From Candidatus Poribacteria bacterium (GTDB lineage Bacteria; Poribacteria; WGA-4E; WGA-3G), in assembly GCA_028824125.1 (NCBI GenBank), contig JAPPES010000085.1, forward strand, positions 3,071 through 67,070: a stretch of DNA of 64,000 nucleotides, in the 5' to 3' direction. The notes under the pieces were generated by a model that saw only the letters and a list, made by a program, of their open reading frames with translations, searched no databases and was not told where the DNA came from. Positions 1 through 64,000 of the stretch are shown piece by piece. A program made the translations under genes and the position numbers. Numbering within the stretch: the stretch's first letter is position 1; the number at the start of each line of letters is the position of its first letter.

Positions 1-114
1 ACGTTGAAACCTATGATTGAAAGCATTGAGGAATTGCAAACGCTTAAGCAATTGCTCCGCGAGGCAGTTCAAGTATCAAGTTTTGATGAATTCAGGCGCA
101 TCTTGGAATCATAA
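1..114 (+). CDS. 3' fragment of small DUF4351/Rpn-C-terminus-like protein (truncated by window start)
   Basis: Frame-1 reading TLKPMIESIEELQTLKQLLREAVQVSSFDEFRRILES* is nearly identical to the C-terminus of the ORF at 130-354 (240-nt offset). Confidence 0.6.
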   Translation, partial: TLKPMIESIEELQTLKQLLREAVQVSSFDEFRRILES

Positions 115-129
115 AGGACCGGGTGAACC

Positions 130-354
130 ATGCAAAAATCATCTTTTGCCGAATACTTTACAGAAAAAGGTGAACGGAAAAGTGCTATTGAAGCACTTCT
201 TGATGTGTTAGAAATCCGCTTTCAACCTAACAACGTGCAAACGTTGAAACCTATGATTGAAAGCATTGAGGAATTGCAAACGCTTAAGCAATTGCATCGC
301 GAAGCAGTTCAAGTGCTGAGTCTTGATGAATTTAAGCGTATCTTGGAATCATAA
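130..354 (+). CDS. small DUF4351/Rpn-C-terminus-like protein, second tandem copy
   Basis: 74-aa ORF; ALLDVLEIRF...LKQLHREAVQVLSLDEFKRILES resembles the C-terminal tail of Rpn/PD-(D/E)XK transposase-like proteins. Confidence 0.55.
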   Translation: MQKSSFAEYFTEKGERKSAIEALLDVLEIRFQPNNVQTLKPMIESIEELQTLKQLHREAVQVLSLDEFKRILES

Positions 355-472
355 GGGAATTGAGTCTTATCACAAAAGGTTTACTACAACAAGTCACAAA
401 GGCACTATGGAAACATTTTACCGATGCTTCAATCCGTTTTGGTAAAATATGAAATAAAAAGGGGAAGGCAAT

Positions 473-2158
473 ATGCCAACAGAGTTTAAAAATGTTAGTG
501 AAATTACGCAGAATTTAATAAGGATTGTCCAAGATAATTCTAACCTGCAAAATGTCTGGATACAAGGGAAGATTTCAGAGGTCAACCGCACACAAAACGG
601 TATCTTAAATTTTAAAGTCACCGATAACAGTAAAGTGATTGAATGTGTCATTTTTAACGATAATGCATCTCTACAAGAAAATTTCCCTGTAATTGGGAAC
701 GAGGTGTCTGTCAAAGGGCAAATTTATATAGCTAAAGATATGAGCAAATATAGGTTTATGGTCACAAGTAGAGAAGATCCTGATGCGTCCCTGTCGAATC
801 AATTTGTTTCAGTTAGTACTTTAACGAATACCTTGGAAACAGCTCTAAAGACTCATTCAGCAGAGGTTCAAGGCAAAATTTCGGAAATTTATCCAGCACC
901 GAGCGGTTTTACGATCTTTAAACTCAAAGATGAGACCGCTCACAGACAAGATGATAACATCATTGAATGTGTACTTCCGCGAGGGATTGAGTCCCCCTTT
1001 TCTCTTGAAAAAGGTGAAAGAGTCCGTGTAAGCGGACAATTGGGAATCTTTGCAAGCACGAGGGCATATAGGATTAACATTGACGATCCAAATAACATAG
1101 AACAGGTTACAGAACAACCAACGTTAAATGAGTGTCAAGAGTGTCACCAGCGTTTTAACAACCTGCGAGATCAGTTGTGCCCTATATGTTATGATGCAAG
1201 TTTAACGTCTGAGGGAATTGTTATCGGTGCAGTTGTCCGTTATTTTAGTGGACACAAGTTTTCAGGATTTTCTACAGAGCGGGAACGTCGAATCCCGTTT
1301 GGTGCTAATGTAGGACGAGCAGACGTTGTGCTACGTGATAGTGAAAACAGATTATTTGCCATTGCAGAGTGTAAACGAATCGGAGACGACGGAAGTGACA
1401 GAATAGAGCAAGGTCAATTGAAATCTTACCTTAATGCCAGCGGAACTAATTTGGGGTTATTTGCTGATGACACAGATCCTTATGAATGGATTTTTCTCAA
1501 GAAAAATAGTGAAAGAGGTGACTTTGATGAAATCAGCCGTTCGCAATTCGAGAAAGCACTCAATGTGGATCCAGTATCGGATATTCCACCAGGTAAAACT
1601 CGTCTTGAACTAATTCACGGCAATATAATTGAGGCAGAGGTAGATGCCATTGTGAACGCGGCAAAGGCTGAACTAACCAAAGGCAGTGGGGTAGATACTG
1701 CAATTCGGGATGCTGGCGGTGAGGAAATTGAACGGGCAATCCAAGAAATTGCCGAACGCGAAAGTGTTTGTCCTCCAGGTAGTGCTGTTATTACAATAGG
1801 GGGTAGCCTCCCCGCAAAATATGTTATTCATGCCGTAGGACCTATTTGGCAAGGTGGGAATAGGAGTGAACCTGAATTGCTTGCTGATTGTTACAAAAAT
1901 AGTTTGAAGATTGCAGTGGAAAACGGAATACGGTCTATCGCTTTTCCTGCTATTAGTACGGGTAACTACGGTTATCCTATTGAGCAAGCAGCCCCTATCA
2001 CCCTAAACACCGTGAAAGAGTTTGTAGAACAAGCACATCAGAATAACGAAATGGTCCCAGAACGTATTCAGTTTGTCTTGTTTGATGAGGAAGCTTATAA
2101 CTGTTATGTCAAGGAGTTTGCCAATCTTGGTTTCGGTTTATCTTGTTTGATCGGGTAA
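473..2158 (+). CDS. multidomain protein: two OB-fold (XseA-like) domains, zinc ribbon, HsdR_N-like PD-(D/E)XK domain, C-terminal macro domain
   Basis: OB-like NVWIQGKISEVNRTQNGILNFKVTD...; CQECHQRF...CPIC; GRADVVLRDSENRLFAIAECKRIG; macro IVNAAKAELTKGSGVDTAIRDAGG...FPAISTGNYGYP. Confidence 0.75.
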   Translation: MPTEFKNVSEITQNLIRIVQDNSNLQNVWIQGKISEVNRTQNGILNFKVTDNSKVIECVIFNDNASLQENFPVIGNEVSVKGQIYIAKDMSKYRFMVTSREDPDASLSNQFVSVSTLTNTLETALKTHSAEVQGKISEIYPAPSGFTIFKLKDETAHRQDDNIIECVLPRGIESPFSLEKGERVRVSGQLGIFASTRAYRINIDDPNNIEQVTEQPTLNECQECHQRFNNLRDQLCPICYDASLTSEGIVIGAVVRYFSGHKFSGFSTERERRIPFGANVGRADVVLRDSENRLFAIAECKRIGDDGSDRIEQGQLKSYLNASGTNLGLFADDTDPYEWIFLKKNSERGDFDEISRSQFEKALNVDPVSDIPPGKTRLELIHGNIIEAEVDAIVNAAKAELTKGSGVDTAIRDAGGEEIERAIQEIAERESVCPPGSAVITIGGSLPAKYVIHAVGPIWQGGNRSEPELLADCYKNSLKIAVENGIRSIAFPAISTGNYGYPIEQAAPITLNTVKEFVEQAHQNNEMVPERIQFVLFDEEAYNCYVKEFANLGFGLSCLIG

Positions 2159-2216
2159 CTACCGCTTAGTAATGGCTTATCCCGATCTTTGTGATACTTA
2201 AAAGTAAGGAGAACTA

Positions 2217-3404
2217 ATGATTTCACTATCACAACGCAGTCAAAACGTAACACCATCGTCAACCTTAGCCATCACCGCGAAAATCAACGCGATGATCGCG
2301 GATGGCGTAGATGTCGTCAAATTCGGGGCAGGCGAACCCGATTTTGATACACCCGACTATATCAAAGCCGCCGCAATCACTGCACTTGATGCAGGTTTTA
2401 CAAAATACACACCTGTCCCCGGTATTCCTGAACTTCGGGAGGCAATCGTGGACAAATTCAAAAATGACAACGGGCTGGAATATACAACATCCCAAGTTAT
2501 CGTTTCGTGTGGGGCAAAACACACTCTTTATAACATCATGCAAGCGATCTGTGACCCGAACGATGAGGTAATCTTCGCCGCGCCCTATTGGGTAAGCTAT
2601 CCACAGCAGATTAAGTTGGCAGGTGCTGTGCCACGCGTGATTGAAACCGCTGCCGAACAGAACTTTTGCATGCAACCTGATCAGGTAGAAGCGGCGATAA
2701 CATCAAAAACAAAAGCAATTCTGATTAACAGTCCAAGCAACCCTACCGGCACTACTTATGATGTGGAAACACTGAAGCAGATAGCAGCACTTGCAGTCAA
2801 ACATCAGATCTATCTTATCTCTGATGAAATCTATGAAGCACTGCTATACGATGGAGCCACACATCAAAGTCCCGCTTCTTTCAACGAAGAGACGAAAGCG
2901 ATTACCTTTGTCGTCAATGGGGTATCAAAAGCGTATTCCATGACGGGCTGGCGTATCGGGTATACCGCAGGTCCCGAAGATGCGATTTCAGCGATGTCGC
3001 GCATTCAATCACACAGTACTTCAAATCCGACCTCCATTGCGCAGAAAGCTGCGGTCGCCGCACTCAATGAACCGCAAGATGCCGTGGAGGAGATGCGACA
3101 AGCATTTGAAGAGCGCCGCGATGTTATCTGTCAACGTTTTGATGAGATTGACGGTGTGAACTATGTCAAACCGCAAGGTGCATTCTACATCTTTCCCGAT
3201 TTTTCCGAGCATTATGGCAGAACACTTGATGGTAAAAAGATTGAAGGGTCAATGGATATAACTGATTATCTGCTCGGTTCAGCAGGTGTCGGTGTTGTAC
3301 CTGGAGACGGATTCGGTGCAGATAACAATTTGCGGCTCTCCTTCGCTACCTCTTTGACAGAGATAAACCGTGGATTAGATCGGATTAAAAAGGCGTTGGG
3401 ATAA
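2217..3404 (+). CDS. PLP-dependent aspartate aminotransferase (class I/II)
   Basis: NSPSNPTGTTY, SDEIYEALLYDG, GVSKAYSMTGWRIGY motifs over full length. Confidence 0.93.
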   Translation: MISLSQRSQNVTPSSTLAITAKINAMIADGVDVVKFGAGEPDFDTPDYIKAAAITALDAGFTKYTPVPGIPELREAIVDKFKNDNGLEYTTSQVIVSCGAKHTLYNIMQAICDPNDEVIFAAPYWVSYPQQIKLAGAVPRVIETAAEQNFCMQPDQVEAAITSKTKAILINSPSNPTGTTYDVETLKQIAALAVKHQIYLISDEIYEALLYDGATHQSPASFNEETKAITFVVNGVSKAYSMTGWRIGYTAGPEDAISAMSRIQSHSTSNPTSIAQKAAVAALNEPQDAVEEMRQAFEERRDVICQRFDEIDGVNYVKPQGAFYIFPDFSEHYGRTLDGKKIEGSMDITDYLLGSAGVGVVPGDGFGADNNLRLSFATSLTEINRGLDRIKKALG

Positions 3405-3891
3405 GGTAATTCTATCTTGTGAGAGAGCTTTGTCTGCTTGATTACTGTCTGAATCGCGGATTAGCGCGGATTTTAAGAGTATCCGCGTTGTAATCGCGCA
3501 ATTCATTGCCAAATCAACGCCAAATGCGCTTGGCAGAATGCACTTTTGGCATTATGCATGATTTAGTGCCTCGGACATTCAGAATGTAGGTGTGGTTAGG
3601 AAACCGCACCATGGGCATCAATTTAAGGATATACCCTATTGTTGGAAGGGTTTAAAACCCCGATTTTATAGGATGAGGCGGACAATATCGGGCTTACAAA
3701 GCCCTCCAACAAGAGATAATCCAGCATTTTATTTTTAAATTGACGCCTATGGTGCGGTTAGGAAACCGCACCACAACCCGAATAATAAATTAATCTATAT
3801 CAAAACGCGCCAACAAGGGTGCCTTTGTCTGAACCAGGATTCCCAAGATTATCAGATTTCAGGATTAGGCGTTCACACAAAAAGATTTAAC

Positions 3892-3920
3892 TTGACATCA
3901 TATATCCATTTGGATATAAT
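3892..3920 (+). promoter_or_regulatory. consensus sigma70 promoter with operator-like palindrome for the TA locus
   Basis: TTGACA (3892-3897), 17-nt spacer, TATAAT (3915-3920); ATATCCA-TT-TGGATAT (3902-3917) overlaps spacer and -10. Confidence 0.75.
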
Positions 3921-3926
3921 CATACT

Positions 3927-4288
3927 ATGATGGACATAAAACGAGACTTGAAGCAAGTCGTTTGGTTGGAAACGCCAAGAAAAAACTTAAAAAATTTCCG
4001 AAATCTGTTCAAAAGGATGTAGGCGATGCTTTGTTCTCTGCACAAGCAGGAAGTTTACCTCCAGCGGCGAAACCTCTCAAGCACATCGGTCCAGGGATAT
4101 TTGAAATACGGGCTACACATAAAACTAATACTTATCGTGCTATGTATGCCGTGAAAATTGGGGAGCGGATTTATGTCCTGCACTGTTTTCAGAAGAAAGC
4201 AAAGAAAGGTATAGAAACACCAAAGAAAGAGATAGCCTTAATCAAAGAGCGTCTGAAAGTGGCACAAGAAAGGGAAGGGAAACTATGA
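3927..4288 (+). CDS. HigB/RelE-like toxin (phage Gp49/DUF891 family); apparent 1-nt deletion near the 5' end
   Basis: Main ORF from TTG 3962: VGNAKKKLKKFPKSVQKDVGDALFSAQ...AKPLKHIGPGIFEIRATHKTNTYRAMYAVKI; residues MMDIKRDLKQVVWL lie in a different frame from 3927. Confidence 0.7.
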
Positions 4289-4608
4289 GCAAAAAAGTAA
4301 AATTTGAAGAGAGTTCTGGCAATGTTTTTGCGGATCTTGATCTACCCGATGCGGAAGAATTGCATCTCAAAGCCCAACTTGGATATGAGGTGTTTCAGAT
4401 TATAGAAGAACGGAAGTTAACCCAAGCCGAGGCTGCAGATATTTTAGGCGTAAAGCAACCAGAAATTTCTCGGCTCAAGAAGGGGAAGTTTAACCATTAC
4501 AGTGTTGAACGATTATTGACTTTTCTGACTCGTCTGAATCATGACATAGAAATTCGTATTATTCCCGCGAAAAATAAGGTGGGGGAACAACGGATTGTTA
4601 CCGTGTAA
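4285..4608 (+). CDS. XRE-family HTH antitoxin (HigA-like)
   Basis: Overlaps toxin by 4 nt; KLTQAEAADILGVKQPEISRLKKGKFNHYSVERLLTFLTRLNHDIEIRI. Confidence 0.85.
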   Translation: MSKKVKFEESSGNVFADLDLPDAEELHLKAQLGYEVFQIIEERKLTQAEAADILGVKQPEISRLKKGKFNHYSVERLLTFLTRLNHDIEIRIIPAKNKVGEQRIVTV

Positions 4609-4714
4609 AGAACCGTTCCCTGCTCTTGTAGGAGCGACCTCCCGGTCGCGACATCCCATAATCCTGATAATCTTGGTCTAGACAATCCGAGATCCAAACG
4701 GATAGCAGTATATT

Positions 4715-4743
4715 TTGACAACTTCTTTAGAGTATGATAAAAT
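4715..4743 (+). promoter_or_regulatory. sigma70-like promoter
   Basis: TTGACA 4715-4720, 17-nt spacer, TAAAAT 4738-4743, upstream of CDS 4783. Confidence 0.5.
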
Positions 4744-4782
4744 AATAATGCCACTTACGAAACAAGGATATGATTTTCTATC

Positions 4783-5388
4783 ATGATGATGCTGAACATG
4801 CAGAAAACACTCTGGTGTATTTTGGGAGTACTCTTTGTCCTTTCTATAACTCCTGCTGCCTTTGCACAACAGGAGCAACAGCCTGATTCTGTTTCAGCAG
4901 GCTCACAACAAGAAACTCTCAACCAGATCAACAAAAAATTGGATGGACTCGACACGAAAGTTGATGGACTTGTCACGGAAACGGATAAACTTGTCACGGA
5001 AATCAGTAAACTTGTCACGGAAATCAGTAAACTTGTCGGAAAAGTTGATGAAATTGAAGACAATATTTTGGTGCTAAATACCAGCATAAAATACATACAA
5101 TGGGGCATGGGAATAATTGGTGCTCCTTTACTGCTTTTTACTGCAGGTATCTTCTTTCAGCTGCTACGTGACAGGAAAAAGGAAGCCGCTGTTAGTCCCG
5201 AAGTATTTGCCCAAGCGGTCTCCGAAGCTACTACCAAAGTTATCTCGGAAGTCGTTACCCAAATTGTTCCCAAAGTAACCTCAGAACCCACTTCCGAAGT
5301 AGCCTCCGAAAACAGAGATGAATCGGATGAAGACTTTATCCAAGATATATTAAGGGACAGTGAACTATCCGAATCCGAACGCGTATAG
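4783..5388 (+). CDS. secreted/membrane coiled-coil protein with short internal repeats
   Basis: N-terminal signal peptide; repeated (K)LVTEISKLVTEISKLV; TM segment MGIIGAPLLLFTAGIFFQLL. Confidence 0.6.
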   Translation: MMMLNMQKTLWCILGVLFVLSITPAAFAQQEQQPDSVSAGSQQETLNQINKKLDGLDTKVDGLVTETDKLVTEISKLVTEISKLVGKVDEIEDNILVLNTSIKYIQWGMGIIGAPLLLFTAGIFFQLLRDRKKEAAVSPEVFAQAVSEATTKVISEVVTQIVPKVTSEPTSEVASENRDESDEDFIQDILRDSELSESERV

Positions 5389-5398
5389 GAATAGTCAA

Positions 5399-6193
5399 AT
5401 GAAAAAAGATAAATCTGCAAAGAGCGTTGCTAAATCTGCAAAGAACTACTTTGATAAAGGGAAAAAGTTATACGAACAAAAAGACTATAGCGGTGCTATC
5501 TCCAATTTTGACGAGGCGATCCGTTTAGACCCTAACAATGCGGACGCCTATAATGGCAGAGGTCTCGCAAAACACAATTTGGGAGAATACGATGACGCAA
5601 TCGCTGACTATGGCGAGGCGATCTGTGTAAACCCTGACGATGCAAAAGCGCGTAATAATAGAGGTAACACTAAAAGTCGTTTAGGACAATATTTTGAAGC
5701 GATATCCGACTATGACGAGGCGATCCGTTTAGACCCTAACGATGCATTTCCTTATAATAACAGAGGAAAAGCAAAATATAGATTAGGGCATCCTAAATCT
5801 GCTGTCCCTGACTATGACGAGGCTATTCGACTCAACCCAAAGTATGTAATAGCCTATCGCAACCGTTCCTTAGCGAAAAGTGAGATCGGACAACACTTTG
5901 AATCTATCGCAGACTTGGACATGATCATCCGTTTAGAACCTGATTATGACAGAGCATACAATAGTAGAGGAGTTGAAAAAGCACGTCTTGGACACTATGA
6001 CGCCGCAATCTCTGATTTTGACAAGGCTATTCGTCTAAATCCTAATAATGCATGGGCGCACTTCAATCGGGGTCTTGGAAAAAAGAAGTTAGGGCGCGAT
6101 GCAGAGGCAAAACAAGACTTCCAGAAAGCATTGCGCTTGGCACAAGAAGCGAGTAATAAAGACCTTATTGCCATAATTAAGAAACAGATGTAG
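5399..6193 (+). CDS. TPR repeat protein
   Basis: Successive ~34-aa TPRs (A..DFDEAIRLDPNNADAYNGRGLAK); start moved to ATG 5399. Confidence 0.88.
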   Translation: MKKDKSAKSVAKSAKNYFDKGKKLYEQKDYSGAISNFDEAIRLDPNNADAYNGRGLAKHNLGEYDDAIADYGEAICVNPDDAKARNNRGNTKSRLGQYFEAISDYDEAIRLDPNDAFPYNNRGKAKYRLGHPKSAVPDYDEAIRLNPKYVIAYRNRSLAKSEIGQHFESIADLDMIIRLEPDYDRAYNSRGVEKARLGHYDAAISDFDKAIRLNPNNAWAHFNRGLGKKKLGRDAEAKQDFQKALRLAQEASNKDLIAIIKKQM

Positions 6194-6257
6194 TCGCATC
6201 CGCCTATGGTAGGCGCGATTTATAAACGCACCTATATTAGACGAAAGCCAACCGCTT

Positions 6258-7640
6258 ATGAACGTCCAAAACAGAACTGTTTTCTCAAACGACAACCTAC
6301 CTGTGCTACGCGGCATGGACACCGAATCGGTCGACCTGATCTATCTTGACCCGCCCTTCAATTCTAATCGCAACTACGCTGCACCTATCGGGAGCGATGC
6401 AGCCGGCGCAGCGTTCAAAGACACATGGACACTCTCCGATGTAGACAACGCATGGCACGGTGAGATAGCTGACCGCGAACCCGCGCTATATCAGGCAATC
6501 CACGCAGCTGAACTCACACACGGCAAAGGCATGAAGTCTTACCTGATTATGATGGCAGTGCGGTTGTTAGAGATGAAGCGCGTACTCAAAAAGACAGGGA
6601 GTATATACCTACATTGTGACCCGACTGCCAGTCATTATCTGAAGGTAATCATGGATAGCATTTTCGGCAAAAATAACTTCAGGTCTGAGATCACATGGAA
6701 GCGGGCAACATCTGCACAAAAAGGGTCTCAACATCGCAGTTTACGGTGGGGTAATAATGCGGATATGCTTTTATATTATGCATCATCTCGTGAAGCATCA
6801 TTGCGTCCAGAAAGAGAGTTGACAGCAGCCGAAATTCGGGAGAAATTCAAGCATGTTGACGAAAATGGAGAAAGGTATTACAACGACTCATCGCATATTT
6901 GGAGCACGCCAAATATGGGTGAACGTCCAAATCTTTGTTATGAATGGCGCGGATTCGTCAATCCACATCCATCTGGGTGGCGACTGAGCAAAGAACGTTT
7001 GGAGGAGGAATATCAAAAGGGAAATATCGTTATTCGTCCTGATGGAAAACTGGAGCGGCGGAAATATCTAAAGGATTACAAAGGTGCGTCCTATGGCAAT
7101 ATCTGGGACGATGTGCTTCCACCTGCGAAAGGGGAACGCACTGGCTATCCCACACAAAAACCTATTGCCTTATTGGAGCGCATCATCAAAGCGAGCAGTA
7201 ACAAAGAAGATATCGTGTTAGACCCGTTTTGTGGATGTGCCACCACCTGTGTTGCAGCAGAGCGCCTCCAACGGCACTGGATCGGTATTGACATATCACC
7301 GAAAGCGGTTGACCTTGTACGTGTGCGGTTAGAGAACGAGGTCGGACTTTTCGGAGACGTTATCCATCGCACAGACATTCCTAAACGGAGTGAGAAACTT
7401 CCCAACTATCGCACACACAAACATACTTTGTTCGGTAAACAGGAAGGGTTATGCAACGGATGTCGGACACAATTTCCGTTTCGGAACATGACGGTAGACC
7501 ACATTGTGCCACAATCGCAAGGCGGCACCGACCATGAAGACAACTTACAACTGCTCTGTGGTGCATGCAACTCTACGAAGGGACAAGGCACACAAGCGGA
7601 GTTGATTTCTCGGTTGAAAGCGCAGGGTGTTTTACATTAA
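6258..7640 (+). CDS. site-specific DNA-methyltransferase (beta-class) fused to C-terminal HNH endonuclease domain
   Basis: LDPPFNSNRNY and VLDPFCGCATTCVAAERLQRHWIGIDIS motifs; C-term CNGCRTQFPFRNMTVDHIVPQSQGGTDHEDNLQLLCGACNSTKG. Confidence 0.88.
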   Translation: MNVQNRTVFSNDNLPVLRGMDTESVDLIYLDPPFNSNRNYAAPIGSDAAGAAFKDTWTLSDVDNAWHGEIADREPALYQAIHAAELTHGKGMKSYLIMMAVRLLEMKRVLKKTGSIYLHCDPTASHYLKVIMDSIFGKNNFRSEITWKRATSAQKGSQHRSLRWGNNADMLLYYASSREASLRPERELTAAEIREKFKHVDENGERYYNDSSHIWSTPNMGERPNLCYEWRGFVNPHPSGWRLSKERLEEEYQKGNIVIRPDGKLERRKYLKDYKGASYGNIWDDVLPPAKGERTGYPTQKPIALLERIIKASSNKEDIVLDPFCGCATTCVAAERLQRHWIGIDISPKAVDLVRVRLENEVGLFGDVIHRTDIPKRSEKLPNYRTHKHTLFGKQEGLCNGCRTQFPFRNMTVDHIVPQSQGGTDHEDNLQLLCGACNSTKGQGTQAELISRLKAQGVLH

Positions 7641-7839
7641 TTGCCTGCTGTCTGAATCGCGTATTATCACCAAATCAACGGTATGAATGCGCTTGGCAGT
7701 ATGCGCTTGTGGCATGCTGCATGATTCCCCGGATTACGCGGATTTTAAGAGCACCCGCGTTTGTAATCGCGTAATTCATCTGAATATAGGATAAGCAATA
7801 GAAAGCACTTATAAAAATACAAATAAAGGAGATACTATC

Positions 7840-9549
7840 GTGACACAACCTAATCTTGTTTTTGTTATTACCGATGACCAAGGCTACGGTGATTTAGGAT
7901 GCACCGGAAACTCTGTTATCAACACGCCGAATTTAGACGCACTTGCAGAAGAGAGCGTCCAACTGCGAAACCTACATGTTGGTCCTACCTGTTCCCCGAC
8001 GCGCGCAGGCATCATGACCGGTAGATACTGCAACTCAACAGGTGTGTGGCATACCATCGGAGGCAGATCACTTCTACGAAGCGATGAGGTCACGATGGCA
8101 GATATTTTTAGCCGCAACGGTTATAAAACTGGCATGTTCGGCAAATGGCATCTCGGCGATAACTATCCGTTCCGTCCGCACGACCGCGGCTTTGAAGAGG
8201 CACTCTATCACGGTGGGGGTGGTATCAGTCAAACGCCTGACTATTGGGGAAACGACTATTTTGATGATACCTACTTTAGCAACGGGTCTGAACAACCGTT
8301 TGAAGGGTATTGTACAGATGTATGGTTTCAAGAGGGGATGAAGTTTATTGAGCGGAATCAGAATCGTCCATTTTTCTGCTATATTCCAACCAATGCGCCG
8401 CACGGTCCGTTTCGTGTCCCTGATGCCTATAGTGAGGTATACCGAAGGAAAGGAGAACCAGAATCGCGCGCTTGTTTCTATGGCATGATTACCAACATAG
8501 ACGACAACATGGCACGACTCCGACATCATCTCAAAGTGCTTGGACTTGAGGAAAACACTATCCTAATCTTCATGACGGATAACGGGTCTGCTAACGGCTG
8601 CGACTTAGATGGACAGCAGTTTGTCAAATCAGGATACAATGCTGGGATGCGTGGTAAAAAAGGGTCACCTTATGAAGGTGGACATCGTGTGCCGCTCTTT
8701 ATGCATTGGCCCAATGGTGGCTTCTCAGAAAAGAAAGAGGTTGACGAACTCACAGCTAACATTGATCTGCTGCCAACGTTAATTGACCTCTGCGATTTAG
8801 AGGTGTCCGATTCCTCTCGTTTCCACGGCACCAGCATCGCACCGTTATTGCAAGATGAACCGGTGGAATGGGAAGATCGCGTGATTGTTACAGATTCACA
8901 ACGGATTGAAAATCCGGTTAAGTGGAGACAGAGCGCCACAATGTCGCAAAGATGGCGGCTTATCAATGGTACCGAACTTTATGACATCCAAGCAGACCCT
9001 GAACAAAGAGAGGACATCGCTGGTGACCATCCCGAAGTTGTCGCAGAACTACGCGAACATTATGAGTCATGGTGGACGTTAGTTTCGGAACGGTTTGATG
9101 AAGAGTGTCCAATTGTGGTGGGTACCCAAAACGAGCAACTTGCATGCATAACAACACATGATTGGCACGGCGGTGGCAATGCATGGAATCAAGGATCGAT
9201 ACGGAACGGTATGGAATGCAACGGGTATTGGGCAATTGAGATTCCTGAAGATGGGGAGTATAGTTTTGAATTGCGCCGCTGGCCGCGTGAAGAAAACAGA
9301 GCCATCACAGAAGGGATTCCTGGTGAGAAAATTGACCTTTACAACGGTGGGCGCGCATTAGATTTAAAATCCGCACAAATCCGTATTGGCGATCAGTCAG
9401 AGACACAATCTATTGATCCTGATGCAGTTGGCGTAACCTTTACGTTTAATCTCAAAGCAGGACAAACACGTCTGCATACACAGTTCTCTGATGAAACAGG
9501 TGAATTGACACTTGGCGCGTATTATGTCTATGTAAAACGTGTGATTTAA
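7840..9549 (+). CDS. type I sulfatase (arylsulfatase family)
   Basis: FVITDDQGYGDLGCTGN, CSPTRAGIMTGR formylglycine motif, GKWHLGD. Confidence 0.93.
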   Translation: MTQPNLVFVITDDQGYGDLGCTGNSVINTPNLDALAEESVQLRNLHVGPTCSPTRAGIMTGRYCNSTGVWHTIGGRSLLRSDEVTMADIFSRNGYKTGMFGKWHLGDNYPFRPHDRGFEEALYHGGGGISQTPDYWGNDYFDDTYFSNGSEQPFEGYCTDVWFQEGMKFIERNQNRPFFCYIPTNAPHGPFRVPDAYSEVYRRKGEPESRACFYGMITNIDDNMARLRHHLKVLGLEENTILIFMTDNGSANGCDLDGQQFVKSGYNAGMRGKKGSPYEGGHRVPLFMHWPNGGFSEKKEVDELTANIDLLPTLIDLCDLEVSDSSRFHGTSIAPLLQDEPVEWEDRVIVTDSQRIENPVKWRQSATMSQRWRLINGTELYDIQADPEQREDIAGDHPEVVAELREHYESWWTLVSERFDEECPIVVGTQNEQLACITTHDWHGGGNAWNQGSIRNGMECNGYWAIEIPEDGEYSFELRRWPREENRAITEGIPGEKIDLYNGGRALDLKSAQIRIGDQSETQSIDPDAVGVTFTFNLKAGQTRLHTQFSDETGELTLGAYYVYVKRVI

Positions 9550-9571
9550 AATACAGAGTCTAAAAAATGTT

Positions 9572-9596
9572 ATGGAACAGCAGACTGCTGTTCCAT
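9572..9596 (+). terminator. hairpin downstream of the sulfatase gene
   Basis: atggaacagca-gac-tgctgttccat, 11-bp perfect stem followed by a pyrimidine-rich tract. Confidence 0.5.
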
Positions 9597-9800
9597 GCCC
9601 CTTCTTTTCAACGCCGCTTGCACAAAATCGTGCAGTTATCTCTTCTGCTTGTTCCTTTTTGGAATTTAATCTTGATATACCAAACTTATGAATAGAACCA
9701 ATGGCAACTGCAAAGTAGCAGGCACACGCCGTGTGCCGTCCATCCAAAATGTGAAGCGGACGGCACGCGTATGAAGATTAAAAAATAAATTGGGTAATGT

Positions 9801-9865
9801 GGCGAGGTTAGGAAACCTCGCCAGCAGAGATGTAAACCTGCTGCTGGCAAGGTTTCCTAACCTTG
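9801..9865. repeat. REP-like inverted repeat pair
   Basis: ggcgaggttaggaaacctcgccagcag ... ctgctggcaaggtttcctaaccttg; related elements recur elsewhere in the window. Confidence 0.65.
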
Positions 9866-10022
9866 ACAATTACCGAATTAATAACTTAAACTTCATTAGC
9901 GTGCCTGCTACCTTTAAAAATGGAATATTCAGATAAAGAATTCAAATTTGTCTCAATTATGACAATCATGCAACCTTTCAACTTTTAAATCGCGTCATTA
10001 ATTACTGTAAGCACATGGTATA

Positions 10023-12758
10023 ATGAGGTCTCTAATGAAGAAAAGCGATGCTGAATTAATTCACCAAATCTTATCCGGCAACGAGGCGGTTTTCAATGCC
10101 TTAGTCCAAAAACACCAAAAAAGCGTTCATGCACTTGCATGGCGAAAAATCGGTGATTTCCATATCGCTGAAGAAATTACACAAGATATTTTCCTACATG
10201 TATACAAAAAACTGCCAACTCTGAAAGACTCGAATCAATTTGCTGGATGGTTATATGTGATCGCTAACAGACAATGCATTGCATGGCTGCGTAAGAAAAA
10301 ACAGCCAGTGCAATCCCTTGAAGCCACAAGCCAAGATACATTAGAAGAAACAGCATACACGTGTTATATTTCAGAACAACGTGAAGAGGCGGAAGCTGAG
10401 CGCCGCCGTGAAATTGTTCAAAATCTGTTGGAAAAGTTACCAGAGAGTGAACGCACGGTCATAATTCTGCACTACCTCGGAGAGATGACTTGCGAAGCGA
10501 TTAGCAAGTTTTTAGGCGTGTCATCGAACACGGTTAAAAGTCGGTTGAGCCGCGCCCGGAAACGTCTAAGAGAGGAAGAACCCCTAATTCGAGAAACCCT
10601 TGGCACTGTTCCATTATCTCCGAATCTAACTGCAAACATCATGCGGGATATTAGCAACGTAGAACAGGCACCCCCCTCAGTGAGTAAGCCGCTGTTACCA
10701 TTAGGAGCTTTAGGTTCATCTCTAATATTGGTTGTTTTACTGATAGGCGCGAGCAATCAATACCTCACTCACTTTCAATTGCCTTATAGTTTTGAGGCAC
10801 AATCTGAAGCCACTATTGAAATTGTTGAAACACCCGTTATCCCTAATATAAAATCCAAACCTGATGTGCAAAATCGGGTTGGAAGCGATACTGCTCCCGG
10901 AAAAAGCAGCAATGACGGTTTAGCAAAAGGAAAATCATCTATGCAAAATAACCTTGCCCAAGATTCTACAAAATGGAAATTGCCGGAAGGTGCAAAAACG
11001 CGTCTCGGAAAAGGACACATATTTGATATGGTTCACTCTCCTGATGGCAAACTACTTGCTGCCGCAGGAACGATCGGGATATGGATTTATGATGCACACA
11101 CCGGTGAAGAACTCAATCTGCTCACAGAACACATGGAAAGTGCTTCAACAGTCGCTTTCAGTCCTGATAACAGCCTTTTGGCAAGTGATGGAAAAGATAA
11201 CACCATACTGTTATGTGATCCGCATACAGGAAAACATAAAATGACTCTCACAGGACATACTGAAGGTATTAGTTCGGTAGTGTTTAGTCCTGATGGGAAA
11301 ACACTGGCAAGTGGAAGCGAAGATGAAACGATCCGTCTTTGGGATGTGGCTTCAGGTGAACAACTTCTTGTCTTTGCTGGGCATGCGGGTGGTGTCTCTG
11401 AGGTCATATATTCTCCAGATGGCGAAATGCTTGCCAGCCACGGCATGGATGAAATGATTCATCTGTGGGATACACACACTGGAGAATTCCTTCGTCCAAC
11501 TACTGGGTATGAGGGTAACGTTTATTCCATAGCATATTCACCTGATGGTGAGATTTTGGCAGCCGCCAACGAGGCTGGAACAATTCGGTTCTGGGAACCT
11601 CACACGGGACACCTCAAAACAACCTTAACTACCACAACAGATTCCGCTGGCATTAATTCAGTGATGTTTAGTCCAGATGGAAAAACACTCGTCAGCAACA
11701 ACTACGAAGATGATATGATTCAGTTTTGGGATGTGGCTTCAGGTGAACATCTTAAAACCATTAAAAGCCGACCGGATACGACCCATCATATAGTGTTCTC
11801 CCCGGATGGTAGGACATTGGTAAATGCTGGCAGTGATGGTACAATTCGGTTCTGGGATGTCGCCACCACTAATCCGATTCGAACCCTTGATGGATATGCA
11901 GAAATGTTTCGTGATATGGCATATTCACCAGATGGAAAAACACTTGCTACTGTAAGCACCGGTCCAAGCGTGCGATTATGGGATCCTCACACCGGCAGGC
12001 TAAAAAAGATCTACTCCCCAGGTTCCATTAGTATCACTTGTATCGCTTATGCTCCAGATGGCGTAACGCTTGCATGTGGACCGGGACCAAATGAATATGA
12101 CACGGTGTATCTATTCAATACTGAAACGGGAGAGCATGGACGCGTTTTCAGTGGATACAAGGACACTATTGAATCAGTGGCGTTTAGCCCCGATGGAAAT
12201 ACTATAGCATGTGCAGGTCGGGACGAGACAATCAGATTGTGGGATGTTAGGACAGGCGAAACCATAAAAATTCTGACAGGAGAGAAGGATATTATTAGGG
12301 AAATTGACTATTCTCCGGATGGGAAGATGCTTGTGAGTACGAGCGATTCAGAAATCCGTTTTTGGGATATAAATACGGGTGAAACTGTAAAAGCTATTCC
12401 CGGTCACACTGTTGCGCTTTCACCGAACTGGGAAAAATTTATAAGCTGGGGATATAATATAGATGCTCAATTATGGAATATGGATAGTGAGGAGCCGCTA
12501 AAGACTATCACGTCAGAAGAAAAAACATACTTTCGGGCGTATTCACCAGACGGACGTACAATTGTTGGCATTGATTCGGAAGGTCAATTATCGTTTTGTG
12601 ATGCCGGGACTTGTGAGATTATTCAGACTTTTGCCATCGGACATAAAAGAAGTAATAGGTCAGAAGGTGTCTATTTTATTAGATATTCACCAGACGGACG
12701 CACCCTTGCCACTGGAGGATGGGACAGCACAGTTCTACTATGGGATGTTCCGCAGTAA
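10023..12758 (+). CDS. ECF sigma-70 factor with TM segment and C-terminal WD40 repeat domain
   Basis: Sigma2 AEEITQDIFLHVYKKLPTLKDSNQFAGWLYVIANRQ; sigma4 LGEMTCEAISKFLGVSSNTVKSRLSRARKRL; TM LGALGSSLILVVLLIGA; many FSPDGKTLASGSEDETIRLWDV repeats. Confidence 0.92.
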   Translation: MRSLMKKSDAELIHQILSGNEAVFNALVQKHQKSVHALAWRKIGDFHIAEEITQDIFLHVYKKLPTLKDSNQFAGWLYVIANRQCIAWLRKKKQPVQSLEATSQDTLEETAYTCYISEQREEAEAERRREIVQNLLEKLPESERTVIILHYLGEMTCEAISKFLGVSSNTVKSRLSRARKRLREEEPLIRETLGTVPLSPNLTANIMRDISNVEQAPPSVSKPLLPLGALGSSLILVVLLIGASNQYLTHFQLPYSFEAQSEATIEIVETPVIPNIKSKPDVQNRVGSDTAPGKSSNDGLAKGKSSMQNNLAQDSTKWKLPEGAKTRLGKGHIFDMVHSPDGKLLAAAGTIGIWIYDAHTGEELNLLTEHMESASTVAFSPDNSLLASDGKDNTILLCDPHTGKHKMTLTGHTEGISSVVFSPDGKTLASGSEDETIRLWDVASGEQLLVFAGHAGGVSEVIYSPDGEMLASHGMDEMIHLWDTHTGEFLRPTTGYEGNVYSIAYSPDGEILAAANEAGTIRFWEPHTGHLKTTLTTTTDSAGINSVMFSPDGKTLVSNNYEDDMIQFWDVASGEHLKTIKSRPDTTHHIVFSPDGRTLVNAGSDGTIRFWDVATTNPIRTLDGYAEMFRDMAYSPDGKTLATVSTGPSVRLWDPHTGRLKKIYSPGSISITCIAYAPDGVTLACGPGPNEYDTVYLFNTETGEHGRVFSGYKDTIESVAFSPDGNTIACAGRDETIRLWDVRTGETIKILTGEKDIIREIDYSPDGKMLVSTSDSEIRFWDINTGETVKAIPGHTVALSPNWEKFISWGYNIDAQLWNMDSEEPLKTITSEEKTYFRAYSPDGRTIVGIDSEGQLSFCDAGTCEIIQTFAIGHKRSNRSEGVYFIRYSPDGRTLATGGWDSTVLLWDVPQ

Positions 12759-12919
12759 ATGCCATTGCATAATATAGTGAAAGCCATAATTATTTTTACG
12801 TTTTATTGTTATACCATTTCTTAAAAATAACTTCCCTTTAAGAAATAGAGTGTTCGTAGTCGCGCAATTCATTGCGCCTCTTACATCCGTCTTAAAATTT
12901 GTTACACAATCTCATAAAT

Positions 12920-13983
12920 GGTATATTAAACATTATATAGATTTAATTTAAATTTTAAATTACAGTTGATTTCTGGCATAATATAGAAAATTATGCTTTG
13001 GAGATTAGCTCATGAACAAATATGATGAAATAAAGGATAATCCGGGTAAGTTCCAAAAACTAACGGGTTTTACGACTGAAGAGTTTTTGGCACTTCTTCC
13101 GATTTTTACGACACATTTTTTAGCATTTGTCTCTACCAAAACACTTGATGGTCAAGAACGAAAAAAAACGGCGGTATACCACTTACAAAAATAGTCGTTT
13201 GCCAAATATGGAAAATAAACTTCTGTTTATTTTGATTTATCTACGACACGCCTGGACCCAAGATGTTCTTGGTATGTTCTTTGATATGTCTCAACCTGAG
13301 ACGCATAAATGGATACACCTGCTTTCACCGATATTAGCACAGGCATTAGATGAACTCGGTGAGGTGCCATCTCGTGAGGCAACCCCTGAGACTTTTGAAA
13401 AGGAGGCAGATGTTGAAAGTGACACACCAGCACCCGCACATTTTTTTCAAGATTGCACAGAGCGTCCGATACAGCGTCCGAAAGACCAACAAGCACAGAA
13501 GGACTATTATAGTGGCAAAAAGAAACAACATACTGTAAAAAATAATCTGCTTATTAATGCTGCGTGCGAAATAGTGGTATTGTCTCCTACGTGCAAAGGC
13601 AACATGCATGATAAGCGTATTGCCGATGAAACAATATCTTTTTTGCCAAGTGGTAGTTATTTATACCAAGATTCCGGTTTTTTAGGTTTCAATCCTGCTG
13701 GTATTACCATTGTCCAACCGAAAAAGAGACCCAAAGGGGGCGAACTGACAGCAGCTGAAAAAGCAAGAAACCGGGAAATAGCGTCTATCCGTATCCGCGT
13801 TGAACATGTGATTAGGAGTGTCAAAAGATACCGCATTGTCCAAGACAAGTTGCGCAATTGGAAACAAGGTTTCAGCGATTTAGTCATGAAAATCTGTTGT
13901 GGATTACATAACTTTCGTCTAAACTTCAGACCTTGGTGTTATGACAAACATTTCGATTAAACTTATATAATGTCTATTATACC
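12920..13983 (+). mobile_element. IS5-type insertion sequence (~1064 bp) with ~21-bp imperfect TIRs
   Basis: Left end ggtatattaaacattatatag (12920-12940); right end ttatataatgtctattatacc (13963-13983); about 18/21 matching after reverse complement; encloses both transposase ORFs. Confidence 0.8.
13012..13960 (+). CDS. IS5-family DDE transposase in two frames (13012-13194 and 13127-13960), probable frameshift at an A8 run
   Basis: ORF1 ...TKTLDGQERKK, then ORF2 RRYTTYKNSRLPNMENKLLFILIYLRHAWTQDVLGMFFDMSQPETHKWI; DDE_Tnp_4-like YSGKKKQHTVKNNLLINA...LYQDSGFLGF. Confidence 0.82.
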
Positions 13984-14145
13984 TTTTAATCGCACCAGTT
14001 TGGAATCGAAACACGACCTCGGCTGCTTCATTCGCAACGGCTATCTGAACTTTTAATCGCACCAGTTTGGAATCGAAACTCATTTATGCTGATCCCCCGT
14101 GGGCTTATTCAAATGCTTTTAATCGCACCAGTTTGGAATCGAAAC
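13983..14145 (+). CRISPR. short CRISPR array, 3 repeats of CTTTTAATCGCACCAGTTTGGAATCGAAAC, 2 spacers
   Basis: Identical 30-nt repeats at 13983-14012, 14050-14079, 14116-14145; spacers of 37 and 36 nt; repeat ends ATCGAAAC. Confidence 0.93.
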
Positions 14146-14203
14146 GATGATGCATGATATTCTTATCGTCAATCAGTGACACTGTACTGCTATCGAAAAT
14201 TTA

Positions 14204-14295
14204 GGGTGTGTAAAGTTTTGTCAGAATCGCGGAAGCACGGTTGCCCCCTCCAACAAGAAAGATGGAAAAGTTAATACCAAAAACTTTACACACCC
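14204..14295. repeat. small inverted-repeat element (MITE-like)
   Basis: gggtgtgtaaagtttt ... aaaactttacacaccc, 16-nt arms, 92 bp overall. Confidence 0.6.
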
Positions 14296-14369
14296 AATAA
14301 AACTACCCTATTGCTATATCCCCCCAAATATGCTAAAATATTAAAAAATCGCTTTAATCATGGAGAAAA

Positions 14370-15389
14370 ATGAAAACAACAGTTAGTATTGTAGACGATG
14401 CGTTTTATATTAACGAAGAAATCACCTATCAAGGCCGTTTCTACGAAGGCCACAAGATAGAAGGTTTGCTGCTCAATAGTCGCATGGTGCAAGGCATTTT
14501 TGATGATCAGAACCCAGAAACTATACACCGATGGAAATATCCGGACACAGGCAAATGGGATCCTGAACGTAACACGCGCGAATTTTTAGCGGCGATGCCA
14601 ACATGGCGAGCGCACGGCGTATTAGCATTCACTATTAATCTGCAAGGCGGCAGTCCAGAAGGTTATTCTAAAGCGCAACCGTGGCACAATTCGGGCATAG
14701 AAGCAGACGGAAACCTCAACCCAGATTACCTCTCCCGACTTAAACGCATTATTGATTTTGCTGACGAACTTGGGATGGTCGTTATTCTCGGATACTTCTA
14801 TTTCGGGCAGGACCACCGACTCACAGATGAAGATGCTGTTAAACGTGCTTTAGACAATGCAACCCAGTGGCTCTTTGATAACGACTACACCAACGTAATT
14901 GTTGAAGTTAACAACGAATGCAACGTTAGGTATTCCCATGAAATTTTACAACCAGAAAGGGTTCATGAACTGATTGAACAGGTGAAAGCGACAACGCGTA
15001 ATGGAAGAAGATATCTTGTCGGAACAAGTTACGGGGGTGGTCGTGTGCCGCTGGAAAATGTCGCTCGCGCCTCAGATTTTCTTCTTGTTCACGGTAACGG
15101 TGTGAGCGATCCGAATCGTATCCTTGAAATGGTACAACAGACACGTCACGTTCCGGGTTACCGTCCGATGCCGATCCTTTTCAACGAAGATGACCACTTC
15201 GATTTTGATAAACCTTTGAATAATTGCATCGCTGCCATTAGTCAATACGCTTCATGGGGTTATTTTGATCCAGGGGAAAATGACTATCACCACGGGTACC
15301 AATCTGTACCAGTGCAATGGCAAATTAACACGCCGCGTAAACGTGCTTTTTTTAATAAAATTCGCGATATTACTGGATATAACGGTTAG
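14370..15389 (+). CDS. putative GH5-like TIM-barrel glycoside hydrolase
   Basis: LKRIIDFADELGMVVILGYFYFGQ...NVIVEVNNECNV...PILFNEDDH. Confidence 0.6.
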   Translation: MKTTVSIVDDAFYINEEITYQGRFYEGHKIEGLLLNSRMVQGIFDDQNPETIHRWKYPDTGKWDPERNTREFLAAMPTWRAHGVLAFTINLQGGSPEGYSKAQPWHNSGIEADGNLNPDYLSRLKRIIDFADELGMVVILGYFYFGQDHRLTDEDAVKRALDNATQWLFDNDYTNVIVEVNNECNVRYSHEILQPERVHELIEQVKATTRNGRRYLVGTSYGGGRVPLENVARASDFLLVHGNGVSDPNRILEMVQQTRHVPGYRPMPILFNEDDHFDFDKPLNNCIAAISQYASWGYFDPGENDYHHGYQSVPVQWQINTPRKRAFFNKIRDITGYNG

Positions 15390-15404
15390 AAAGGAATACA
15401 GAGA

Positions 15405-16187
15405 ATGCCACAAGGAATTCAACCATACCATTTTGCCATTGCAATTGGTGTTATTATTATGTTTGCGACAAGCATTCGGATACTCAAAGAATACGAACGC
15501 GCTGTGATTTTCCGATTGGGACGTTTCACCAACACACGCGGCCCCGGCCTCGTCCTGATGATACCGTTCTGGATCGAGCGAATGCAACGGGTGAGTCTAC
15601 GCGTTATTGTCAATGATGTTACGCCGCAAGATGTGATTACGAAAGACAACGTTTCCGTTAGTGTCAACGCAGTCCTGACCTTCCGAGTAACCGAACCCGA
15701 GAAGGCTGTAATTGAAGTAGAAGACTTCGGTTTTGCAATTGGTCAGATAGCACAAACAACACTCCGCAGCGTACTTGGACGGGCAGAACTTGATGACCTA
15801 TTATCTGAACGAGACAAACTGAATCAGGATTTAGAGGAAATTATCAAAAAGCAGTGTGAACCGTGGGGAGTTGAAGTACAATCAATGGAAATCAAGCACG
15901 TTGATCTGCCAGTCGAAATGCAGCGCGCGATGGCAAAACAAGCGGAGGCAGAACGGGAACGTAGAGCAAAAGTCGTGCATGCAGAAGGGGAATTTGAGTC
16001 TGCAGACATCCTAACCAACGCAGCTGAGATCCTAAGTAAAACACCCACCTCAGTACAACTACGATTCCTTCAAGCATTAGTAGAAGTGAGCGCGGAGAAA
16101 AATTCAACCGTCATATTTCCAATTCCGATTGATCTACTCACACCATTTCTAAATAGTGAAACCAAAAAGGAGGGGGAAAACGAATAG
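15405..16187 (+). CDS. SPFH/Band-7 slipin-type membrane protein
   Basis: [14 protein letters not shown]...[10 protein letters not shown]...VNAVLTFRV...[24 protein letters not shown]. Confidence 0.92.
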
Positions 16188-16203
16188 AAAAGGATATGAT
16201 TTT

Positions 16204-17259
16204 TTACCAATCTTCATCAAAGAAGGGCATACTCGGATAGCTATAAACATTTCCCTCATAGTTACGGAGTTGGATTTCATCGTCATCAAAAGCGACAACA
16301 GGATCAGGCATCAATGCTATTTTGCCACCACCGCCCGGCGCGTCAATCACATAGTGTGGCACGCCGAGTCCAGAGATATGTCCGCGTAGCGCAGCCACAA
16401 TCTCTAACCCAGTTTTAACTGCTGTTCGGAAATGGTCGGTCCCGACAACAAGGTCCGCCTGATAGATATAATAAGGCTTCACACGAATGCGTAACAAACC
16501 TTTCATCAGTTCTACCATCACTGCAGGATCATCATTCACACCTTTGAGCAGCACCGCCTGATTACCAAGTGGAATCCCTGCATCAGCTAACATGCCGCAT
16601 GCTTTTTCCGTTTCTGGTGTAATTTCTCGTGGGTGGTTAAAGTGTGTGTTAATATAAAAAGGGTGATACTTTTTCAAAATTGCGCATAATTCAGGGGTAA
16701 TACGCTGTGGCAATGTCACTGGCACTCGTGAACCGATGCGGATGATCTCCAAATGTTCTATAGCTCGTAATCCACCAACAATCGTCTCAATTTTTTTATC
16801 TGTCAACATCAGGGGGTCACCGCCCGAAATTATGACGTCACGAATCTCTGGGTGAGATCGAATATAGGCAAGCCCTGTCTCAATATTGTTTTCTGAAATT
16901 GAGTGCGGATCACCGACTTTCCGTTTGCGGGTGCAAAAGCGGCAATAGATCGGACACATATAATTGACATAAAAGAGTGCACGGTCGGGGTATCGGTGCG
17001 TGACATTTGGTACTTCACTGTCGTCTTCTTCGTGAAGCGGATCCTCTACACCTGTGCTGATTAACTCACGAGTATCAGGGACTACTTGTTTCCAAATTGG
17101 GTCTCCAGGTTTCTCTATCAGGCTGAGATAATATGGATTGATGCGGATCGGAAATTCTTTATGGATACGCCGCATCTCCTCTACATCAACATCAAATACA
17201 GCTGCAAGTTTTTCAGGTGTGTTAACAGTGTCCCGAACAAGTTGTTTCCATTCTTCCAT
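16204..17259 (-). CDS. KamA-family radical SAM (lysine 2,3-aminomutase-like)
   Basis: YPDRALFYVNYMCPIYCRFCTRKRKVG; ISGGDPLMLTDKKIETI; HFNHPREITPE. Confidence 0.92.
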   Translation of the reverse strand: MEEWKQLVRDTVNTPEKLAAVFDVDVEEMRRIHKEFPIRINPYYLSLIEKPGDPIWKQVVPDTRELISTGVEDPLHEEDDSEVPNVTHRYPDRALFYVNYMCPIYCRFCTRKRKVGDPHSISENNIETGLAYIRSHPEIRDVIISGGDPLMLTDKKIETIVGGLRAIEHLEIIRIGSRVPVTLPQRITPELCAILKKYHPFYINTHFNHPREITPETEKACGMLADAGIPLGNQAVLLKGVNDDPAVMVELMKGLLRIRVKPYYIYQADLVVGTDHFRTAVKTGLEIVAALRGHISGLGVPHYVIDAPGGGGKIALMPDPVVAFDDDEIQLRNYEGNVYSYPSMPFFDEDW

Positions 17260-17571
17260 ATATGCAATCCTCTGATAGATATAAAATAATCAAGGTTACT
17301 GAGAACTTTCTGGCTAAAGTTCAATTATTCGTTTCCTTTATCAGTTTTAAGCGTTACAAATAAGTAACAGAGTAAATCTTATCAATATTTTACTAAAGAC
17401 AACAAGTAAATAATTTCTTTCTTCACAAACAAATTCATGATACATGAATTTGAACCGGAAGTCAAGTGAAATATTTCACTTCTTTTTTTCATGTGAATTT
17501 GAAATAATAACAAAACATGCTATATCGTCAAACATTATCGGGATTTATCGTAAGAGTTTGGCAAGATTACC

Positions 17572-17600
17572 TTGACATAACACACTTTCATGTGTTACTT
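17572..17600 (+). promoter_or_regulatory. candidate promoter/operator of the disA-like gene
   Basis: TTGACA 17572-17577, 17-nt spacer, TTACTT 17595-17600; TAACACA-ctttca-TGTGTTA (17578-17597) fills the spacer. Confidence 0.5.
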
Positions 17601-17619
17601 TAACTGTTACTAATGGGAG

Positions 17620-18735
17620 GTGAAAGTAGTGCTCAGAATTCCGACTGAAAATCACAAAGAACGCGAACTCGTAGCCACTTTGAAACTACTATCTCCCGGT
17701 ACTTCTCTTCGAGAAGGTATTGATTTTATTATCCAGTCCAACACGGGGGGATTGATCGTTGTTGGAGATACCCCTGAAATCTTAAATTTGACGGAGGGTG
17801 GTTTTCGGATAAATTGCTCGTATACGCCTACACGCCTATCGGAATTAGCAAAAATGGATGGTGCTATTATCCTCTCATCGGATATGAAACGTATTGTACG
17901 CGCGAATGTCACACTAATGTTAAACACCTCCATTGTCTCTAATGAAACAGGATTACGTCATCGAGCAGCAGAAAAATTTGCTAAAGAGACAGGGCATATT
18001 GTACTTGCTGTTTCAAGGCGTCGGAATACGCTTACCCTATACACAGGCAACCAACGTTATATTTTTCGTGAACGCCCAGTTTTAATCTCCGGTGCCAACC
18101 AAGCTATGCTTGTTCTCAGGCAATATGTCAAAACTATGCAGCACATTGTCGCAACATTGAACTGGGCAGAACTCAACGGCACAGTCACTTTATCAGATGT
18201 AATTACGGCAATTCAAGTATGTGAACGGGTTAGACGCACAGAACATGAACTTAACAGGTACCGGATTGAATTAGGCACAGAGGCACAATCTCTTCAACTG
18301 ATACCTTCAGAATTATCAACAGAGATCGAAAGAGCTTTACTCATCATCAAGGACTATTATAGAGAGGAAGAGCGAGACGAATACCAAGCGTATGAACTTA
18401 TTCTTGAACTTGATGCGGCTGATTTAGCTGCGGAGAGCAATATAAGTGAAGCACTTGGTTATCCACAGGATTTTAGGGACTATATAGAAACGTTAGCACC
18501 GCGCGGGTATAGAATGCTTAGTCAAATTCCACATATCCCAATGCGTATCGTTCAGCATATCGTTCAAAACTTCAAAACGTTAGATGCAATTATCACATCT
18601 AACATTGACGCGCTGCAAAACGTTGAAGGTGTCGGCAAAACGCGCGCAACAGTGATTAAAGAGGCACTTGTTCAAATGAAAACGGGAACATCACAACCAC
18701 AGGTTTTAACCCTGCCAATTTTTGATTGGGATTGA
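17620..18735 (+). CDS. disA: DNA integrity scanning diadenylate cyclase DisA
   Basis: DAC domain LAKMDGAIILS...ETGLRHRAAEKFAKETGHIVLAVSRRRNTLTLY; C-term HhH DALQNVEGVGKTRATVIKEAL; start could be GTG 17629. Confidence 0.92.
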   Translation: MKVVLRIPTENHKERELVATLKLLSPGTSLREGIDFIIQSNTGGLIVVGDTPEILNLTEGGFRINCSYTPTRLSELAKMDGAIILSSDMKRIVRANVTLMLNTSIVSNETGLRHRAAEKFAKETGHIVLAVSRRRNTLTLYTGNQRYIFRERPVLISGANQAMLVLRQYVKTMQHIVATLNWAELNGTVTLSDVITAIQVCERVRRTEHELNRYRIELGTEAQSLQLIPSELSTEIERALLIIKDYYREEERDEYQAYELILELDAADLAAESNISEALGYPQDFRDYIETLAPRGYRMLSQIPHIPMRIVQHIVQNFKTLDAIITSNIDALQNVEGVGKTRATVIKEALVQMKTGTSQPQVLTLPIFDWD

Positions 18736-18878
18736 AAGGAGTTCTTATACCAAATTAACGCGATAATTCTCGGTAGGCGGGGAATGCCTAAATGGCATTC
18801 ATACCGTTGATTTGGCCGTTTCCTAACCGTACATAGCAAGACAGATCACACTAATTGGTATTATTTCTGAATATATAT

Positions 18879-19034
18879 GTAGTGAGCTTTGAAATTATTG
18901 GGGCACTTTGATAAACCTATTATGGAACATAATGGACAATAGAAGTGGTAGCATAAACTTCCAGTTTGTGCTACAAACCGCAATCTTCCAGATTGCGGTA
19001 CAGGAGTGTCCCATAAATTGTAAGTTTTACTATA
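18879..19034. repeat. MITE-like element copy
   Basis: tagtgagctttgaaattattggggca ... tgtcccataaattgtaagttttactata imperfect TIRs. Confidence 0.6.
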
Positions 19035-19091
19035 AGTTGACCAAATAGATATAATCTTCAAAATACAATTTTACAAGTAAGGAGTCTAAAA

Positions 19092-20441
19092 ATGAAACAA
19101 TTCTGTGTTACTTTTGAAAGGGAATTATTTGAAAAACACTATCAGTTATTAAGTCGGATTCTTTTTTCGGGTTTGTTCCTTTTTCCAGTCTTTCTGGCCG
19201 CATGTGGTGGAAAACTCGGAACGATTCAACAGCAAGATGTTGATGCACAACTTCTCCAAGCAGAACAGGCGATCCAATTAGCACATGATGTAAATGCATC
19301 TTCTCTCGCCTTTGAGGAGTTTGAGCAAGCAGAAACTTATCTCGAAAAGGCAAAAGAGGCATTGAATCAGAACAATGGAATTGATGCACTTCGATTTGCT
19401 ACGAAAGCGATCACTCATGCGAAAATTGCGCAGCGAAAAGCTGTGCAAAACACGATGAATGCCAAATTAAACGTTAACATTTTGGAAAAAGATGCTCTTA
19501 TTGCTGAACTTAGAAAAGACATCAATACCAAGAAAACTGAAATTTCAGGTTTAGAGACTGGCATCCAGCAACTTCGTGAGACAGAGAAGGAGTTTGAGCA
19601 AACTATCAGTCAACTTGAAAAAGAGAAACAGAAACTGAGCGATACTCGGAAAGTCAGCGAGCAAACGGTTGCTGAACTCAATGAATCCTTAAAATCGATT
19701 CAAGCGAGAGTGGTGCGTTCTGAAGCAGATGTGCAAGATTATGGGCGCCAAGTGAAAGAACTTACCCGAAAACTTGAAGCTGCTGAAACGATGGCTAAAT
19801 CCTCAAGTAAACAAAAACGGGCGGCTGTCGCTGAAACTGCATCTCTGAAAAAACAGTTGCGTGAACAAGCTAAGGTTTACACTAATATGTTGGAAAAAGC
19901 CAAAAAGCAGAATATCGCAGCTGAGCATCAGGAATATATCAAAAAAGCAGCTGAACAAGCACGCGCCTTCGCGAAGCAATTGCCGAGTAATAAGGATCCA
20001 CGTACACATAGGACATCACTTTCTACCCAGCAAATTAATGCTGGAAAAGCAGCTCTGAATAAGTGGGAAAATGCATGGAGTAGCAAAAATATGGCGGCAC
20101 ATTTTGCATTCTACACCCCAAATATTACTGTCAAAAAAATTCTTACGCAAGAAAGCAAAGAGAACGAGAGTACTATTGCCCCCAATCAAATTGAGGCTGC
20201 CCTTCGTGAGATGAACGCTCAGCCGTGGAAAAAAGTAAAAGCTTCCACGGAGGTGGAACAAGAAAGTGTGATCGGGATATACCGATTTAGCAAGTTGGTT
20301 TCTCCGGCGCAAACTGAGGATGATACGGCATTATTCCATAGCTGGACTCGCGAAATCTGGATGCATCAAGTTCAGGGAAAATGGAAAATTTATCGCGAAA
20401 CTTGGCAAATCTACGAAAATATTCCGGATTTTAGGAGGTAA
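19092..20441 (+). CDS. lipoprotein with long coiled coil and C-terminal NTF2/SnoaL-like domain
   Basis: FPVFLAACGG lipobox-like; heptad-rich middle; C-term KWENAWSSKNMAAHFAFYTPNITV...WKIYRETWQIYE. Confidence 0.6.
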   Translation: MKQFCVTFERELFEKHYQLLSRILFSGLFLFPVFLAACGGKLGTIQQQDVDAQLLQAEQAIQLAHDVNASSLAFEEFEQAETYLEKAKEALNQNNGIDALRFATKAITHAKIAQRKAVQNTMNAKLNVNILEKDALIAELRKDINTKKTEISGLETGIQQLRETEKEFEQTISQLEKEKQKLSDTRKVSEQTVAELNESLKSIQARVVRSEADVQDYGRQVKELTRKLEAAETMAKSSSKQKRAAVAETASLKKQLREQAKVYTNMLEKAKKQNIAAEHQEYIKKAAEQARAFAKQLPSNKDPRTHRTSLSTQQINAGKAALNKWENAWSSKNMAAHFAFYTPNITVKKILTQESKENESTIAPNQIEAALREMNAQPWKKVKASTEVEQESVIGIYRFSKLVSPAQTEDDTALFHSWTREIWMHQVQGKWKIYRETWQIYENIPDFRR

Positions 20442-20445
20442 GCTG

Positions 20446-21858
20446 ATGAACAACTTCCCAAACACTACACAGAACAATTCGAAATTCTCATTGCCCAATT
20501 CCCTAAAATGGGGGGCTATCGTCGTTTTAGTTGTGATTTTGGCTGTTGGTGGCATTCTACTCAGCCGTTCAAGTGAAACACCGGCAGGATTTTTAGCAAA
20601 ATGGAAAAATGCTGTTGAATCAGGAAACCTAAAAAGTTACGATGCGCTCTGGGTTAAAAAGGCGCAAACCCAACCTAATTCGGGTTATCTACAAACCGCA
20701 GACCTTTTCAAAGCAAAAATCGAAATAGAGGTCAATATCGCTAATGCTGTAAATAGGACCCGTAAGGACCCGCAGGACCCAAGTTACTTGCGGATTGAAG
20801 AAATCCCAATGCTCATCCGTCCCGATGGTGAACCTTTGATTCAATCAAGGACCCTGATTATTGCCAAAATCGGACTTATTCAACAACGTTGGAAACTTGT
20901 CAGAGATGAAGTTGTTAGTGAAGATTTTGGTTCTGATCTCAGTGCTTTTGAAGCAGAAGTTAATGTTGATACGACAACTCAAACTAACAGTCCCGTTGTC
21001 CCATTGGTATTACAATGGAAAAAAGCGCTTGAATCTCAGAATAAAAAGAAGTACGATTCACTCTGGGATAAGTCTGCCCGAAAAAAGCGAATAGATAATT
21101 TTCGACTTGCTCACTTCCATATGTCCCAAGATTTAGAAGTGGATCTAAGCCAGGTAAAATATACCCCTGTTGCACACTCAAAGACCCGACACGTAGCTGG
21201 CAATATCAGTGTTACGGTTAGTAGCAATGGAACTATCATAGAAACGCATCCCCGCACACTAACGATTGAGAAGAAAGGTTTCTTTTTCAGACGGTGGAAA
21301 CTGATAAACGATGAGATAGGCGATGATTATATTTCTACCCCACCTATTTCTCAACAGGGCCAACCGGATATTGACGTTGTCCCAGAAGAATCTGAGCCAG
21401 GTATCTATAACGGTGACGCACCGATTGATACACAACTCAAAGTAGGCCAAATTCTTTTCAAATGGCAGAAAGCATGGGAGGAGAAAGACCTTGACACCTA
21501 TATGTCAATCTATGCAGAGAGAGCACTCATCACCCGTGTTACCGTGCGAGGTGGCAAAGAAACACCCATCTATCTACGAAAAAAACAGCTCCGCGAGAAA
21601 ATGAGGCAGCTAAACGCATACTACGCAGATATTCAGGTTGGAATATCTAATTTGGAGATTAATGGGGATAGGGCTGTTGCAGATGCTACGTTTTTGCAAG
21701 AATTCAAAGGGACACCCGCATCAGGTACACGGCCAGCATATCGCGATGTCGGCACTAAAAAGTTGATCCTCATGATTGATCCTTCTGACGGATATTGGAA
21801 AATATATGCCGAAACGTGGAGTCGGTACGAGGATGTGCCTAAGTTTCCCAAAAACTGA
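20446..21858 (+). CDS. membrane-anchored protein with three NTF2/SnoaL-like repeats
   Basis: N-term TM; repeated FLAKWKNAVESGNLKSYDALW / LQWKKALESQNKKKYDSLW / LFKWQKAWEEKDLDTYMSIY; start moved to ATG 20446. Confidence 0.6.
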   Translation: MNNFPNTTQNNSKFSLPNSLKWGAIVVLVVILAVGGILLSRSSETPAGFLAKWKNAVESGNLKSYDALWVKKAQTQPNSGYLQTADLFKAKIEIEVNIANAVNRTRKDPQDPSYLRIEEIPMLIRPDGEPLIQSRTLIIAKIGLIQQRWKLVRDEVVSEDFGSDLSAFEAEVNVDTTTQTNSPVVPLVLQWKKALESQNKKKYDSLWDKSARKKRIDNFRLAHFHMSQDLEVDLSQVKYTPVAHSKTRHVAGNISVTVSSNGTIIETHPRTLTIEKKGFFFRRWKLINDEIGDDYISTPPISQQGQPDIDVVPEESEPGIYNGDAPIDTQLKVGQILFKWQKAWEEKDLDTYMSIYAERALITRVTVRGGKETPIYLRKKQLREKMRQLNAYYADIQVGISNLEINGDRAVADATFLQEFKGTPASGTRPAYRDVGTKKLILMIDPSDGYWKIYAETWSRYEDVPKFPKN

Positions 21859-21866
21859 ATCTATTT

Positions 21867-21998
21867 TATAGTAGACTTTAGAATTAATTGGGCATTCTGT
21901 TCAGTTCGGTTAGGAAACCGAACCTACCGGGGGTGTTGTAGCACAAACTAACAGTTTGCGCTACAGAAGTGTCCCATTAATTATAGGTTTTACTGTAC
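21867..21998. repeat. MITE-like element copy with internal hairpin
   Basis: tatagtagactttagaattaattgggca ... tgtcccattaattataggttttactgta; internal ggttaggaaaccgaacc. Confidence 0.6.
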
Positions 21999-22063
21999 GA
22001 TGAATAAGACAATAGAAAAGAGTATTTACTGCTCCATGTAGGCACAACTTCGAATCAACACAA

Positions 22064-22492
22064 ATGCACACTGAATACCGAACGAAACGAAAGATTGAAT
22101 TTGCCGATACCGATATGGCAGGCATTGTCCATTTTTCGAGATTCTTCGTTTTTATGGAGGCCGCAGAACACGAATTTTTACGCAGTTTAGGAACAAGTGT
22201 TGCTACTGAATGGGATGGTAACAAAATCGGTTGGCCCAGGCTTACTGCCTCCTGCGAATATCTCAGTCCACTGCGATTTGAGGATGAGGTAGATATCCGA
22301 TTGTGGATATCCAAAAAAGGAACAAAATCACTCACATACCAATTTCAGTTTACCCATGAAGGCAAAGATATTGCGCGGGGACAGCTTACCACAGTCTGTT
22401 GTATAACAAATCCGGGTGAAAAAATGCGCGCTATTCCTATTCCCGAATTCATCACTTCACAGATTGTTACACAAAAATATAGTGAACTTTGA
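22064..22492 (+). CDS. acyl-CoA thioesterase (YbgC/4HBT hotdog family)
   Basis: RKIEFADTDMAGIVHFSRFFVFMEAAEHEFL; stop codon lies inside an adjacent repeat element. Confidence 0.88.
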   Translation: MHTEYRTKRKIEFADTDMAGIVHFSRFFVFMEAAEHEFLRSLGTSVATEWDGNKIGWPRLTASCEYLSPLRFEDEVDIRLWISKKGTKSLTYQFQFTHEGKDIARGQLTTVCCITNPGEKMRAIPIPEFITSQIVTQKYSEL

Positions 22493-22747
22493 AATTATTG
22501 AGACGCTTGATAAACCTATTTTGAAAACATAACGGACAACAGTAGTTGCCTCACAAACTGTATGAAGATTAATTCGGTAATTTTTTGTCCGCACGAGGCA
22601 CGGATACCCCACTGCTGGCGAGGTTTTCGAACCTCGCCCACAGGACCGATTTATTTTCTTAATCCTCATTTAGTTTGTGCCACAAAGAGGACGCAAACTA
22701 ACAGTTTGCTCTACAGAAATGTCCCATTAATTATAGTTTTTACTATA
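22478..22747. repeat. MITE-like element copy overlapping the thioesterase 3' end
   Basis: tatagtgaactttgaaattattgagac ... tgtcccattaattatagtttttactata. Confidence 0.6.
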
Positions 22748-22791
22748 GCATGTCCAAGTGCTGTGGTTGTCTTAATTTCCTTCCGATAAAT

Positions 22792-23487
22792 ATGCAAGAA
22801 ACTACAGATAAAACGCATCAACTTAAAATTTCAAACCTGTCTAAAGACTTTGGAAAATTACAGGTCCTACGAAATGTTTCATTCAGTTTCAGCGCAGGCA
22901 CATCAGTCGCGATTACCGGTCCTTCAGGTTCTGGCAAAAGCACACTTTTACATATTATCGGCACATTAGAAGAACCCACTAACGGACAGGTTGAGATTAA
23001 CGGTACTGATCCCTTTGATCTTTCTGAACCTGAACTTGCTCGCTACCGGAATGCTGTGATTGGGTTTGTGTTTCAGGACCATCATCTCCTTCCACAATAC
23101 TCTGTACTTGAAAACGTGCTTATTCCCACGTTTGCCTTCAAACAGCAGCCAGATGCTTCACAGCTTGCAGAAGAACTCTTGAAACGAGTTGGACTAACTG
23201 ATCGCATGTCGCACCGCCCAGCTGAACTTTCTGGGGGAGAACGTCAAAGAGTCGCAATTGCGCGTGCCCTCATCAATAAACCGAATATCCTCCTCTGTGA
23301 TGAACCAACCGGTAATCTTGACGCAACGACTGCTGCAACCATAGCAGACCTGCTATTTGAATTGCATCGTATAGAACAAAACATTTTAATTGCCGTAACG
23401 CACAATCTTGAACTTGCGGGTAGGTTTGAAAACCGCCTCAAACTCGCCGATGGGATTTGCACTTTAGAAACAGTGGGTGGTAAATAA
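22792..23487 (+). CDS. ABC transporter ATP-binding protein (LolD/MacB type)
   Basis: Walker A GPSGSGKSTLLHI; LSGGERQRVAIARAL; LLCDEPTGNLD; start moved to ATG 22792. Confidence 0.93.
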   Translation: MQETTDKTHQLKISNLSKDFGKLQVLRNVSFSFSAGTSVAITGPSGSGKSTLLHIIGTLEEPTNGQVEINGTDPFDLSEPELARYRNAVIGFVFQDHHLLPQYSVLENVLIPTFAFKQQPDASQLAEELLKRVGLTDRMSHRPAELSGGERQRVAIARALINKPNILLCDEPTGNLDATTAATIADLLFELHRIEQNILIAVTHNLELAGRFENRLKLADGICTLETVGGK

Positions 23488-26400
23488 CCTTAAAATTATG
23501 CGGACATTTTGGAGAACTGCAAAACACTATTGGCAAATTCATCTTATTGTTGCACTTTGCACTGCAGTAGCGACAGGTGTACTGGCTGGTGCATTGATTG
23601 TTGGTGACTCCATGCGGGGTAGCCTACGTGACATCACACTGGAACGCCTTGGTTCAATTCAACATGCACTCATCGCCGACCATTTTTTTAAACCAGATAT
23701 ATTAAATCGACAACATACCGTGCCAGCAATTCTACTAAATGGAACAGTTGTCGCGGCTGAAACCGAAACACGTGCATCAAAGGTTAACGTCTACGGTGTT
23801 GATGACACCTTCTTTCGTCTTTGGAAAAACAGTGCTGTCCCGAATTTGAGCAGTGCAACTGACAACCCCTTTGCAGACATTGTTATCAACGAGGCACTTC
23901 AAAACGAACTGAAGGTCCAAATTGGTGATGCAATCCTTGTTAATTTTCCGCAAGCAGTTGAAATCCATCCAGAATTCCTACTGGGTAAACGTGATGCATC
24001 TGATGTTATCCAAAGACTTCGCTTAGTAGTCAGTGATGTTGTCCCCACTGAAAACGCTGGCAGATTTAGCCTCCATGCACATCAAAGCCTCCCATTGAAT
24101 GCATACATCTCGCTCCCTGTTTTGCAAAAAGCACTCACACAATCTGGTAAAGTGAACGCGCTGTTTACCACTGACGCTGATCCAATCTTACCAGAAGATT
24201 TATCCTTGAACCTCACCACCCTCCGTTTAAGTATAATGGAACAACAAAACCACTTCGATTTGCAAAGTACACAATTCCTTATTGAACCAGTGTTGTCGGA
24301 GGCAGCACTATCGGTTGCGTCAGAAAACGATATTCCGACACTTCCAACACTCACCTATCTCGCAAACACAATATCTACTATTGATTCATCACAACAAAAT
24401 GAGTCAACTGGTAACACCAAGCAAATTCCATATTCAACAATTTTGGCTGTTCCATTAGAAAAGGGAGAATTTGTCAAACTCGTAAGCCGATTGACAATAG
24501 AAATTGAACAAGAGACAGTGGCAAGCAAATTAAATACACCCACTCCGTCTGATGAATTGTCTGAAATTTACCTCAATACTTGGGCAGCAGACGATCTCGG
24601 TGTGAAAGTAGGTGATATAATTAACCTCACCTACTATAGTGTTAATGCAGAAGAAGAGTACGTCACAGAAAACGCACAATTTATTCTAAAAGGCATTGTA
24701 CCCATTGAGGACATCGCTGCAGACACAAACTTAATTCCAAAATTTCCGGGTATTCACGACACAGCAGACATCTCCGAATGGGAACCACCTTTTACAATTG
24801 ACTATAGTCTCATCCGTAGCAGAGACGAGACGTATTGGGATGAATACAAGACAACACCTAAAGCTTATGTTTCTTTAGATGTTGGTAAACGTCTTTGGCA
24901 AAACCGATTTGGCGATCTCACTACTATTCGGATGGGAGCGGTACCGGGACAAGACATAGAAGCAACCATATCACTTTTTGAAACCGAATTCCTCAAAAAG
25001 ATTGAGCCAGAACAGATCGGATTCCAATTTTTATCTCTCAAAGAGGAGGGACTAAATGCGTCTTCCGGTTCCACAGATTTTGGGATGCTGTTTAGCAGTT
25101 TGAGCGGATTTATCATTATTGCCGTGGCACTGTTAGTCGGGATGGTCTTCCGAATCGGTGTAGAACAGAGAGCGCGTGAGGTCGGCATCCTCCAAGCAGT
25201 AGGTTACACGCTTCCTAAAATCCGCCGCCGTTTCCTTTTTGAAGGAATCCTTATTACAAGCATCGGAAGCATATTGGGTTGTCTACTGGCGATAGGATAT
25301 GCAAAATTGATGATATTCGGTTTACAAACATGGTGGTTACCTGCTATCGGCACACCTTTTATGAAATTACACATAAACCTATTGAGTCTGCTTAGCGGCG
25401 CACTCATTTCACTTCTTGTAGTGATATTTTCCATCCGAATGACTGTCCGCAAATTGGGTAAAGCAACGACCATATCACTTCTTGCGGGGCAAACTGATTT
25501 TCAAGAGATAAATTCAGAATCGAAAATAAAGAATGTTAATAAGTCAGGGTTTAGAGCGGCAACAATTACGGCCTGTATCGCTGGCATTTTTATTGGTGCT
25601 TTGGGCGTTGGAAGACTCCTTTTTGGTGGTTGGGCAGGAGATATTGTTCTTCTCTTAATAGCAATTTGCTTTGGAATTATTTTACGGAGGGTCCTTCAAA
25701 GAAGTAAAGGAACAAATTCCAACCTTATCCCTAAAAATATCAATATTATTTCACTTTTCTTCAGCATTGGAATCATCATTGGTGTTTTATTAACATATTT
25801 TCCGTTTGTTGTAAGAATTTCAGAGTTATGTTTCGCATTGATAGAACATCCCGTAGTTCAGTTTATTATACTTACGATTACAATTCTCTCTCTCGGCTGG
25901 ACAGTTTTTTCAAAATGGTTAAGTTCACAACAGGTTTCAAAACAATTAAGTAGAGTTCAATTTGCTCTTAAAAATGCTGCACGACAACCTGCAAGAAGCA
26001 AAACCTGTGTTACGACAATAAGTTTAGCATGTTGTATCATCGTGGCTGTTGGCGCAAATCGACATGATGCACTGCCAGAAACAGAATACGCTTTTGTCGC
26101 CGAATCTTCACTGCCATTACACCACAGTCTAAGGACACCTGATGGCAGACTTGAACTCGGTTTTGATACAGGAGAATCGGAATTACTGTCCAAGTCCGTT
26201 GTTGTTCCATTTCGTGTTTTACCGGGGGAAGACGTGAGTTGTCTTAATCTCTATCAACCTCAGAAACCACAGATCTTGGGTGCATCGGATGCAATGTTAA
26301 ACGAGGATCCGTGGCAAATCCTAAAATTGGAAAACAGTCAACAAGGAAAAATACATGCAATCGGCGATGAGAAGTCGCTGCGTTGGATTTTACACCATAA

Positions 26401-27058
26401 TCCTAAGGAAGATTTTCTGATCCAAGATGTATTTGGAAAATCTTTATTGTTAGAGCTTGAAACGGTTGAAAATAGTCTTTTTCAGAGTCAATTAATAATT
26501 TCCGAATCTGATTTTACGAAATACTTTCCGAATCAAAGTGGGTATCAATTTTTTCTGATTAAGACACCACCTGAATTGCGAGAAGAAACATTACAGACGC
26601 TTGAGAAAACATTGGAAGACTACGGCTTTGACGTTACGTCAGCATCAGAGCGATTGGCAAGTTTTCGCGCTGTTGAAAATACCTATATCTCCACTTTCCA
26701 AAGTCTTGGAGGACTGGGAGTACTACTCGGCACTTTCGGCTTAGCACTGGTTCTATTTAGAAATATTATTGAACGGCGAGGTGAATTAGCAACCTTGCGT
26801 GCTTTCGGTTTCCGTCGACAACTGCTCTCCAAAATATTGTTCATTGAAAGCTGCTTTCTCCTGACAATTGGGATGCTCATTGGGATTGTCGCTGGATTCG
26901 TTGCAATTCTCGGTTCACAAGGGCACTTGCCCGCATTTCCATGGTTATCGCTCACGATTACCTTGTTATTCATTTTCGGATTTGGTATAATTGCAAATAG
27001 TATTGCCGTTGCTGTAGCACTAAGAAGCCCGTTATTGTCAACCTTGAAAACGGAATAG
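23477..27058 (+). CDS. ABC transporter permease, FtsX/MacB-like, two FtsX modules
   Basis: Overlaps the ATPase gene; VFRIGVEQRAREVGILQAVGYTLPKIRRRFLFEG and ...FRNIIERRGELATLRAFGFRRQLLSKILFIES. Confidence 0.88.
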   Translation: MVNNLKIMRTFWRTAKHYWQIHLIVALCTAVATGVLAGALIVGDSMRGSLRDITLERLGSIQHALIADHFFKPDILNRQHTVPAILLNGTVVAAETETRASKVNVYGVDDTFFRLWKNSAVPNLSSATDNPFADIVINEALQNELKVQIGDAILVNFPQAVEIHPEFLLGKRDASDVIQRLRLVVSDVVPTENAGRFSLHAHQSLPLNAYISLPVLQKALTQSGKVNALFTTDADPILPEDLSLNLTTLRLSIMEQQNHFDLQSTQFLIEPVLSEAALSVASENDIPTLPTLTYLANTISTIDSSQQNESTGNTKQIPYSTILAVPLEKGEFVKLVSRLTIEIEQETVASKLNTPTPSDELSEIYLNTWAADDLGVKVGDIINLTYYSVNAEEEYVTENAQFILKGIVPIEDIAADTNLIPKFPGIHDTADISEWEPPFTIDYSLIRSRDETYWDEYKTTPKAYVSLDVGKRLWQNRFGDLTTIRMGAVPGQDIEATISLFETEFLKKIEPEQIGFQFLSLKEEGLNASSGSTDFGMLFSSLSGFIIIAVALLVGMVFRIGVEQRAREVGILQAVGYTLPKIRRRFLFEGILITSIGSILGCLLAIGYAKLMIFGLQTWWLPAIGTPFMKLHINLLSLLSGALISLLVVIFSIRMTVRKLGKATTISLLAGQTDFQEINSESKIKNVNKSGFRAATITACIAGIFIGALGVGRLLFGGWAGDIVLLLIAICFGIILRRVLQRSKGTNSNLIPKNINIISLFFSIGIIIGVLLTYFPFVVRISELCFALIEHPVVQFIILTITILSLGWTVFSKWLSSQQVSKQLSRVQFALKNAARQPARSKTCVTTISLACCIIVAVGANRHDALPETEYAFVAESSLPLHHSLRTPDGRLELGFDTGESELLSKSVVVPFRVLPGEDVSCLNLYQPQKPQILGASDAMLNEDPWQILKLENSQQGKIHAIGDEKSLRWILHHNPKEDFLIQDVFGKSLLLELETVENSLFQSQLIISESDFTKYFPNQSGYQFFLIKTPPELREETLQTLEKTLEDYGFDVTSASERLASFRAVENTYISTFQSLGGLGVLLGTFGLALVLFRNIIERRGELATLRAFGFRRQLLSKILFIESCFLLTIGMLIGIVAGFVAILGSQGHLPAFPWLSLTITLLFIFGFGIIANSIAVAVALRSPLLSTLKTE

Positions 27059-27092
27059 AAAACAAGATTTAATTGTTTGTGTCAGAAATTTT

Positions 27093-27683
27093 ATGATGCG
27101 CTCTATTTGGACAATTCCCGCAACCTTTATATTCGTTTTATCACTTCTAATGCTGGTCAGTTGTTCAAACGACGCAGAAACTGATGCCGCTACTGCCTTG
27201 AACCACACTCAACAAGGGTGGCATGCTTACAAGTTGGGCGACTATACGCAAGCACTGCTCAGTTTTGAACGTGCGCTCAATATTGATCCAGAATTCGCTG
27301 ATGCCCATAATGGCGTTGGATGGAGCCATCTAAGCCTTTCGCTGACGCTACCATTGGTACAAGAAGCATTCCAAAATGCGCTGCGTTACGACGCATCTAA
27401 TGCTGATGCGTGGGTAGGTTTAGCAAATGTGCTTTATTTACGTTACAAGGATAGTTCTGATTTCATCGATGCAATCCGAGCGATTGATAACGCGCTACAA
27501 GCTGATGCACAGTACCTCTATCGGCATGATTATGATTCTAACGCTGAATTATATGCGTTGAAGGCAGCGTGCTATCTCTATCTCGGAGAGAGACAATTGG
27601 CAAAACAAGAAGTTGATAAAACTCTAAAAATTAATGCTGAAAACAAAACGGCTATTGTACTTGAAAATATGTTGAAGGAATAA
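27093..27683 (+). CDS. TPR lipoprotein
   Basis: LMLVSCSND lipobox; GDYTQALLSFERALNIDPEFADAHNGVGW. Confidence 0.75.
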   Translation: MMRSIWTIPATFIFVLSLLMLVSCSNDAETDAATALNHTQQGWHAYKLGDYTQALLSFERALNIDPEFADAHNGVGWSHLSLSLTLPLVQEAFQNALRYDASNADAWVGLANVLYLRYKDSSDFIDAIRAIDNALQADAQYLYRHDYDSNAELYALKAACYLYLGERQLAKQEVDKTLKINAENKTAIVLENMLKE

Positions 27684-27709
27684 TGAAAATATAAATTTGG
27701 GAGAAAAAT

Positions 27710-28606
27710 ATGTCTCAAAATGTTATTACGTCCACCAATTTAACAAACTATACGCCAGCGCATCGCGGAAAAGTCCGCGATCTTTACGACCTCGGAGATG
27801 AGTTTCTGATTATCTCTACGGATCGAATATCTGCATTTGATGTCGTCCTACCGAACGGTATTCCTGATAAGGGGAAAGTTTTAACCGGATTGTCCAAATT
27901 CTGGTTCAATTATACCAAATCTGTTGTAGATAATCATGTTATAGCCACAGAAGTTGAAGAATATCCGGACGCATTACAGGCAGATGTGGACCTATTAGAA
28001 GGACGTTCAATGCTTGTCCGTAAAGCGGAACGTGTTGATGTTGAATGCGTAGTACGCGGTTATCTTGCCGGTTCAGGATGGGCTTCGTATCAGAAGACAG
28101 AAGAAATATGTGGACAGAAACTCCCATCGGGGTTACGTGAATCGGAACGGTTACCAGAACTTTTATTCACACCCACAACAAAGGCGGAACAAGGTGAACA
28201 TGACGAACCTATTACTATTGATGAAATGCGAAATCAGGTTGGAACTGACCTCACTGATAAATTAATTGACATTAGTTTTGCGCTATTCAAAGCTGCAAGT
28301 CAGCATGCTGAAAACTCAGGTATTATCCTGTGTGACACAAAATTTGAATTTGGGCAATGTGATGGTAAGTTGATACTTATAGATGAGGTTTTCACGCCAG
28401 ATTCGTCCCGTTTTTGGCCTGCACATCTGTATGAACCCGGAAAACCACAGCAGAGTTTTGATAAGCAGTTCGTTCGGGATTACCTCTCTGAAATCGGTTG
28501 GAACAAGCAACCCCCTGCACCTGAATTACCGGATACCGTTATTACAAAAACGAGTGAAAAATACAGAGAAGCATATAGGCTCATTGTAGGAGAAGAACTC
28601 ACTTAA
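27710..28606 (+). CDS. purC: phosphoribosylaminoimidazole-succinocarboxamide synthase
   Basis: GKVRDLYDLGDEFLIISTDRISAFDVVLPNGIPDKGKVLTGLSKFWF; VRGYLAGSGW; DEVFTPDSSRFW. Confidence 0.95.
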   Translation: MSQNVITSTNLTNYTPAHRGKVRDLYDLGDEFLIISTDRISAFDVVLPNGIPDKGKVLTGLSKFWFNYTKSVVDNHVIATEVEEYPDALQADVDLLEGRSMLVRKAERVDVECVVRGYLAGSGWASYQKTEEICGQKLPSGLRESERLPELLFTPTTKAEQGEHDEPITIDEMRNQVGTDLTDKLIDISFALFKAASQHAENSGIILCDTKFEFGQCDGKLILIDEVFTPDSSRFWPAHLYEPGKPQQSFDKQFVRDYLSEIGWNKQPPAPELPDTVITKTSEKYREAYRLIVGEELT

Positions 28607-28735
28607 TCCCGATTTGCCAGGTTCAGTAGGGGCGGTTTCCTAATCGCACCATAGTCGTCAATTTAAGAAGACAAGCGTTCGTAGTCGCGAATTCATTGCC
28701 AAACGCGCGTTTGGAATTTGGCACTTCGGACATTC

Positions 28736-28797
28736 TGTAGGAGCGAGCTTTGCTCGCGACCCTGCGTCCGATGTCGCGAGCAAAGCTCGCTCCTACA
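28736..28797. repeat. perfect 25-bp inverted repeat (palindromic REP type)
   Basis: tgtaggagcgagctttgctcgcgac (28736-28760) and gtcgcgagcaaagctcgctcctaca (28773-28797). Confidence 0.85.
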
Positions 28798-28914
28798 AGA
28801 AGAAAATCGGGCTTCCAAAGCCCTCCAACAAGAAAATCAGGCACTAAATTGACACATAAGATGCGGTTTCCTAACCGCACCTTTTATCCAAGTTCAGCGA
28901 ATTCCGCTGTCCTA

Positions 28915-29394
28915 TTATTCCACATAAAAAAGATGACTACGTTCAAAGAGTCCATCAAGAAAAATTTCAACGAACCATTCGCCCGTTGCAAATTGATTAC
29001 CTCTTAACCCACGTTCTGGAGCGTCAATATAAAACCATGTTATCTTTTCACCAGTTGTTGAAGAAATAGTTCGTTCCTCACTCCAAAATGGCGGATCGTC
29101 TAAGTCGTCTTCAGGCGAAAACCACGAAACCTTGACCGTATGTGATTCGTCAATATTTTCCCATAAAAGCCATAAAAACACTTGATCGTTTACTTCAGCA
29201 CTAAACGTATCGGTTATACCGTCAGGGCGGTCTTCATGGACTGAAATAGCCAAAACTGATTCTGTGATATTAGGTTCTCCGCGCCCCAGATCAATCGTGC
29301 CACTGCCGCCAGAACGGGTTTCTTCACAACCGTTCAAAATAATTACAAAAGGAAGTAGCACTATCACCAAAAATGATGTGTATTTTCGTTTCAT
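28915..29394 (-). CDS. hypothetical lipoprotein
   Basis: MKRKYTSFLVIVLLPFVIILNGCEE signal/lipobox; start chosen at ATG 29394. Confidence 0.65.
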   Translation of the reverse strand: MKRKYTSFLVIVLLPFVIILNGCEETRSGGSGTIDLGRGEPNITESVLAISVHEDRPDGITDTFSAEVNDQVFLWLLWENIDESHTVKVSWFSPEDDLDDPPFWSEERTISSTTGEKITWFYIDAPERGLRGNQFATGEWFVEIFLDGLFERSHLFYVE

Positions 29395-29691
29395 TAGAGA
29401 TTCTCCTTGGATATAGATTTTGTTGTTTCTTTGCAGAGGACGTTTTTTGATGCACAAACTGACAGTTTGTACTACATACAATAGACTCACCCACGCTTTA
29501 GCAGGTAGAGTATGTCACAAGTAAATTCTAACACACCCGCGTGTTTTCTGCAAACCTATTTGGCAACTTCTATATCGGGCAAGATCGATCTTGCCAATTT
29601 TGACATAAAACCGCAATTCCTGTAAACTCTATGAAACACATCTACGTTAAAAGAGTAAGTTGTTCATAAAACTGAACGAAAGTCTGGCAAA

Positions 29692-30276
29692 GTGATGGAT
29701 AAATTAATTGACGATGAAATGCTTGTTACGCAGTTCAAATCGGGCAGTCAAAAGGCTTTTGATGAATTAATGAAACGCTATGAACGTAAAATCTTCGGTT
29801 ATCTTCTGCGGTCTGTTCGGAATTACGAAGATGCTGAAGAGTTAACGCTTGAAGTGTTTTTCAAGGCATACCGTGCTCTTGCGTCATGGGAACCGAAAGC
29901 AAAATTTTCAACATGGCTTTATACGATTGCCTCTAACCTTGCTATTGACTATCATCGTTCTAAAGCGCGAAAACCGGTCTATATGTTAGAAGATGAAGAT
30001 GTCATTGAAGCAAGAGTCGTTGCGACAGACATATCGAGTAACCCCGAAAAACAGCTCGAAGAAAAGGAACTTGGACGCATCATCCGCGAAGCTGTAGACG
30101 AACTCTCCGCAAAACAGAAATCTGTTTTTATGTTAACCCGATATGAAGGTTTACAGATTAAGGAGGTTGCCGAAACACTCGGAATGGCTGAAGGGACCGT
30201 TAAGATTCATCTACATCGCGCAATGAAAAAATTACAAACTTTGCTACGACCTTTATGGGAAAATAATGAGATATAG
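29692..30276 (+). CDS. ECF RNA polymerase sigma factor (RpoE-like)
   Basis: NYEDAEELTLEVFFKAYRAL...FSTWLYTIASNLAIDYHR; YEGLQIKEVAETLGMAEGTVKIHLHRAMKKL. Confidence 0.93.
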   Translation: MMDKLIDDEMLVTQFKSGSQKAFDELMKRYERKIFGYLLRSVRNYEDAEELTLEVFFKAYRALASWEPKAKFSTWLYTIASNLAIDYHRSKARKPVYMLEDEDVIEARVVATDISSNPEKQLEEKELGRIIREAVDELSAKQKSVFMLTRYEGLQIKEVAETLGMAEGTVKIHLHRAMKKLQTLLRPLWENNEI

Positions 30277-30287
30277 GAGGTTTATCC

Positions 30288-30905
30288 ATGCCTAAATGTA
30301 ATAAATCTGAAGCACAAGCGATTGATTATGTATACGGTGAGTTAGACGCATCACAAGTAGCAGATTTTGAACATCATCTGTCTACATGTGATAGCTGCAC
30401 CAGAAAAGTCAACACTTATAAGCATGTGCTTCACCTTGTGGACGAAGCAGAGGCGGAATTAACGCCGCACATAATTGCGCCACGCAACCTTGAGGCGAAA
30501 TTATATAGGCGTCTCGCTGAGGTGCCACCTGTCAAACCCACACTAAGTTCCCGTTTATCAGATTTTGCAACGGGGTTGCTGTTAACTTTGCGAGAGCAAA
30601 AGGTTGTTAGTTTCTGTCTATTCATTTTTGCGGTAATTTCTATCGCGTTTTTCGTTGGAAATCCGTTCCGGCCTGCCCCAACTATTGACATAAGTCAAAT
30701 TGATTCTGCGGACGCACGCATTGAACAGTATAGAAATCAGGATATTCAACGGAGTATGGAAGATGTCCTGCGAAATAGACATCTTCGTAATTCAGATGGA
30801 TGGGATACAGTCAGTCAACTCAATCGGGTGAAAGACCAAGCACAGGGTACCAATTGGGCAAATATCGCCAAAAAACACCTGAAGAACGTTCATTCTGAAC
30901 TCTGA
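30288..30905 (+). CDS. anti-sigma factor with zf-HC2 domain
   Basis: DFEHHLSTCDSCTRKVNTYKHV; single TM; directly downstream of the sigma gene. Confidence 0.8.
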   Translation: MPKCNKSEAQAIDYVYGELDASQVADFEHHLSTCDSCTRKVNTYKHVLHLVDEAEAELTPHIIAPRNLEAKLYRRLAEVPPVKPTLSSRLSDFATGLLLTLREQKVVSFCLFIFAVISIAFFVGNPFRPAPTIDISQIDSADARIEQYRNQDIQRSMEDVLRNRHLRNSDGWDTVSQLNRVKDQAQGTNWANIAKKHLKNVHSEL

Positions 30906-30948
30906 TGTTACAGTTCTCAGATAGTTGTAGAAATTGAAAGAGTTTTAG

Positions 30949-32922
30949 GTGAAAAATTTGAAATTCGCTTCTATTCTCCAATGCGCCATGTTATATATGC
31001 TGCTAATGTCGCTGGTTTTATGCACTGCACACGCGCAGCTTGATGAAGTTACCTCCTTACTTAAAGAAAAGCGTTATACAGAAGCTGCCGCCAAGTTGGA
31101 GAAACTTGCAAAATCTGCCAAAGATATTGAAACTCGGAGTAGGTGCTACTACCAGCTTGGCGAGATATATTACAACTATACGCAGCAATATCCAGAGGCA
31201 TTAAAGGCGTATAAGAAAATCCTTAGTATGAGAGTCGATGGGTTGCCCATCGCTGAGATTTTTCTCTCCTATATTAAGACTGGTGATGTGTACAGTAGAA
31301 TGGGAGAATATGAGAAGGCTATTCATAGTTTCCGTACGCTTGTTGGCACGGCACCAGAAATACATTTCGTCCATAAAATCGGATTACAGAAAATACGAGA
31401 CATTCGAACTGCACTCAAAAATCTACAGATGCAGAAAGAGATTGTACGCACCTACAAAGGCACCCCGCTTGAAACGGTTGCCCAATTTCAGATTGCTGAA
31501 CTCTACCGAATGCATAACCAACTCAATCAACCGGAACGTGCAATTGAAATATATCAAGAATTGCTTAAAAAATATCCTACCGACAAGTTAGCTGCTGAAG
31601 CACAATGGCGGATCGCACATTTAAGGCATACGGTGTTGCATCAATTGCCGTTAGCAATTGATGCATACAAAAAAGTTGCGGACAACTATCCAACGAGCAA
31701 CTTCGCTGCCGAGGCACTTTTTCATATTGCAAATATTCATCGCGAGGAAGAGGCGTATCAACAAGCACTCACTGTATATGATTCAATTGATGAGAAATAC
31801 CCGAATTTCTGGAATATGCCCGCAGTTTTTTATTGGTCCGGCATTTGTTATGAGGAAACACAGAACTATTACGAAGCACGCAACGCTTTTAAAATTTACC
31901 TTAACGTTTACCTCCCGACACTTGATCCAGTGTACCTTGGACAGATTGCAATGTACGATAAAAGTATTGCGGAAGTGACCAAACTGGTACGGAGCAAAAT
32001 AGGAACGATAACGCAACGCATTCCTAAACACGAATTCGAAAAGATCGAGAAAGCAGTGGAAGATGGAAACTACGATGAAGCCTCAAAAATTGCGCGTAAT
32101 CTAATCAGTCATGCCCCAGATACACAATTTGCTAAGCAGGCTGCAGTACAACTTCGTTCGCTTAAACACCGCGCGGCAATTCAAAATTTACTTCTACAAA
32201 TTCAAGGTAATCAATTAAACATTGCCGAGAAAGTTAGAACAAAATTACAGATCGCTACTATCTATGAGCGCGAGCTACTGGACTATTCTAAAGCCGTTAA
32301 GGCTTATAATAAAATAGTGCAGGAGCATCCTGAATCGCCTTATGCAGCTGAAGCAAGTTACCGTATGGGCATTATTTATGTGGACGTACTTGAAAAACCA
32401 AACAGCGCGCTTAAAACTTTCAATGCTATTATAGAACAACATCCAAATACCTTACAGGCCATGATGGCAACCTTCCAAGTAGGTGAAATCTACAGGAAAC
32501 TCCAGCGATTTGACGAAGCATTGCAAGCTTATCAAACAACTATCAGCTATCCTGAACGCGAACTTTATCTGTCCGATGGATACAAAGATAGCTATGCAGA
32601 CAGAGCACTATTTCGCATCGGCAGGGTCCACTTTGAGGACCAACGGTATACTGATGCGCGCTTTGCCTTTGAGGAGTTTATCAAAAACCGCACCAGATCG
32701 CCACGGCTCGCCGCTGCGCATATCTACTTAGCAGTCATGCACCAAGAAAGCGGAGAAAAGGATGCCGCAGCAGATTATTACCAAAAAGCAGAAACGATGT
32801 TGACGAATAACCCTGTCCAAATGCAGATGGTCATAGATGAAGCAGGTACTCTCGGTTTCCAAAGTGCAGAGACTGTTATTAAATTCTTACAAGATCGTCA
32901 AAAACGGCTTAAAACCGAGTAG
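30949..32922 (+). CDS. TPR/outer-membrane-lipoprotein-like repeat protein
   Basis: Signal peptide; repeated FQIAELYR..AIEIYQELLKKYPTDKLAAEAQWRIAH units. Confidence 0.85.
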   Translation: MKNLKFASILQCAMLYMLLMSLVLCTAHAQLDEVTSLLKEKRYTEAAAKLEKLAKSAKDIETRSRCYYQLGEIYYNYTQQYPEALKAYKKILSMRVDGLPIAEIFLSYIKTGDVYSRMGEYEKAIHSFRTLVGTAPEIHFVHKIGLQKIRDIRTALKNLQMQKEIVRTYKGTPLETVAQFQIAELYRMHNQLNQPERAIEIYQELLKKYPTDKLAAEAQWRIAHLRHTVLHQLPLAIDAYKKVADNYPTSNFAAEALFHIANIHREEEAYQQALTVYDSIDEKYPNFWNMPAVFYWSGICYEETQNYYEARNAFKIYLNVYLPTLDPVYLGQIAMYDKSIAEVTKLVRSKIGTITQRIPKHEFEKIEKAVEDGNYDEASKIARNLISHAPDTQFAKQAAVQLRSLKHRAAIQNLLLQIQGNQLNIAEKVRTKLQIATIYERELLDYSKAVKAYNKIVQEHPESPYAAEASYRMGIIYVDVLEKPNSALKTFNAIIEQHPNTLQAMMATFQVGEIYRKLQRFDEALQAYQTTISYPERELYLSDGYKDSYADRALFRIGRVHFEDQRYTDARFAFEEFIKNRTRSPRLAAAHIYLAVMHQESGEKDAAADYYQKAETMLTNNPVQMQMVIDEAGTLGFQSAETVIKFLQDRQKRLKTE

Positions 32923-33080
32923 CTTTCAAGTCCCATTAGGTGAGGTTTCTTAACCTCGTTGGTGCAGCGTGTTTTGGTAAAAGTCTTTGTAGGGCAAACT
33001 GTTAGTTTGCGGACTCATAAACACAAACTAACAGTTTGTGTTACTATGTGGCAACTTAGATTATAGTAACTGAATACCAT

Positions 33081-34148
33081 TTAATACCGTGCTTTATCTT
33101 CTGCTCCGATTATCTCGGCACCGATTGAAATCCCAAATTTATCTGCACATTCCTGAAGTTGATTTTTGATGGTATCCGGTATCTCAATCCCACTCTGTAG
33201 GCGTTCAGCACGGTAGCGGGATTCAAAATCACCTGGGGCTAAGACTTCATCAAATCCGTGTGCAGGTGGTGTAGCTTTAATAACATCTAAAAACGCACGA
33301 ACCCCTTTCTGGTATTCTGCTATCGGCGTAAAAGCGTTAACATCAATGGCTTGCATGAAGATACCACCCATTCGCCCTGTCTCAGCATCAAACGTTCCTG
33401 CCAATCCGCCGAGCAAACATGTAAACATTGCAAGCGCATATCCCTTATGTTTGCCAAATGCAAGAAGCGCGCCGCCATCGTAAAAATCAGCAGGTTTAAT
33501 ACTCGGTGCACCGTGTTTATCTAAAATACATCCTTCGGGCAATTCTGTCCCTTTGCTACGCGCAACCTGAATTTTACCTTCGGCAATCATACTTGTTGCG
33601 TAGTCAACAATAAATGGCGCATCATCACCTGTCGGGACACCGATAGCGAGCGGATTCGTGCTGAAAGTGCCTTGTGAACCACCATAAGGCACCGTTGGTC
33701 CTGCACCTTTGCCGCCCATTCCGACAGAAATTAGCCCGATACACCCTGCTCCCGCTGCTTCTTCCGCATACTCACCTAACCGACCAATATGTCCCGTGTT
33801 GAAAATACTCACACAACAAGAAGAAGATGTCTTTGCTTTTGCTATGGCTTTCCGGATTGACCATCGTGAAACATAGTGTCCAAAAGCCCCCTTCCCATCA
33901 ACGCGTAACGTGTTTTCAGTTTCGGAAACGACTTCAGGTTCTGCAGAAGGCTTTATGTTTCCAGCATCAATGCCTCTGATGTATGCTGGGATTCTGAGCA
34001 CACCGTGTGAATCATGACCTGCTAAATGAGCTTTAACAAGAATCTCGGCAACATCATCAGCAATATGTTGAGATGCGCCAGCAGCAACAAAAATCGTACG
34101 GGCAATCGCGTGAAGGTGAGGCGCGTGGAATAGATGCGTTTTTTCCAT
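33081..34148 (-). CDS. Ldh family malate/L-lactate-type oxidoreductase
   Basis: DSHGVLRIPAYIRGIDAG...GHIGRLGEYAEEAA...FSTNPLAIGVPTGDDAPFIVDYATS. Confidence 0.9.
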   Translation of the reverse strand: MEKTHLFHAPHLHAIARTIFVAAGASQHIADDVAEILVKAHLAGHDSHGVLRIPAYIRGIDAGNIKPSAEPEVVSETENTLRVDGKGAFGHYVSRWSIRKAIAKAKTSSSCCVSIFNTGHIGRLGEYAEEAAGAGCIGLISVGMGGKGAGPTVPYGGSQGTFSTNPLAIGVPTGDDAPFIVDYATSMIAEGKIQVARSKGTELPEGCILDKHGAPSIKPADFYDGGALLAFGKHKGYALAMFTCLLGGLAGTFDAETGRMGGIFMQAIDVNAFTPIAEYQKGVRAFLDVIKATPPAHGFDEVLAPGDFESRYRAERLQSGIEIPDTIKNQLQECADKFGISIGAEIIGAEDKARY

Positions 34149-34415
34149 ATATTCGTCCTTTGATATTTGAAAGTGTGTGGGTCCAAGATAATTGCGAAAA
34201 TCTACTCCTATTTTATGTGATATACTTTTTTTGTCAAGGAAAACATGATTGATGGGCAGGGTAATTTATAGTGAACTTTGAAATTATTGGGACACTTTGA
34301 TAAACCTGTTTCGGCATCTATCTTTAGAACTGGTTTTACTCCTCCACAATAGCCTGCAAACTGCATCCGAAAATGTGTATAAGTGAATAAAAAATTTCTG
34401 TAGTGGAGCATTAAA

Positions 34416-35978
34416 ATGAGGACTTTATCAGATAAAATCACGCTTAATCTTAACGGTGATGAAGAGGTGTTAGTCACAGGCTGCATTGCACCGATTGAGT
34501 ACACCCAACGCAACTACCACGTGGATTGGGACGAATTAGCGAATTTCCGGGTTGCTGAACCCGAGAAGCAATATCCTGCCTCTATTTTTCAAGCATTTCT
34601 GCCATCGGGATCGGTTTCAGTGGGTGAATGCTGGCAGATTGAAGAAGAAGGCGCGTTAACGCTGCTGCGACAACTCAGTCCAAACCCACAATTGGAATTG
34701 GACGTTGCTGGAGCGGATTCTTACGGTTTGTGGGCATGTCTACGCGCCTACAATGATGCGTTTGCTGAGATTCTGTTCCGTATTCACGCGGAATTCGTTT
34801 TAGAAAAAGGTTGGTTTGCGCCATCGCAGTTTGCTGGACATCTGGTTATTGACCGATTAGAAAAGAAAGTTGCCTCCTTCAAGATGCACGTTCCGGATGC
34901 CACATTGAACTTTGATGCACGTTGGACAATTAGAGATGGACTCTGCGGAGCGGACATCGGTTTTTGTCCGCAAATGGAACTCTGTGCAGGTGAACAAGAC
35001 GTTTTGCAAGATGCCAAATTCACAGTAGCAATCACCCAAGAGGAAGCATTGCACACATTAATGTTATGTTTTTACAAATCAGCGCAAATTAACTGGGTCC
35101 CGCTGGAGAAAGCGTTGGAATTGGCACCATTATTACAGAAACCGATTCACGCCATTTCATCAGGTGGACCACTTGCGGATGAGTCGTGCTGAGGGAGTGG
35201 CAAAAGCTTGAGGGCAGGTGCTCTCTCTGACGACCAAAACATTGAATTCCTGAACGAAAACTTTATCAACACTTGGGTGGCAGATGCTGAATTAGGGCGT
35301 ATCCATAGTCTGCAAGAACCGATTGCCAAAAGGCGCGAGCGCGAGGGTAAAACGTTCGACACGAGCCATCCGTTGGCACAAGCCATTATAAAGGGGTGGA
35401 AAACCGGATCAAAGAAAGGTTCACCCGTAGACTGTTTCGTCATCTCACCTGATTTTGAACTAATGGGCAGACTGCTTGTCAATGAATTTTTCGACTACAA
35501 TTGGAATAAATTTAAACGCCGAGACGAGGAGAGTTACCTTATGTTTCTCAAGGAGTCCTTGGAGGGGAAGCAGCCCGGATTGGGGAACATCACTCTGAAC
35601 AGTGAAGAACCTTCACAGGATGTCTTTGATGTTTTTCGGACACCAATAGTTGGTTATAAGGATTATACAGTCGTTGTAATTGATACAAGGGCGTTTGAAA
35701 AGGGCGGCACGATAACTATTGATATTGAAACCGGTAGAGCCGATGCGGAAGGTCACTTCTATTTAGTTGATGGTGACGACGACCTCCCTACAACAGAAAG
35801 AGTGACTAAATACATGGTCCTTGCGATGAAGTGGTTGGAACCTGATGAGACAGGACAACTCACGCACCGTTTTGAGCGAGGTCAGTTTTTTAAGTTGGGT
35901 GCTACCGGGTGTTACGGTAGAAGTGAGAAGGGCAGCGCAAACGCTTTTAAGGCAAAAATTTCTGTAGAGGAGAATTGA
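34416..35978 (+). CDS. putative selenoprotein, array copy 1 (Sec at UGA 35190-35192), thioredoxin-like domain plus C-terminal beta domain
   Basis: ORFs 34416-35192 and 35208-35978 are in the same frame, separated only by one UGA: ...AISSGGPLADESC-U-GSGKSLRAGALSDDQNIEFLNENFINTWV. Confidence 0.85.
35210..35225 (+). promoter_or_regulatory. candidate bacterial SECIS, copy 1
   Basis: GAGGGC-AGGT-GCTCTC hairpin starting 17 nt after the UGA; loop contains GG. Confidence 0.75.
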
Positions 35979-37976
35979 ATGAACACGTTATCAAACAAAA
36001 TCACACTTAACCTTGATAGAGATGCCGAAGTCAACGTTAAAGGTTCCATCGCGCCGATTGAATACACACAATACAACTTTCATGTAGAATGGGATGCGTT
36101 AGCAAATCTGCGCGCCGCTGAGCCAGAAAAACTATATTCCTCATCAATTTTCTCTGATTTCCTTCCAAGTCACCCGATTTCTGTCGGTGATGTTTGGGAA
36201 GTTAAGCAAGATGGTGTATTGGAAATACTAAAGCAGCTTCATCCAGAGCCCAATGTGGATATGCACCTGAATGCAGGAGACTCATGCGGATTATGGGCAT
36301 GTCTACGTGCTTACAACGATGAGCATGCTGACATCGTATTTCGTATCCATGCAGAATTCGCATTAAAAGATGGTTGGTTCACACCCTCTCAATTTAAGGG
36401 TAATCTTGTTATTGATCGAAGCAATGGAAGTATTGTCAGTTTTGAAATGTCCGTCCCAAAAGGTGTGCTCAATTTTGATGTGAATTGGTATACGATATTG
36501 GAAGGTTATAGTAAACCTGCTTGGTATACGGATATAGGATACTGTCCACAAATGAAACTTCGGACAGGAATTGATGACTTCATACACAACATAAAATACA
36601 CAGAATCCATCACACAAGAAGAAGCATCAAACAAGTTGATAAGTTGTTTTTACAAATCACAACAAATCAATTGGGTATCCTTGGAAGAAGCCTTGCAAAT
36701 GGCAACAGTACAACAAAAACCCATCCATGCTATATCCATAAACGGACCACTTATTGACGAATCATGCTGAGGGAGTGGAAAAAGTTTGAGGGCAGGTGTC
36801 CTCTCGGATGAGCAAATAATATCATTCTTGAATGAAAATTTCATTAACACCTGGGTGCCTAATGCGGAATTAGGACGTATCCGAAGTTTACGTGAACCGA
36901 TTGCCAAAAGACGCGAGCGTGAATCCAAGACATTTGACACAAGCCATGAATTAGCACAGACAATCATTAAAGGATGGAAAACCGGGACAAAAAAAGGTTC
37001 ACCGGTAGACTGCTTTGTCATTTCTCCAGAATTTGAACTGATGGGTAGACTACTGGTTAATGATCTTGACGATGACCGGAAAAATAGAGGATTGCCGTCT
37101 GAGGAAGCGCATTACCTCACATTTCTCAATGAAGCGTTAGAAGAAAAACAGCCAGGATTGGGAAACATTGTTCTTTCCAGAGAACATCGTTCGCGAGAAG
37201 TGTCGGACGTATTTCGACCCTCAAAAGTAGAGAATCATTGTCTCACGGTTGTCTTGATCGATGCGCGGTCGTTTGAAAACGGAGGCACATTAACTATTGA
37301 CATTATAGTCGGTAGAGAAGAAGGTGAAGGATTGTTTTATTTATTTGACGGTGATCATATACTCTCTAAGGAGGGGAAAGTATCATTGGATAGTAACCTT
37401 GCTTGGACATGGGGCGAACCAGATGATAGAAAAGAGATAGTACATCGTTTCAATCGTGGACAATTTTTTAAGTTTGTCGCAACAGGAGATAGGGATGCAA
37501 ATAGACCTTATATCAACGCTTTTCACGCTAAGTTTTCTGTTGAGGAAAACTCGAATGGAGACACTAAAACCATTTCCTCAACCGAATTGAATGTTGTACT
37601 TGACAGTACTCAACCATCACTGGAAATATTAGACATTTTTCGCGCACCAGGACACGGCAATCAGGATTATACTGTCGTGAATATTGATACTACGGCGTTT
37701 GATAATGGTGGAATGTTAACTATTGATATCCATGTAGGGAGTGCTAAAGCTTCTGGCTCTTTTGACTTGTATGATGGTAACATAAAATTACCGACAAAAG
37801 GTATGCCAAAGGAAGCTTTTGGCTCTGCATGGGGAATTGAACCCGGTAAAAATGATACAATAACACACCGTTTTGAGAAAGGTATAATCTTTAAACTTGG
37901 GGCGACTGGCGATTGGTTCAGTAAGAAAGGAAGTATCAACGCCTTTCACGCAAAAATTTCTGTAGAGGAAAACTGA
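35979..37976 (+). CDS. putative selenoprotein, array copy 2 (Sec at UGA 36768-36770), with duplicated C-terminal domain
   Basis: ORFs 35979-36770 and 36786-37976 in the same frame; AISINGPLIDESC-U-GSGKSLRAGVLSDEQIISFLNENFINTWV. Confidence 0.85.
36788..36803 (+). promoter_or_regulatory. candidate bacterial SECIS, copy 2
   Basis: GAGGGC-AGGT-GTCCTC, 17 nt after the UGA. Confidence 0.75.
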
Positions 37977-37977
37977 A

Positions 37978-39573
37978 ATGGAAACTTTAGAAAACAAAAT
38001 CACACTTAATCTTGATGGCAACGCAGAAGTATCTGTCACAGGCTTCATCGCCCCCATTGAATACACACAATACAACTTCCACGTGGAATGGGATGAATTA
38101 GCGAACTTTCGGGTTGCTGAACCGGAGAAACAGTATCCTGTATCTGTTTTTCAAGGATTTCTCCCGTCAGAATCGGTTGCGGTGAGTGAATGCTGGCAGA
38201 TTGAAGAAGAAAGCGCGCTGACGTTGCTACAGCAACTCTATCCCAATCCAAAACTGAGACTGCAAAATGATGATGAGGAATACACGGGAATATGGGCATG
38301 TCTACGTGCTCACAATGATACACTCGCTGAAATCGCGTTCCGCGTTCACGCAGAATTCACCATGAAGAAGGGCAAGTTTACGCCATCACAGTTTGCGGGG
38401 CATTTAGTGATAGACCGAATTCAACAGAAAATTGTGTCTTTCAAAATGTTCGTTCCGCCAACAACACTGAACTTCGATGCCGGTTGGAAACAAGAAGATG
38501 GGAACTATTTTGCGGAGATCGGTTATTGCCCACAGCTTCAGCTCTGTGCTGGCATATATCCTACTGATGTGGAATACAAAACATCAATCACACAGGAAGA
38601 AGCAGAACGCAGGCTAATATCACATTATTACATGTTCCATAAAATCAATTGGATATCGCTTGCAGAAGCGTTTGAACTGGCTCCTGTTCAACAGAAACTG
38701 ATACATGTTGTCTCATTAGATGGGCCGCTTTTCGACGAGTCGTGCTGAGGCACCGGCAGAATCTTGAGGACAGGTGTTCTCTCTAAAAATACAATTATTG
38801 AATTCTTGAACGAAAATTTCATCAACACCTGGGTGGAAAATGCAGAATTAGGACGGACAGGCAGCTTGCAAGACCCTATCGCAAAAAGACGTAAGCGGGA
38901 AGGAAGAACCTTCAATACAAACCACGCCTTAGCAAGAACTATTATGAAAGGATGGGTAAAAGGTTCACCAGTAGACTGTTTCGTTATCTCACACGATTTT
39001 GATTTGATGGGAAGTGTCGACTTCAATGAATTCCTTGACAACCTGCAACGACCTGAGGATGAACCTATGGCTGTGGCATACATGCAATTTCTCAAGGATT
39101 CCTTGGAAGGAAAACGTCCTGGTTTGGGAGATATCATCCTTACACCCGAACAACCTTTGCAAGAGGTGTTAGACACTATTCACACTCCGAAAAAGGCACA
39201 TCAGGACTACACAGTTGTCGGTATCAACACCACTGCATTTTCAAATGGTGGCACACTTACTATTGATATCCAAGTCGGTAGAGATGATGCAATTGGATTA
39301 TTTTTCTTGCTGGATGGAGATAAAAAATTGCCAACTGAGAAAGTGCCAGAAGGAATTGATCCCACAGAATGGCACAGTCAGGAAAGTGATGAATATGAGA
39401 AGGCGCTTGATGCACTTACCAAGCTCTGGGGTATATTCCCCGGTCAAACTGGGCGAATTACTTATCAGTTTAGTCGGGGTCAACGTTTCAAATTGTGTGC
39501 AACTGGAGACCAATGGGGCGGAGTAGGCGGCATAAACGCTTTTCACGCAAAAATTTCTGTAGAGGAGAACTGA
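37978..39573 (+). CDS. putative selenoprotein, array copy 3 (Sec at UGA 38746-38748)
   Basis: ORFs 37978-38748 and 38764-39573 in the same frame; VSLDGPLFDESC-U-GTGRILRTGVLSKNTIIEFLNENFINTWV. Confidence 0.85.
38766..38781 (+). promoter_or_regulatory. candidate bacterial SECIS, copy 3
   Basis: GAGGAC-AGGT-GTTCTC, 17 nt after the UGA. Confidence 0.75.
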
Positions 39574-39574
39574 A

Positions 39575-41143
39575 ATGGAAACTTTAGGAAACAAAATCAC
39601 ACTTAATCTTGATGGCAACGCAGAAGTCAATGTCAAAGGCTTTATCGCGCCGATTGAATACACACAATACAACTTCCACGTGGAGTGGGATGAATTGGCA
39701 AATCTGCATGTCGTTGAACCGGAAAAGCAATATCCTGCCTCCGTTTTTCAATCTTTTCTACCGTCGGAATCGGTTTCAGTTGGTGAACTTTGGCAAATTG
39801 AAAAAGAAGGTGTGCTCACATTGCTAAGGCAACTTCATCCCGATCCACGCCTGGAAATGGATGCAGAAGACTCGCAAGGGCTGTGGGCATGTCTGCGTGG
39901 TCATAACGATCAATTTGCTGACATCGTGTTTCGCGTTCATGCAGAATTTGCTTTAAAAGGTGGTTGGTTCACACCTTCCCAGTTTGCTGGTCATCTCGTC
40001 ATCGATCGAACCAAAGATAAAATCGCACACTTTCAGATGTGCGTGCCTGAAACGACACTGAATTTCGATGTTGGTTGGGATACGATAGGCTGTACAGACA
40101 TCGGTTTCTGTCCACAAATAGAGCTCTGTGTAGGGACTCCACCTAATGACGTAGAATTTGCCGTGTCAATCACCCAAGAAGAGGCGGAACGTGCCTTGAT
40201 ACTGTGTTTCTACAAGTCGGAAAAAATTAACTGGGTGCCGCCAGATCAAGCAGTAGAGATAGCTGAACAAGAGGTTAAGCTCATTCATGTAATCTCAATA
40301 AATGGTCCATTAGCCGACGAGGCTTGCTGAGGGAGCGGCAAAGAATTGAGGGCAGTTGTCCTCTCTGATAACCAAATCATTAAATTCCTAAATGAAAACT
40401 TTATCAATACTTGGGTAACCAATGCCGAATTAGGACGTACTCCCAGTTTACGAGAACCAATAGCCAAAAGACGCGAGCGAGAAGGAAAAACATTAAACAC
40501 AACATATCCTTTGGCACAAGCCATCAGAGAGGGATGGACAGAAGGTTCACCGGTGGATTGTTTAGTGATTTCCCCAGAATTTGATGTGATGGGAAAACTC
40601 CCTCTAAATGATTTCTTAGACGACTGTTCAGAAAAAAGTATCTCGGAAGTGGAGGGATACCTTACGTTTCTTATGGATTCTTTAGATGCGAAATTTCCTG
40701 GGTTTGGTGAGAACACCTCAGACACTTTATTGACTGGTTTAAATGTAACCCTTAATGGAGAACATTTTGAGCAAGAGGTCCTACACATTCTTCGAGCACC
40801 TGGATACGGTGACCAAGACTATAATGTCATTACAATAGATGCCACAGCGTTTGAAGATGGTGGGACACTTATGATTGATATTCGGATGGGTAGCGCCAAA
40901 TCTGGTGGATCGTTTGATCTGTTTGATGGCGATACCGAATTGCCTACAAAAGGAATTCCCACCCAAGCGCTTACTTCTGTGTGGGATATTCCGTCCGAGC
41001 AGATAGGAAAAATACGACATCCTTTTGACAAAGGCAAAATCTTTAAGCTGGGTGCTACAGGCACTTGGTTCAGTGGAAAAGGAAACGTCAATGCTTTTCA
41101 GGCAAGGATTTCTGTAGAGCCAAAAGAAAAGAATGAAAATTAG
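39575..41143 (+). CDS. putative selenoprotein, array copy 4 (Sec at UGA 40328-40330)
   Basis: ORFs 39575-40330 and 40346-41143 in the same frame; ISINGPLADEAC-U-GSGKELRAVVLSDNQIIKFLNENFINTWV. Confidence 0.85.
40348..40363 (+). promoter_or_regulatory. candidate bacterial SECIS, copy 4
   Basis: GAGGGC-AGTT-GTCCTC, 17 nt after the UGA; loop has a single G. Confidence 0.65.
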
Positions 41144-41318
41144 TGCAGAAAATTCTACATGATGCCCTATTCGGACCAGTTTCGAAAGAATAATAAAATG
41201 CTTTTTTCTTGTAGGTTTTAGCCAAACCTGCTATCATTTCTAATTACACCAATAAAATACAATTGATAATGTAGGCATTGAATATTCTATTAGAAGATTG
41301 GATGTTAGTGGAGTTATT

Positions 41319-42944
41319 ATGAAAAGATTAAGATTGCTGTTATTAACTGTAATTTTAATGATAGTATCAATCCAAGTTAACGCAGATTATTTGGTAAAAA
41401 CGATTTATTTTAAACCCAATAACGTAGACAATGTTCCAATCGAAAAAATTAGAGGATGGATGAATGATGTTCAAGAACTATATATGGAAGAAATGTCCAG
41501 GAATGGTTACGGAAATAAGGCTTTTAAATTAGAGAGGGATGCAAATGGAAATGTAAAAGTAAATGTAGTAGATGGCAATCATCCATCATGGACATATAAA
41601 TCCAATACTTGGAATAATGTGAATCCGGAAATACCAGAAATATTTAAAAATCAAAAAAATGTACATGTTTATATTATAGGTGGTATTGACACAATTAATT
41701 TGCATCAAGGGTGCTGTCAGTGGGGTGTTGGATGGCCTATTTATAATTTTAATTTTGGAGGTTCTTGTATTGTTGCCGAAAACGCAAATACATCTTTAGT
41801 TAGGCTTATTGCACATGAAATAGGACATACTTTTAGCTTATATCATACTGGCACTTCTAATACTATAATGGGATCAGGAAACGAACTTTTAGAGTATGAA
41901 GCAAGATGGTTAGATAAACATTATTTTTTTAATGATAACATAATGATAAAATGGAATCATCCAAAAGTTAATCAAGTATTTAATGTTGAAGAAATAGAAC
42001 CTAATTTAATTAGTATTAAAGCGAATATTACAAGTCCGAGTGGCTTGTATCAAGTTGTTGTTATGGATAATAACATATTAGTAATAGGATGGCAATATAT
42101 CAGCGGTAAAAATACCAATGTAGATATAAGAATAGATAGAAGTAAACTTGTAGGAAAGAATCATATAACATTTATGGTTATGGATACTTTTGGTGCATTT
42201 ACACATCACAGATTTGATTATATAATGCCACCAAGATTTAAGGATACAGTTGTTGAGCAAAATACTACTAAGCGCAATAAAAATGAAGATTTGGGGCTTG
42301 AGAAAGATCCAGAACCAATAACCATCAAAGAAGATACCTCTGAAAATGTTGTATATCTTAACATTAATTCAGGTAAAAAGACTTTACCCGATGAAGACGG
42401 ATTAAAACCTTTTAATTCCAGTCACGAATATAAAAATGGCTGGGCATGGAAATTTATTTCAGATAATAAAACTAATAATGGCAATCCTATTGTTATTAGA
42501 AACGCCACTTTTGAAAGAGGTTTATCATTATCTCCACCTGATCATCCAAAAGTCTCATCCCTTAAATATAATTTGCAAGGAAACAATTACATTGCATTTG
42601 AAGGATATATTGGGATAACTAACGATCGAGATTTTGAGATAGGCAAAAATGAAAATAAAAGTTGTTTTGTAGGTGGCAGCTGCATATTCACATTTGAAAT
42701 CGATGGAGAGAAGGTATATAAATCTGGATTATTAACTGGAAAAGATAGCTATGAAAAGATTGATTTCTATATACCTTATGATGCGGAAGTTTTAAGAATC
42801 ATTATTGATAGTAGTGCAGATACTTCATGGTGCGATCATCCTGCAATAGGTGATCCTAAATTAATATCTAATTCACAAATTAGATATAGTATAAATCCTA
42901 AAGGCAAAGTCGCTACTTTATGGAGTGAAATTAAACAGAAGTAA
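41319..42944 (+). CDS. secreted zinc metallopeptidase with C-terminal NPCBM-like domain
   Basis: Signal peptide; HEIGHTFSLYH (HExxHxxxxxH); C-term YIGITNDRDFEIGKNENKSCFVGGSCIFTFEIDGEKVYKSG. Confidence 0.75.
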   Translation: MKRLRLLLLTVILMIVSIQVNADYLVKTIYFKPNNVDNVPIEKIRGWMNDVQELYMEEMSRNGYGNKAFKLERDANGNVKVNVVDGNHPSWTYKSNTWNNVNPEIPEIFKNQKNVHVYIIGGIDTINLHQGCCQWGVGWPIYNFNFGGSCIVAENANTSLVRLIAHEIGHTFSLYHTGTSNTIMGSGNELLEYEARWLDKHYFFNDNIMIKWNHPKVNQVFNVEEIEPNLISIKANITSPSGLYQVVVMDNNILVIGWQYISGKNTNVDIRIDRSKLVGKNHITFMVMDTFGAFTHHRFDYIMPPRFKDTVVEQNTTKRNKNEDLGLEKDPEPITIKEDTSENVVYLNINSGKKTLPDEDGLKPFNSSHEYKNGWAWKFISDNKTNNGNPIVIRNATFERGLSLSPPDHPKVSSLKYNLQGNNYIAFEGYIGITNDRDFEIGKNENKSCFVGGSCIFTFEIDGEKVYKSGLLTGKDSYEKIDFYIPYDAEVLRIIIDSSADTSWCDHPAIGDPKLISNSQIRYSINPKGKVATLWSEIKQK

Positions 42945-43003
42945 AATTTATTCACAACCATCTAAAATGAAAAGTATATCTCTTTAATTATCACTATTTA
43001 AGA

Positions 43004-43774
43004 GTGTCACAACTCAACAAAATCACTGAAAGGAACAACACAATGCAAAGCCACGAAGTAGATTACGAAATTTTTGGCAACGATATGCAAGTCGTTGAAG
43101 TTGAACTTGACTTAGGTGAGACGATCGTCGCGGAAGCTGGTGCAATGAACTGGATGGAGGATGACATAGAATACGAAGCAAAAATGGGTGACGGGTCTGG
43201 CGGCGACGAGGGTTTAATGGGCAAACTCTTCAGCGCTGGCAAACGTGCGCTCACTGGTGAATCACTGTTTATGACTCACTTCACCAACACGGGCAGCAAC
43301 AAGAGACGAGTTGCTTTCGCCGCCCCCTACCCCGGTCATATTATCCCCATTGATCTTTCTGAAATGGGTGGAGAACTGACCTGCCAGAAGGATGCCTTCC
43401 TGTGCGCTGCCCTCGGGACCGAACTAAGCATTGCATTTTCACGGAAATTGGGAAGAGGTTTTTTCGGTGGTGAGGGGTTTATCCTCCAACGTCTACGTGG
43501 CGATGGCATGGCTTTTGTGCATGCTGGTGGGACTGTCATCAAAAAGGAACTTGTCAACGACACACTCCGCATTGATACCGGTTGCCTTGTTGCCTTCACG
43601 TCTGGTATTGATTATGACATTGAAATGGTGAAAGGCTTAAAGTCAATGTTCTTCGGTGGTGAAGGGCTTTTCCTCGCGACCCTGCAAGGCACCGGAACCG
43701 TTTATCTCCAGAGTTTACCTTTTTCAAAACTTGCTGACCGCATCATTGCACAAGTGCCAAGAAGCAGTAACTGA
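43004..43774 (+). CDS. AIM24/TIGR00266 family protein
   Basis: [34 protein letters not shown]...[21 protein letters not shown]. Confidence 0.9.
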
Positions 43775-43872
43775 TATTTGGACTGTATCCACTAAAAAGA
43801 ATATACGTTCAATTTAGAGATGAATTTGGTTGGTAAATCGTGCTAAACGGAATGAAATAATCGGAACAAACC

Positions 43873-44805
43873 ATGAAGACAAAAGCATTCACCAATACGA
43901 TTATCGTTGGAGACACAACAAAGGTATTGTCAGAACTTATAAAGATAGAAAAGCAATACGATGTGATTATTGCTGATCCGCCCTACAACATCGGGAAAGA
44001 TTTCGGGAATGATACCGAAGTAATGCCGATAGATAATTATGTTGAATGGGCAGAGGCGTGGATAAAAGATTGTCTTCAACTCCTCACAGATGATGGCTTG
44101 CTTTATCTGTATGGATTCCCAGAAATTATTGCAAGATTATCTGTTTGCTTCCCTATCCACGAGCAGCGTTGGTTAGTATGGCATTATACCAATAAGACTG
44201 TTCCGTCATTAAAATTTTGGCAAAGGTCTCACGAAACAATATTGTGTCTATGGAAACCGAATATGCCGCGCACCAATTTGGAGATAGACCAAATCAGAGA
44301 ACCTTATACCGAGAACTTCTTAAAAAATGCGGCAGGAAAAGAGCGAAAAGATACGCCATCTCGCTACGGTTCGCCAGGCAAAATAACTATTTATAATGCC
44401 CATAAAAACGGTGCTTTGCCGAGAGATGTAATAAAAATTCCGGCTTTAGCAGGTGGTGCTGGGCGTTCTGAAAGGTGGTTTATTTGTAGAACATGTGGGT
44501 CTCAAATTTTTCCGCCTGCCGATTTATCCGAACATCGTGAACATGATATATTGAAGCATCCCACTCAAAAGCCCATGGAATTAACGAGACGACTCATTCT
44601 ATCTCGTATCAATGGAGCAGATGGCAGAGTACTTGTGCCGTTTGCCGGTTCGGGTTCTGAATGTGTCGTGGCACAAGCATTGAGGACTGAATATCTTGGT
44701 ATAGAAATAAATCCTGAGTTCGCTGATTTCGCAATGAAGTGGCTGGAATATGAACGTAAAGAGCAAATAACACTGAAACTTTTTGAACACACAGTGGAAA
44801 TGTGA
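43873..44805 (+). CDS. DNA methyltransferase (N4/N6, beta-like order)
   Basis: IADPPYNIGKDFGND; KHPTQKPMELTRRLIL; VLVPFAGSGSECVVAQAL. Confidence 0.9.
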   Translation: MKTKAFTNTIIVGDTTKVLSELIKIEKQYDVIIADPPYNIGKDFGNDTEVMPIDNYVEWAEAWIKDCLQLLTDDGLLYLYGFPEIIARLSVCFPIHEQRWLVWHYTNKTVPSLKFWQRSHETILCLWKPNMPRTNLEIDQIREPYTENFLKNAAGKERKDTPSRYGSPGKITIYNAHKNGALPRDVIKIPALAGGAGRSERWFICRTCGSQIFPPADLSEHREHDILKHPTQKPMELTRRLILSRINGADGRVLVPFAGSGSECVVAQALRTEYLGIEINPEFADFAMKWLEYERKEQITLKLFEHTVEM

Positions 44806-44812
44806 GATTAGA

Positions 44813-45430
44813 ATGTATCGATTAACAGCGAGAATGGAACAGACATTACGACAATACTTGGAAAAATACCATGACCTGTTTGATGGTGGACGTTGTTCGG
44901 GTTGGGAATTAGAGGAACTTGTATTTAAATCCATCCAATCAGATAGCACTGCTGGTCATCACGCTACTTGGCAGGAAGGTGGACACGATGATGAAGCAGA
45001 TATCCGAGTTCGGGTGAATGGTGTAGTCTATCCGTTACAAATCAAATCTGGTGCGATAAAACAGATCAAATCCGGTGATGAAAAATCTCCACATTTGGTG
45101 TTATCAGGACATCGGTTAGGGCGATTTGAAGGGGACTTTAAGGATATGACGGAATATCTAAATGAGGATAGGGCAAATTTTTTATCTATACCTTATCGCA
45201 AAGTAGATGATGATAAAGGAAGACACCATATTTACCAAATAGTATATGTTGAAGGAGTCTATCTTCGTCAACTCAGTCCTCCCCGATGGGAACAAGTAAG
45301 CAAGTCCACTTGGAAACAAATCAATCCACATGGTGTAATCTTCACACTACATCCTTCTATGAGTTGGCAAGTCTGGTGGAGAATACCATTATCGTTAGTG
45401 AATCACTCACCAGAATTTATAATCGGATAA
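44813..45430 (+). CDS. putative type II restriction endonuclease paired with the upstream methyltransferase
   Basis: Adjacent to MTase; PD-(D/E)XK-like ELEELVFKSIQSD...DDEADIRVRVNGVVYPLQIKSG. Confidence 0.65.
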   Translation: MYRLTARMEQTLRQYLEKYHDLFDGGRCSGWELEELVFKSIQSDSTAGHHATWQEGGHDDEADIRVRVNGVVYPLQIKSGAIKQIKSGDEKSPHLVLSGHRLGRFEGDFKDMTEYLNEDRANFLSIPYRKVDDDKGRHHIYQIVYVEGVYLRQLSPPRWEQVSKSTWKQINPHGVIFTLHPSMSWQVWWRIPLSLVNHSPEFIIG

Positions 45431-45451
45431 TAGTGTTAAAGTAATATTGGG

Positions 45452-46591
45452 TTGAACCCCTTATCTGTTTTTGCGTTTGGAGTTTATGTGAAAATTCGCA
45501 GTATAAAAGCTTATCAAGTTGACCTTCCATTGCATGAAGGCAGCTACAAATGGTCAGGCGGGAAATCAGTATCCGTTTTTGATAGTACCATTGTCTCAGT
45601 TGAAACAGATGAAGGCATTACCGGCTACGGTGAGGTTTGCCCGTTGGGACCTTTCTATCTTCCCGCTTATGCTAAGGGAACTCGCACCGGAATTGCTGAA
45701 CTTGCACCACACCTCATTGGTGAAGACCCGACTCAACTGCTTCCGCTCAATCAACGCATGGATACAGCACTTAAAGGGCATCCTTATGTAAAATCAGGGA
45801 TTGACATCGCGTGTTGGGATATTCTCGGCAAGGTTTCAGATCAATCGGTTTGTACTCTTCTCGGTGGCAGATATGGTGAAGATTTTATGCTTTATCGTGC
45901 GATTTCTCAACAATCTCCAGACGAGATGGCGGAAAAAGTCGCAACATATCGTGCGGAAGGGTATCGTAAATTTCAATTGAAAGTAGGTGGAGACCCAAAC
46001 ACCGATATTGAACGTATTCATGCGGTCTCCGAATTGATGGAGCCTGGAGATGTGCTGATTGCGGATGCGAATACCGGTTGGTTGATGCATCAAGCAGTTC
46101 GCGTGGTTCGCGGTGTGAGCGATGTGGATGTCTACATTGAACAACCCTGCCTCTCCTACGAAGAATGCCTTGCCATTCGTGAACGGACAGATCACCCCTT
46201 TGTTCTCGACGAGACGATCGACAGTGTCCATACATTATTACGTGGTCATGCTGATAGAGCAATGGATGTCGTTAACATAAAGATTAGTAAATTCGGTGGA
46301 CTGACAAAAGCAAAACTTGCAAGAGACCTCTGCGTTGAACTTGGCATTGCGATGACGATTGAAGATAGTTGGGGGGGCGATATTACAACCGCCGCGATTG
46401 CTCATCTTGCCCACAGTACACCGACAGAATTTCTTTTCACAGCAACCGATTTTAATAGCTATGTCACCGTCAGCACAGCGGAAGGTGCCCCACAGCGAGT
46501 CAATGGCAGAATGGCAGCCGCAACGCAACCTGGCTTAGGAATCATCCCTGACATGAATGTGTTAGGCGAAGTAGTGGTCCACGTGGAGTGA
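45452..46591 (+). CDS. mandelate racemase/muconate lactonizing (enolase superfamily) enzyme
   Basis: [55 protein letters not shown]. Confidence 0.92.
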
Positions 46592-46595
46592 TCGT

Positions 46596-47564
46596 ATGCC
46601 TATTAGAATCCTCTCAGCTGCCGATGTTCGCGCAGCTTTACCCATGCCCAAAGCGGTTGATGCAATGCGGCACGCCTACAGCCAACTTTCAGGAGGCAAG
46701 GTGACCGCACCACCCCGACAACATCTCTCCACCGACAAAGGTGTTACGCTCATAATGCCCGCCTATTTGCATGAACGGAGTGAATTTGGAATCAAAGTTG
46801 TCTCTGTTTATGACGATAATCCGAACCTTAATTTGCCTCGTATTACTGCAACAGTCTTAGTGCTTGACCCAGCGACAGGATCGCCAAAAGCGTTCATGGA
46901 CGGTACCAGCCTTACTGCTATCAGAACTGGGGCAGGTGGTGGTGTAGCAGCAGATTTACTTGCACGGCAGGACGCAAAAACGGTTGGATTGTTCGGTGCA
47001 GGTGTACAGGCGCGGGCCCAGTTGCAAGCAGTAATGGCAGTCAGAGACATCACGCACGTCAGCCTTATCAGTCGGACACAAGCCTCGACACAACAACTCG
47101 CTGCTGAGATTTCAGCGTGGACTGATGCTCCCGAAGTCAATATCGTTGCTACGCCGCAAGAGGTCGTGAAAGATGCTGATATTGTTATCTGTGCAACAAC
47201 ATCCGCCACCCCACTTTTTGATGGAAACGACCTACAATCCGGCACACACATCACAGCCGTTGGCACATTCGTGCCAGAAAAACGGGAAGTTGATACAACA
47301 ACAATCAGACGCGCAAACCGAATTGTGGTGGATTCACGGGAAGCCTGTTTAGAAGAGGCGGGGGACCTTATTATTCCGAATGCGCAAATTGATGCTGAAA
47401 TCGGTGAAATCGTCAACGGCGATAAACAGGGACGGCAGTCAGATGACGAAATCACGTTTTTCAAATCGGTAGGTGTGGCGGTGCAAGATGCAGTCGCAGC
47501 GTCAGTGGTCTTGACAGAGGCGGAGGCAAAAAACTTCGGTATTGTCGTTGAGATAGTTCAATAG
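46596..47564 (+). CDS. ornithine cyclodeaminase/mu-crystallin family (possible delta1-pyrroline-2-carboxylate reductase)
   Basis: PRITATVLVLDPATGSPKAFMDGTSLTAIRTGAGGGVAADLLARQDAKTVGLFGAGVQARAQLQA. Confidence 0.92.
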   Translation: MPIRILSAADVRAALPMPKAVDAMRHAYSQLSGGKVTAPPRQHLSTDKGVTLIMPAYLHERSEFGIKVVSVYDDNPNLNLPRITATVLVLDPATGSPKAFMDGTSLTAIRTGAGGGVAADLLARQDAKTVGLFGAGVQARAQLQAVMAVRDITHVSLISRTQASTQQLAAEISAWTDAPEVNIVATPQEVVKDADIVICATTSATPLFDGNDLQSGTHITAVGTFVPEKREVDTTTIRRANRIVVDSREACLEEAGDLIIPNAQIDAEIGEIVNGDKQGRQSDDEITFFKSVGVAVQDAVAASVVLTEAEAKNFGIVVEIVQ

Positions 47565-47609
47565 TCTATTCTGACAGATGAGCGTCTTGCATAGGCAATC
47601 TGCTTGATC

Positions 47610-48455
47610 CTATTGCGTTAAGAGATAGTTGATTATCTGTGCCGCAACTTCGGCTTTCGGATTATTTTTGTACAGAGTATGAAAAACAATCGCTAATCTG
47701 CCACGATCACCATCTCGCACAATGACGGGGTCTGCCAAGGTTGCCTGAGTATTCCCAGTATCGCTCGCAAGAATCTTTTCAGCGAACCATTCATCTTCAA
47801 GCTGATCTAAAGGAAAAGGTCTGTCAGATCTAAAGTGAACCATACTTGGGGCTAATCTACTACCTTCTACTGTAACAAACATATCTACGTTGTGTTCATA
47901 TACATTAATCTCAATTTCAGGGAGGTCCATTAGGTTTTGCATAGCACCACGTTCGTTGGCTGTACCTTCTGAACTGTTATACCCAAAATAATCCGCATGA
48001 TTCAAAATTGTATCACCATCCGTAGTTTCAATCCAGTTTTCGGCGACAGAACCATCGGGTTGCGCATTTCCTGATGGATAGATGGTAGAAGGTAAAACAC
48101 CGTAAAGGATACACACATTCACGACACCGTTTGCAGTTGTTTGCAGCATCCAATCTCTGACAGCTTCCTTACTTTTTGTTATTTCCACTTGAATATTCTC
48201 TGATTCTAAGAGAAATTTTGTCATTTCTGCTTCATTTTCTGCATTTTCCGGACTTATCCACAAGGTTTTACCTATATAAATCAACACATCTGCTGGACGG
48301 TCTATAGGTTCAACGGGTATAATGTCTGATGGTTCCTGCTCTACCATTTCTTTCGACACGACAGGTCCCTCCACTTTATGCGTTTTATTGCAACTGGCGA
48401 AGGAAACCGTCCAACCTATTAAAGCGATAATAACTAACCATTGGTATTTTTGCAC
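47610..48455 (-). CDS. hypothetical lipoprotein, paralog of 49420-50244
   Basis: IALIGWTVSFASCNK lipobox; shares NGVVNVCILYGVLPSTIYPSGNAQPDGSVAENWIETTDGDTILNHADYFGY. Confidence 0.7.
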   Translation of the reverse strand: MQKYQWLVIIALIGWTVSFASCNKTHKVEGPVVSKEMVEQEPSDIIPVEPIDRPADVLIYIGKTLWISPENAENEAEMTKFLLESENIQVEITKSKEAVRDWMLQTTANGVVNVCILYGVLPSTIYPSGNAQPDGSVAENWIETTDGDTILNHADYFGYNSSEGTANERGAMQNLMDLPEIEINVYEHNVDMFVTVEGSRLAPSMVHFRSDRPFPLDQLEDEWFAEKILASDTGNTQATLADPVIVRDGDRGRLAIVFHTLYKNNPKAEVAAQIINYLLTQ

Positions 48456-48613
48456 TGATAATTCTCCTTGAATAAAATGTGTATGAAATTATACTATGCA
48501 ATACAGTCAGTAGCAAATTTTTTATGATGGCACGTTTTGATATGATTGCTGCGCCTCAAACATCAGAGATTTATCGTTCTTGTGCCGTAATTTAGACATA
48601 ACCTCCGAATTTA

Positions 48614-49342
48614 TTGAATGTGAAAAATATGATTAAGGCAGTATTCTTTGACCTTGATAACACACTCTGTGACTCCGATACGGCATGGAACATCGCGGTA
48701 AGAGAAACATTTCAGCTTTTTTGCCAGTATAAGCCAAATATTTCAGAAGAGACACTTACAAAGGCATGGGAAAAAGTTCATCAGAAACTCTTTCAACAAC
48801 TTGACGCAGGGAAGTGTTCCATGGCAGAAGTGAGAGACACACGTTTCCTACATTTATTCAAAGAACTCAATTTGTTGCCAAGCAAAATTACAGAAGAACT
48901 TAACGACTTTCTCAGTACACGCTACCTCACGAGTTTACGTCTTTACGAAGATGCTGCAGTCCTTGAAGAGTTACAAGCATACCATGTCGGTATCATCACA
49001 AACGGTGCGAATGATGAACGGACTGACAGTCAACTTTCTAAAGTGAGATACCTGGGACTCACCGGACGGATTCAGTCGTTGACAATTTCCGGTGAAATCG
49101 GTGTCAGAAAACCGAATTTTGAAATCTTCAAAGTGGCTTGTGAACGGGCTGGTGTTTTACTCAAAGAGGCGATGTACGTTGGGGATTCCATTCAAAATGA
49201 CATTATTGGCGCAAACCGTGTAGGTATGACAAGCGTTTTGATAGATCGAAAATCGGATATATCAATCCCTAAAATAGCTGATGCACAACCAGACTATTCT
49301 ATCTCTAATCTATATGATGTTTTGGCATGCTTAGAAGCTTAA
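48614..49342 (+). CDS. HAD-superfamily hydrolase (YjjG-like)
   Basis: AVFFDLDNTLCDSD; GIITNGANDERTDSQL; GVRKPNFEIF; YVGDSIQNDIIGA. Confidence 0.93.
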   Translation: MNVKNMIKAVFFDLDNTLCDSDTAWNIAVRETFQLFCQYKPNISEETLTKAWEKVHQKLFQQLDAGKCSMAEVRDTRFLHLFKELNLLPSKITEELNDFLSTRYLTSLRLYEDAAVLEELQAYHVGIITNGANDERTDSQLSKVRYLGLTGRIQSLTISGEIGVRKPNFEIFKVACERAGVLLKEAMYVGDSIQNDIIGANRVGMTSVLIDRKSDISIPKIADAQPDYSISNLYDVLACLEA

Positions 49343-49419
49343 CAGTACTAAAATCATCCTGAATGAAGGTTATAGTTTTTCCTGTCGGATAAGTCGTTTG
49401 ACTGGGACTACGCTTAAAT

Positions 49420-50244
49420 CTATTCAGCTAAAAGATAATTGATGATTATCTCCGCTGCGACTACCCCTTTCGGATTATCCCCATGATGTGTTTGGTGGAC
49501 CATCGCGAGTCTGCCTCGATTTCCATCTCGAAGTATTATGGGATCTGCCAAAGTTCCTTGAACATCCCCGGTATTACTTGCAAAAATCTTTTCAGCGGAC
49601 CATTCAGAACCGAGTTGTTCCAAAGGGAAGGGTCTGTCTGATTCAAAATTGACTAAACTCGGGATTAATGTTCTGCCGCCCTCAGTGACATACATAAATA
49701 GGTTCTCAAAATGTTCAACATTAATATCAATATTGGGAAGGTCCATAAGGTTTTGCAGAGGCGCCTTGTAGTTAGGTGTCTCGTCTGAACTGTAATAACC
49801 GAAATAATCTGCGTGATTTAAAATCGTATCACCATCCGTAGTTTCAATCCAGTTTTCAGCAATAGACCCATCGGGCTCGGTATTCCCAGGTGCATAGATT
49901 GTTGAAGGTAAAACGCCATAAAGGATACACACATTCACGGCACCGTTTGCGGTTGTCTCCAACATCCAGCTGCTAAGTGATTCATCACTTTCTGTTATTG
50001 CTGCTCGAATTCCATTGGATTCCAAAAGGCTTTTCGTTATGCTCGCTTCAATTCTTGCGTTTTCCAATGTTATCCATGAGGTACTACCGGTATAAATCAG
50101 GACATCCATCGGATGATCTACCTGTTTTGCATCCGATACACCAGGCATAACAGGTATCGGCTCTTTCTGCGCTTTCGTGCAACTGGCAAAGGAAACCGTC
50201 CAACCAATTAGAGCGATAATAACTATCCATTGGTATTTCCGCAT
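49420..50244 (-). CDS. hypothetical lipoprotein, paralog of 47610-48455
   Basis: IALIGWTVSFASCTK; strong similarity to the paralog. Confidence 0.7.
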   Translation of the reverse strand: MRKYQWIVIIALIGWTVSFASCTKAQKEPIPVMPGVSDAKQVDHPMDVLIYTGSTSWITLENARIEASITKSLLESNGIRAAITESDESLSSWMLETTANGAVNVCILYGVLPSTIYAPGNTEPDGSIAENWIETTDGDTILNHADYFGYYSSDETPNYKAPLQNLMDLPNIDINVEHFENLFMYVTEGGRTLIPSLVNFESDRPFPLEQLGSEWSAEKIFASNTGDVQGTLADPIILRDGNRGRLAMVHQTHHGDNPKGVVAAEIIINYLLAE

Positions 50245-50368
50245 TTATAATTCTCCTGAAGTATAACGTAATTTCAATAAACTGATGTGCTTGCTAAGCA
50301 TATTACCTTGACAGACTATAAGGTCTGGACTTATAGTAAAATCTACAATTACCTGGACATTGGCGAGG

Positions 50369-50572
50369 TTAAGAAACCGGTAAAACTCTTTCAAAAACCA
50401 GGATTATGGCAGTTGTTTCCCCAAAAGCTGCTGCTGGTTGAATAACCTCACAAAGTTTCCAACCTTCTCCCCCTTCACGATTAAGGATGCTTTCAAGGTC
50501 TGGGATCTTTCTGGACTTAAAACCCCAACCTTTTTGACTCACTCTTACAGTTTTATATTCGTATTTCGTCAT
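50369..50572 (-). CDS. DUF4177-like small protein
   Basis: YEYKTVRVSQKGWGFKS...ILNREGGEGWKLCEVIQP. Confidence 0.7.
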   Translation of the reverse strand: MTKYEYKTVRVSQKGWGFKSRKIPDLESILNREGGEGWKLCEVIQPAAAFGETTAIILVFERVLPVS

Positions 50573-50975
50573 TACAATGCCTCATAAGATTCGGTTACAT
50601 AAGGCCGTGTGTTGATGTAATAGACCAGATGCCCTTCGTTTTCTCTGAAACCGAGTGAGCGATAAAAGGACTCTTCACAATTTTCAACGATGTAACCCGT
50701 GATGAAGGTTGCGCCCATTTTTTCAAGTTCAAGACATAAGCGTTCACCCAACAGAACCCCTAATCTGCTATTATCTGATTCAATTAGCGATCCGTTGTTG
50801 TATTTCAGATCATCTCCTTGATAGCGGATGTCAACGGAAAATTCCATGATGTGGGCAGAAAAACCGTCAAAGGTAGCGCGTGCCAGTCCGATGAGTTCAG
50901 TTTCAAGGTAGGCAGCTACGATGAGATGTGGGTGTTCCAGTATCCGTGCTGCTACTTCTTTGCCAAATCCTACTT
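50572..50975 (-). pseudogene. 5'-truncated GNAT acetyltransferase duplicate
   Basis: Near-identical to 51477-51885; homology ends at ~50975, with an in-frame stop just upstream. Confidence 0.75.
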
Positions 50976-51051
50976 CACATCACTGTTTTGCTCTCCTTCA
51001 CTTCATATTTTTATACACATTTGTGAAAACTTAATGTGGCGCAAGTGCTTT

Positions 51052-51438
51052 TTACACATTGACTTTATACTTCAGATCGTTAACTTCGTCTCCGGTTATA
51101 CCGCGAAAACCCCAGCAATGTGGGGGTTGTTCCTTTATTGTAATTTCAATATCTATCGGAGAAATGGATAATTGACTTTCGATTTCTTTGAACAGTGTTT
51201 TTATAAGACTTTTTTGTGTTTCTGCCTTGCGACCTACCATCATATTGATTTCAATGACAGTATAGGCATCTGTGCGGCCACCTGGAAAGTAAAAATCTTC
51301 TTTTTTCATAGGAATAAAACGATGTGCTCGTTTGTCCTCTGGCATGCCAAGTACAGACTGCATACACTCATGAACTACATCTGATAGTTTTGCCTTTATC
51401 GGATTTAGCTTTTCTTTAATGCCATATACTACGACCAT
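51052..51438 (-). CDS. tautomerase (4-oxalocrotonate tautomerase/MIF) family
   Basis: MVVVYGIKEKLNPIKAKLSDVVHECMQSVLGMPEDKRAHRFIPMKKEDFYFPGGRTDAYTVIEINMMVGRKAETQKSLI. Confidence 0.8.
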   Translation of the reverse strand: MVVVYGIKEKLNPIKAKLSDVVHECMQSVLGMPEDKRAHRFIPMKKEDFYFPGGRTDAYTVIEINMMVGRKAETQKSLIKTLFKEIESQLSISPIDIEITIKEQPPHCWGFRGITGDEVNDLKYKVNV

Positions 51439-51476
51439 GATTTTTTATGTCCTCTAACATTGACTGCAACTCTTTA

Positions 51477-51959
51477 TCAGGAATCGACTACATAAGGACG
51501 TGTGTCAATGTAATAGACCAGATGCCCTTCGTTTTCTCTGAAACCGAGTGAGCGATAAAAGGACTCTTCACAATTTTCAACGATGTAACCCGTGATGAAG
51601 GTTGCGCCCATTTTTTCAAGTTCAAGACATAAGCGTTCACCCAACAGAACCCCTAATCTGCTATTATCTGATTCAATTAGCGATCCGTTGTTGTATTTTA
51701 GATCGTCTCCTTGATAACGAATGTCAATGGAAAATTCCATGATGTGCGCAGAAAGTCCGTCAAAAGTAGCGCGTGCCAGTCCGATCAGTTCAGTTTCAAG
51801 GTAGGCAGCTACGATGAGATGCGGGTGTTCCAATATCCGTGCTGCTACTTCTTTGCCGAACCCAGCTTCACAAATATTGTTTCGTTCATAGAAGTCGAAT
51901 AACGCATCGGCAGTAATGGTGGGGTTGACTTGGATGTATATGTGTTGTTGTGGTGCCAT
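51477..51959 (-). CDS. GNAT family N-acetyltransferase, intact copy
   Basis: HPHLIVAAYLETELIGLARATFDGLSAHIMEFSIDIRYQ...FYRSLGFRENEGHLVYYID. Confidence 0.88.
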   Translation of the reverse strand: MAPQQHIYIQVNPTITADALFDFYERNNICEAGFGKEVAARILEHPHLIVAAYLETELIGLARATFDGLSAHIMEFSIDIRYQGDDLKYNNGSLIESDNSRLGVLLGERLCLELEKMGATFITGYIVENCEESFYRSLGFRENEGHLVYYIDTRPYVVDS

Positions 51960-51968
51960 GGTTTTCCT

Positions 51969-54900
51969 TTAAACTGTTTGAAATTGACACAAGTTGACAT
52001 CAGCCCATGTTACAGGGTATTGCTTCAAATTTTCAATTATCCACTTACGTTCGTATATTTGCACCACTTTCGTACGACTGAGTTGATGAGCTTCCTTAGT
52101 AAAAGATCTATTTGTTATGACAATAGGTTGAAATGTCTCAGTATATTTTTCTTCATAAAATGGTATTGCTGCGACAATTTCATCCACCGCTTCATGTCCC
52201 GGTCTGCCCCCAGTATTACGCTGCTTGACCTGTATAAGAAATCCAGAGTTTTCAGACCGCAGTGGGTGAACGACAACATCTGCGCCTTTGTCACCTGAAT
52301 ACGGTGTTACTTCAACCTTGTATCCTTGTTTATGAAAAAGTGCAGCAACAAAAAACTCAAAAAATTTGGGAGTAAGTTTGTCAACATCTTCTATCGCCAG
52401 TGGTATGTCATGCTTTGTTTCAGGAGGCATAGATTGCAGCGCATCTAAAATCTCTGCAGGTTTAACTTCTGCACGTTCAGTGGGAAACAACGTATCTTGT
52501 GAAAGTTGGCGTTTTCGTTCAAGGAGTTCATGTAGTATGACATCAAAGGTTTTAAACTCGCTGTGGGTTGCCATGGGAAGATAGATGTGTACAGGCCGTT
52601 TTTGTCCGATGCGGTATACCCGGTCGCTCGCCTGGTCCTCTTTAGCAGGATTCCACCAGCGACTATAATGAATCACATGGTTTGCTTCAGTGATATTTAG
52701 ACCGACACCAGCAGAAAGAGGTGACATGATAATAGCGTTGAATCCTGGAGCATCTTGGAAACGGTCAACGGCTTGTTGACGACTTATTTTCATTGAACCT
52801 TCTCTCTGTTTGCTTCCTGGGGTATCCCCGTTGACAATAGAAATATTTCCCAATTCAAATTGTTCATTAATAACACGCGCAAGAAGATGCTGCGTATTTC
52901 GACGTTCTGCAAACAAAATTACCTTTTCACCAGCAACATGAATGTCCTTAAGTAGTTTTACCGTTACTATTAGTTTAGCAGACTGTTCGATCAATTCAGA
53001 AATAGAAGATTCCTCTCCTTTTGAATCTGATAACAAGGGATGGTCAGAAATGTCGCGTAATTGGTGAAGAACTTGCAAGATACGGTTACGTTGTTGCGGT
53101 CCCGTTGCTCCACTATCTTTTGTGGATTGTAGTGCAGCGTGATAACGTTCTACTTGTGTTGGAGGCATTTCCTGTTGACATTTTTCCACGTGGATATGTT
53201 TTTCAGGGAGGCTGTCCAGAATTTCAGTCTTTAACCGTCTTTTAAAGTGAACACCGATACGTTTACGAATTTGTTCGCCAAGGGCTCGAATATCAGTTTC
53301 AGGATTCTCAAGAGGTCGACAAAATTCATTATTGAAATTTTTCGCGCTATCAAGATAGCCTGGTGCCACAAAATCGGTTATGCACCATAAATCCATTAGT
53401 GAATTTTCAACAGGGGTTCCGGTCATTGCAATGCGAAAGTCTGTATTAAGTGCTTTCAAGGCATTTGTGACAAGTGTTCCTGGTGTTTTGATTTTTTGTG
53501 CTTCGTCTATGATAACTGTAGCCCAATGGATTAAACCTAAATCCAATTGGAAATCTCGAACAGTCTCATAGGTAGTTAGGACTACATCGGTTTTTTGAAG
53601 ACGTTTCACATCAAGTGCGCCTCGCTTTTTCCGTAATTCCTTTAACCGTTCTGCGCCTTCTATCTCAGGAATTTGGATATTGTTGGCTTCGGATTGGTCA
53701 AGTTTATAGTTTTGCAGTTCTTTTCCATATAACGTGATAAAATTCAATGCGCCGTTCTTAAAAAACTTTGGATATTCCGCTGCCCAATTTTCTAAAAGCG
53801 CAATTGGTGCAACAATCAGGTGCGGTTTCCGGTGCGATTCTTGCTGACGAAATTTGCGATGATGCCATTCCAGAAAGCAGAGTACTTGCAACGTTTTGCC
53901 CAGTCCCATGTCATCAGCGAGTAAACCGCCTGGATAGTGTTTTTCCCAAAGTTGCTGTGCCCAAGCAAGGCCTTCCTCTTGATGTGGCAAAAGTTTAACC
54001 TCATGTTTAAGGTTTGGAGTAGATTCAAGCAGATGTCGAAACGGTTCTGTTGCTGAAGAACCTTCTGGAGCGACGAAATCAGATTCTTCAATGTTTTCAT
54101 CAATAATTAAAACCGTAGCTCCCAATTTTTCATCTGGTTCTGGATAAGGTTTTTTGCGACGTTTGAGTCGCTTTTTAATGAACGGAAGGTGTTGTTCAAC
54201 CTCAGAAATAGGTAGTTTAGTTCCTTTCCATGTTATATGATTTTTTCCTGCTTGCTTTTCCCGTTCAATTGTCCTCTCTAGTTCTACAAGTCCCTTTTCG
54301 GTTGTAATTGGAATCCTTGTGCGCTTATCTGATTTATCATCGTCAACTAAAATACCAGGAATCCATTCGCTTTTGTAAGGCGAAATAAACGGATAAATCC
54401 TCGGTTGGTAAATGCCAATTTCACGGACACGTTCACTGAAGGATAAAGTATCATCCGTTGGATCAAGTTCAACGATTTCAGGATCAAAGTATGCTTGTGG
54501 GTGTTTAGCCATCTCCGCGAGTTGTTCGCGAGAAACGCGCCGATTTTCTTTAATGGATTCCAACGCTTCACGTTGTTTCTCTTGAAAAAGGACGCGGGTT
54601 CTACCACCGTCAGGACGCGGTAAATTATAGGTGGTTTCAGGATTAAGAAATTTGTCAAAGAGCTCTTCAAACTTTTCATTGTCAACCCCTGCTACATCAG
54701 GAATTATCTCAACGTCATCACCCGACTCGCGTAGACGTAAACGAACGGTTTGCGGTGCTACGACTTCTTCTTGGTTTAGGTAAAGGTCAAGGGCAGCACC
54801 TGTCCCTTTGGCAAGTCCTTTTATCTTTGCGAATTCAAGCAGATTGTTTTGAAAATCTTTCTCAGAATCCTCACGTGCATTGAACGCATCTAAAGCCTCC

Positions 54901-55364
54901 AGAAGTCCAAACTGTTCGCTCGTCAAGAGATATGCCCATTCCTTAGTTAAACGCAATACACAACCGATTCGGTTTGGATGTAAGGACTTTCTATCCGGTT
55001 TTAGAAACTGATAATTGTACCGAAACTCTGCCTGATTAAACGTTCCGTGTGATCGGATTTCAATATCAAACGGATACGGTTCTGGCAAACCGAGCAATCC
55101 TTGTTCAACTGACTCAAGTTGGCATATTTGCTCATTTGGGATGTGAATTCCACTGTCTGATGATTCCGCTTGACCGTTATCAAGTAATTCCTTGAGTAAC
55201 ATCCATTGTGCTTGTGCCTGGTGAGCATCTGTTGGTAGGTTCGCAGCGTATTCAGTTAGAGACAGGTTTTCTGATGGTGCGGTAAACAGAATACCGTCTG
55301 GTGTTTCTTGCCAGTTTAATTGTTCTGATTCAGATGAATTCTTTCCAAATAGGTTAAGCATCAA
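51969..55364 (-). CDS. zorD: ZorD-like SNF2 helicase with C-terminal Mrr-type nuclease domain
   Basis: GGLLADDMGLGKTLQVL; VIIDEAQKIK; SPLSAGVGLNITEANHVIHYSRWWNPAKEDQASDRVYRIGQ; C-term SGDKGADVVVHPLRSENSGFLIQVKQR. Confidence 0.88.
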   Translation of the reverse strand: MMLNLFGKNSSESEQLNWQETPDGILFTAPSENLSLTEYAANLPTDAHQAQAQWMLLKELLDNGQAESSDSGIHIPNEQICQLESVEQGLLGLPEPYPFDIEIRSHGTFNQAEFRYNYQFLKPDRKSLHPNRIGCVLRLTKEWAYLLTSEQFGLLEALDAFNAREDSEKDFQNNLLEFAKIKGLAKGTGAALDLYLNQEEVVAPQTVRLRLRESGDDVEIIPDVAGVDNEKFEELFDKFLNPETTYNLPRPDGGRTRVLFQEKQREALESIKENRRVSREQLAEMAKHPQAYFDPEIVELDPTDDTLSFSERVREIGIYQPRIYPFISPYKSEWIPGILVDDDKSDKRTRIPITTEKGLVELERTIEREKQAGKNHITWKGTKLPISEVEQHLPFIKKRLKRRKKPYPEPDEKLGATVLIIDENIEESDFVAPEGSSATEPFRHLLESTPNLKHEVKLLPHQEEGLAWAQQLWEKHYPGGLLADDMGLGKTLQVLCFLEWHHRKFRQQESHRKPHLIVAPIALLENWAAEYPKFFKNGALNFITLYGKELQNYKLDQSEANNIQIPEIEGAERLKELRKKRGALDVKRLQKTDVVLTTYETVRDFQLDLGLIHWATVIIDEAQKIKTPGTLVTNALKALNTDFRIAMTGTPVENSLMDLWCITDFVAPGYLDSAKNFNNEFCRPLENPETDIRALGEQIRKRIGVHFKRRLKTEILDSLPEKHIHVEKCQQEMPPTQVERYHAALQSTKDSGATGPQQRNRILQVLHQLRDISDHPLLSDSKGEESSISELIEQSAKLIVTVKLLKDIHVAGEKVILFAERRNTQHLLARVINEQFELGNISIVNGDTPGSKQREGSMKISRQQAVDRFQDAPGFNAIIMSPLSAGVGLNITEANHVIHYSRWWNPAKEDQASDRVYRIGQKRPVHIYLPMATHSEFKTFDVILHELLERKRQLSQDTLFPTERAEVKPAEILDALQSMPPETKHDIPLAIEDVDKLTPKFFEFFVAALFHKQGYKVEVTPYSGDKGADVVVHPLRSENSGFLIQVKQRNTGGRPGHEAVDEIVAAIPFYEEKYTETFQPIVITNRSFTKEAHQLSRTKVVQIYERKWIIENLKQYPVTWADVNLCQFQTV

Positions 55365-55375
55365 AATACCGCCGT

Positions 55376-56908
55376 TTAATATTCAAAAGTTGTTCTACAT
55401 GTTGGACATGTAATTCTTAACTGATTCTCTGTGACAGGAATTTGCAACTTTTGCTTGCAATTCTTGTTAGGACAATTTATACGTATTTTCTCCGTTTCCT
55501 CTGGATTTTGATTGCCTCTTACCTCATCTTGGGCGTGAAGTCGATAACTACGAACAGGTTCAAATCCGATTTCCTTTTTTATCCATTTTGCCAAATTTTT
55601 TTGCCAATAATAGTTTTCTGAATTTTGGTGAATTACTCGATGTACTGCCCAATCTGGATTTCGTAACTCGTGCATGTAATATTCTGATTTCCCCAATTCA
55701 AAAGGAAGATTAACATTGTAATATACATAACATGCTGCCGCCGTACTAAACTCAACAAAGGTATAATTACCCATCTGAATGATGAAAGCGTGTTGATCGC
55801 TACTCCCTCCTCTCAACGTCGCTGGGCGACGATCACGATAGTATTGCAGGGCTTGTGAGTCATGTCTGAAAAGATACTCAGCATTTCCTCGTAACACTAG
55901 ACAACAGAAGGAGATATGGTCAAAGTATGCCAACCAAAATGCTTTTCTGTAGGCAAATTTTTGGTCATGGCATGCTCTGGATACTATATCAAAGAAAAAG
56001 TCGAGGTCAGCTTCTGTAAGCCATTTGGTGAAGATTTTGCGCGCTTCAGGAGAGACATCGTGCCAGTTCGATCCTGCAAGTCGCGGATCTCTCCACTTTT
56101 GAAGAACATAAGATTGAATAGGTTGGCGCAAGCCTTCAGAGGCATTATACCCAAGTTGCACAATCAGGTTAGACATAATGGTGCGGCTTATTGTATCGTT
56201 ATTGTATTTCTTGACAAATTCTACCACATCTGTAACAAAAACCTCATCAGGAAAACTTTTGATTGAAACATACTCCATTGCAACAAAACCGAAGTAGGGA
56301 AAGGAGTTCATATAGTCGGGTAAATCAAGAAATGTCCAAACATCTGAAAGTTTCTTATTTGTGAGAAATAGTTTGGTTGCAAGTTGTTTAGTGCCGTTTT
56401 GTTCACAATACCATGTGGTGTTTGTTTTCAGTTTCTGAAAAAATTTTGGCTTTCCATCGTAATCTTTCAAATGCTTTTTAACAAACTCACGTAGCAGTAC
56501 ATTGGCATTTGGGCTATCCCATGCCTCCAGTAAAGCTTCGAAAACGCCGCGCAGTGCACTTATACGAAAACGATTTTCAATTAACTGAAGTGCATCTTTG
56601 AGTTGCGGTATATCTACAATACGAGGCAGCCCATCTTCGGAGAAGGTCAATGCCCATGCAAGTTGTCGGATTCGTCTGAGCGTGTTAAATTCGTTTCGGA
56701 GATTACTTGGCGGAGTGTCTATGAAGAGTCGGTAAATCTCGCGAAGGGTTTCCTGATTAGGTGGACCATTTGCCTTTCCTTCATGATCTTTGATGATTTT
56801 TTCCAAAATAGCAAATCTTTCTGTTGGGATTTCAATTGGTTTCAGCGCACGACGGGCAAATTCATCGGCATTAAAATCGAATTGAAGGAGCTTTTTTGCT
56901 GAATTCAC
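55376..56908 (-). CDS. zorC: ZorC-like EH-signature protein with C-terminal zinc ribbon
   Basis: WHDVSPEARKIFTKWLTEADLDFFFDIV EH-signature-like region; C-term CPNKNCKQKLQI...CPTCRTTFEY; position between zorB and zorD. Confidence 0.82.
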   Translation of the reverse strand: MNSAKKLLQFDFNADEFARRALKPIEIPTERFAILEKIIKDHEGKANGPPNQETLREIYRLFIDTPPSNLRNEFNTLRRIRQLAWALTFSEDGLPRIVDIPQLKDALQLIENRFRISALRGVFEALLEAWDSPNANVLLREFVKKHLKDYDGKPKFFQKLKTNTTWYCEQNGTKQLATKLFLTNKKLSDVWTFLDLPDYMNSFPYFGFVAMEYVSIKSFPDEVFVTDVVEFVKKYNNDTISRTIMSNLIVQLGYNASEGLRQPIQSYVLQKWRDPRLAGSNWHDVSPEARKIFTKWLTEADLDFFFDIVSRACHDQKFAYRKAFWLAYFDHISFCCLVLRGNAEYLFRHDSQALQYYRDRRPATLRGGSSDQHAFIIQMGNYTFVEFSTAAACYVYYNVNLPFELGKSEYYMHELRNPDWAVHRVIHQNSENYYWQKNLAKWIKKEIGFEPVRSYRLHAQDEVRGNQNPEETEKIRINCPNKNCKQKLQIPVTENQLRITCPTCRTTFEY

Positions 56909-57660
56909 GGTTTATCTCCGATAAGGTGTTCAAGTTCTTTGATTTTTTCTAGCTGCTTTTCTGCATTAGTCCGTACGCGAAACTCTACTCGTCTTGATTC
57001 TTCGCTATCTTCCGTGCCATCAGGTTTAGGAATAAATTTACTTGAAGATAAGCCGTTTGCAGTTAAGAGCTGCTGTATCCAGTCTCGATTAGTACCGATT
57101 TTAGGTATATGCAGCACATATTGCAGCACACTTCTCGTTCTGTCTTGTGATAACTCCATATTGAGAATATAGGCATTTTCTTCACTAACTAACTCTGACC
57201 ATTCACTCGATGTGTGTCCCTCAATCCGAATTTCTGCTATGCTATTGACATATTCAGGGCGTTTTAGAATTTTTATGTAACGAGGAAAAAAATCATCCAA
57301 TATCTCTTTGAAAGCAAACTGCACTTCTGCCTGTCCTTGTGCAAATAACACTGTTGGCTCTCTAAAACGGACAGAAAGTTTCTCTCTATCCAAAACTGCA
57401 TTCCATTTTGGGAGATCTTCTTCAAACTCGCTCTTAAGGTCTTTGTATAAATTTTCGCGCAACGTTACGTAATCTGTAAAGATTTCTAACAATCTCTTAT
57501 TGATTTCATTATCACGTTCCTCTTTTTCCATCAAATCCAACATGAGAAAAGAGAGTAATAGCACGAAAATTAGCAATAAACCTGCCATTAAATCGCCTAA
57601 CGATAAACTGAACGGATTTTCATCTGTGAGCGATTTTGATTTAGGAAGAGTTCTATACAT
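56905..57660 (-). CDS. zorB: ZorB-like MotB/OmpA protein
   Basis: FSLSLGDLMAGLLLIFVLLLSF TM with conserved Asp; OmpA-like IRIEGHTSSEW...ELSQDRTRSVLQYV...SRRVEFRV. Confidence 0.88.
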   Translation of the reverse strand: MYRTLPKSKSLTDENPFSLSLGDLMAGLLLIFVLLLSFLMLDLMEKEERDNEINKRLLEIFTDYVTLRENLYKDLKSEFEEDLPKWNAVLDREKLSVRFREPTVLFAQGQAEVQFAFKEILDDFFPRYIKILKRPEYVNSIAEIRIEGHTSSEWSELVSEENAYILNMELSQDRTRSVLQYVLHIPKIGTNRDWIQQLLTANGLSSSKFIPKPDGTEDSEESRRVEFRVRTNAEKQLEKIKELEHLIGDKP

Positions 57661-59720
57661 TATCTGCCTCTCCGTAACTTCGAAAATTGCTCAATCATGT
57701 CACTTAATTCCTCAACACTGTTGTCAAGTGCAGAAACACTACCAGCAAGCTTGTCTGCAGCATCTGCCAAGTGCTTAGAGAATTCATCAAGAGATTTTCC
57801 CATAGAATCATGAGTAGTTGTGGAGTAATTGATCAAACCTTTATCTATTTCCTCAAAGATACCTTGCAACCCAGATTTAATTATATTAAATTCTTCAGCA
57901 AACTTAGTGAGCAAGTTTCGGGATTGTTGGAGAGACTCTTGAATCTGTTTATTTGTTTCCTGATTTGCCTTAAGATATTCGGCGTTTTGTTGATTGAATG
58001 TATCGCTTGCTTTTGTCAGGTTCTCTCCCGCAGTTGTAAGTGTTGACGCTGATCCTTTCAATTGATCTGAAAACACTTGCATTGTCACAATCATATCATT
58101 TGCATTATTCAGACTTGTATTAACTCCTTGCAATAGAACATTTCCAGTCTCAAGTGCTTCTTTCGTTTTGGATATAGGTATATCAATTGCTTCAATCAAT
58201 TCATTTTGACGATCCAATAATTTGCTGATATTTGTTTCACCTTCCTTAAAAATTTCCTTAAGTCGATCTGTAGTTTCGTTCACACTGTCGCGGATTTGTT
58301 TAATCATTTCGGAAGACTCTGTAGCAGCATTTGATGTGATTGAATCAATAGCACCATTTAACTCTGTAATTGCAAACCGAAGTCCATCAAGAATTCCTTT
58401 GATAGTTTCCTCAGTCAGTTTTGTCTGGGTGTCAGTTGCATTTTTTAGTGATTCACAGATTTCATCAATTTTTTCTTGTACCCCATCCATCATTGTTCTC
58501 ATCTGATTTGGTAGTTCTAATAGACTTTGACTCACTGTGCTAAGATTCTTCACGAGAGTTTCGATCTCTTCTGTGAATGATCCTGAAAGTGCTTTTTTAA
58601 ATTCCTCAACCAATTCTCGGATGGCTTCAGTGGAAGATTCTTCTTTTTCTTGTCGCAATTTTTCAACTGCTGTATTTAATCTATCAAGACTGGGCTGCAA
58701 GTGATTTACCATTGATCGACTGAATGCCTCAGGAGCGTTTTGGATCTCTTGAATAATTTCTTGTTTATCCGCGCTCATAGCATCTATTATATTTTTTTCA
58801 AAACTTGAAATAGCAGTATTCAAGGCATTAAGAGTAGGATCCAATTTTTCAGTAATTGCCTTGCTAAATGCATCAGTTGTTGTGTGAAGTTCTTGAATTA
58901 ACTCCTTTCTTCCCACTCTCATAGCTTCTTCAATACCTTCTCCAAGGTCTGTTAATAGGGTTTTAAGTACTGCTGTCTGTTGTGCTGATTCATCTTCTAG
59001 CCTAAATGCAATTTCCTCTGCGACTTTTAATGTAAATATCCTATCAAGTGAACGCTGCAGATTAGCAATTTCACTATGTACTCCTCCGATTGCCAACTTC
59101 TCTATTCCATTAAAAAATAGCGAAGCCACCATTCCCCATACGGATGTCACAAACGCCGTTGATACACCAGAGAGAAGTTCTTCGATTGCATTCTTGATTT
59201 CTTCTGTGTTTTGAAAGTCAGTATCTGAAAACGGTATCAATCCCCAAACTAAGCCTACAAAAGTACCAAGAATCCCGAAGCCGACCAATATAGCAGGAAT
59301 GCTATTCCAAAATCGTAGATTCATATATTGTCCAAGTAGACGGTCTTCACTGAAGAAATATGATGCTTCATCTGTTTTGTATATTATTTTTTCGTTTTCA
59401 TCGCGCTGACGTGTAATCAGTGAATCTTCAAATTCCTGCCAAGCTTCAGTAAATTCGGTTTTACGAGCAAACTCTTCTTTTAATTCCTGTAATATTGAAG
59501 GCTGAGCAGGTCTTTCGAATTGACTGATTTTGCGTGTTAAATTTCTAATTGAGTTGTATCGGAGGTAAATTCTTACAACAAAATAAATCAATAATATGAG
59601 GAAGGAAGCACCAATGATATAAACAAAAATGTCAGAAATCTGGTCATTTGGTGTCTCTTTCCACGGGAATAACAATGTTAAAAATTCATTCATGTAATTT
59701 GCCTTATAATCCAGTTTCAA
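57660..59720 (-). CDS. zorA: ZorA-like MotA/TolQ/ExbB protein with long coiled-coil tail (start may be 59693)
   Basis: IPAILVGFGILGTFVGLVWGL...LLSGVSTAFVTSVWGMVASLFFNG; ~450-aa coiled-coil tail; overlaps zorB by 1 nt. Confidence 0.88.
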   Translation of the reverse strand: MKLDYKANYMNEFLTLLFPWKETPNDQISDIFVYIIGASFLILLIYFVVRIYLRYNSIRNLTRKISQFERPAQPSILQELKEEFARKTEFTEAWQEFEDSLITRQRDENEKIIYKTDEASYFFSEDRLLGQYMNLRFWNSIPAILVGFGILGTFVGLVWGLIPFSDTDFQNTEEIKNAIEELLSGVSTAFVTSVWGMVASLFFNGIEKLAIGGVHSEIANLQRSLDRIFTLKVAEEIAFRLEDESAQQTAVLKTLLTDLGEGIEEAMRVGRKELIQELHTTTDAFSKAITEKLDPTLNALNTAISSFEKNIIDAMSADKQEIIQEIQNAPEAFSRSMVNHLQPSLDRLNTAVEKLRQEKEESSTEAIRELVEEFKKALSGSFTEEIETLVKNLSTVSQSLLELPNQMRTMMDGVQEKIDEICESLKNATDTQTKLTEETIKGILDGLRFAITELNGAIDSITSNAATESSEMIKQIRDSVNETTDRLKEIFKEGETNISKLLDRQNELIEAIDIPISKTKEALETGNVLLQGVNTSLNNANDMIVTMQVFSDQLKGSASTLTTAGENLTKASDTFNQQNAEYLKANQETNKQIQESLQQSRNLLTKFAEEFNIIKSGLQGIFEEIDKGLINYSTTTHDSMGKSLDEFSKHLADAADKLAGSVSALDNSVEELSDMIEQFSKLRRGR

Positions 59721-59759
59721 GCGTCGAATGTTAAAATTATATCACTGCTTTTGTATTCT

Positions 59760-59963
59760 TCATATCTTTTTGACGCGTCCAGTCTTAATCTCATAGCGAG
59801 CTTCTTCTGCAAGTTTTGCAAGTAGATCCTGGGATTCTGCTAAAGCCTTATCCTATTTTCGTTCATCTTCAAGTTCTTCCAGAATTACAGTAGCAATAAA
59901 ATCCTGTTTTTCGGCAGGTAGTTTATATACCTCAGTGAGTACTTTTTCAAGTAGTTGTGTCAT
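59760..59963 (-). pseudogene. small antitoxin-like gene interrupted by a TAG nonsense codon
   Basis: MTQLLEKVLTEVYKLPAEKQDFIATVILEELEDERK-TAG(59855-59853)-DKALAESQDLLAKLAEEARYEIKTGRVKKI*. Confidence 0.75.
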
Positions 59964-60100
59964 AATTTCCTCCTTGCGAATTCTACACTTATATCACGCG
60001 AGAGACTCTTTCCAATTCGACGGTTTGACTTACAAAATTGTTTAGCAATTGACAGTGTGATTGTCGGTACACCGTCATCAGTGACCGTGCCGTAAATCAC
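59960..60100 (-). pseudogene. 46-codon remnant resembling the N-terminus of a clan AA aspartic protease
   Basis: VIYGTVTDDGVPTITLSIAKQFCKSNRR...; GTGA and ATGA overlaps with its neighbours; no D[TS]G motif. Confidence 0.5.
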
Positions 60101-60357
60101 TTATGGCCTCCCTTACGAAAATAGGTCTCATCGCCAACCCGCTGAAAGAAAAGTGGAGAATCCAAACCTTCTCTGTCTCTTTGTTGGACTATCGCTTGAA
60201 TCGAATCCCCGAACCAAATACGGCTGCTTTTCGGATCTATTCCCACTGTCTGTCCGATACGTTCAGATAGATTATATTGCTTTTGATACGCCTCCCATAT
60301 CTGTTTGGCTTTGTGGGAATCGGCTTCAGTCCAATTTGAATGTTCCATTTTGAACAT
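60097..60357 (-). CDS. small hypothetical protein
   Basis: 86-aa ORF IDPKSSRIWFGDSIQAIVQQRDREGLDSPLFFQRVG; overlaps the following ORF start. Confidence 0.6.
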   Translation of the reverse strand: MFKMEHSNWTEADSHKAKQIWEAYQKQYNLSERIGQTVGIDPKSSRIWFGDSIQAIVQQRDREGLDSPLFFQRVGDETYFRKGGHK

Positions 60358-60379
60358 CTCCTTATAGTGTTTTTCCGTT

Positions 60380-61120
60380 CTAAATTACTCGCAGGTCTAC
60401 GTTAATATCAACATCACGCGTAAGTGTGTTTGTCACGGGTGAGGCGGCGAGGGTTTCCTCCCATAACCTTTCTAATACCTCATCATCTGCATCCGATGCG
60501 ACATAAATTGTGCCGCGCACCTCTTTAAAACCGCTATGCCCATCCTGTTCCGTGCCGAGAAAGACGAAAATATTGTCAATCTGACCGCTTAATGATATTT
60601 CCAATTCATCAATTTCAATTTTCTGCTGCGATGCCCGAATCTGAAACCCCATCGCTAAACAAGCCCCAAGTGCGCCGAGGACATATTCCACAGCACTTGG
60701 TGCAGCGTCACGCACATCAAAGCTGGCGGGTTGTCCCACTGACCATGAATGATTTCTGCAGAAAACCTTTGCTTGCAAGCCACCATCCCAATGGATACGT
60801 GTCTGCCATCTATAGTCTCGTGCTTGTTCGTAAGCGGCATCTGCATCTTGTTCCGCTTCTCCGCGTTGCACAAAATATTTGTTATGCTCCGCAGAGGGGC
60901 GCCACCCAAGATAAGGGTTTTCTGTCATTCTACACCACGCGGGCAGGTCTTCTTTGACGCTTATCTCCGTACTGCGAATCTCCAGCACTTCCCCATCTGG
61001 CACTTTTTCCATAGATTTCCGAATAAGTAGAAGCAGTCCAGAACCGCAGTCCAGGTTTCCGCCTTCGCATATATGCTGTGTCTGAAGTGAATCAGGTGCT
61101 TGTAAGTCTTCTTCTCGCAT
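60380..61120 (-). CDS. TusA-like domain fused to OsmC family domain
   Basis: N-term GGNLDCGSGLLLLIRKSMEKVPDGEVLEIRST...DLPAWCRMTENPYLG (TusA-like); C-term SAVEYVLGALGACLAMGFQIRASQQKIEIDELEISLSG (OsmC). Confidence 0.82.
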   Translation of the reverse strand: MREEDLQAPDSLQTQHICEGGNLDCGSGLLLLIRKSMEKVPDGEVLEIRSTEISVKEDLPAWCRMTENPYLGWRPSAEHNKYFVQRGEAEQDADAAYEQARDYRWQTRIHWDGGLQAKVFCRNHSWSVGQPASFDVRDAAPSAVEYVLGALGACLAMGFQIRASQQKIEIDELEISLSGQIDNIFVFLGTEQDGHSGFKEVRGTIYVASDADDEVLERLWEETLAASPVTNTLTRDVDINVDLRVI

Positions 61121-61251
61121 CTGTTTTTTATACCATGAAAATTTGAAATCTGAGATGAGAAAGTATTGTTTATATTTAGAAGGATTTAGTAAAGTGTTTT
61201 AGGTAGGTTATATTTTAAATGTGTTATTTTTAGGGTATCTGAAATGAGAAA

Positions 61252-61332
61252 CCCTCCCTGGTAGGTGTGCCAACAAAGTAATGAGTATGATCATTAAACT
61301 TTCGTAAGGAAACCTATTCCACAACGGGAGGG
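61252..61332. other. structured intergenic segment, candidate ncRNA or element remnant
   Basis: CCCTCCC (61252-61258) pairs with GGGAGGG (61326-61332); internal hairpin AAAGT-AATGA-gtatga-TCATT-aa-ACTTT. Confidence 0.35.
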
Positions 61333-61414
61333 AGACTCTTTGCTCAGGCTCAGGATTCAACTGATCCCGGATGGATGTTTCTGCTGCAGTTAGCAGGAAC
61401 TCCTTTTCCCGATG

Positions 61415-61774
61415 TCAATAGGTAATACTGGAGCCGCCCGTGATTAAAAACTCAACAGCCTTTGCCCCACCAACTATTAGTGCGCTATCCACCAGATTAT
61501 CTTCATCAAGGTTGCGCTTTTTGAAGCACGGTGAGCAGACCCAAATTATGCCACCGACTTCTGCAAAATCTGTCATTAGTTGTTTCAGTGGTGCAAAGCC
61601 TTCTTCATGAATATCATCGGCGTAACCGTTTTGCGAAAGATGTACGCCCTCAGTGCTGAGAAATACAACCGTTTCAACGCCGGATGCAACAGATGCATTT
61701 GCGACAACAAAACCGACTGTCGCTTTATCCGTGTTATCTTTCGCGTGTGTTATGCTAATCATCAACTTAGCCAT
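61415..61774 (-). CDS. DsrE/DsrF-like family protein
   Basis: MAKLMISITHAKDNTDKATVGFVVANASVASGVETVVFLSTEGVHLSQ...GGIIWVCSPCFKKRNLDE. Confidence 0.85.
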   Translation of the reverse strand: MAKLMISITHAKDNTDKATVGFVVANASVASGVETVVFLSTEGVHLSQNGYADDIHEEGFAPLKQLMTDFAEVGGIIWVCSPCFKKRNLDEDNLVDSALIVGGAKAVEFLITGGSSITY

Positions 61775-62073
61775 TAGGGGTTTTCTCCTTTTTTAATATA
61801 AAAATAGGCACTGTCTTCACCGCAACAATCTGCGAGAAGTTCATTGCCTTTCATGTTGCACCATGCCGCGATGTCCACAGGGGCACCTGGGTCTACTGCG
61901 CGGACTTGTGCGATCTGTCCCGATTCAAGTGTTCTCATGGATTTCAATAGTGCGATAATAAGGTCACCACATCCGAGTTCTCCTAAATCGAAGACAGCAT
62001 CTGGGATAATATCAGGTAAAATGTTTCTTTCTGTCATAAAAATAAGGATACCATAAATCCGCTCACAAATCAA
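61774..62073 (-). CDS. TusA/SirA-like sulfur carrier family protein
   Basis: VFDLGELGCGDLIIALLKSMRTLESGQIAQVRAVDPGAPVDIAAWCNMKGNELL; 1-nt overlap with the DsrE gene; start may be internal Met. Confidence 0.8.
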   Translation of the reverse strand: MICERIYGILIFMTERNILPDIIPDAVFDLGELGCGDLIIALLKSMRTLESGQIAQVRAVDPGAPVDIAAWCNMKGNELLADCCGEDSAYFYIKKGENP

Positions 62074-62200
62074 TCTAATTTCTGAAACTTGGTATTGAGT
62101 TATTTATCGGGACTTACAAAAAACGAGTAGGGCTTAAGAGTCTGATTAGCTCTACTCGTTTCTGTTAATTCGGTATAAATGCGTGCAGCTGGTCTTTTTC

Positions 62201-63070
62201 TTAGCGTTCAAGCCACCCGGGTAGTTTCAAATCCTCAGATAATTTCCAAGCAGTAAAATATAACGATGCTGTCCAACGCACTGCCTCACGCGAACGTTCT
62301 TTTGTAAAATCAACCAAAGCCGACGATGGACTTTTTAGGTTTTGATAATCGTCCACAAGTTCGTAAACTCGATTTACTAAACTGTGTTCAGCTTCTATTT
62401 GTTGGACAATCGCAGGCATCAAATCCCCAACGGTTTTAACTTGTTGCTCCTTAGCGAGTTCAATTGGATCAAGTTTCAACATTTCAATCGACGCATCGAC
62501 TTTTTCATGAATACCACCATGTAATTTCGTCCCGTCTTTCTGAACGATACCGTCGAAGTGTACCGTCAAGTGTAAAGGTTGACACATATCCTGTGCATAG
62601 TGTCCGAGAAAACCCGCGTATACATAACACTTATATTGTATTATAGGATTATCCGGCCATTTGCGATACTCTGCGAAAGCAACGGCGAGTCGCTCGGTCC
62701 ACTCTGCTACTGCATAAGGTAGAAATCCAACTTTACTGGGTTTAAGTCCCATTTCTGCACACAATGCAATAAAAGCGTCTCGATCTGCAGGAACAGGATT
62801 TTCTTTGATAAGTTCAAGATCAAAATAGTGCTCACCGTATTCGGCTGCGCGTGCATGTGGCATATCTCTATTTTTTGATATATCTGGATCATAAGCACAA
62901 TGTGCAATCATTTTTTCTGCTGTTGCAGAACGGAAAAATTCTGGTAGTTCGTCTGGTAGTGTTTTTACCGACGCTTGAATTAAGATGTCGTGTCCACCAC
63001 CCCACCATGCCCACGCGGGCGTAGTCAGGATAAGTGAAAACAGAATTAATGTTTTAAGTATACGTTTCAT
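62201..63070 (-). CDS. secreted zinc-dependent phospholipase C/S1-P1 nuclease-like protein
   Basis: Signal peptide then WAWWGGGHDILIQASV; GFLGHYAQDMCQPLHLTVHFDG. Confidence 0.75.
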   Translation of the reverse strand: MKRILKTLILFSLILTTPAWAWWGGGHDILIQASVKTLPDELPEFFRSATAEKMIAHCAYDPDISKNRDMPHARAAEYGEHYFDLELIKENPVPADRDAFIALCAEMGLKPSKVGFLPYAVAEWTERLAVAFAEYRKWPDNPIIQYKCYVYAGFLGHYAQDMCQPLHLTVHFDGIVQKDGTKLHGGIHEKVDASIEMLKLDPIELAKEQQVKTVGDLMPAIVQQIEAEHSLVNRVYELVDDYQNLKSPSSALVDFTKERSREAVRWTASLYFTAWKLSEDLKLPGWLER

Positions 63071-63089
63071 AATTCTCCTCTCAGAGTAG

Positions 63090-63354
63090 TTTATAGTAAA
63101 ATTCACAATTACCTTTACGTTAGCGAGGTTAGGAAACCTCGCCAGCAGTGGGGGACATAATTACCTGTACATTGGCAAGGTTAGGAAGAAATCAACGGTA
63201 TGAATGCTATTGGGCGAATACGCCAAATCAACGGTATGAATGCGCGTATGGCATTCCCCGTATGGTATTCGCCATGATTCCCCGCCTCGCCAGCGCGAGC
63301 GTGCCGGGATTGTTGTTCATTGAGATGTCCACATATTTTCGGATTTTACTATAA
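63090..63354. repeat. MITE-like element containing nested REP hairpins
   Basis: tatagtaaaattcacaattacc ... cggattttactata; internal gcgaggttaggaaacctcgcc and two copies of caaatcaacggtatgaatgc-type sequence. Confidence 0.55.
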
Positions 63355-63368
63355 GGTAAAAATAGGTT

Positions 63369-63992
63369 TTAATCAGCGGCAAGATATTCACTTGACTCGG
63401 TATCCTGCCATTGGAATTGAAGCTCAGCAGTTTCATGAGGTTTAAACGCAATAGCAATATCCTCAACAGCATGCCCCACAACCTCAATTTGTTCAAGATT
63501 TGCAGTACCGTATCCCAATTCATCTGCATATCGGAATAGTCCAATTTCCATCGGTTCAAATCCCATCGCTTTTGAAGTAACAGCGTCCGCTGCAAACACA
63601 TCGCCACTTGCAACTGCAATACCAAGCGGAACAGAATTCGTGCCACCAGGGCCGTTTCCCTGTAGTCCAACTGTGCCGTCTACGATCGCGATATCAGGCT
63701 TTAAATATCGTGAGAGTCGTAGTAGATTGATATTGAGTGTTTGTGCCTCGCGCGGCAGCACCCGATCAGCATGACTGTGATAGCCGTGCATTTTAATCCG
63801 ATCTTCCTTGTGCAGTGTTCCCATTATCATATTCTTCATCGCAAGCGTCACTACGCCAGCATCGTGTGTTTTTGCTATAGCAACAGAAATTGTGCATGGA
63901 CAATCAAGAACGGTCTTCGGCATTCGCACAGTATCTTTCTCACGACCAGAAAGAAATACGGTTGTTTCTACCCATTCTGTTTCTTGATGCAA
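63369..63992 (-). CDS. DUF362 family protein (truncated by window end)
   Basis: CTISVAIAKTHDAGVVTLAMKNMIMGTL...LKPDIAIVDGTVGLQGNGPGGT. Confidence 0.78.
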   Translation of the reverse strand: MHQETEWVETTVFLSGREKDTVRMPKTVLDCPCTISVAIAKTHDAGVVTLAMKNMIMGTLHKEDRIKMHGYHSHADRVLPREAQTLNINLLRLSRYLKPDIAIVDGTVGLQGNGPGGTNSVPLGIAVASGDVFAADAVTSKAMGFEPMEIGLFRYADELGYGTANLEQIEVVGHAVEDIAIAFKPHETAELQFQWQDTESSEYLAAD

Positions 63993-64000
63993 ATCAACGA

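Follow-up and report, generated by a model that had tools for sequence, protein, structure and literature searches.

A tandem array of candidate SelN-like selenoprotein genes in Poribacteria

Loss of selenoprotein N (SELENON/SEPN1) leads to a human myopathy, and the function of this protein is incompletely understood. Its catalytic domain is thioredoxin-like. In the human protein, Sec462 lies in an SCUG motif, with the disease residues G463, R466, and R469 following it (PMC8967691, PMC3541580, PMC12839072). SELENON has its SECIS in the 3'UTR. The SRE, a stem-loop located just 3' of the UGA in the human SELENON mRNA, stimulates Sec insertion (PMC8704476). The SRE is mutated in SEPN1 myopathy. 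SELENON has been reported in a sponge (PMC3473315) and in few algae, where it occurs almost exclusively with Sec (PMC7539508). SelN is present in sponges, which are also the habitat of Poribacteria. In the accessible selenoprotein inventories, SELENON is recorded for eukaryotes only, and our search of mainly open-access papers found neither a description of a bacterial SelN nor any literature linking Poribacteria with selenoproteins. A bacterial relative of SelN may have been mentioned earlier. The 119 prokaryotic families of selenoproteins listed in a 2026 review include none of the kind described below (PMC13188914).

Among bacterial selenoproteins, Trx7/PDZ (NF041199), SaoT (NF040730), and UGSC (NF041046) resemble the proteins analyzed here in their redox-type Sec motifs but differ from them in the motif itself and in architecture, and no match to these NCBIfam models was obtained. 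The closest solved folds belong to Thioredox_DsbH, ERp18 (TXNDC12), and AGR2/AGR3. These proteins carry Cys in CxxC- or CxxS-type motifs, whereas the motif of the bacterial family is C-U-x-x-G, in which a Cys is vicinal to Sec.

In this work, we analyzed a window of 64,000 nucleotides from a Candidatus Poribacteria genome and describe an array of four genes in it. With a probability of about 0.87, we interpret these genes as encoding UGA-decoded bacterial proteins that are soluble, probably reside in the cytosol, and are related to the catalytic half of selenoprotein N.

Array layout and distribution of the family

The four genes are arranged in tandem on the + strand at 34416-41143, and every one of them is open but for one internal TGA. 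With UGA read as Sec, gene 1 (34416..35978) corresponds to 520 aa with Sec259 (UGA codon at 35190..35192), gene 2 (35979..37976) to 665 aa with Sec264 (36768..36770), gene 3 (37978..39573) to 531 aa with Sec257 (38746..38748), and gene 4 (39575..41143) to 522 aa with Sec252 (40328..40330). The initial annotation had described the locus as eight ORFs forming four pairs, A-UGA-B; these ORFs, their coordinates, and the read-through lengths were all reproduced when recomputed. Gene finders that take UGA as a stop would break each gene into two truncated ORFs in this way. Genes 2-4 start with ATG and have GAGGAG-like Shine-Dalgarno sites within the final codons of the preceding gene; for gene 2, the GAGGAG at 35967..35972 on the + strand is inside the last codons of gene 1, which ends with a stop TGA at 35976-35978. 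Judging from these sites, genes 1-4 look like a translationally coupled operon. The four copies share ~60% identity over their full length. Invariant residues flank the UGA on each side, and the motif C-U-G-[ST]-G-[KR]-x-L-R is conserved in all of them.

A search of 85 Poribacteria genomes with the profile of the four proteins detected the family in 65 of them; a single genome has as many as 18 matches, some of which are fragments. The core-only profile yielded 447 matches, which come from the same set of 65 genomes, with at most 17 in one genome. Nearly all full-length matches among those listed in the phylum search have exactly one in-frame TGA. In the distinct contexts extracted from related loci, this codon is TGA in 137 cases out of 137, and it is never TAA or TAG. 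Cys at the Sec column was found neither in these 137 contexts nor among the Poribacteria matches listed, and G069:C167 and G065:C10, the only listed core matches that lack a TGA, end before this column. The scan of genome contigs with narrow patterns revealed 54 loci, and all the named ones are from Poribacteria, although patterns so narrow do not imply absence elsewhere. No relatives were found in the scan of viral contigs.

This conservation bears on the possibility that the genes are decaying pseudogenes and the UGAs result from nonsense mutation. Decaying copies are common in tandem arrays, and extra stops do occur in a few relatives; however, a TGA at the same codon in all the distinct relatives, the presence of the family in 65 genomes, and the intactness of the remaining frame leave this explanation with a negligible probability. 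The initial annotation had argued against random nonsense mutation from four copies; over the phylum searched, the pattern goes far beyond what chance would give.

The same genomes contain a second, mostly low-copy clade with motifs such as ILLWGALDDESCU and VLLFGVLDDESCUGSGK, the former being carried by divergent single-copy members. Fusions to a TlpA-like thioredoxin occur in some family members, and apart from these, the gene neighbors of the single-copy members revealed no clear partner.

Decoding of the internal UGA

The assembly that contains the window (5.59 Mb, 94% complete) encodes SelA (611 bits), SelB (350 bits), and SelD (369 bits), and a tRNA-Sec gene with the anticodon TCA adjoins selB. 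Thus, all four genes that the initial annotation proposed to search for, selA, selB, selC, and selD, are present in the genome; selD has an in-frame TGA of its own. Ordinary stop TGAs end genes 1-3 and 10 of the 32 long ORFs in the window, and therefore the genetic code is not reassigned. Across the phylum, selA scores above the curated cut-off in 57 of the 65 family-bearing genomes. The remaining eight, two of which hold fragments, include G035 (95% complete) and G061 (96%); the missing selA in these genomes is perhaps due to assembly gaps. Another 15 Poribacteria genomes have selA without the family, and hence the Sec trait extends beyond the family in Poribacteria. SelA and SelB were described as enriched in sponge symbionts (PMC5649159).

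Analysis of the codons downstream of the UGA revealed a strong preference in codons 1-15 (0.55-4.2 bits per codon over background) and mostly less than 0.6 bits, near background, in codons 16-34. The preference in the first 15 codons is likely explained by a hairpin 3' of the UGA. This hairpin has a 6-bp stem and a loop of the GGU/GUU type and is located 20-37 nt after the UGA, with positions +20..+25 pairing either with +30..+35 around a tetraloop (AGGU or AGUU) or with +32..+37 around a hexaloop such as GGGUCC. Of the 119 distinct sequences, 117 form the perfect 6-bp stem, compared with 5.5 on average and no more than 13 under the synonymous-codon null. Compensatory changes were observed in the stem, where the outer pair switches from G-C to C-G with both loop types. 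The position of the hairpin and the G in its loop fit the model of bacterial SECIS elements, which are located about 16-37 nt 3' of the UGA. An Rfam scan of the array gave no meaningful match.

All four Sec codons in the window are followed by the hairpin on the + strand: GAGGGC-AGGT-GCTCTC in gene 1 (35210..35225), GAGGGC-AGGT-GTCCTC in gene 2 (36788..36803), GAGGAC-AGGT-GTTCTC in gene 3 (38766..38781), and GAGGGC-AGTT-GTCCTC in gene 4 (40348..40363). None of the three terminal TGAs of genes 1-3 has it. This difference is relevant to a reading of the UGA as an amino acid other than Sec, as would occur with a near-cognate tRNA or under a variant genetic code. The open frames alone would fit such a reading, but it is extremely improbable given that TGA ends ordinary genes as well as genes 1-3, that the hairpin accompanies only the internal TGAs, and that the Sec machinery of the genome is complete.

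Alternatively, the UGA might terminate translation, which would restart at a nearby TTG, so that A and B would be separate proteins produced by re-initiation within the operon. UGA does serve as an ordinary stop in the genome, and Shine-Dalgarno-like bases occur 3' of the UGA in 57 of the 137 contexts. A TTG start, which the initial annotation had assigned to the B ORFs, is present in 83 contexts, but it is not conserved as a start: CTG takes its place in 49, and in 53 the codon at this position reads CTG, TTC, or TTT. Moreover, the residues between the UGA and this position (G-x-G-[KR]) are conserved, the hairpin is kept, TGA is not exchanged for other stops in any context, the true A starts of genes 2-4 do have Shine-Dalgarno sites, and termination would split the thioredoxin domain at its active site. 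Taken against the supporting features, these observations render re-initiation highly improbable.

Selenocysteine is thus almost certainly inserted at the internal UGA, as judged from the sequence, and the four genes are very probably real selenoprotein genes, in strong support of the initial assignment. In the proposed mechanism, the ribosome would read the internal UGA as selenocysteine with the participation of SelB, tRNA-Sec, and the hairpin 3' of the UGA, a scheme supported by sequence and conservation.

Domain architecture and probable relation to selenoprotein N

Searches against Pfam and NCBIfam assigned the proteins to no significant family and gave a weak hint to Thioredox_DsbH (DUF255; E 0.05). 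The PDB sequence search returned no related chain; a cohesin match in it was rejected as a chance hit. When the full-length model (520 aa) was searched with Foldseek, matches to a beta-sandwich prevailed, and therefore the core was modeled on its own with AlphaFold (mean pLDDT 80.8). The core model contains a thioredoxin domain, and the top Foldseek matches of this domain are Thioredox_DsbH, DsbH, ERp19/ERp18, and AGR2/AGR3, with the best E value only ~1e-3. These results support the earlier suggestion that the fold is that of thioredoxin and that Sec occupies the catalytic position.

The beta-sandwich follows the thioredoxin domain at the C-terminus (35586..35975, + strand, in gene 1); it is present once each in genes 3 and 4 and twice in gene 2 (about 37161-37553 and 37590-37973). 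According to the models, the architecture is composed of (i) an N-terminal beta-rich domain, (ii) a thioredoxin domain of the DsbH/ERp18/AGR type, and (iii) the C-terminal beta-sandwich. The vicinal Cys-Sec pair of the thioredoxin domain lies in the motif S-C-U-G-S-G-K-x-L-R. Compared with CxxCK-type motifs, Sec would occupy the position of the first Cys and Gly that of the second, with an extra Cys directly before Sec.

No transmembrane segment was detected in the four window proteins (the maximum 19-residue KD mean is about 1.07), and there is no hydrophobic N-terminus; the proteins are probably soluble and cytosolic. EF-hands had no Pfam match in the members scanned. SELENON, a protein of the ER lumen, is characterized by an N-terminal transmembrane segment and an EF-hand; since neither was matched here, we refer to the proteins as SelN-like homologs and not as SELENON itself. 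For the Ca-dependent regulation of SERCA by SELENON, a bacterial counterpart is not expected. The bacterial proteins differ from SELENON in lacking a membrane anchor and a detected EF-hand, in possessing an additional beta-sandwich or TlpA domain, in having the SECIS inside the gene, and in occurring in many-copy tandem arrays.

The features shared with SELENON are concentrated around the Sec residue. The bacterial motif S-C-U-G-[ST]-G-[KR]-x-L-R fits SCUG, G463, R466, and R469 of the human protein, with a basic residue, K or R, at +4 (the R466 position) and Arg at +7. The motif ILLWGALDDESCU of the divergent single-copy members also enters into this comparison. Both groups have a thioredoxin-like catalytic domain and, among the relatives searched, nearly always Sec, hardly ever Cys, and the human SRE stem-loop just after the UGA is at the place of the bacterial SECIS. 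For sequence comparison, we used a provisional 183-residue SELENON fragment; its 128-residue tail fits Sec462 in a protein of 590 residues and places R466 and R469 correctly. Similarity between this provisional fragment and the family covers 127-137 residues, the E value in a small search set being about 1e-31, with up to 40% identity over 127 residues in individual bacterial members, and the HHalign probability of the family profile against it is 99.8, compared with 0.1 for the shuffled control. As the query sequence is provisional, the alignment is a strong lead and not a proof. In a tree, the provisional fragment forms a very long branch, and no inference was drawn from this tree.

The family could instead be unrelated to SelN and share with it only the SCUG-like motif, which would have evolved convergently within a thioredoxin fold of the DsbH/ERp18 type. 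Generic DsbH/ERp18 proteins are indeed the best matches by fold, and SELENON was compared as a provisional fragment, not as a database sequence. However, the similarity spans the whole 127-137 residues of the alignment with this fragment, and the published residues beyond SCUG, R466 and R469, also match; convergence is therefore considered very unlikely. Common descent of the bacterial family and SELENON is, on the same sequence comparisons, very likely. The initial description of the family as undescribed holds for the prokaryotic catalogues searched but not in full, as the family is recognizably related to eukaryotic selenoprotein N. The absence of Cys homologs, which had been named as a possible refutation of Sec, is indeed observed among the relatives searched; it does not refute Sec, since it agrees with SELENON itself being almost exclusively a Sec protein in algae (PMC7539508). 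In the best reading, the genes belong to a bacterial family of SelN-like selenoproteins that is soluble and has expanded greatly.

Proposed function and evolution

The sequences make a general redox role of the family proteins likely, and the window proteins are probably Cys-Sec redox enzymes. In thioredoxin reductase, with its GCUG motif, the neighboring Cys resolves Sec as a selenenylsulfide. The vicinal Cys-Sec at a thioredoxin-fold active site likewise suggests a reductase with an attacking Sec and a resolving Cys. In such a cycle, the Sec selenolate would attack an oxidized substrate, which may be a disulfide, a peroxide, or a persulfide; the adjacent Cys would then resolve the Sec-substrate adduct to give a selenenylsulfide. 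Re-reduction of the enzyme would rely on a partner of the thioredoxin or TlpA type, which some relatives carry as a fusion. The TlpA-like thioredoxins of the fused members are likely the electron donors. A soluble bacterial relative with hundreds of natural variants would offer a tractable protein for studies of structure and activity.

The family would lengthen the short list of selenoprotein families common to bacteria and eukaryotes. A scenario in which SelN has a bacterial branch and was transferred between bacteria and early eukaryotes, the human SRE being a relic of the bacterial SECIS at the same place, is an unlikely though conceivable explanation. With up to ~17 copies per genome in one phylum, this may be one of the most extensive expansions of a selenoprotein family within a single genome. 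The gene has been amplified by tandem duplication, and copies with differing N- and C-terminal surfaces perhaps serve different partners.

A further copy, a possible remnant and selD in the genome of the window

A fifth SelN-like copy lies away from the array in the same genome (G000:C21:48678-50216, locus L082) and carries the motif CUASGK. The segment directly upstream of the first array gene, AAATTTCTGTAGTGGAG (window 34386-34415), is similar to the end of an array-gene copy and is perhaps the remnant of an upstream copy that has since been lost. The selD gene of this genome (G000:C40:806-1732, locus L019) contains an in-frame TGA and therefore probably encodes a selenoprotein as well.

Domain variants

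A SelN-like selenoprotein with a TlpA-like thioredoxin fused at its C-terminal end is encoded at L086:5001-6764, where a second TlpA-like gene adjoins it; the fusion gene in loci L086 and L069 is one and the same gene. The C-terminal beta-sandwich domain was observed without the thioredoxin half, repeated in several copies, in another genome (G016:C25:111907-112755). Shorter SelN-like members that lack the beta-sandwich and end at about residue 385 come from other families of the order (G016:C4:93455-94627, G018:C39:35308-36408, G013:C14, and G014:C41), and some of them form tandem arrays of three or four genes.

Genes downstream of the array

The region 3' of the array (window 41298-44805) encodes a protein that resembles metallopeptidases and contains an NPCBM domain, together with an AIM24 protein and a DNA methylase.
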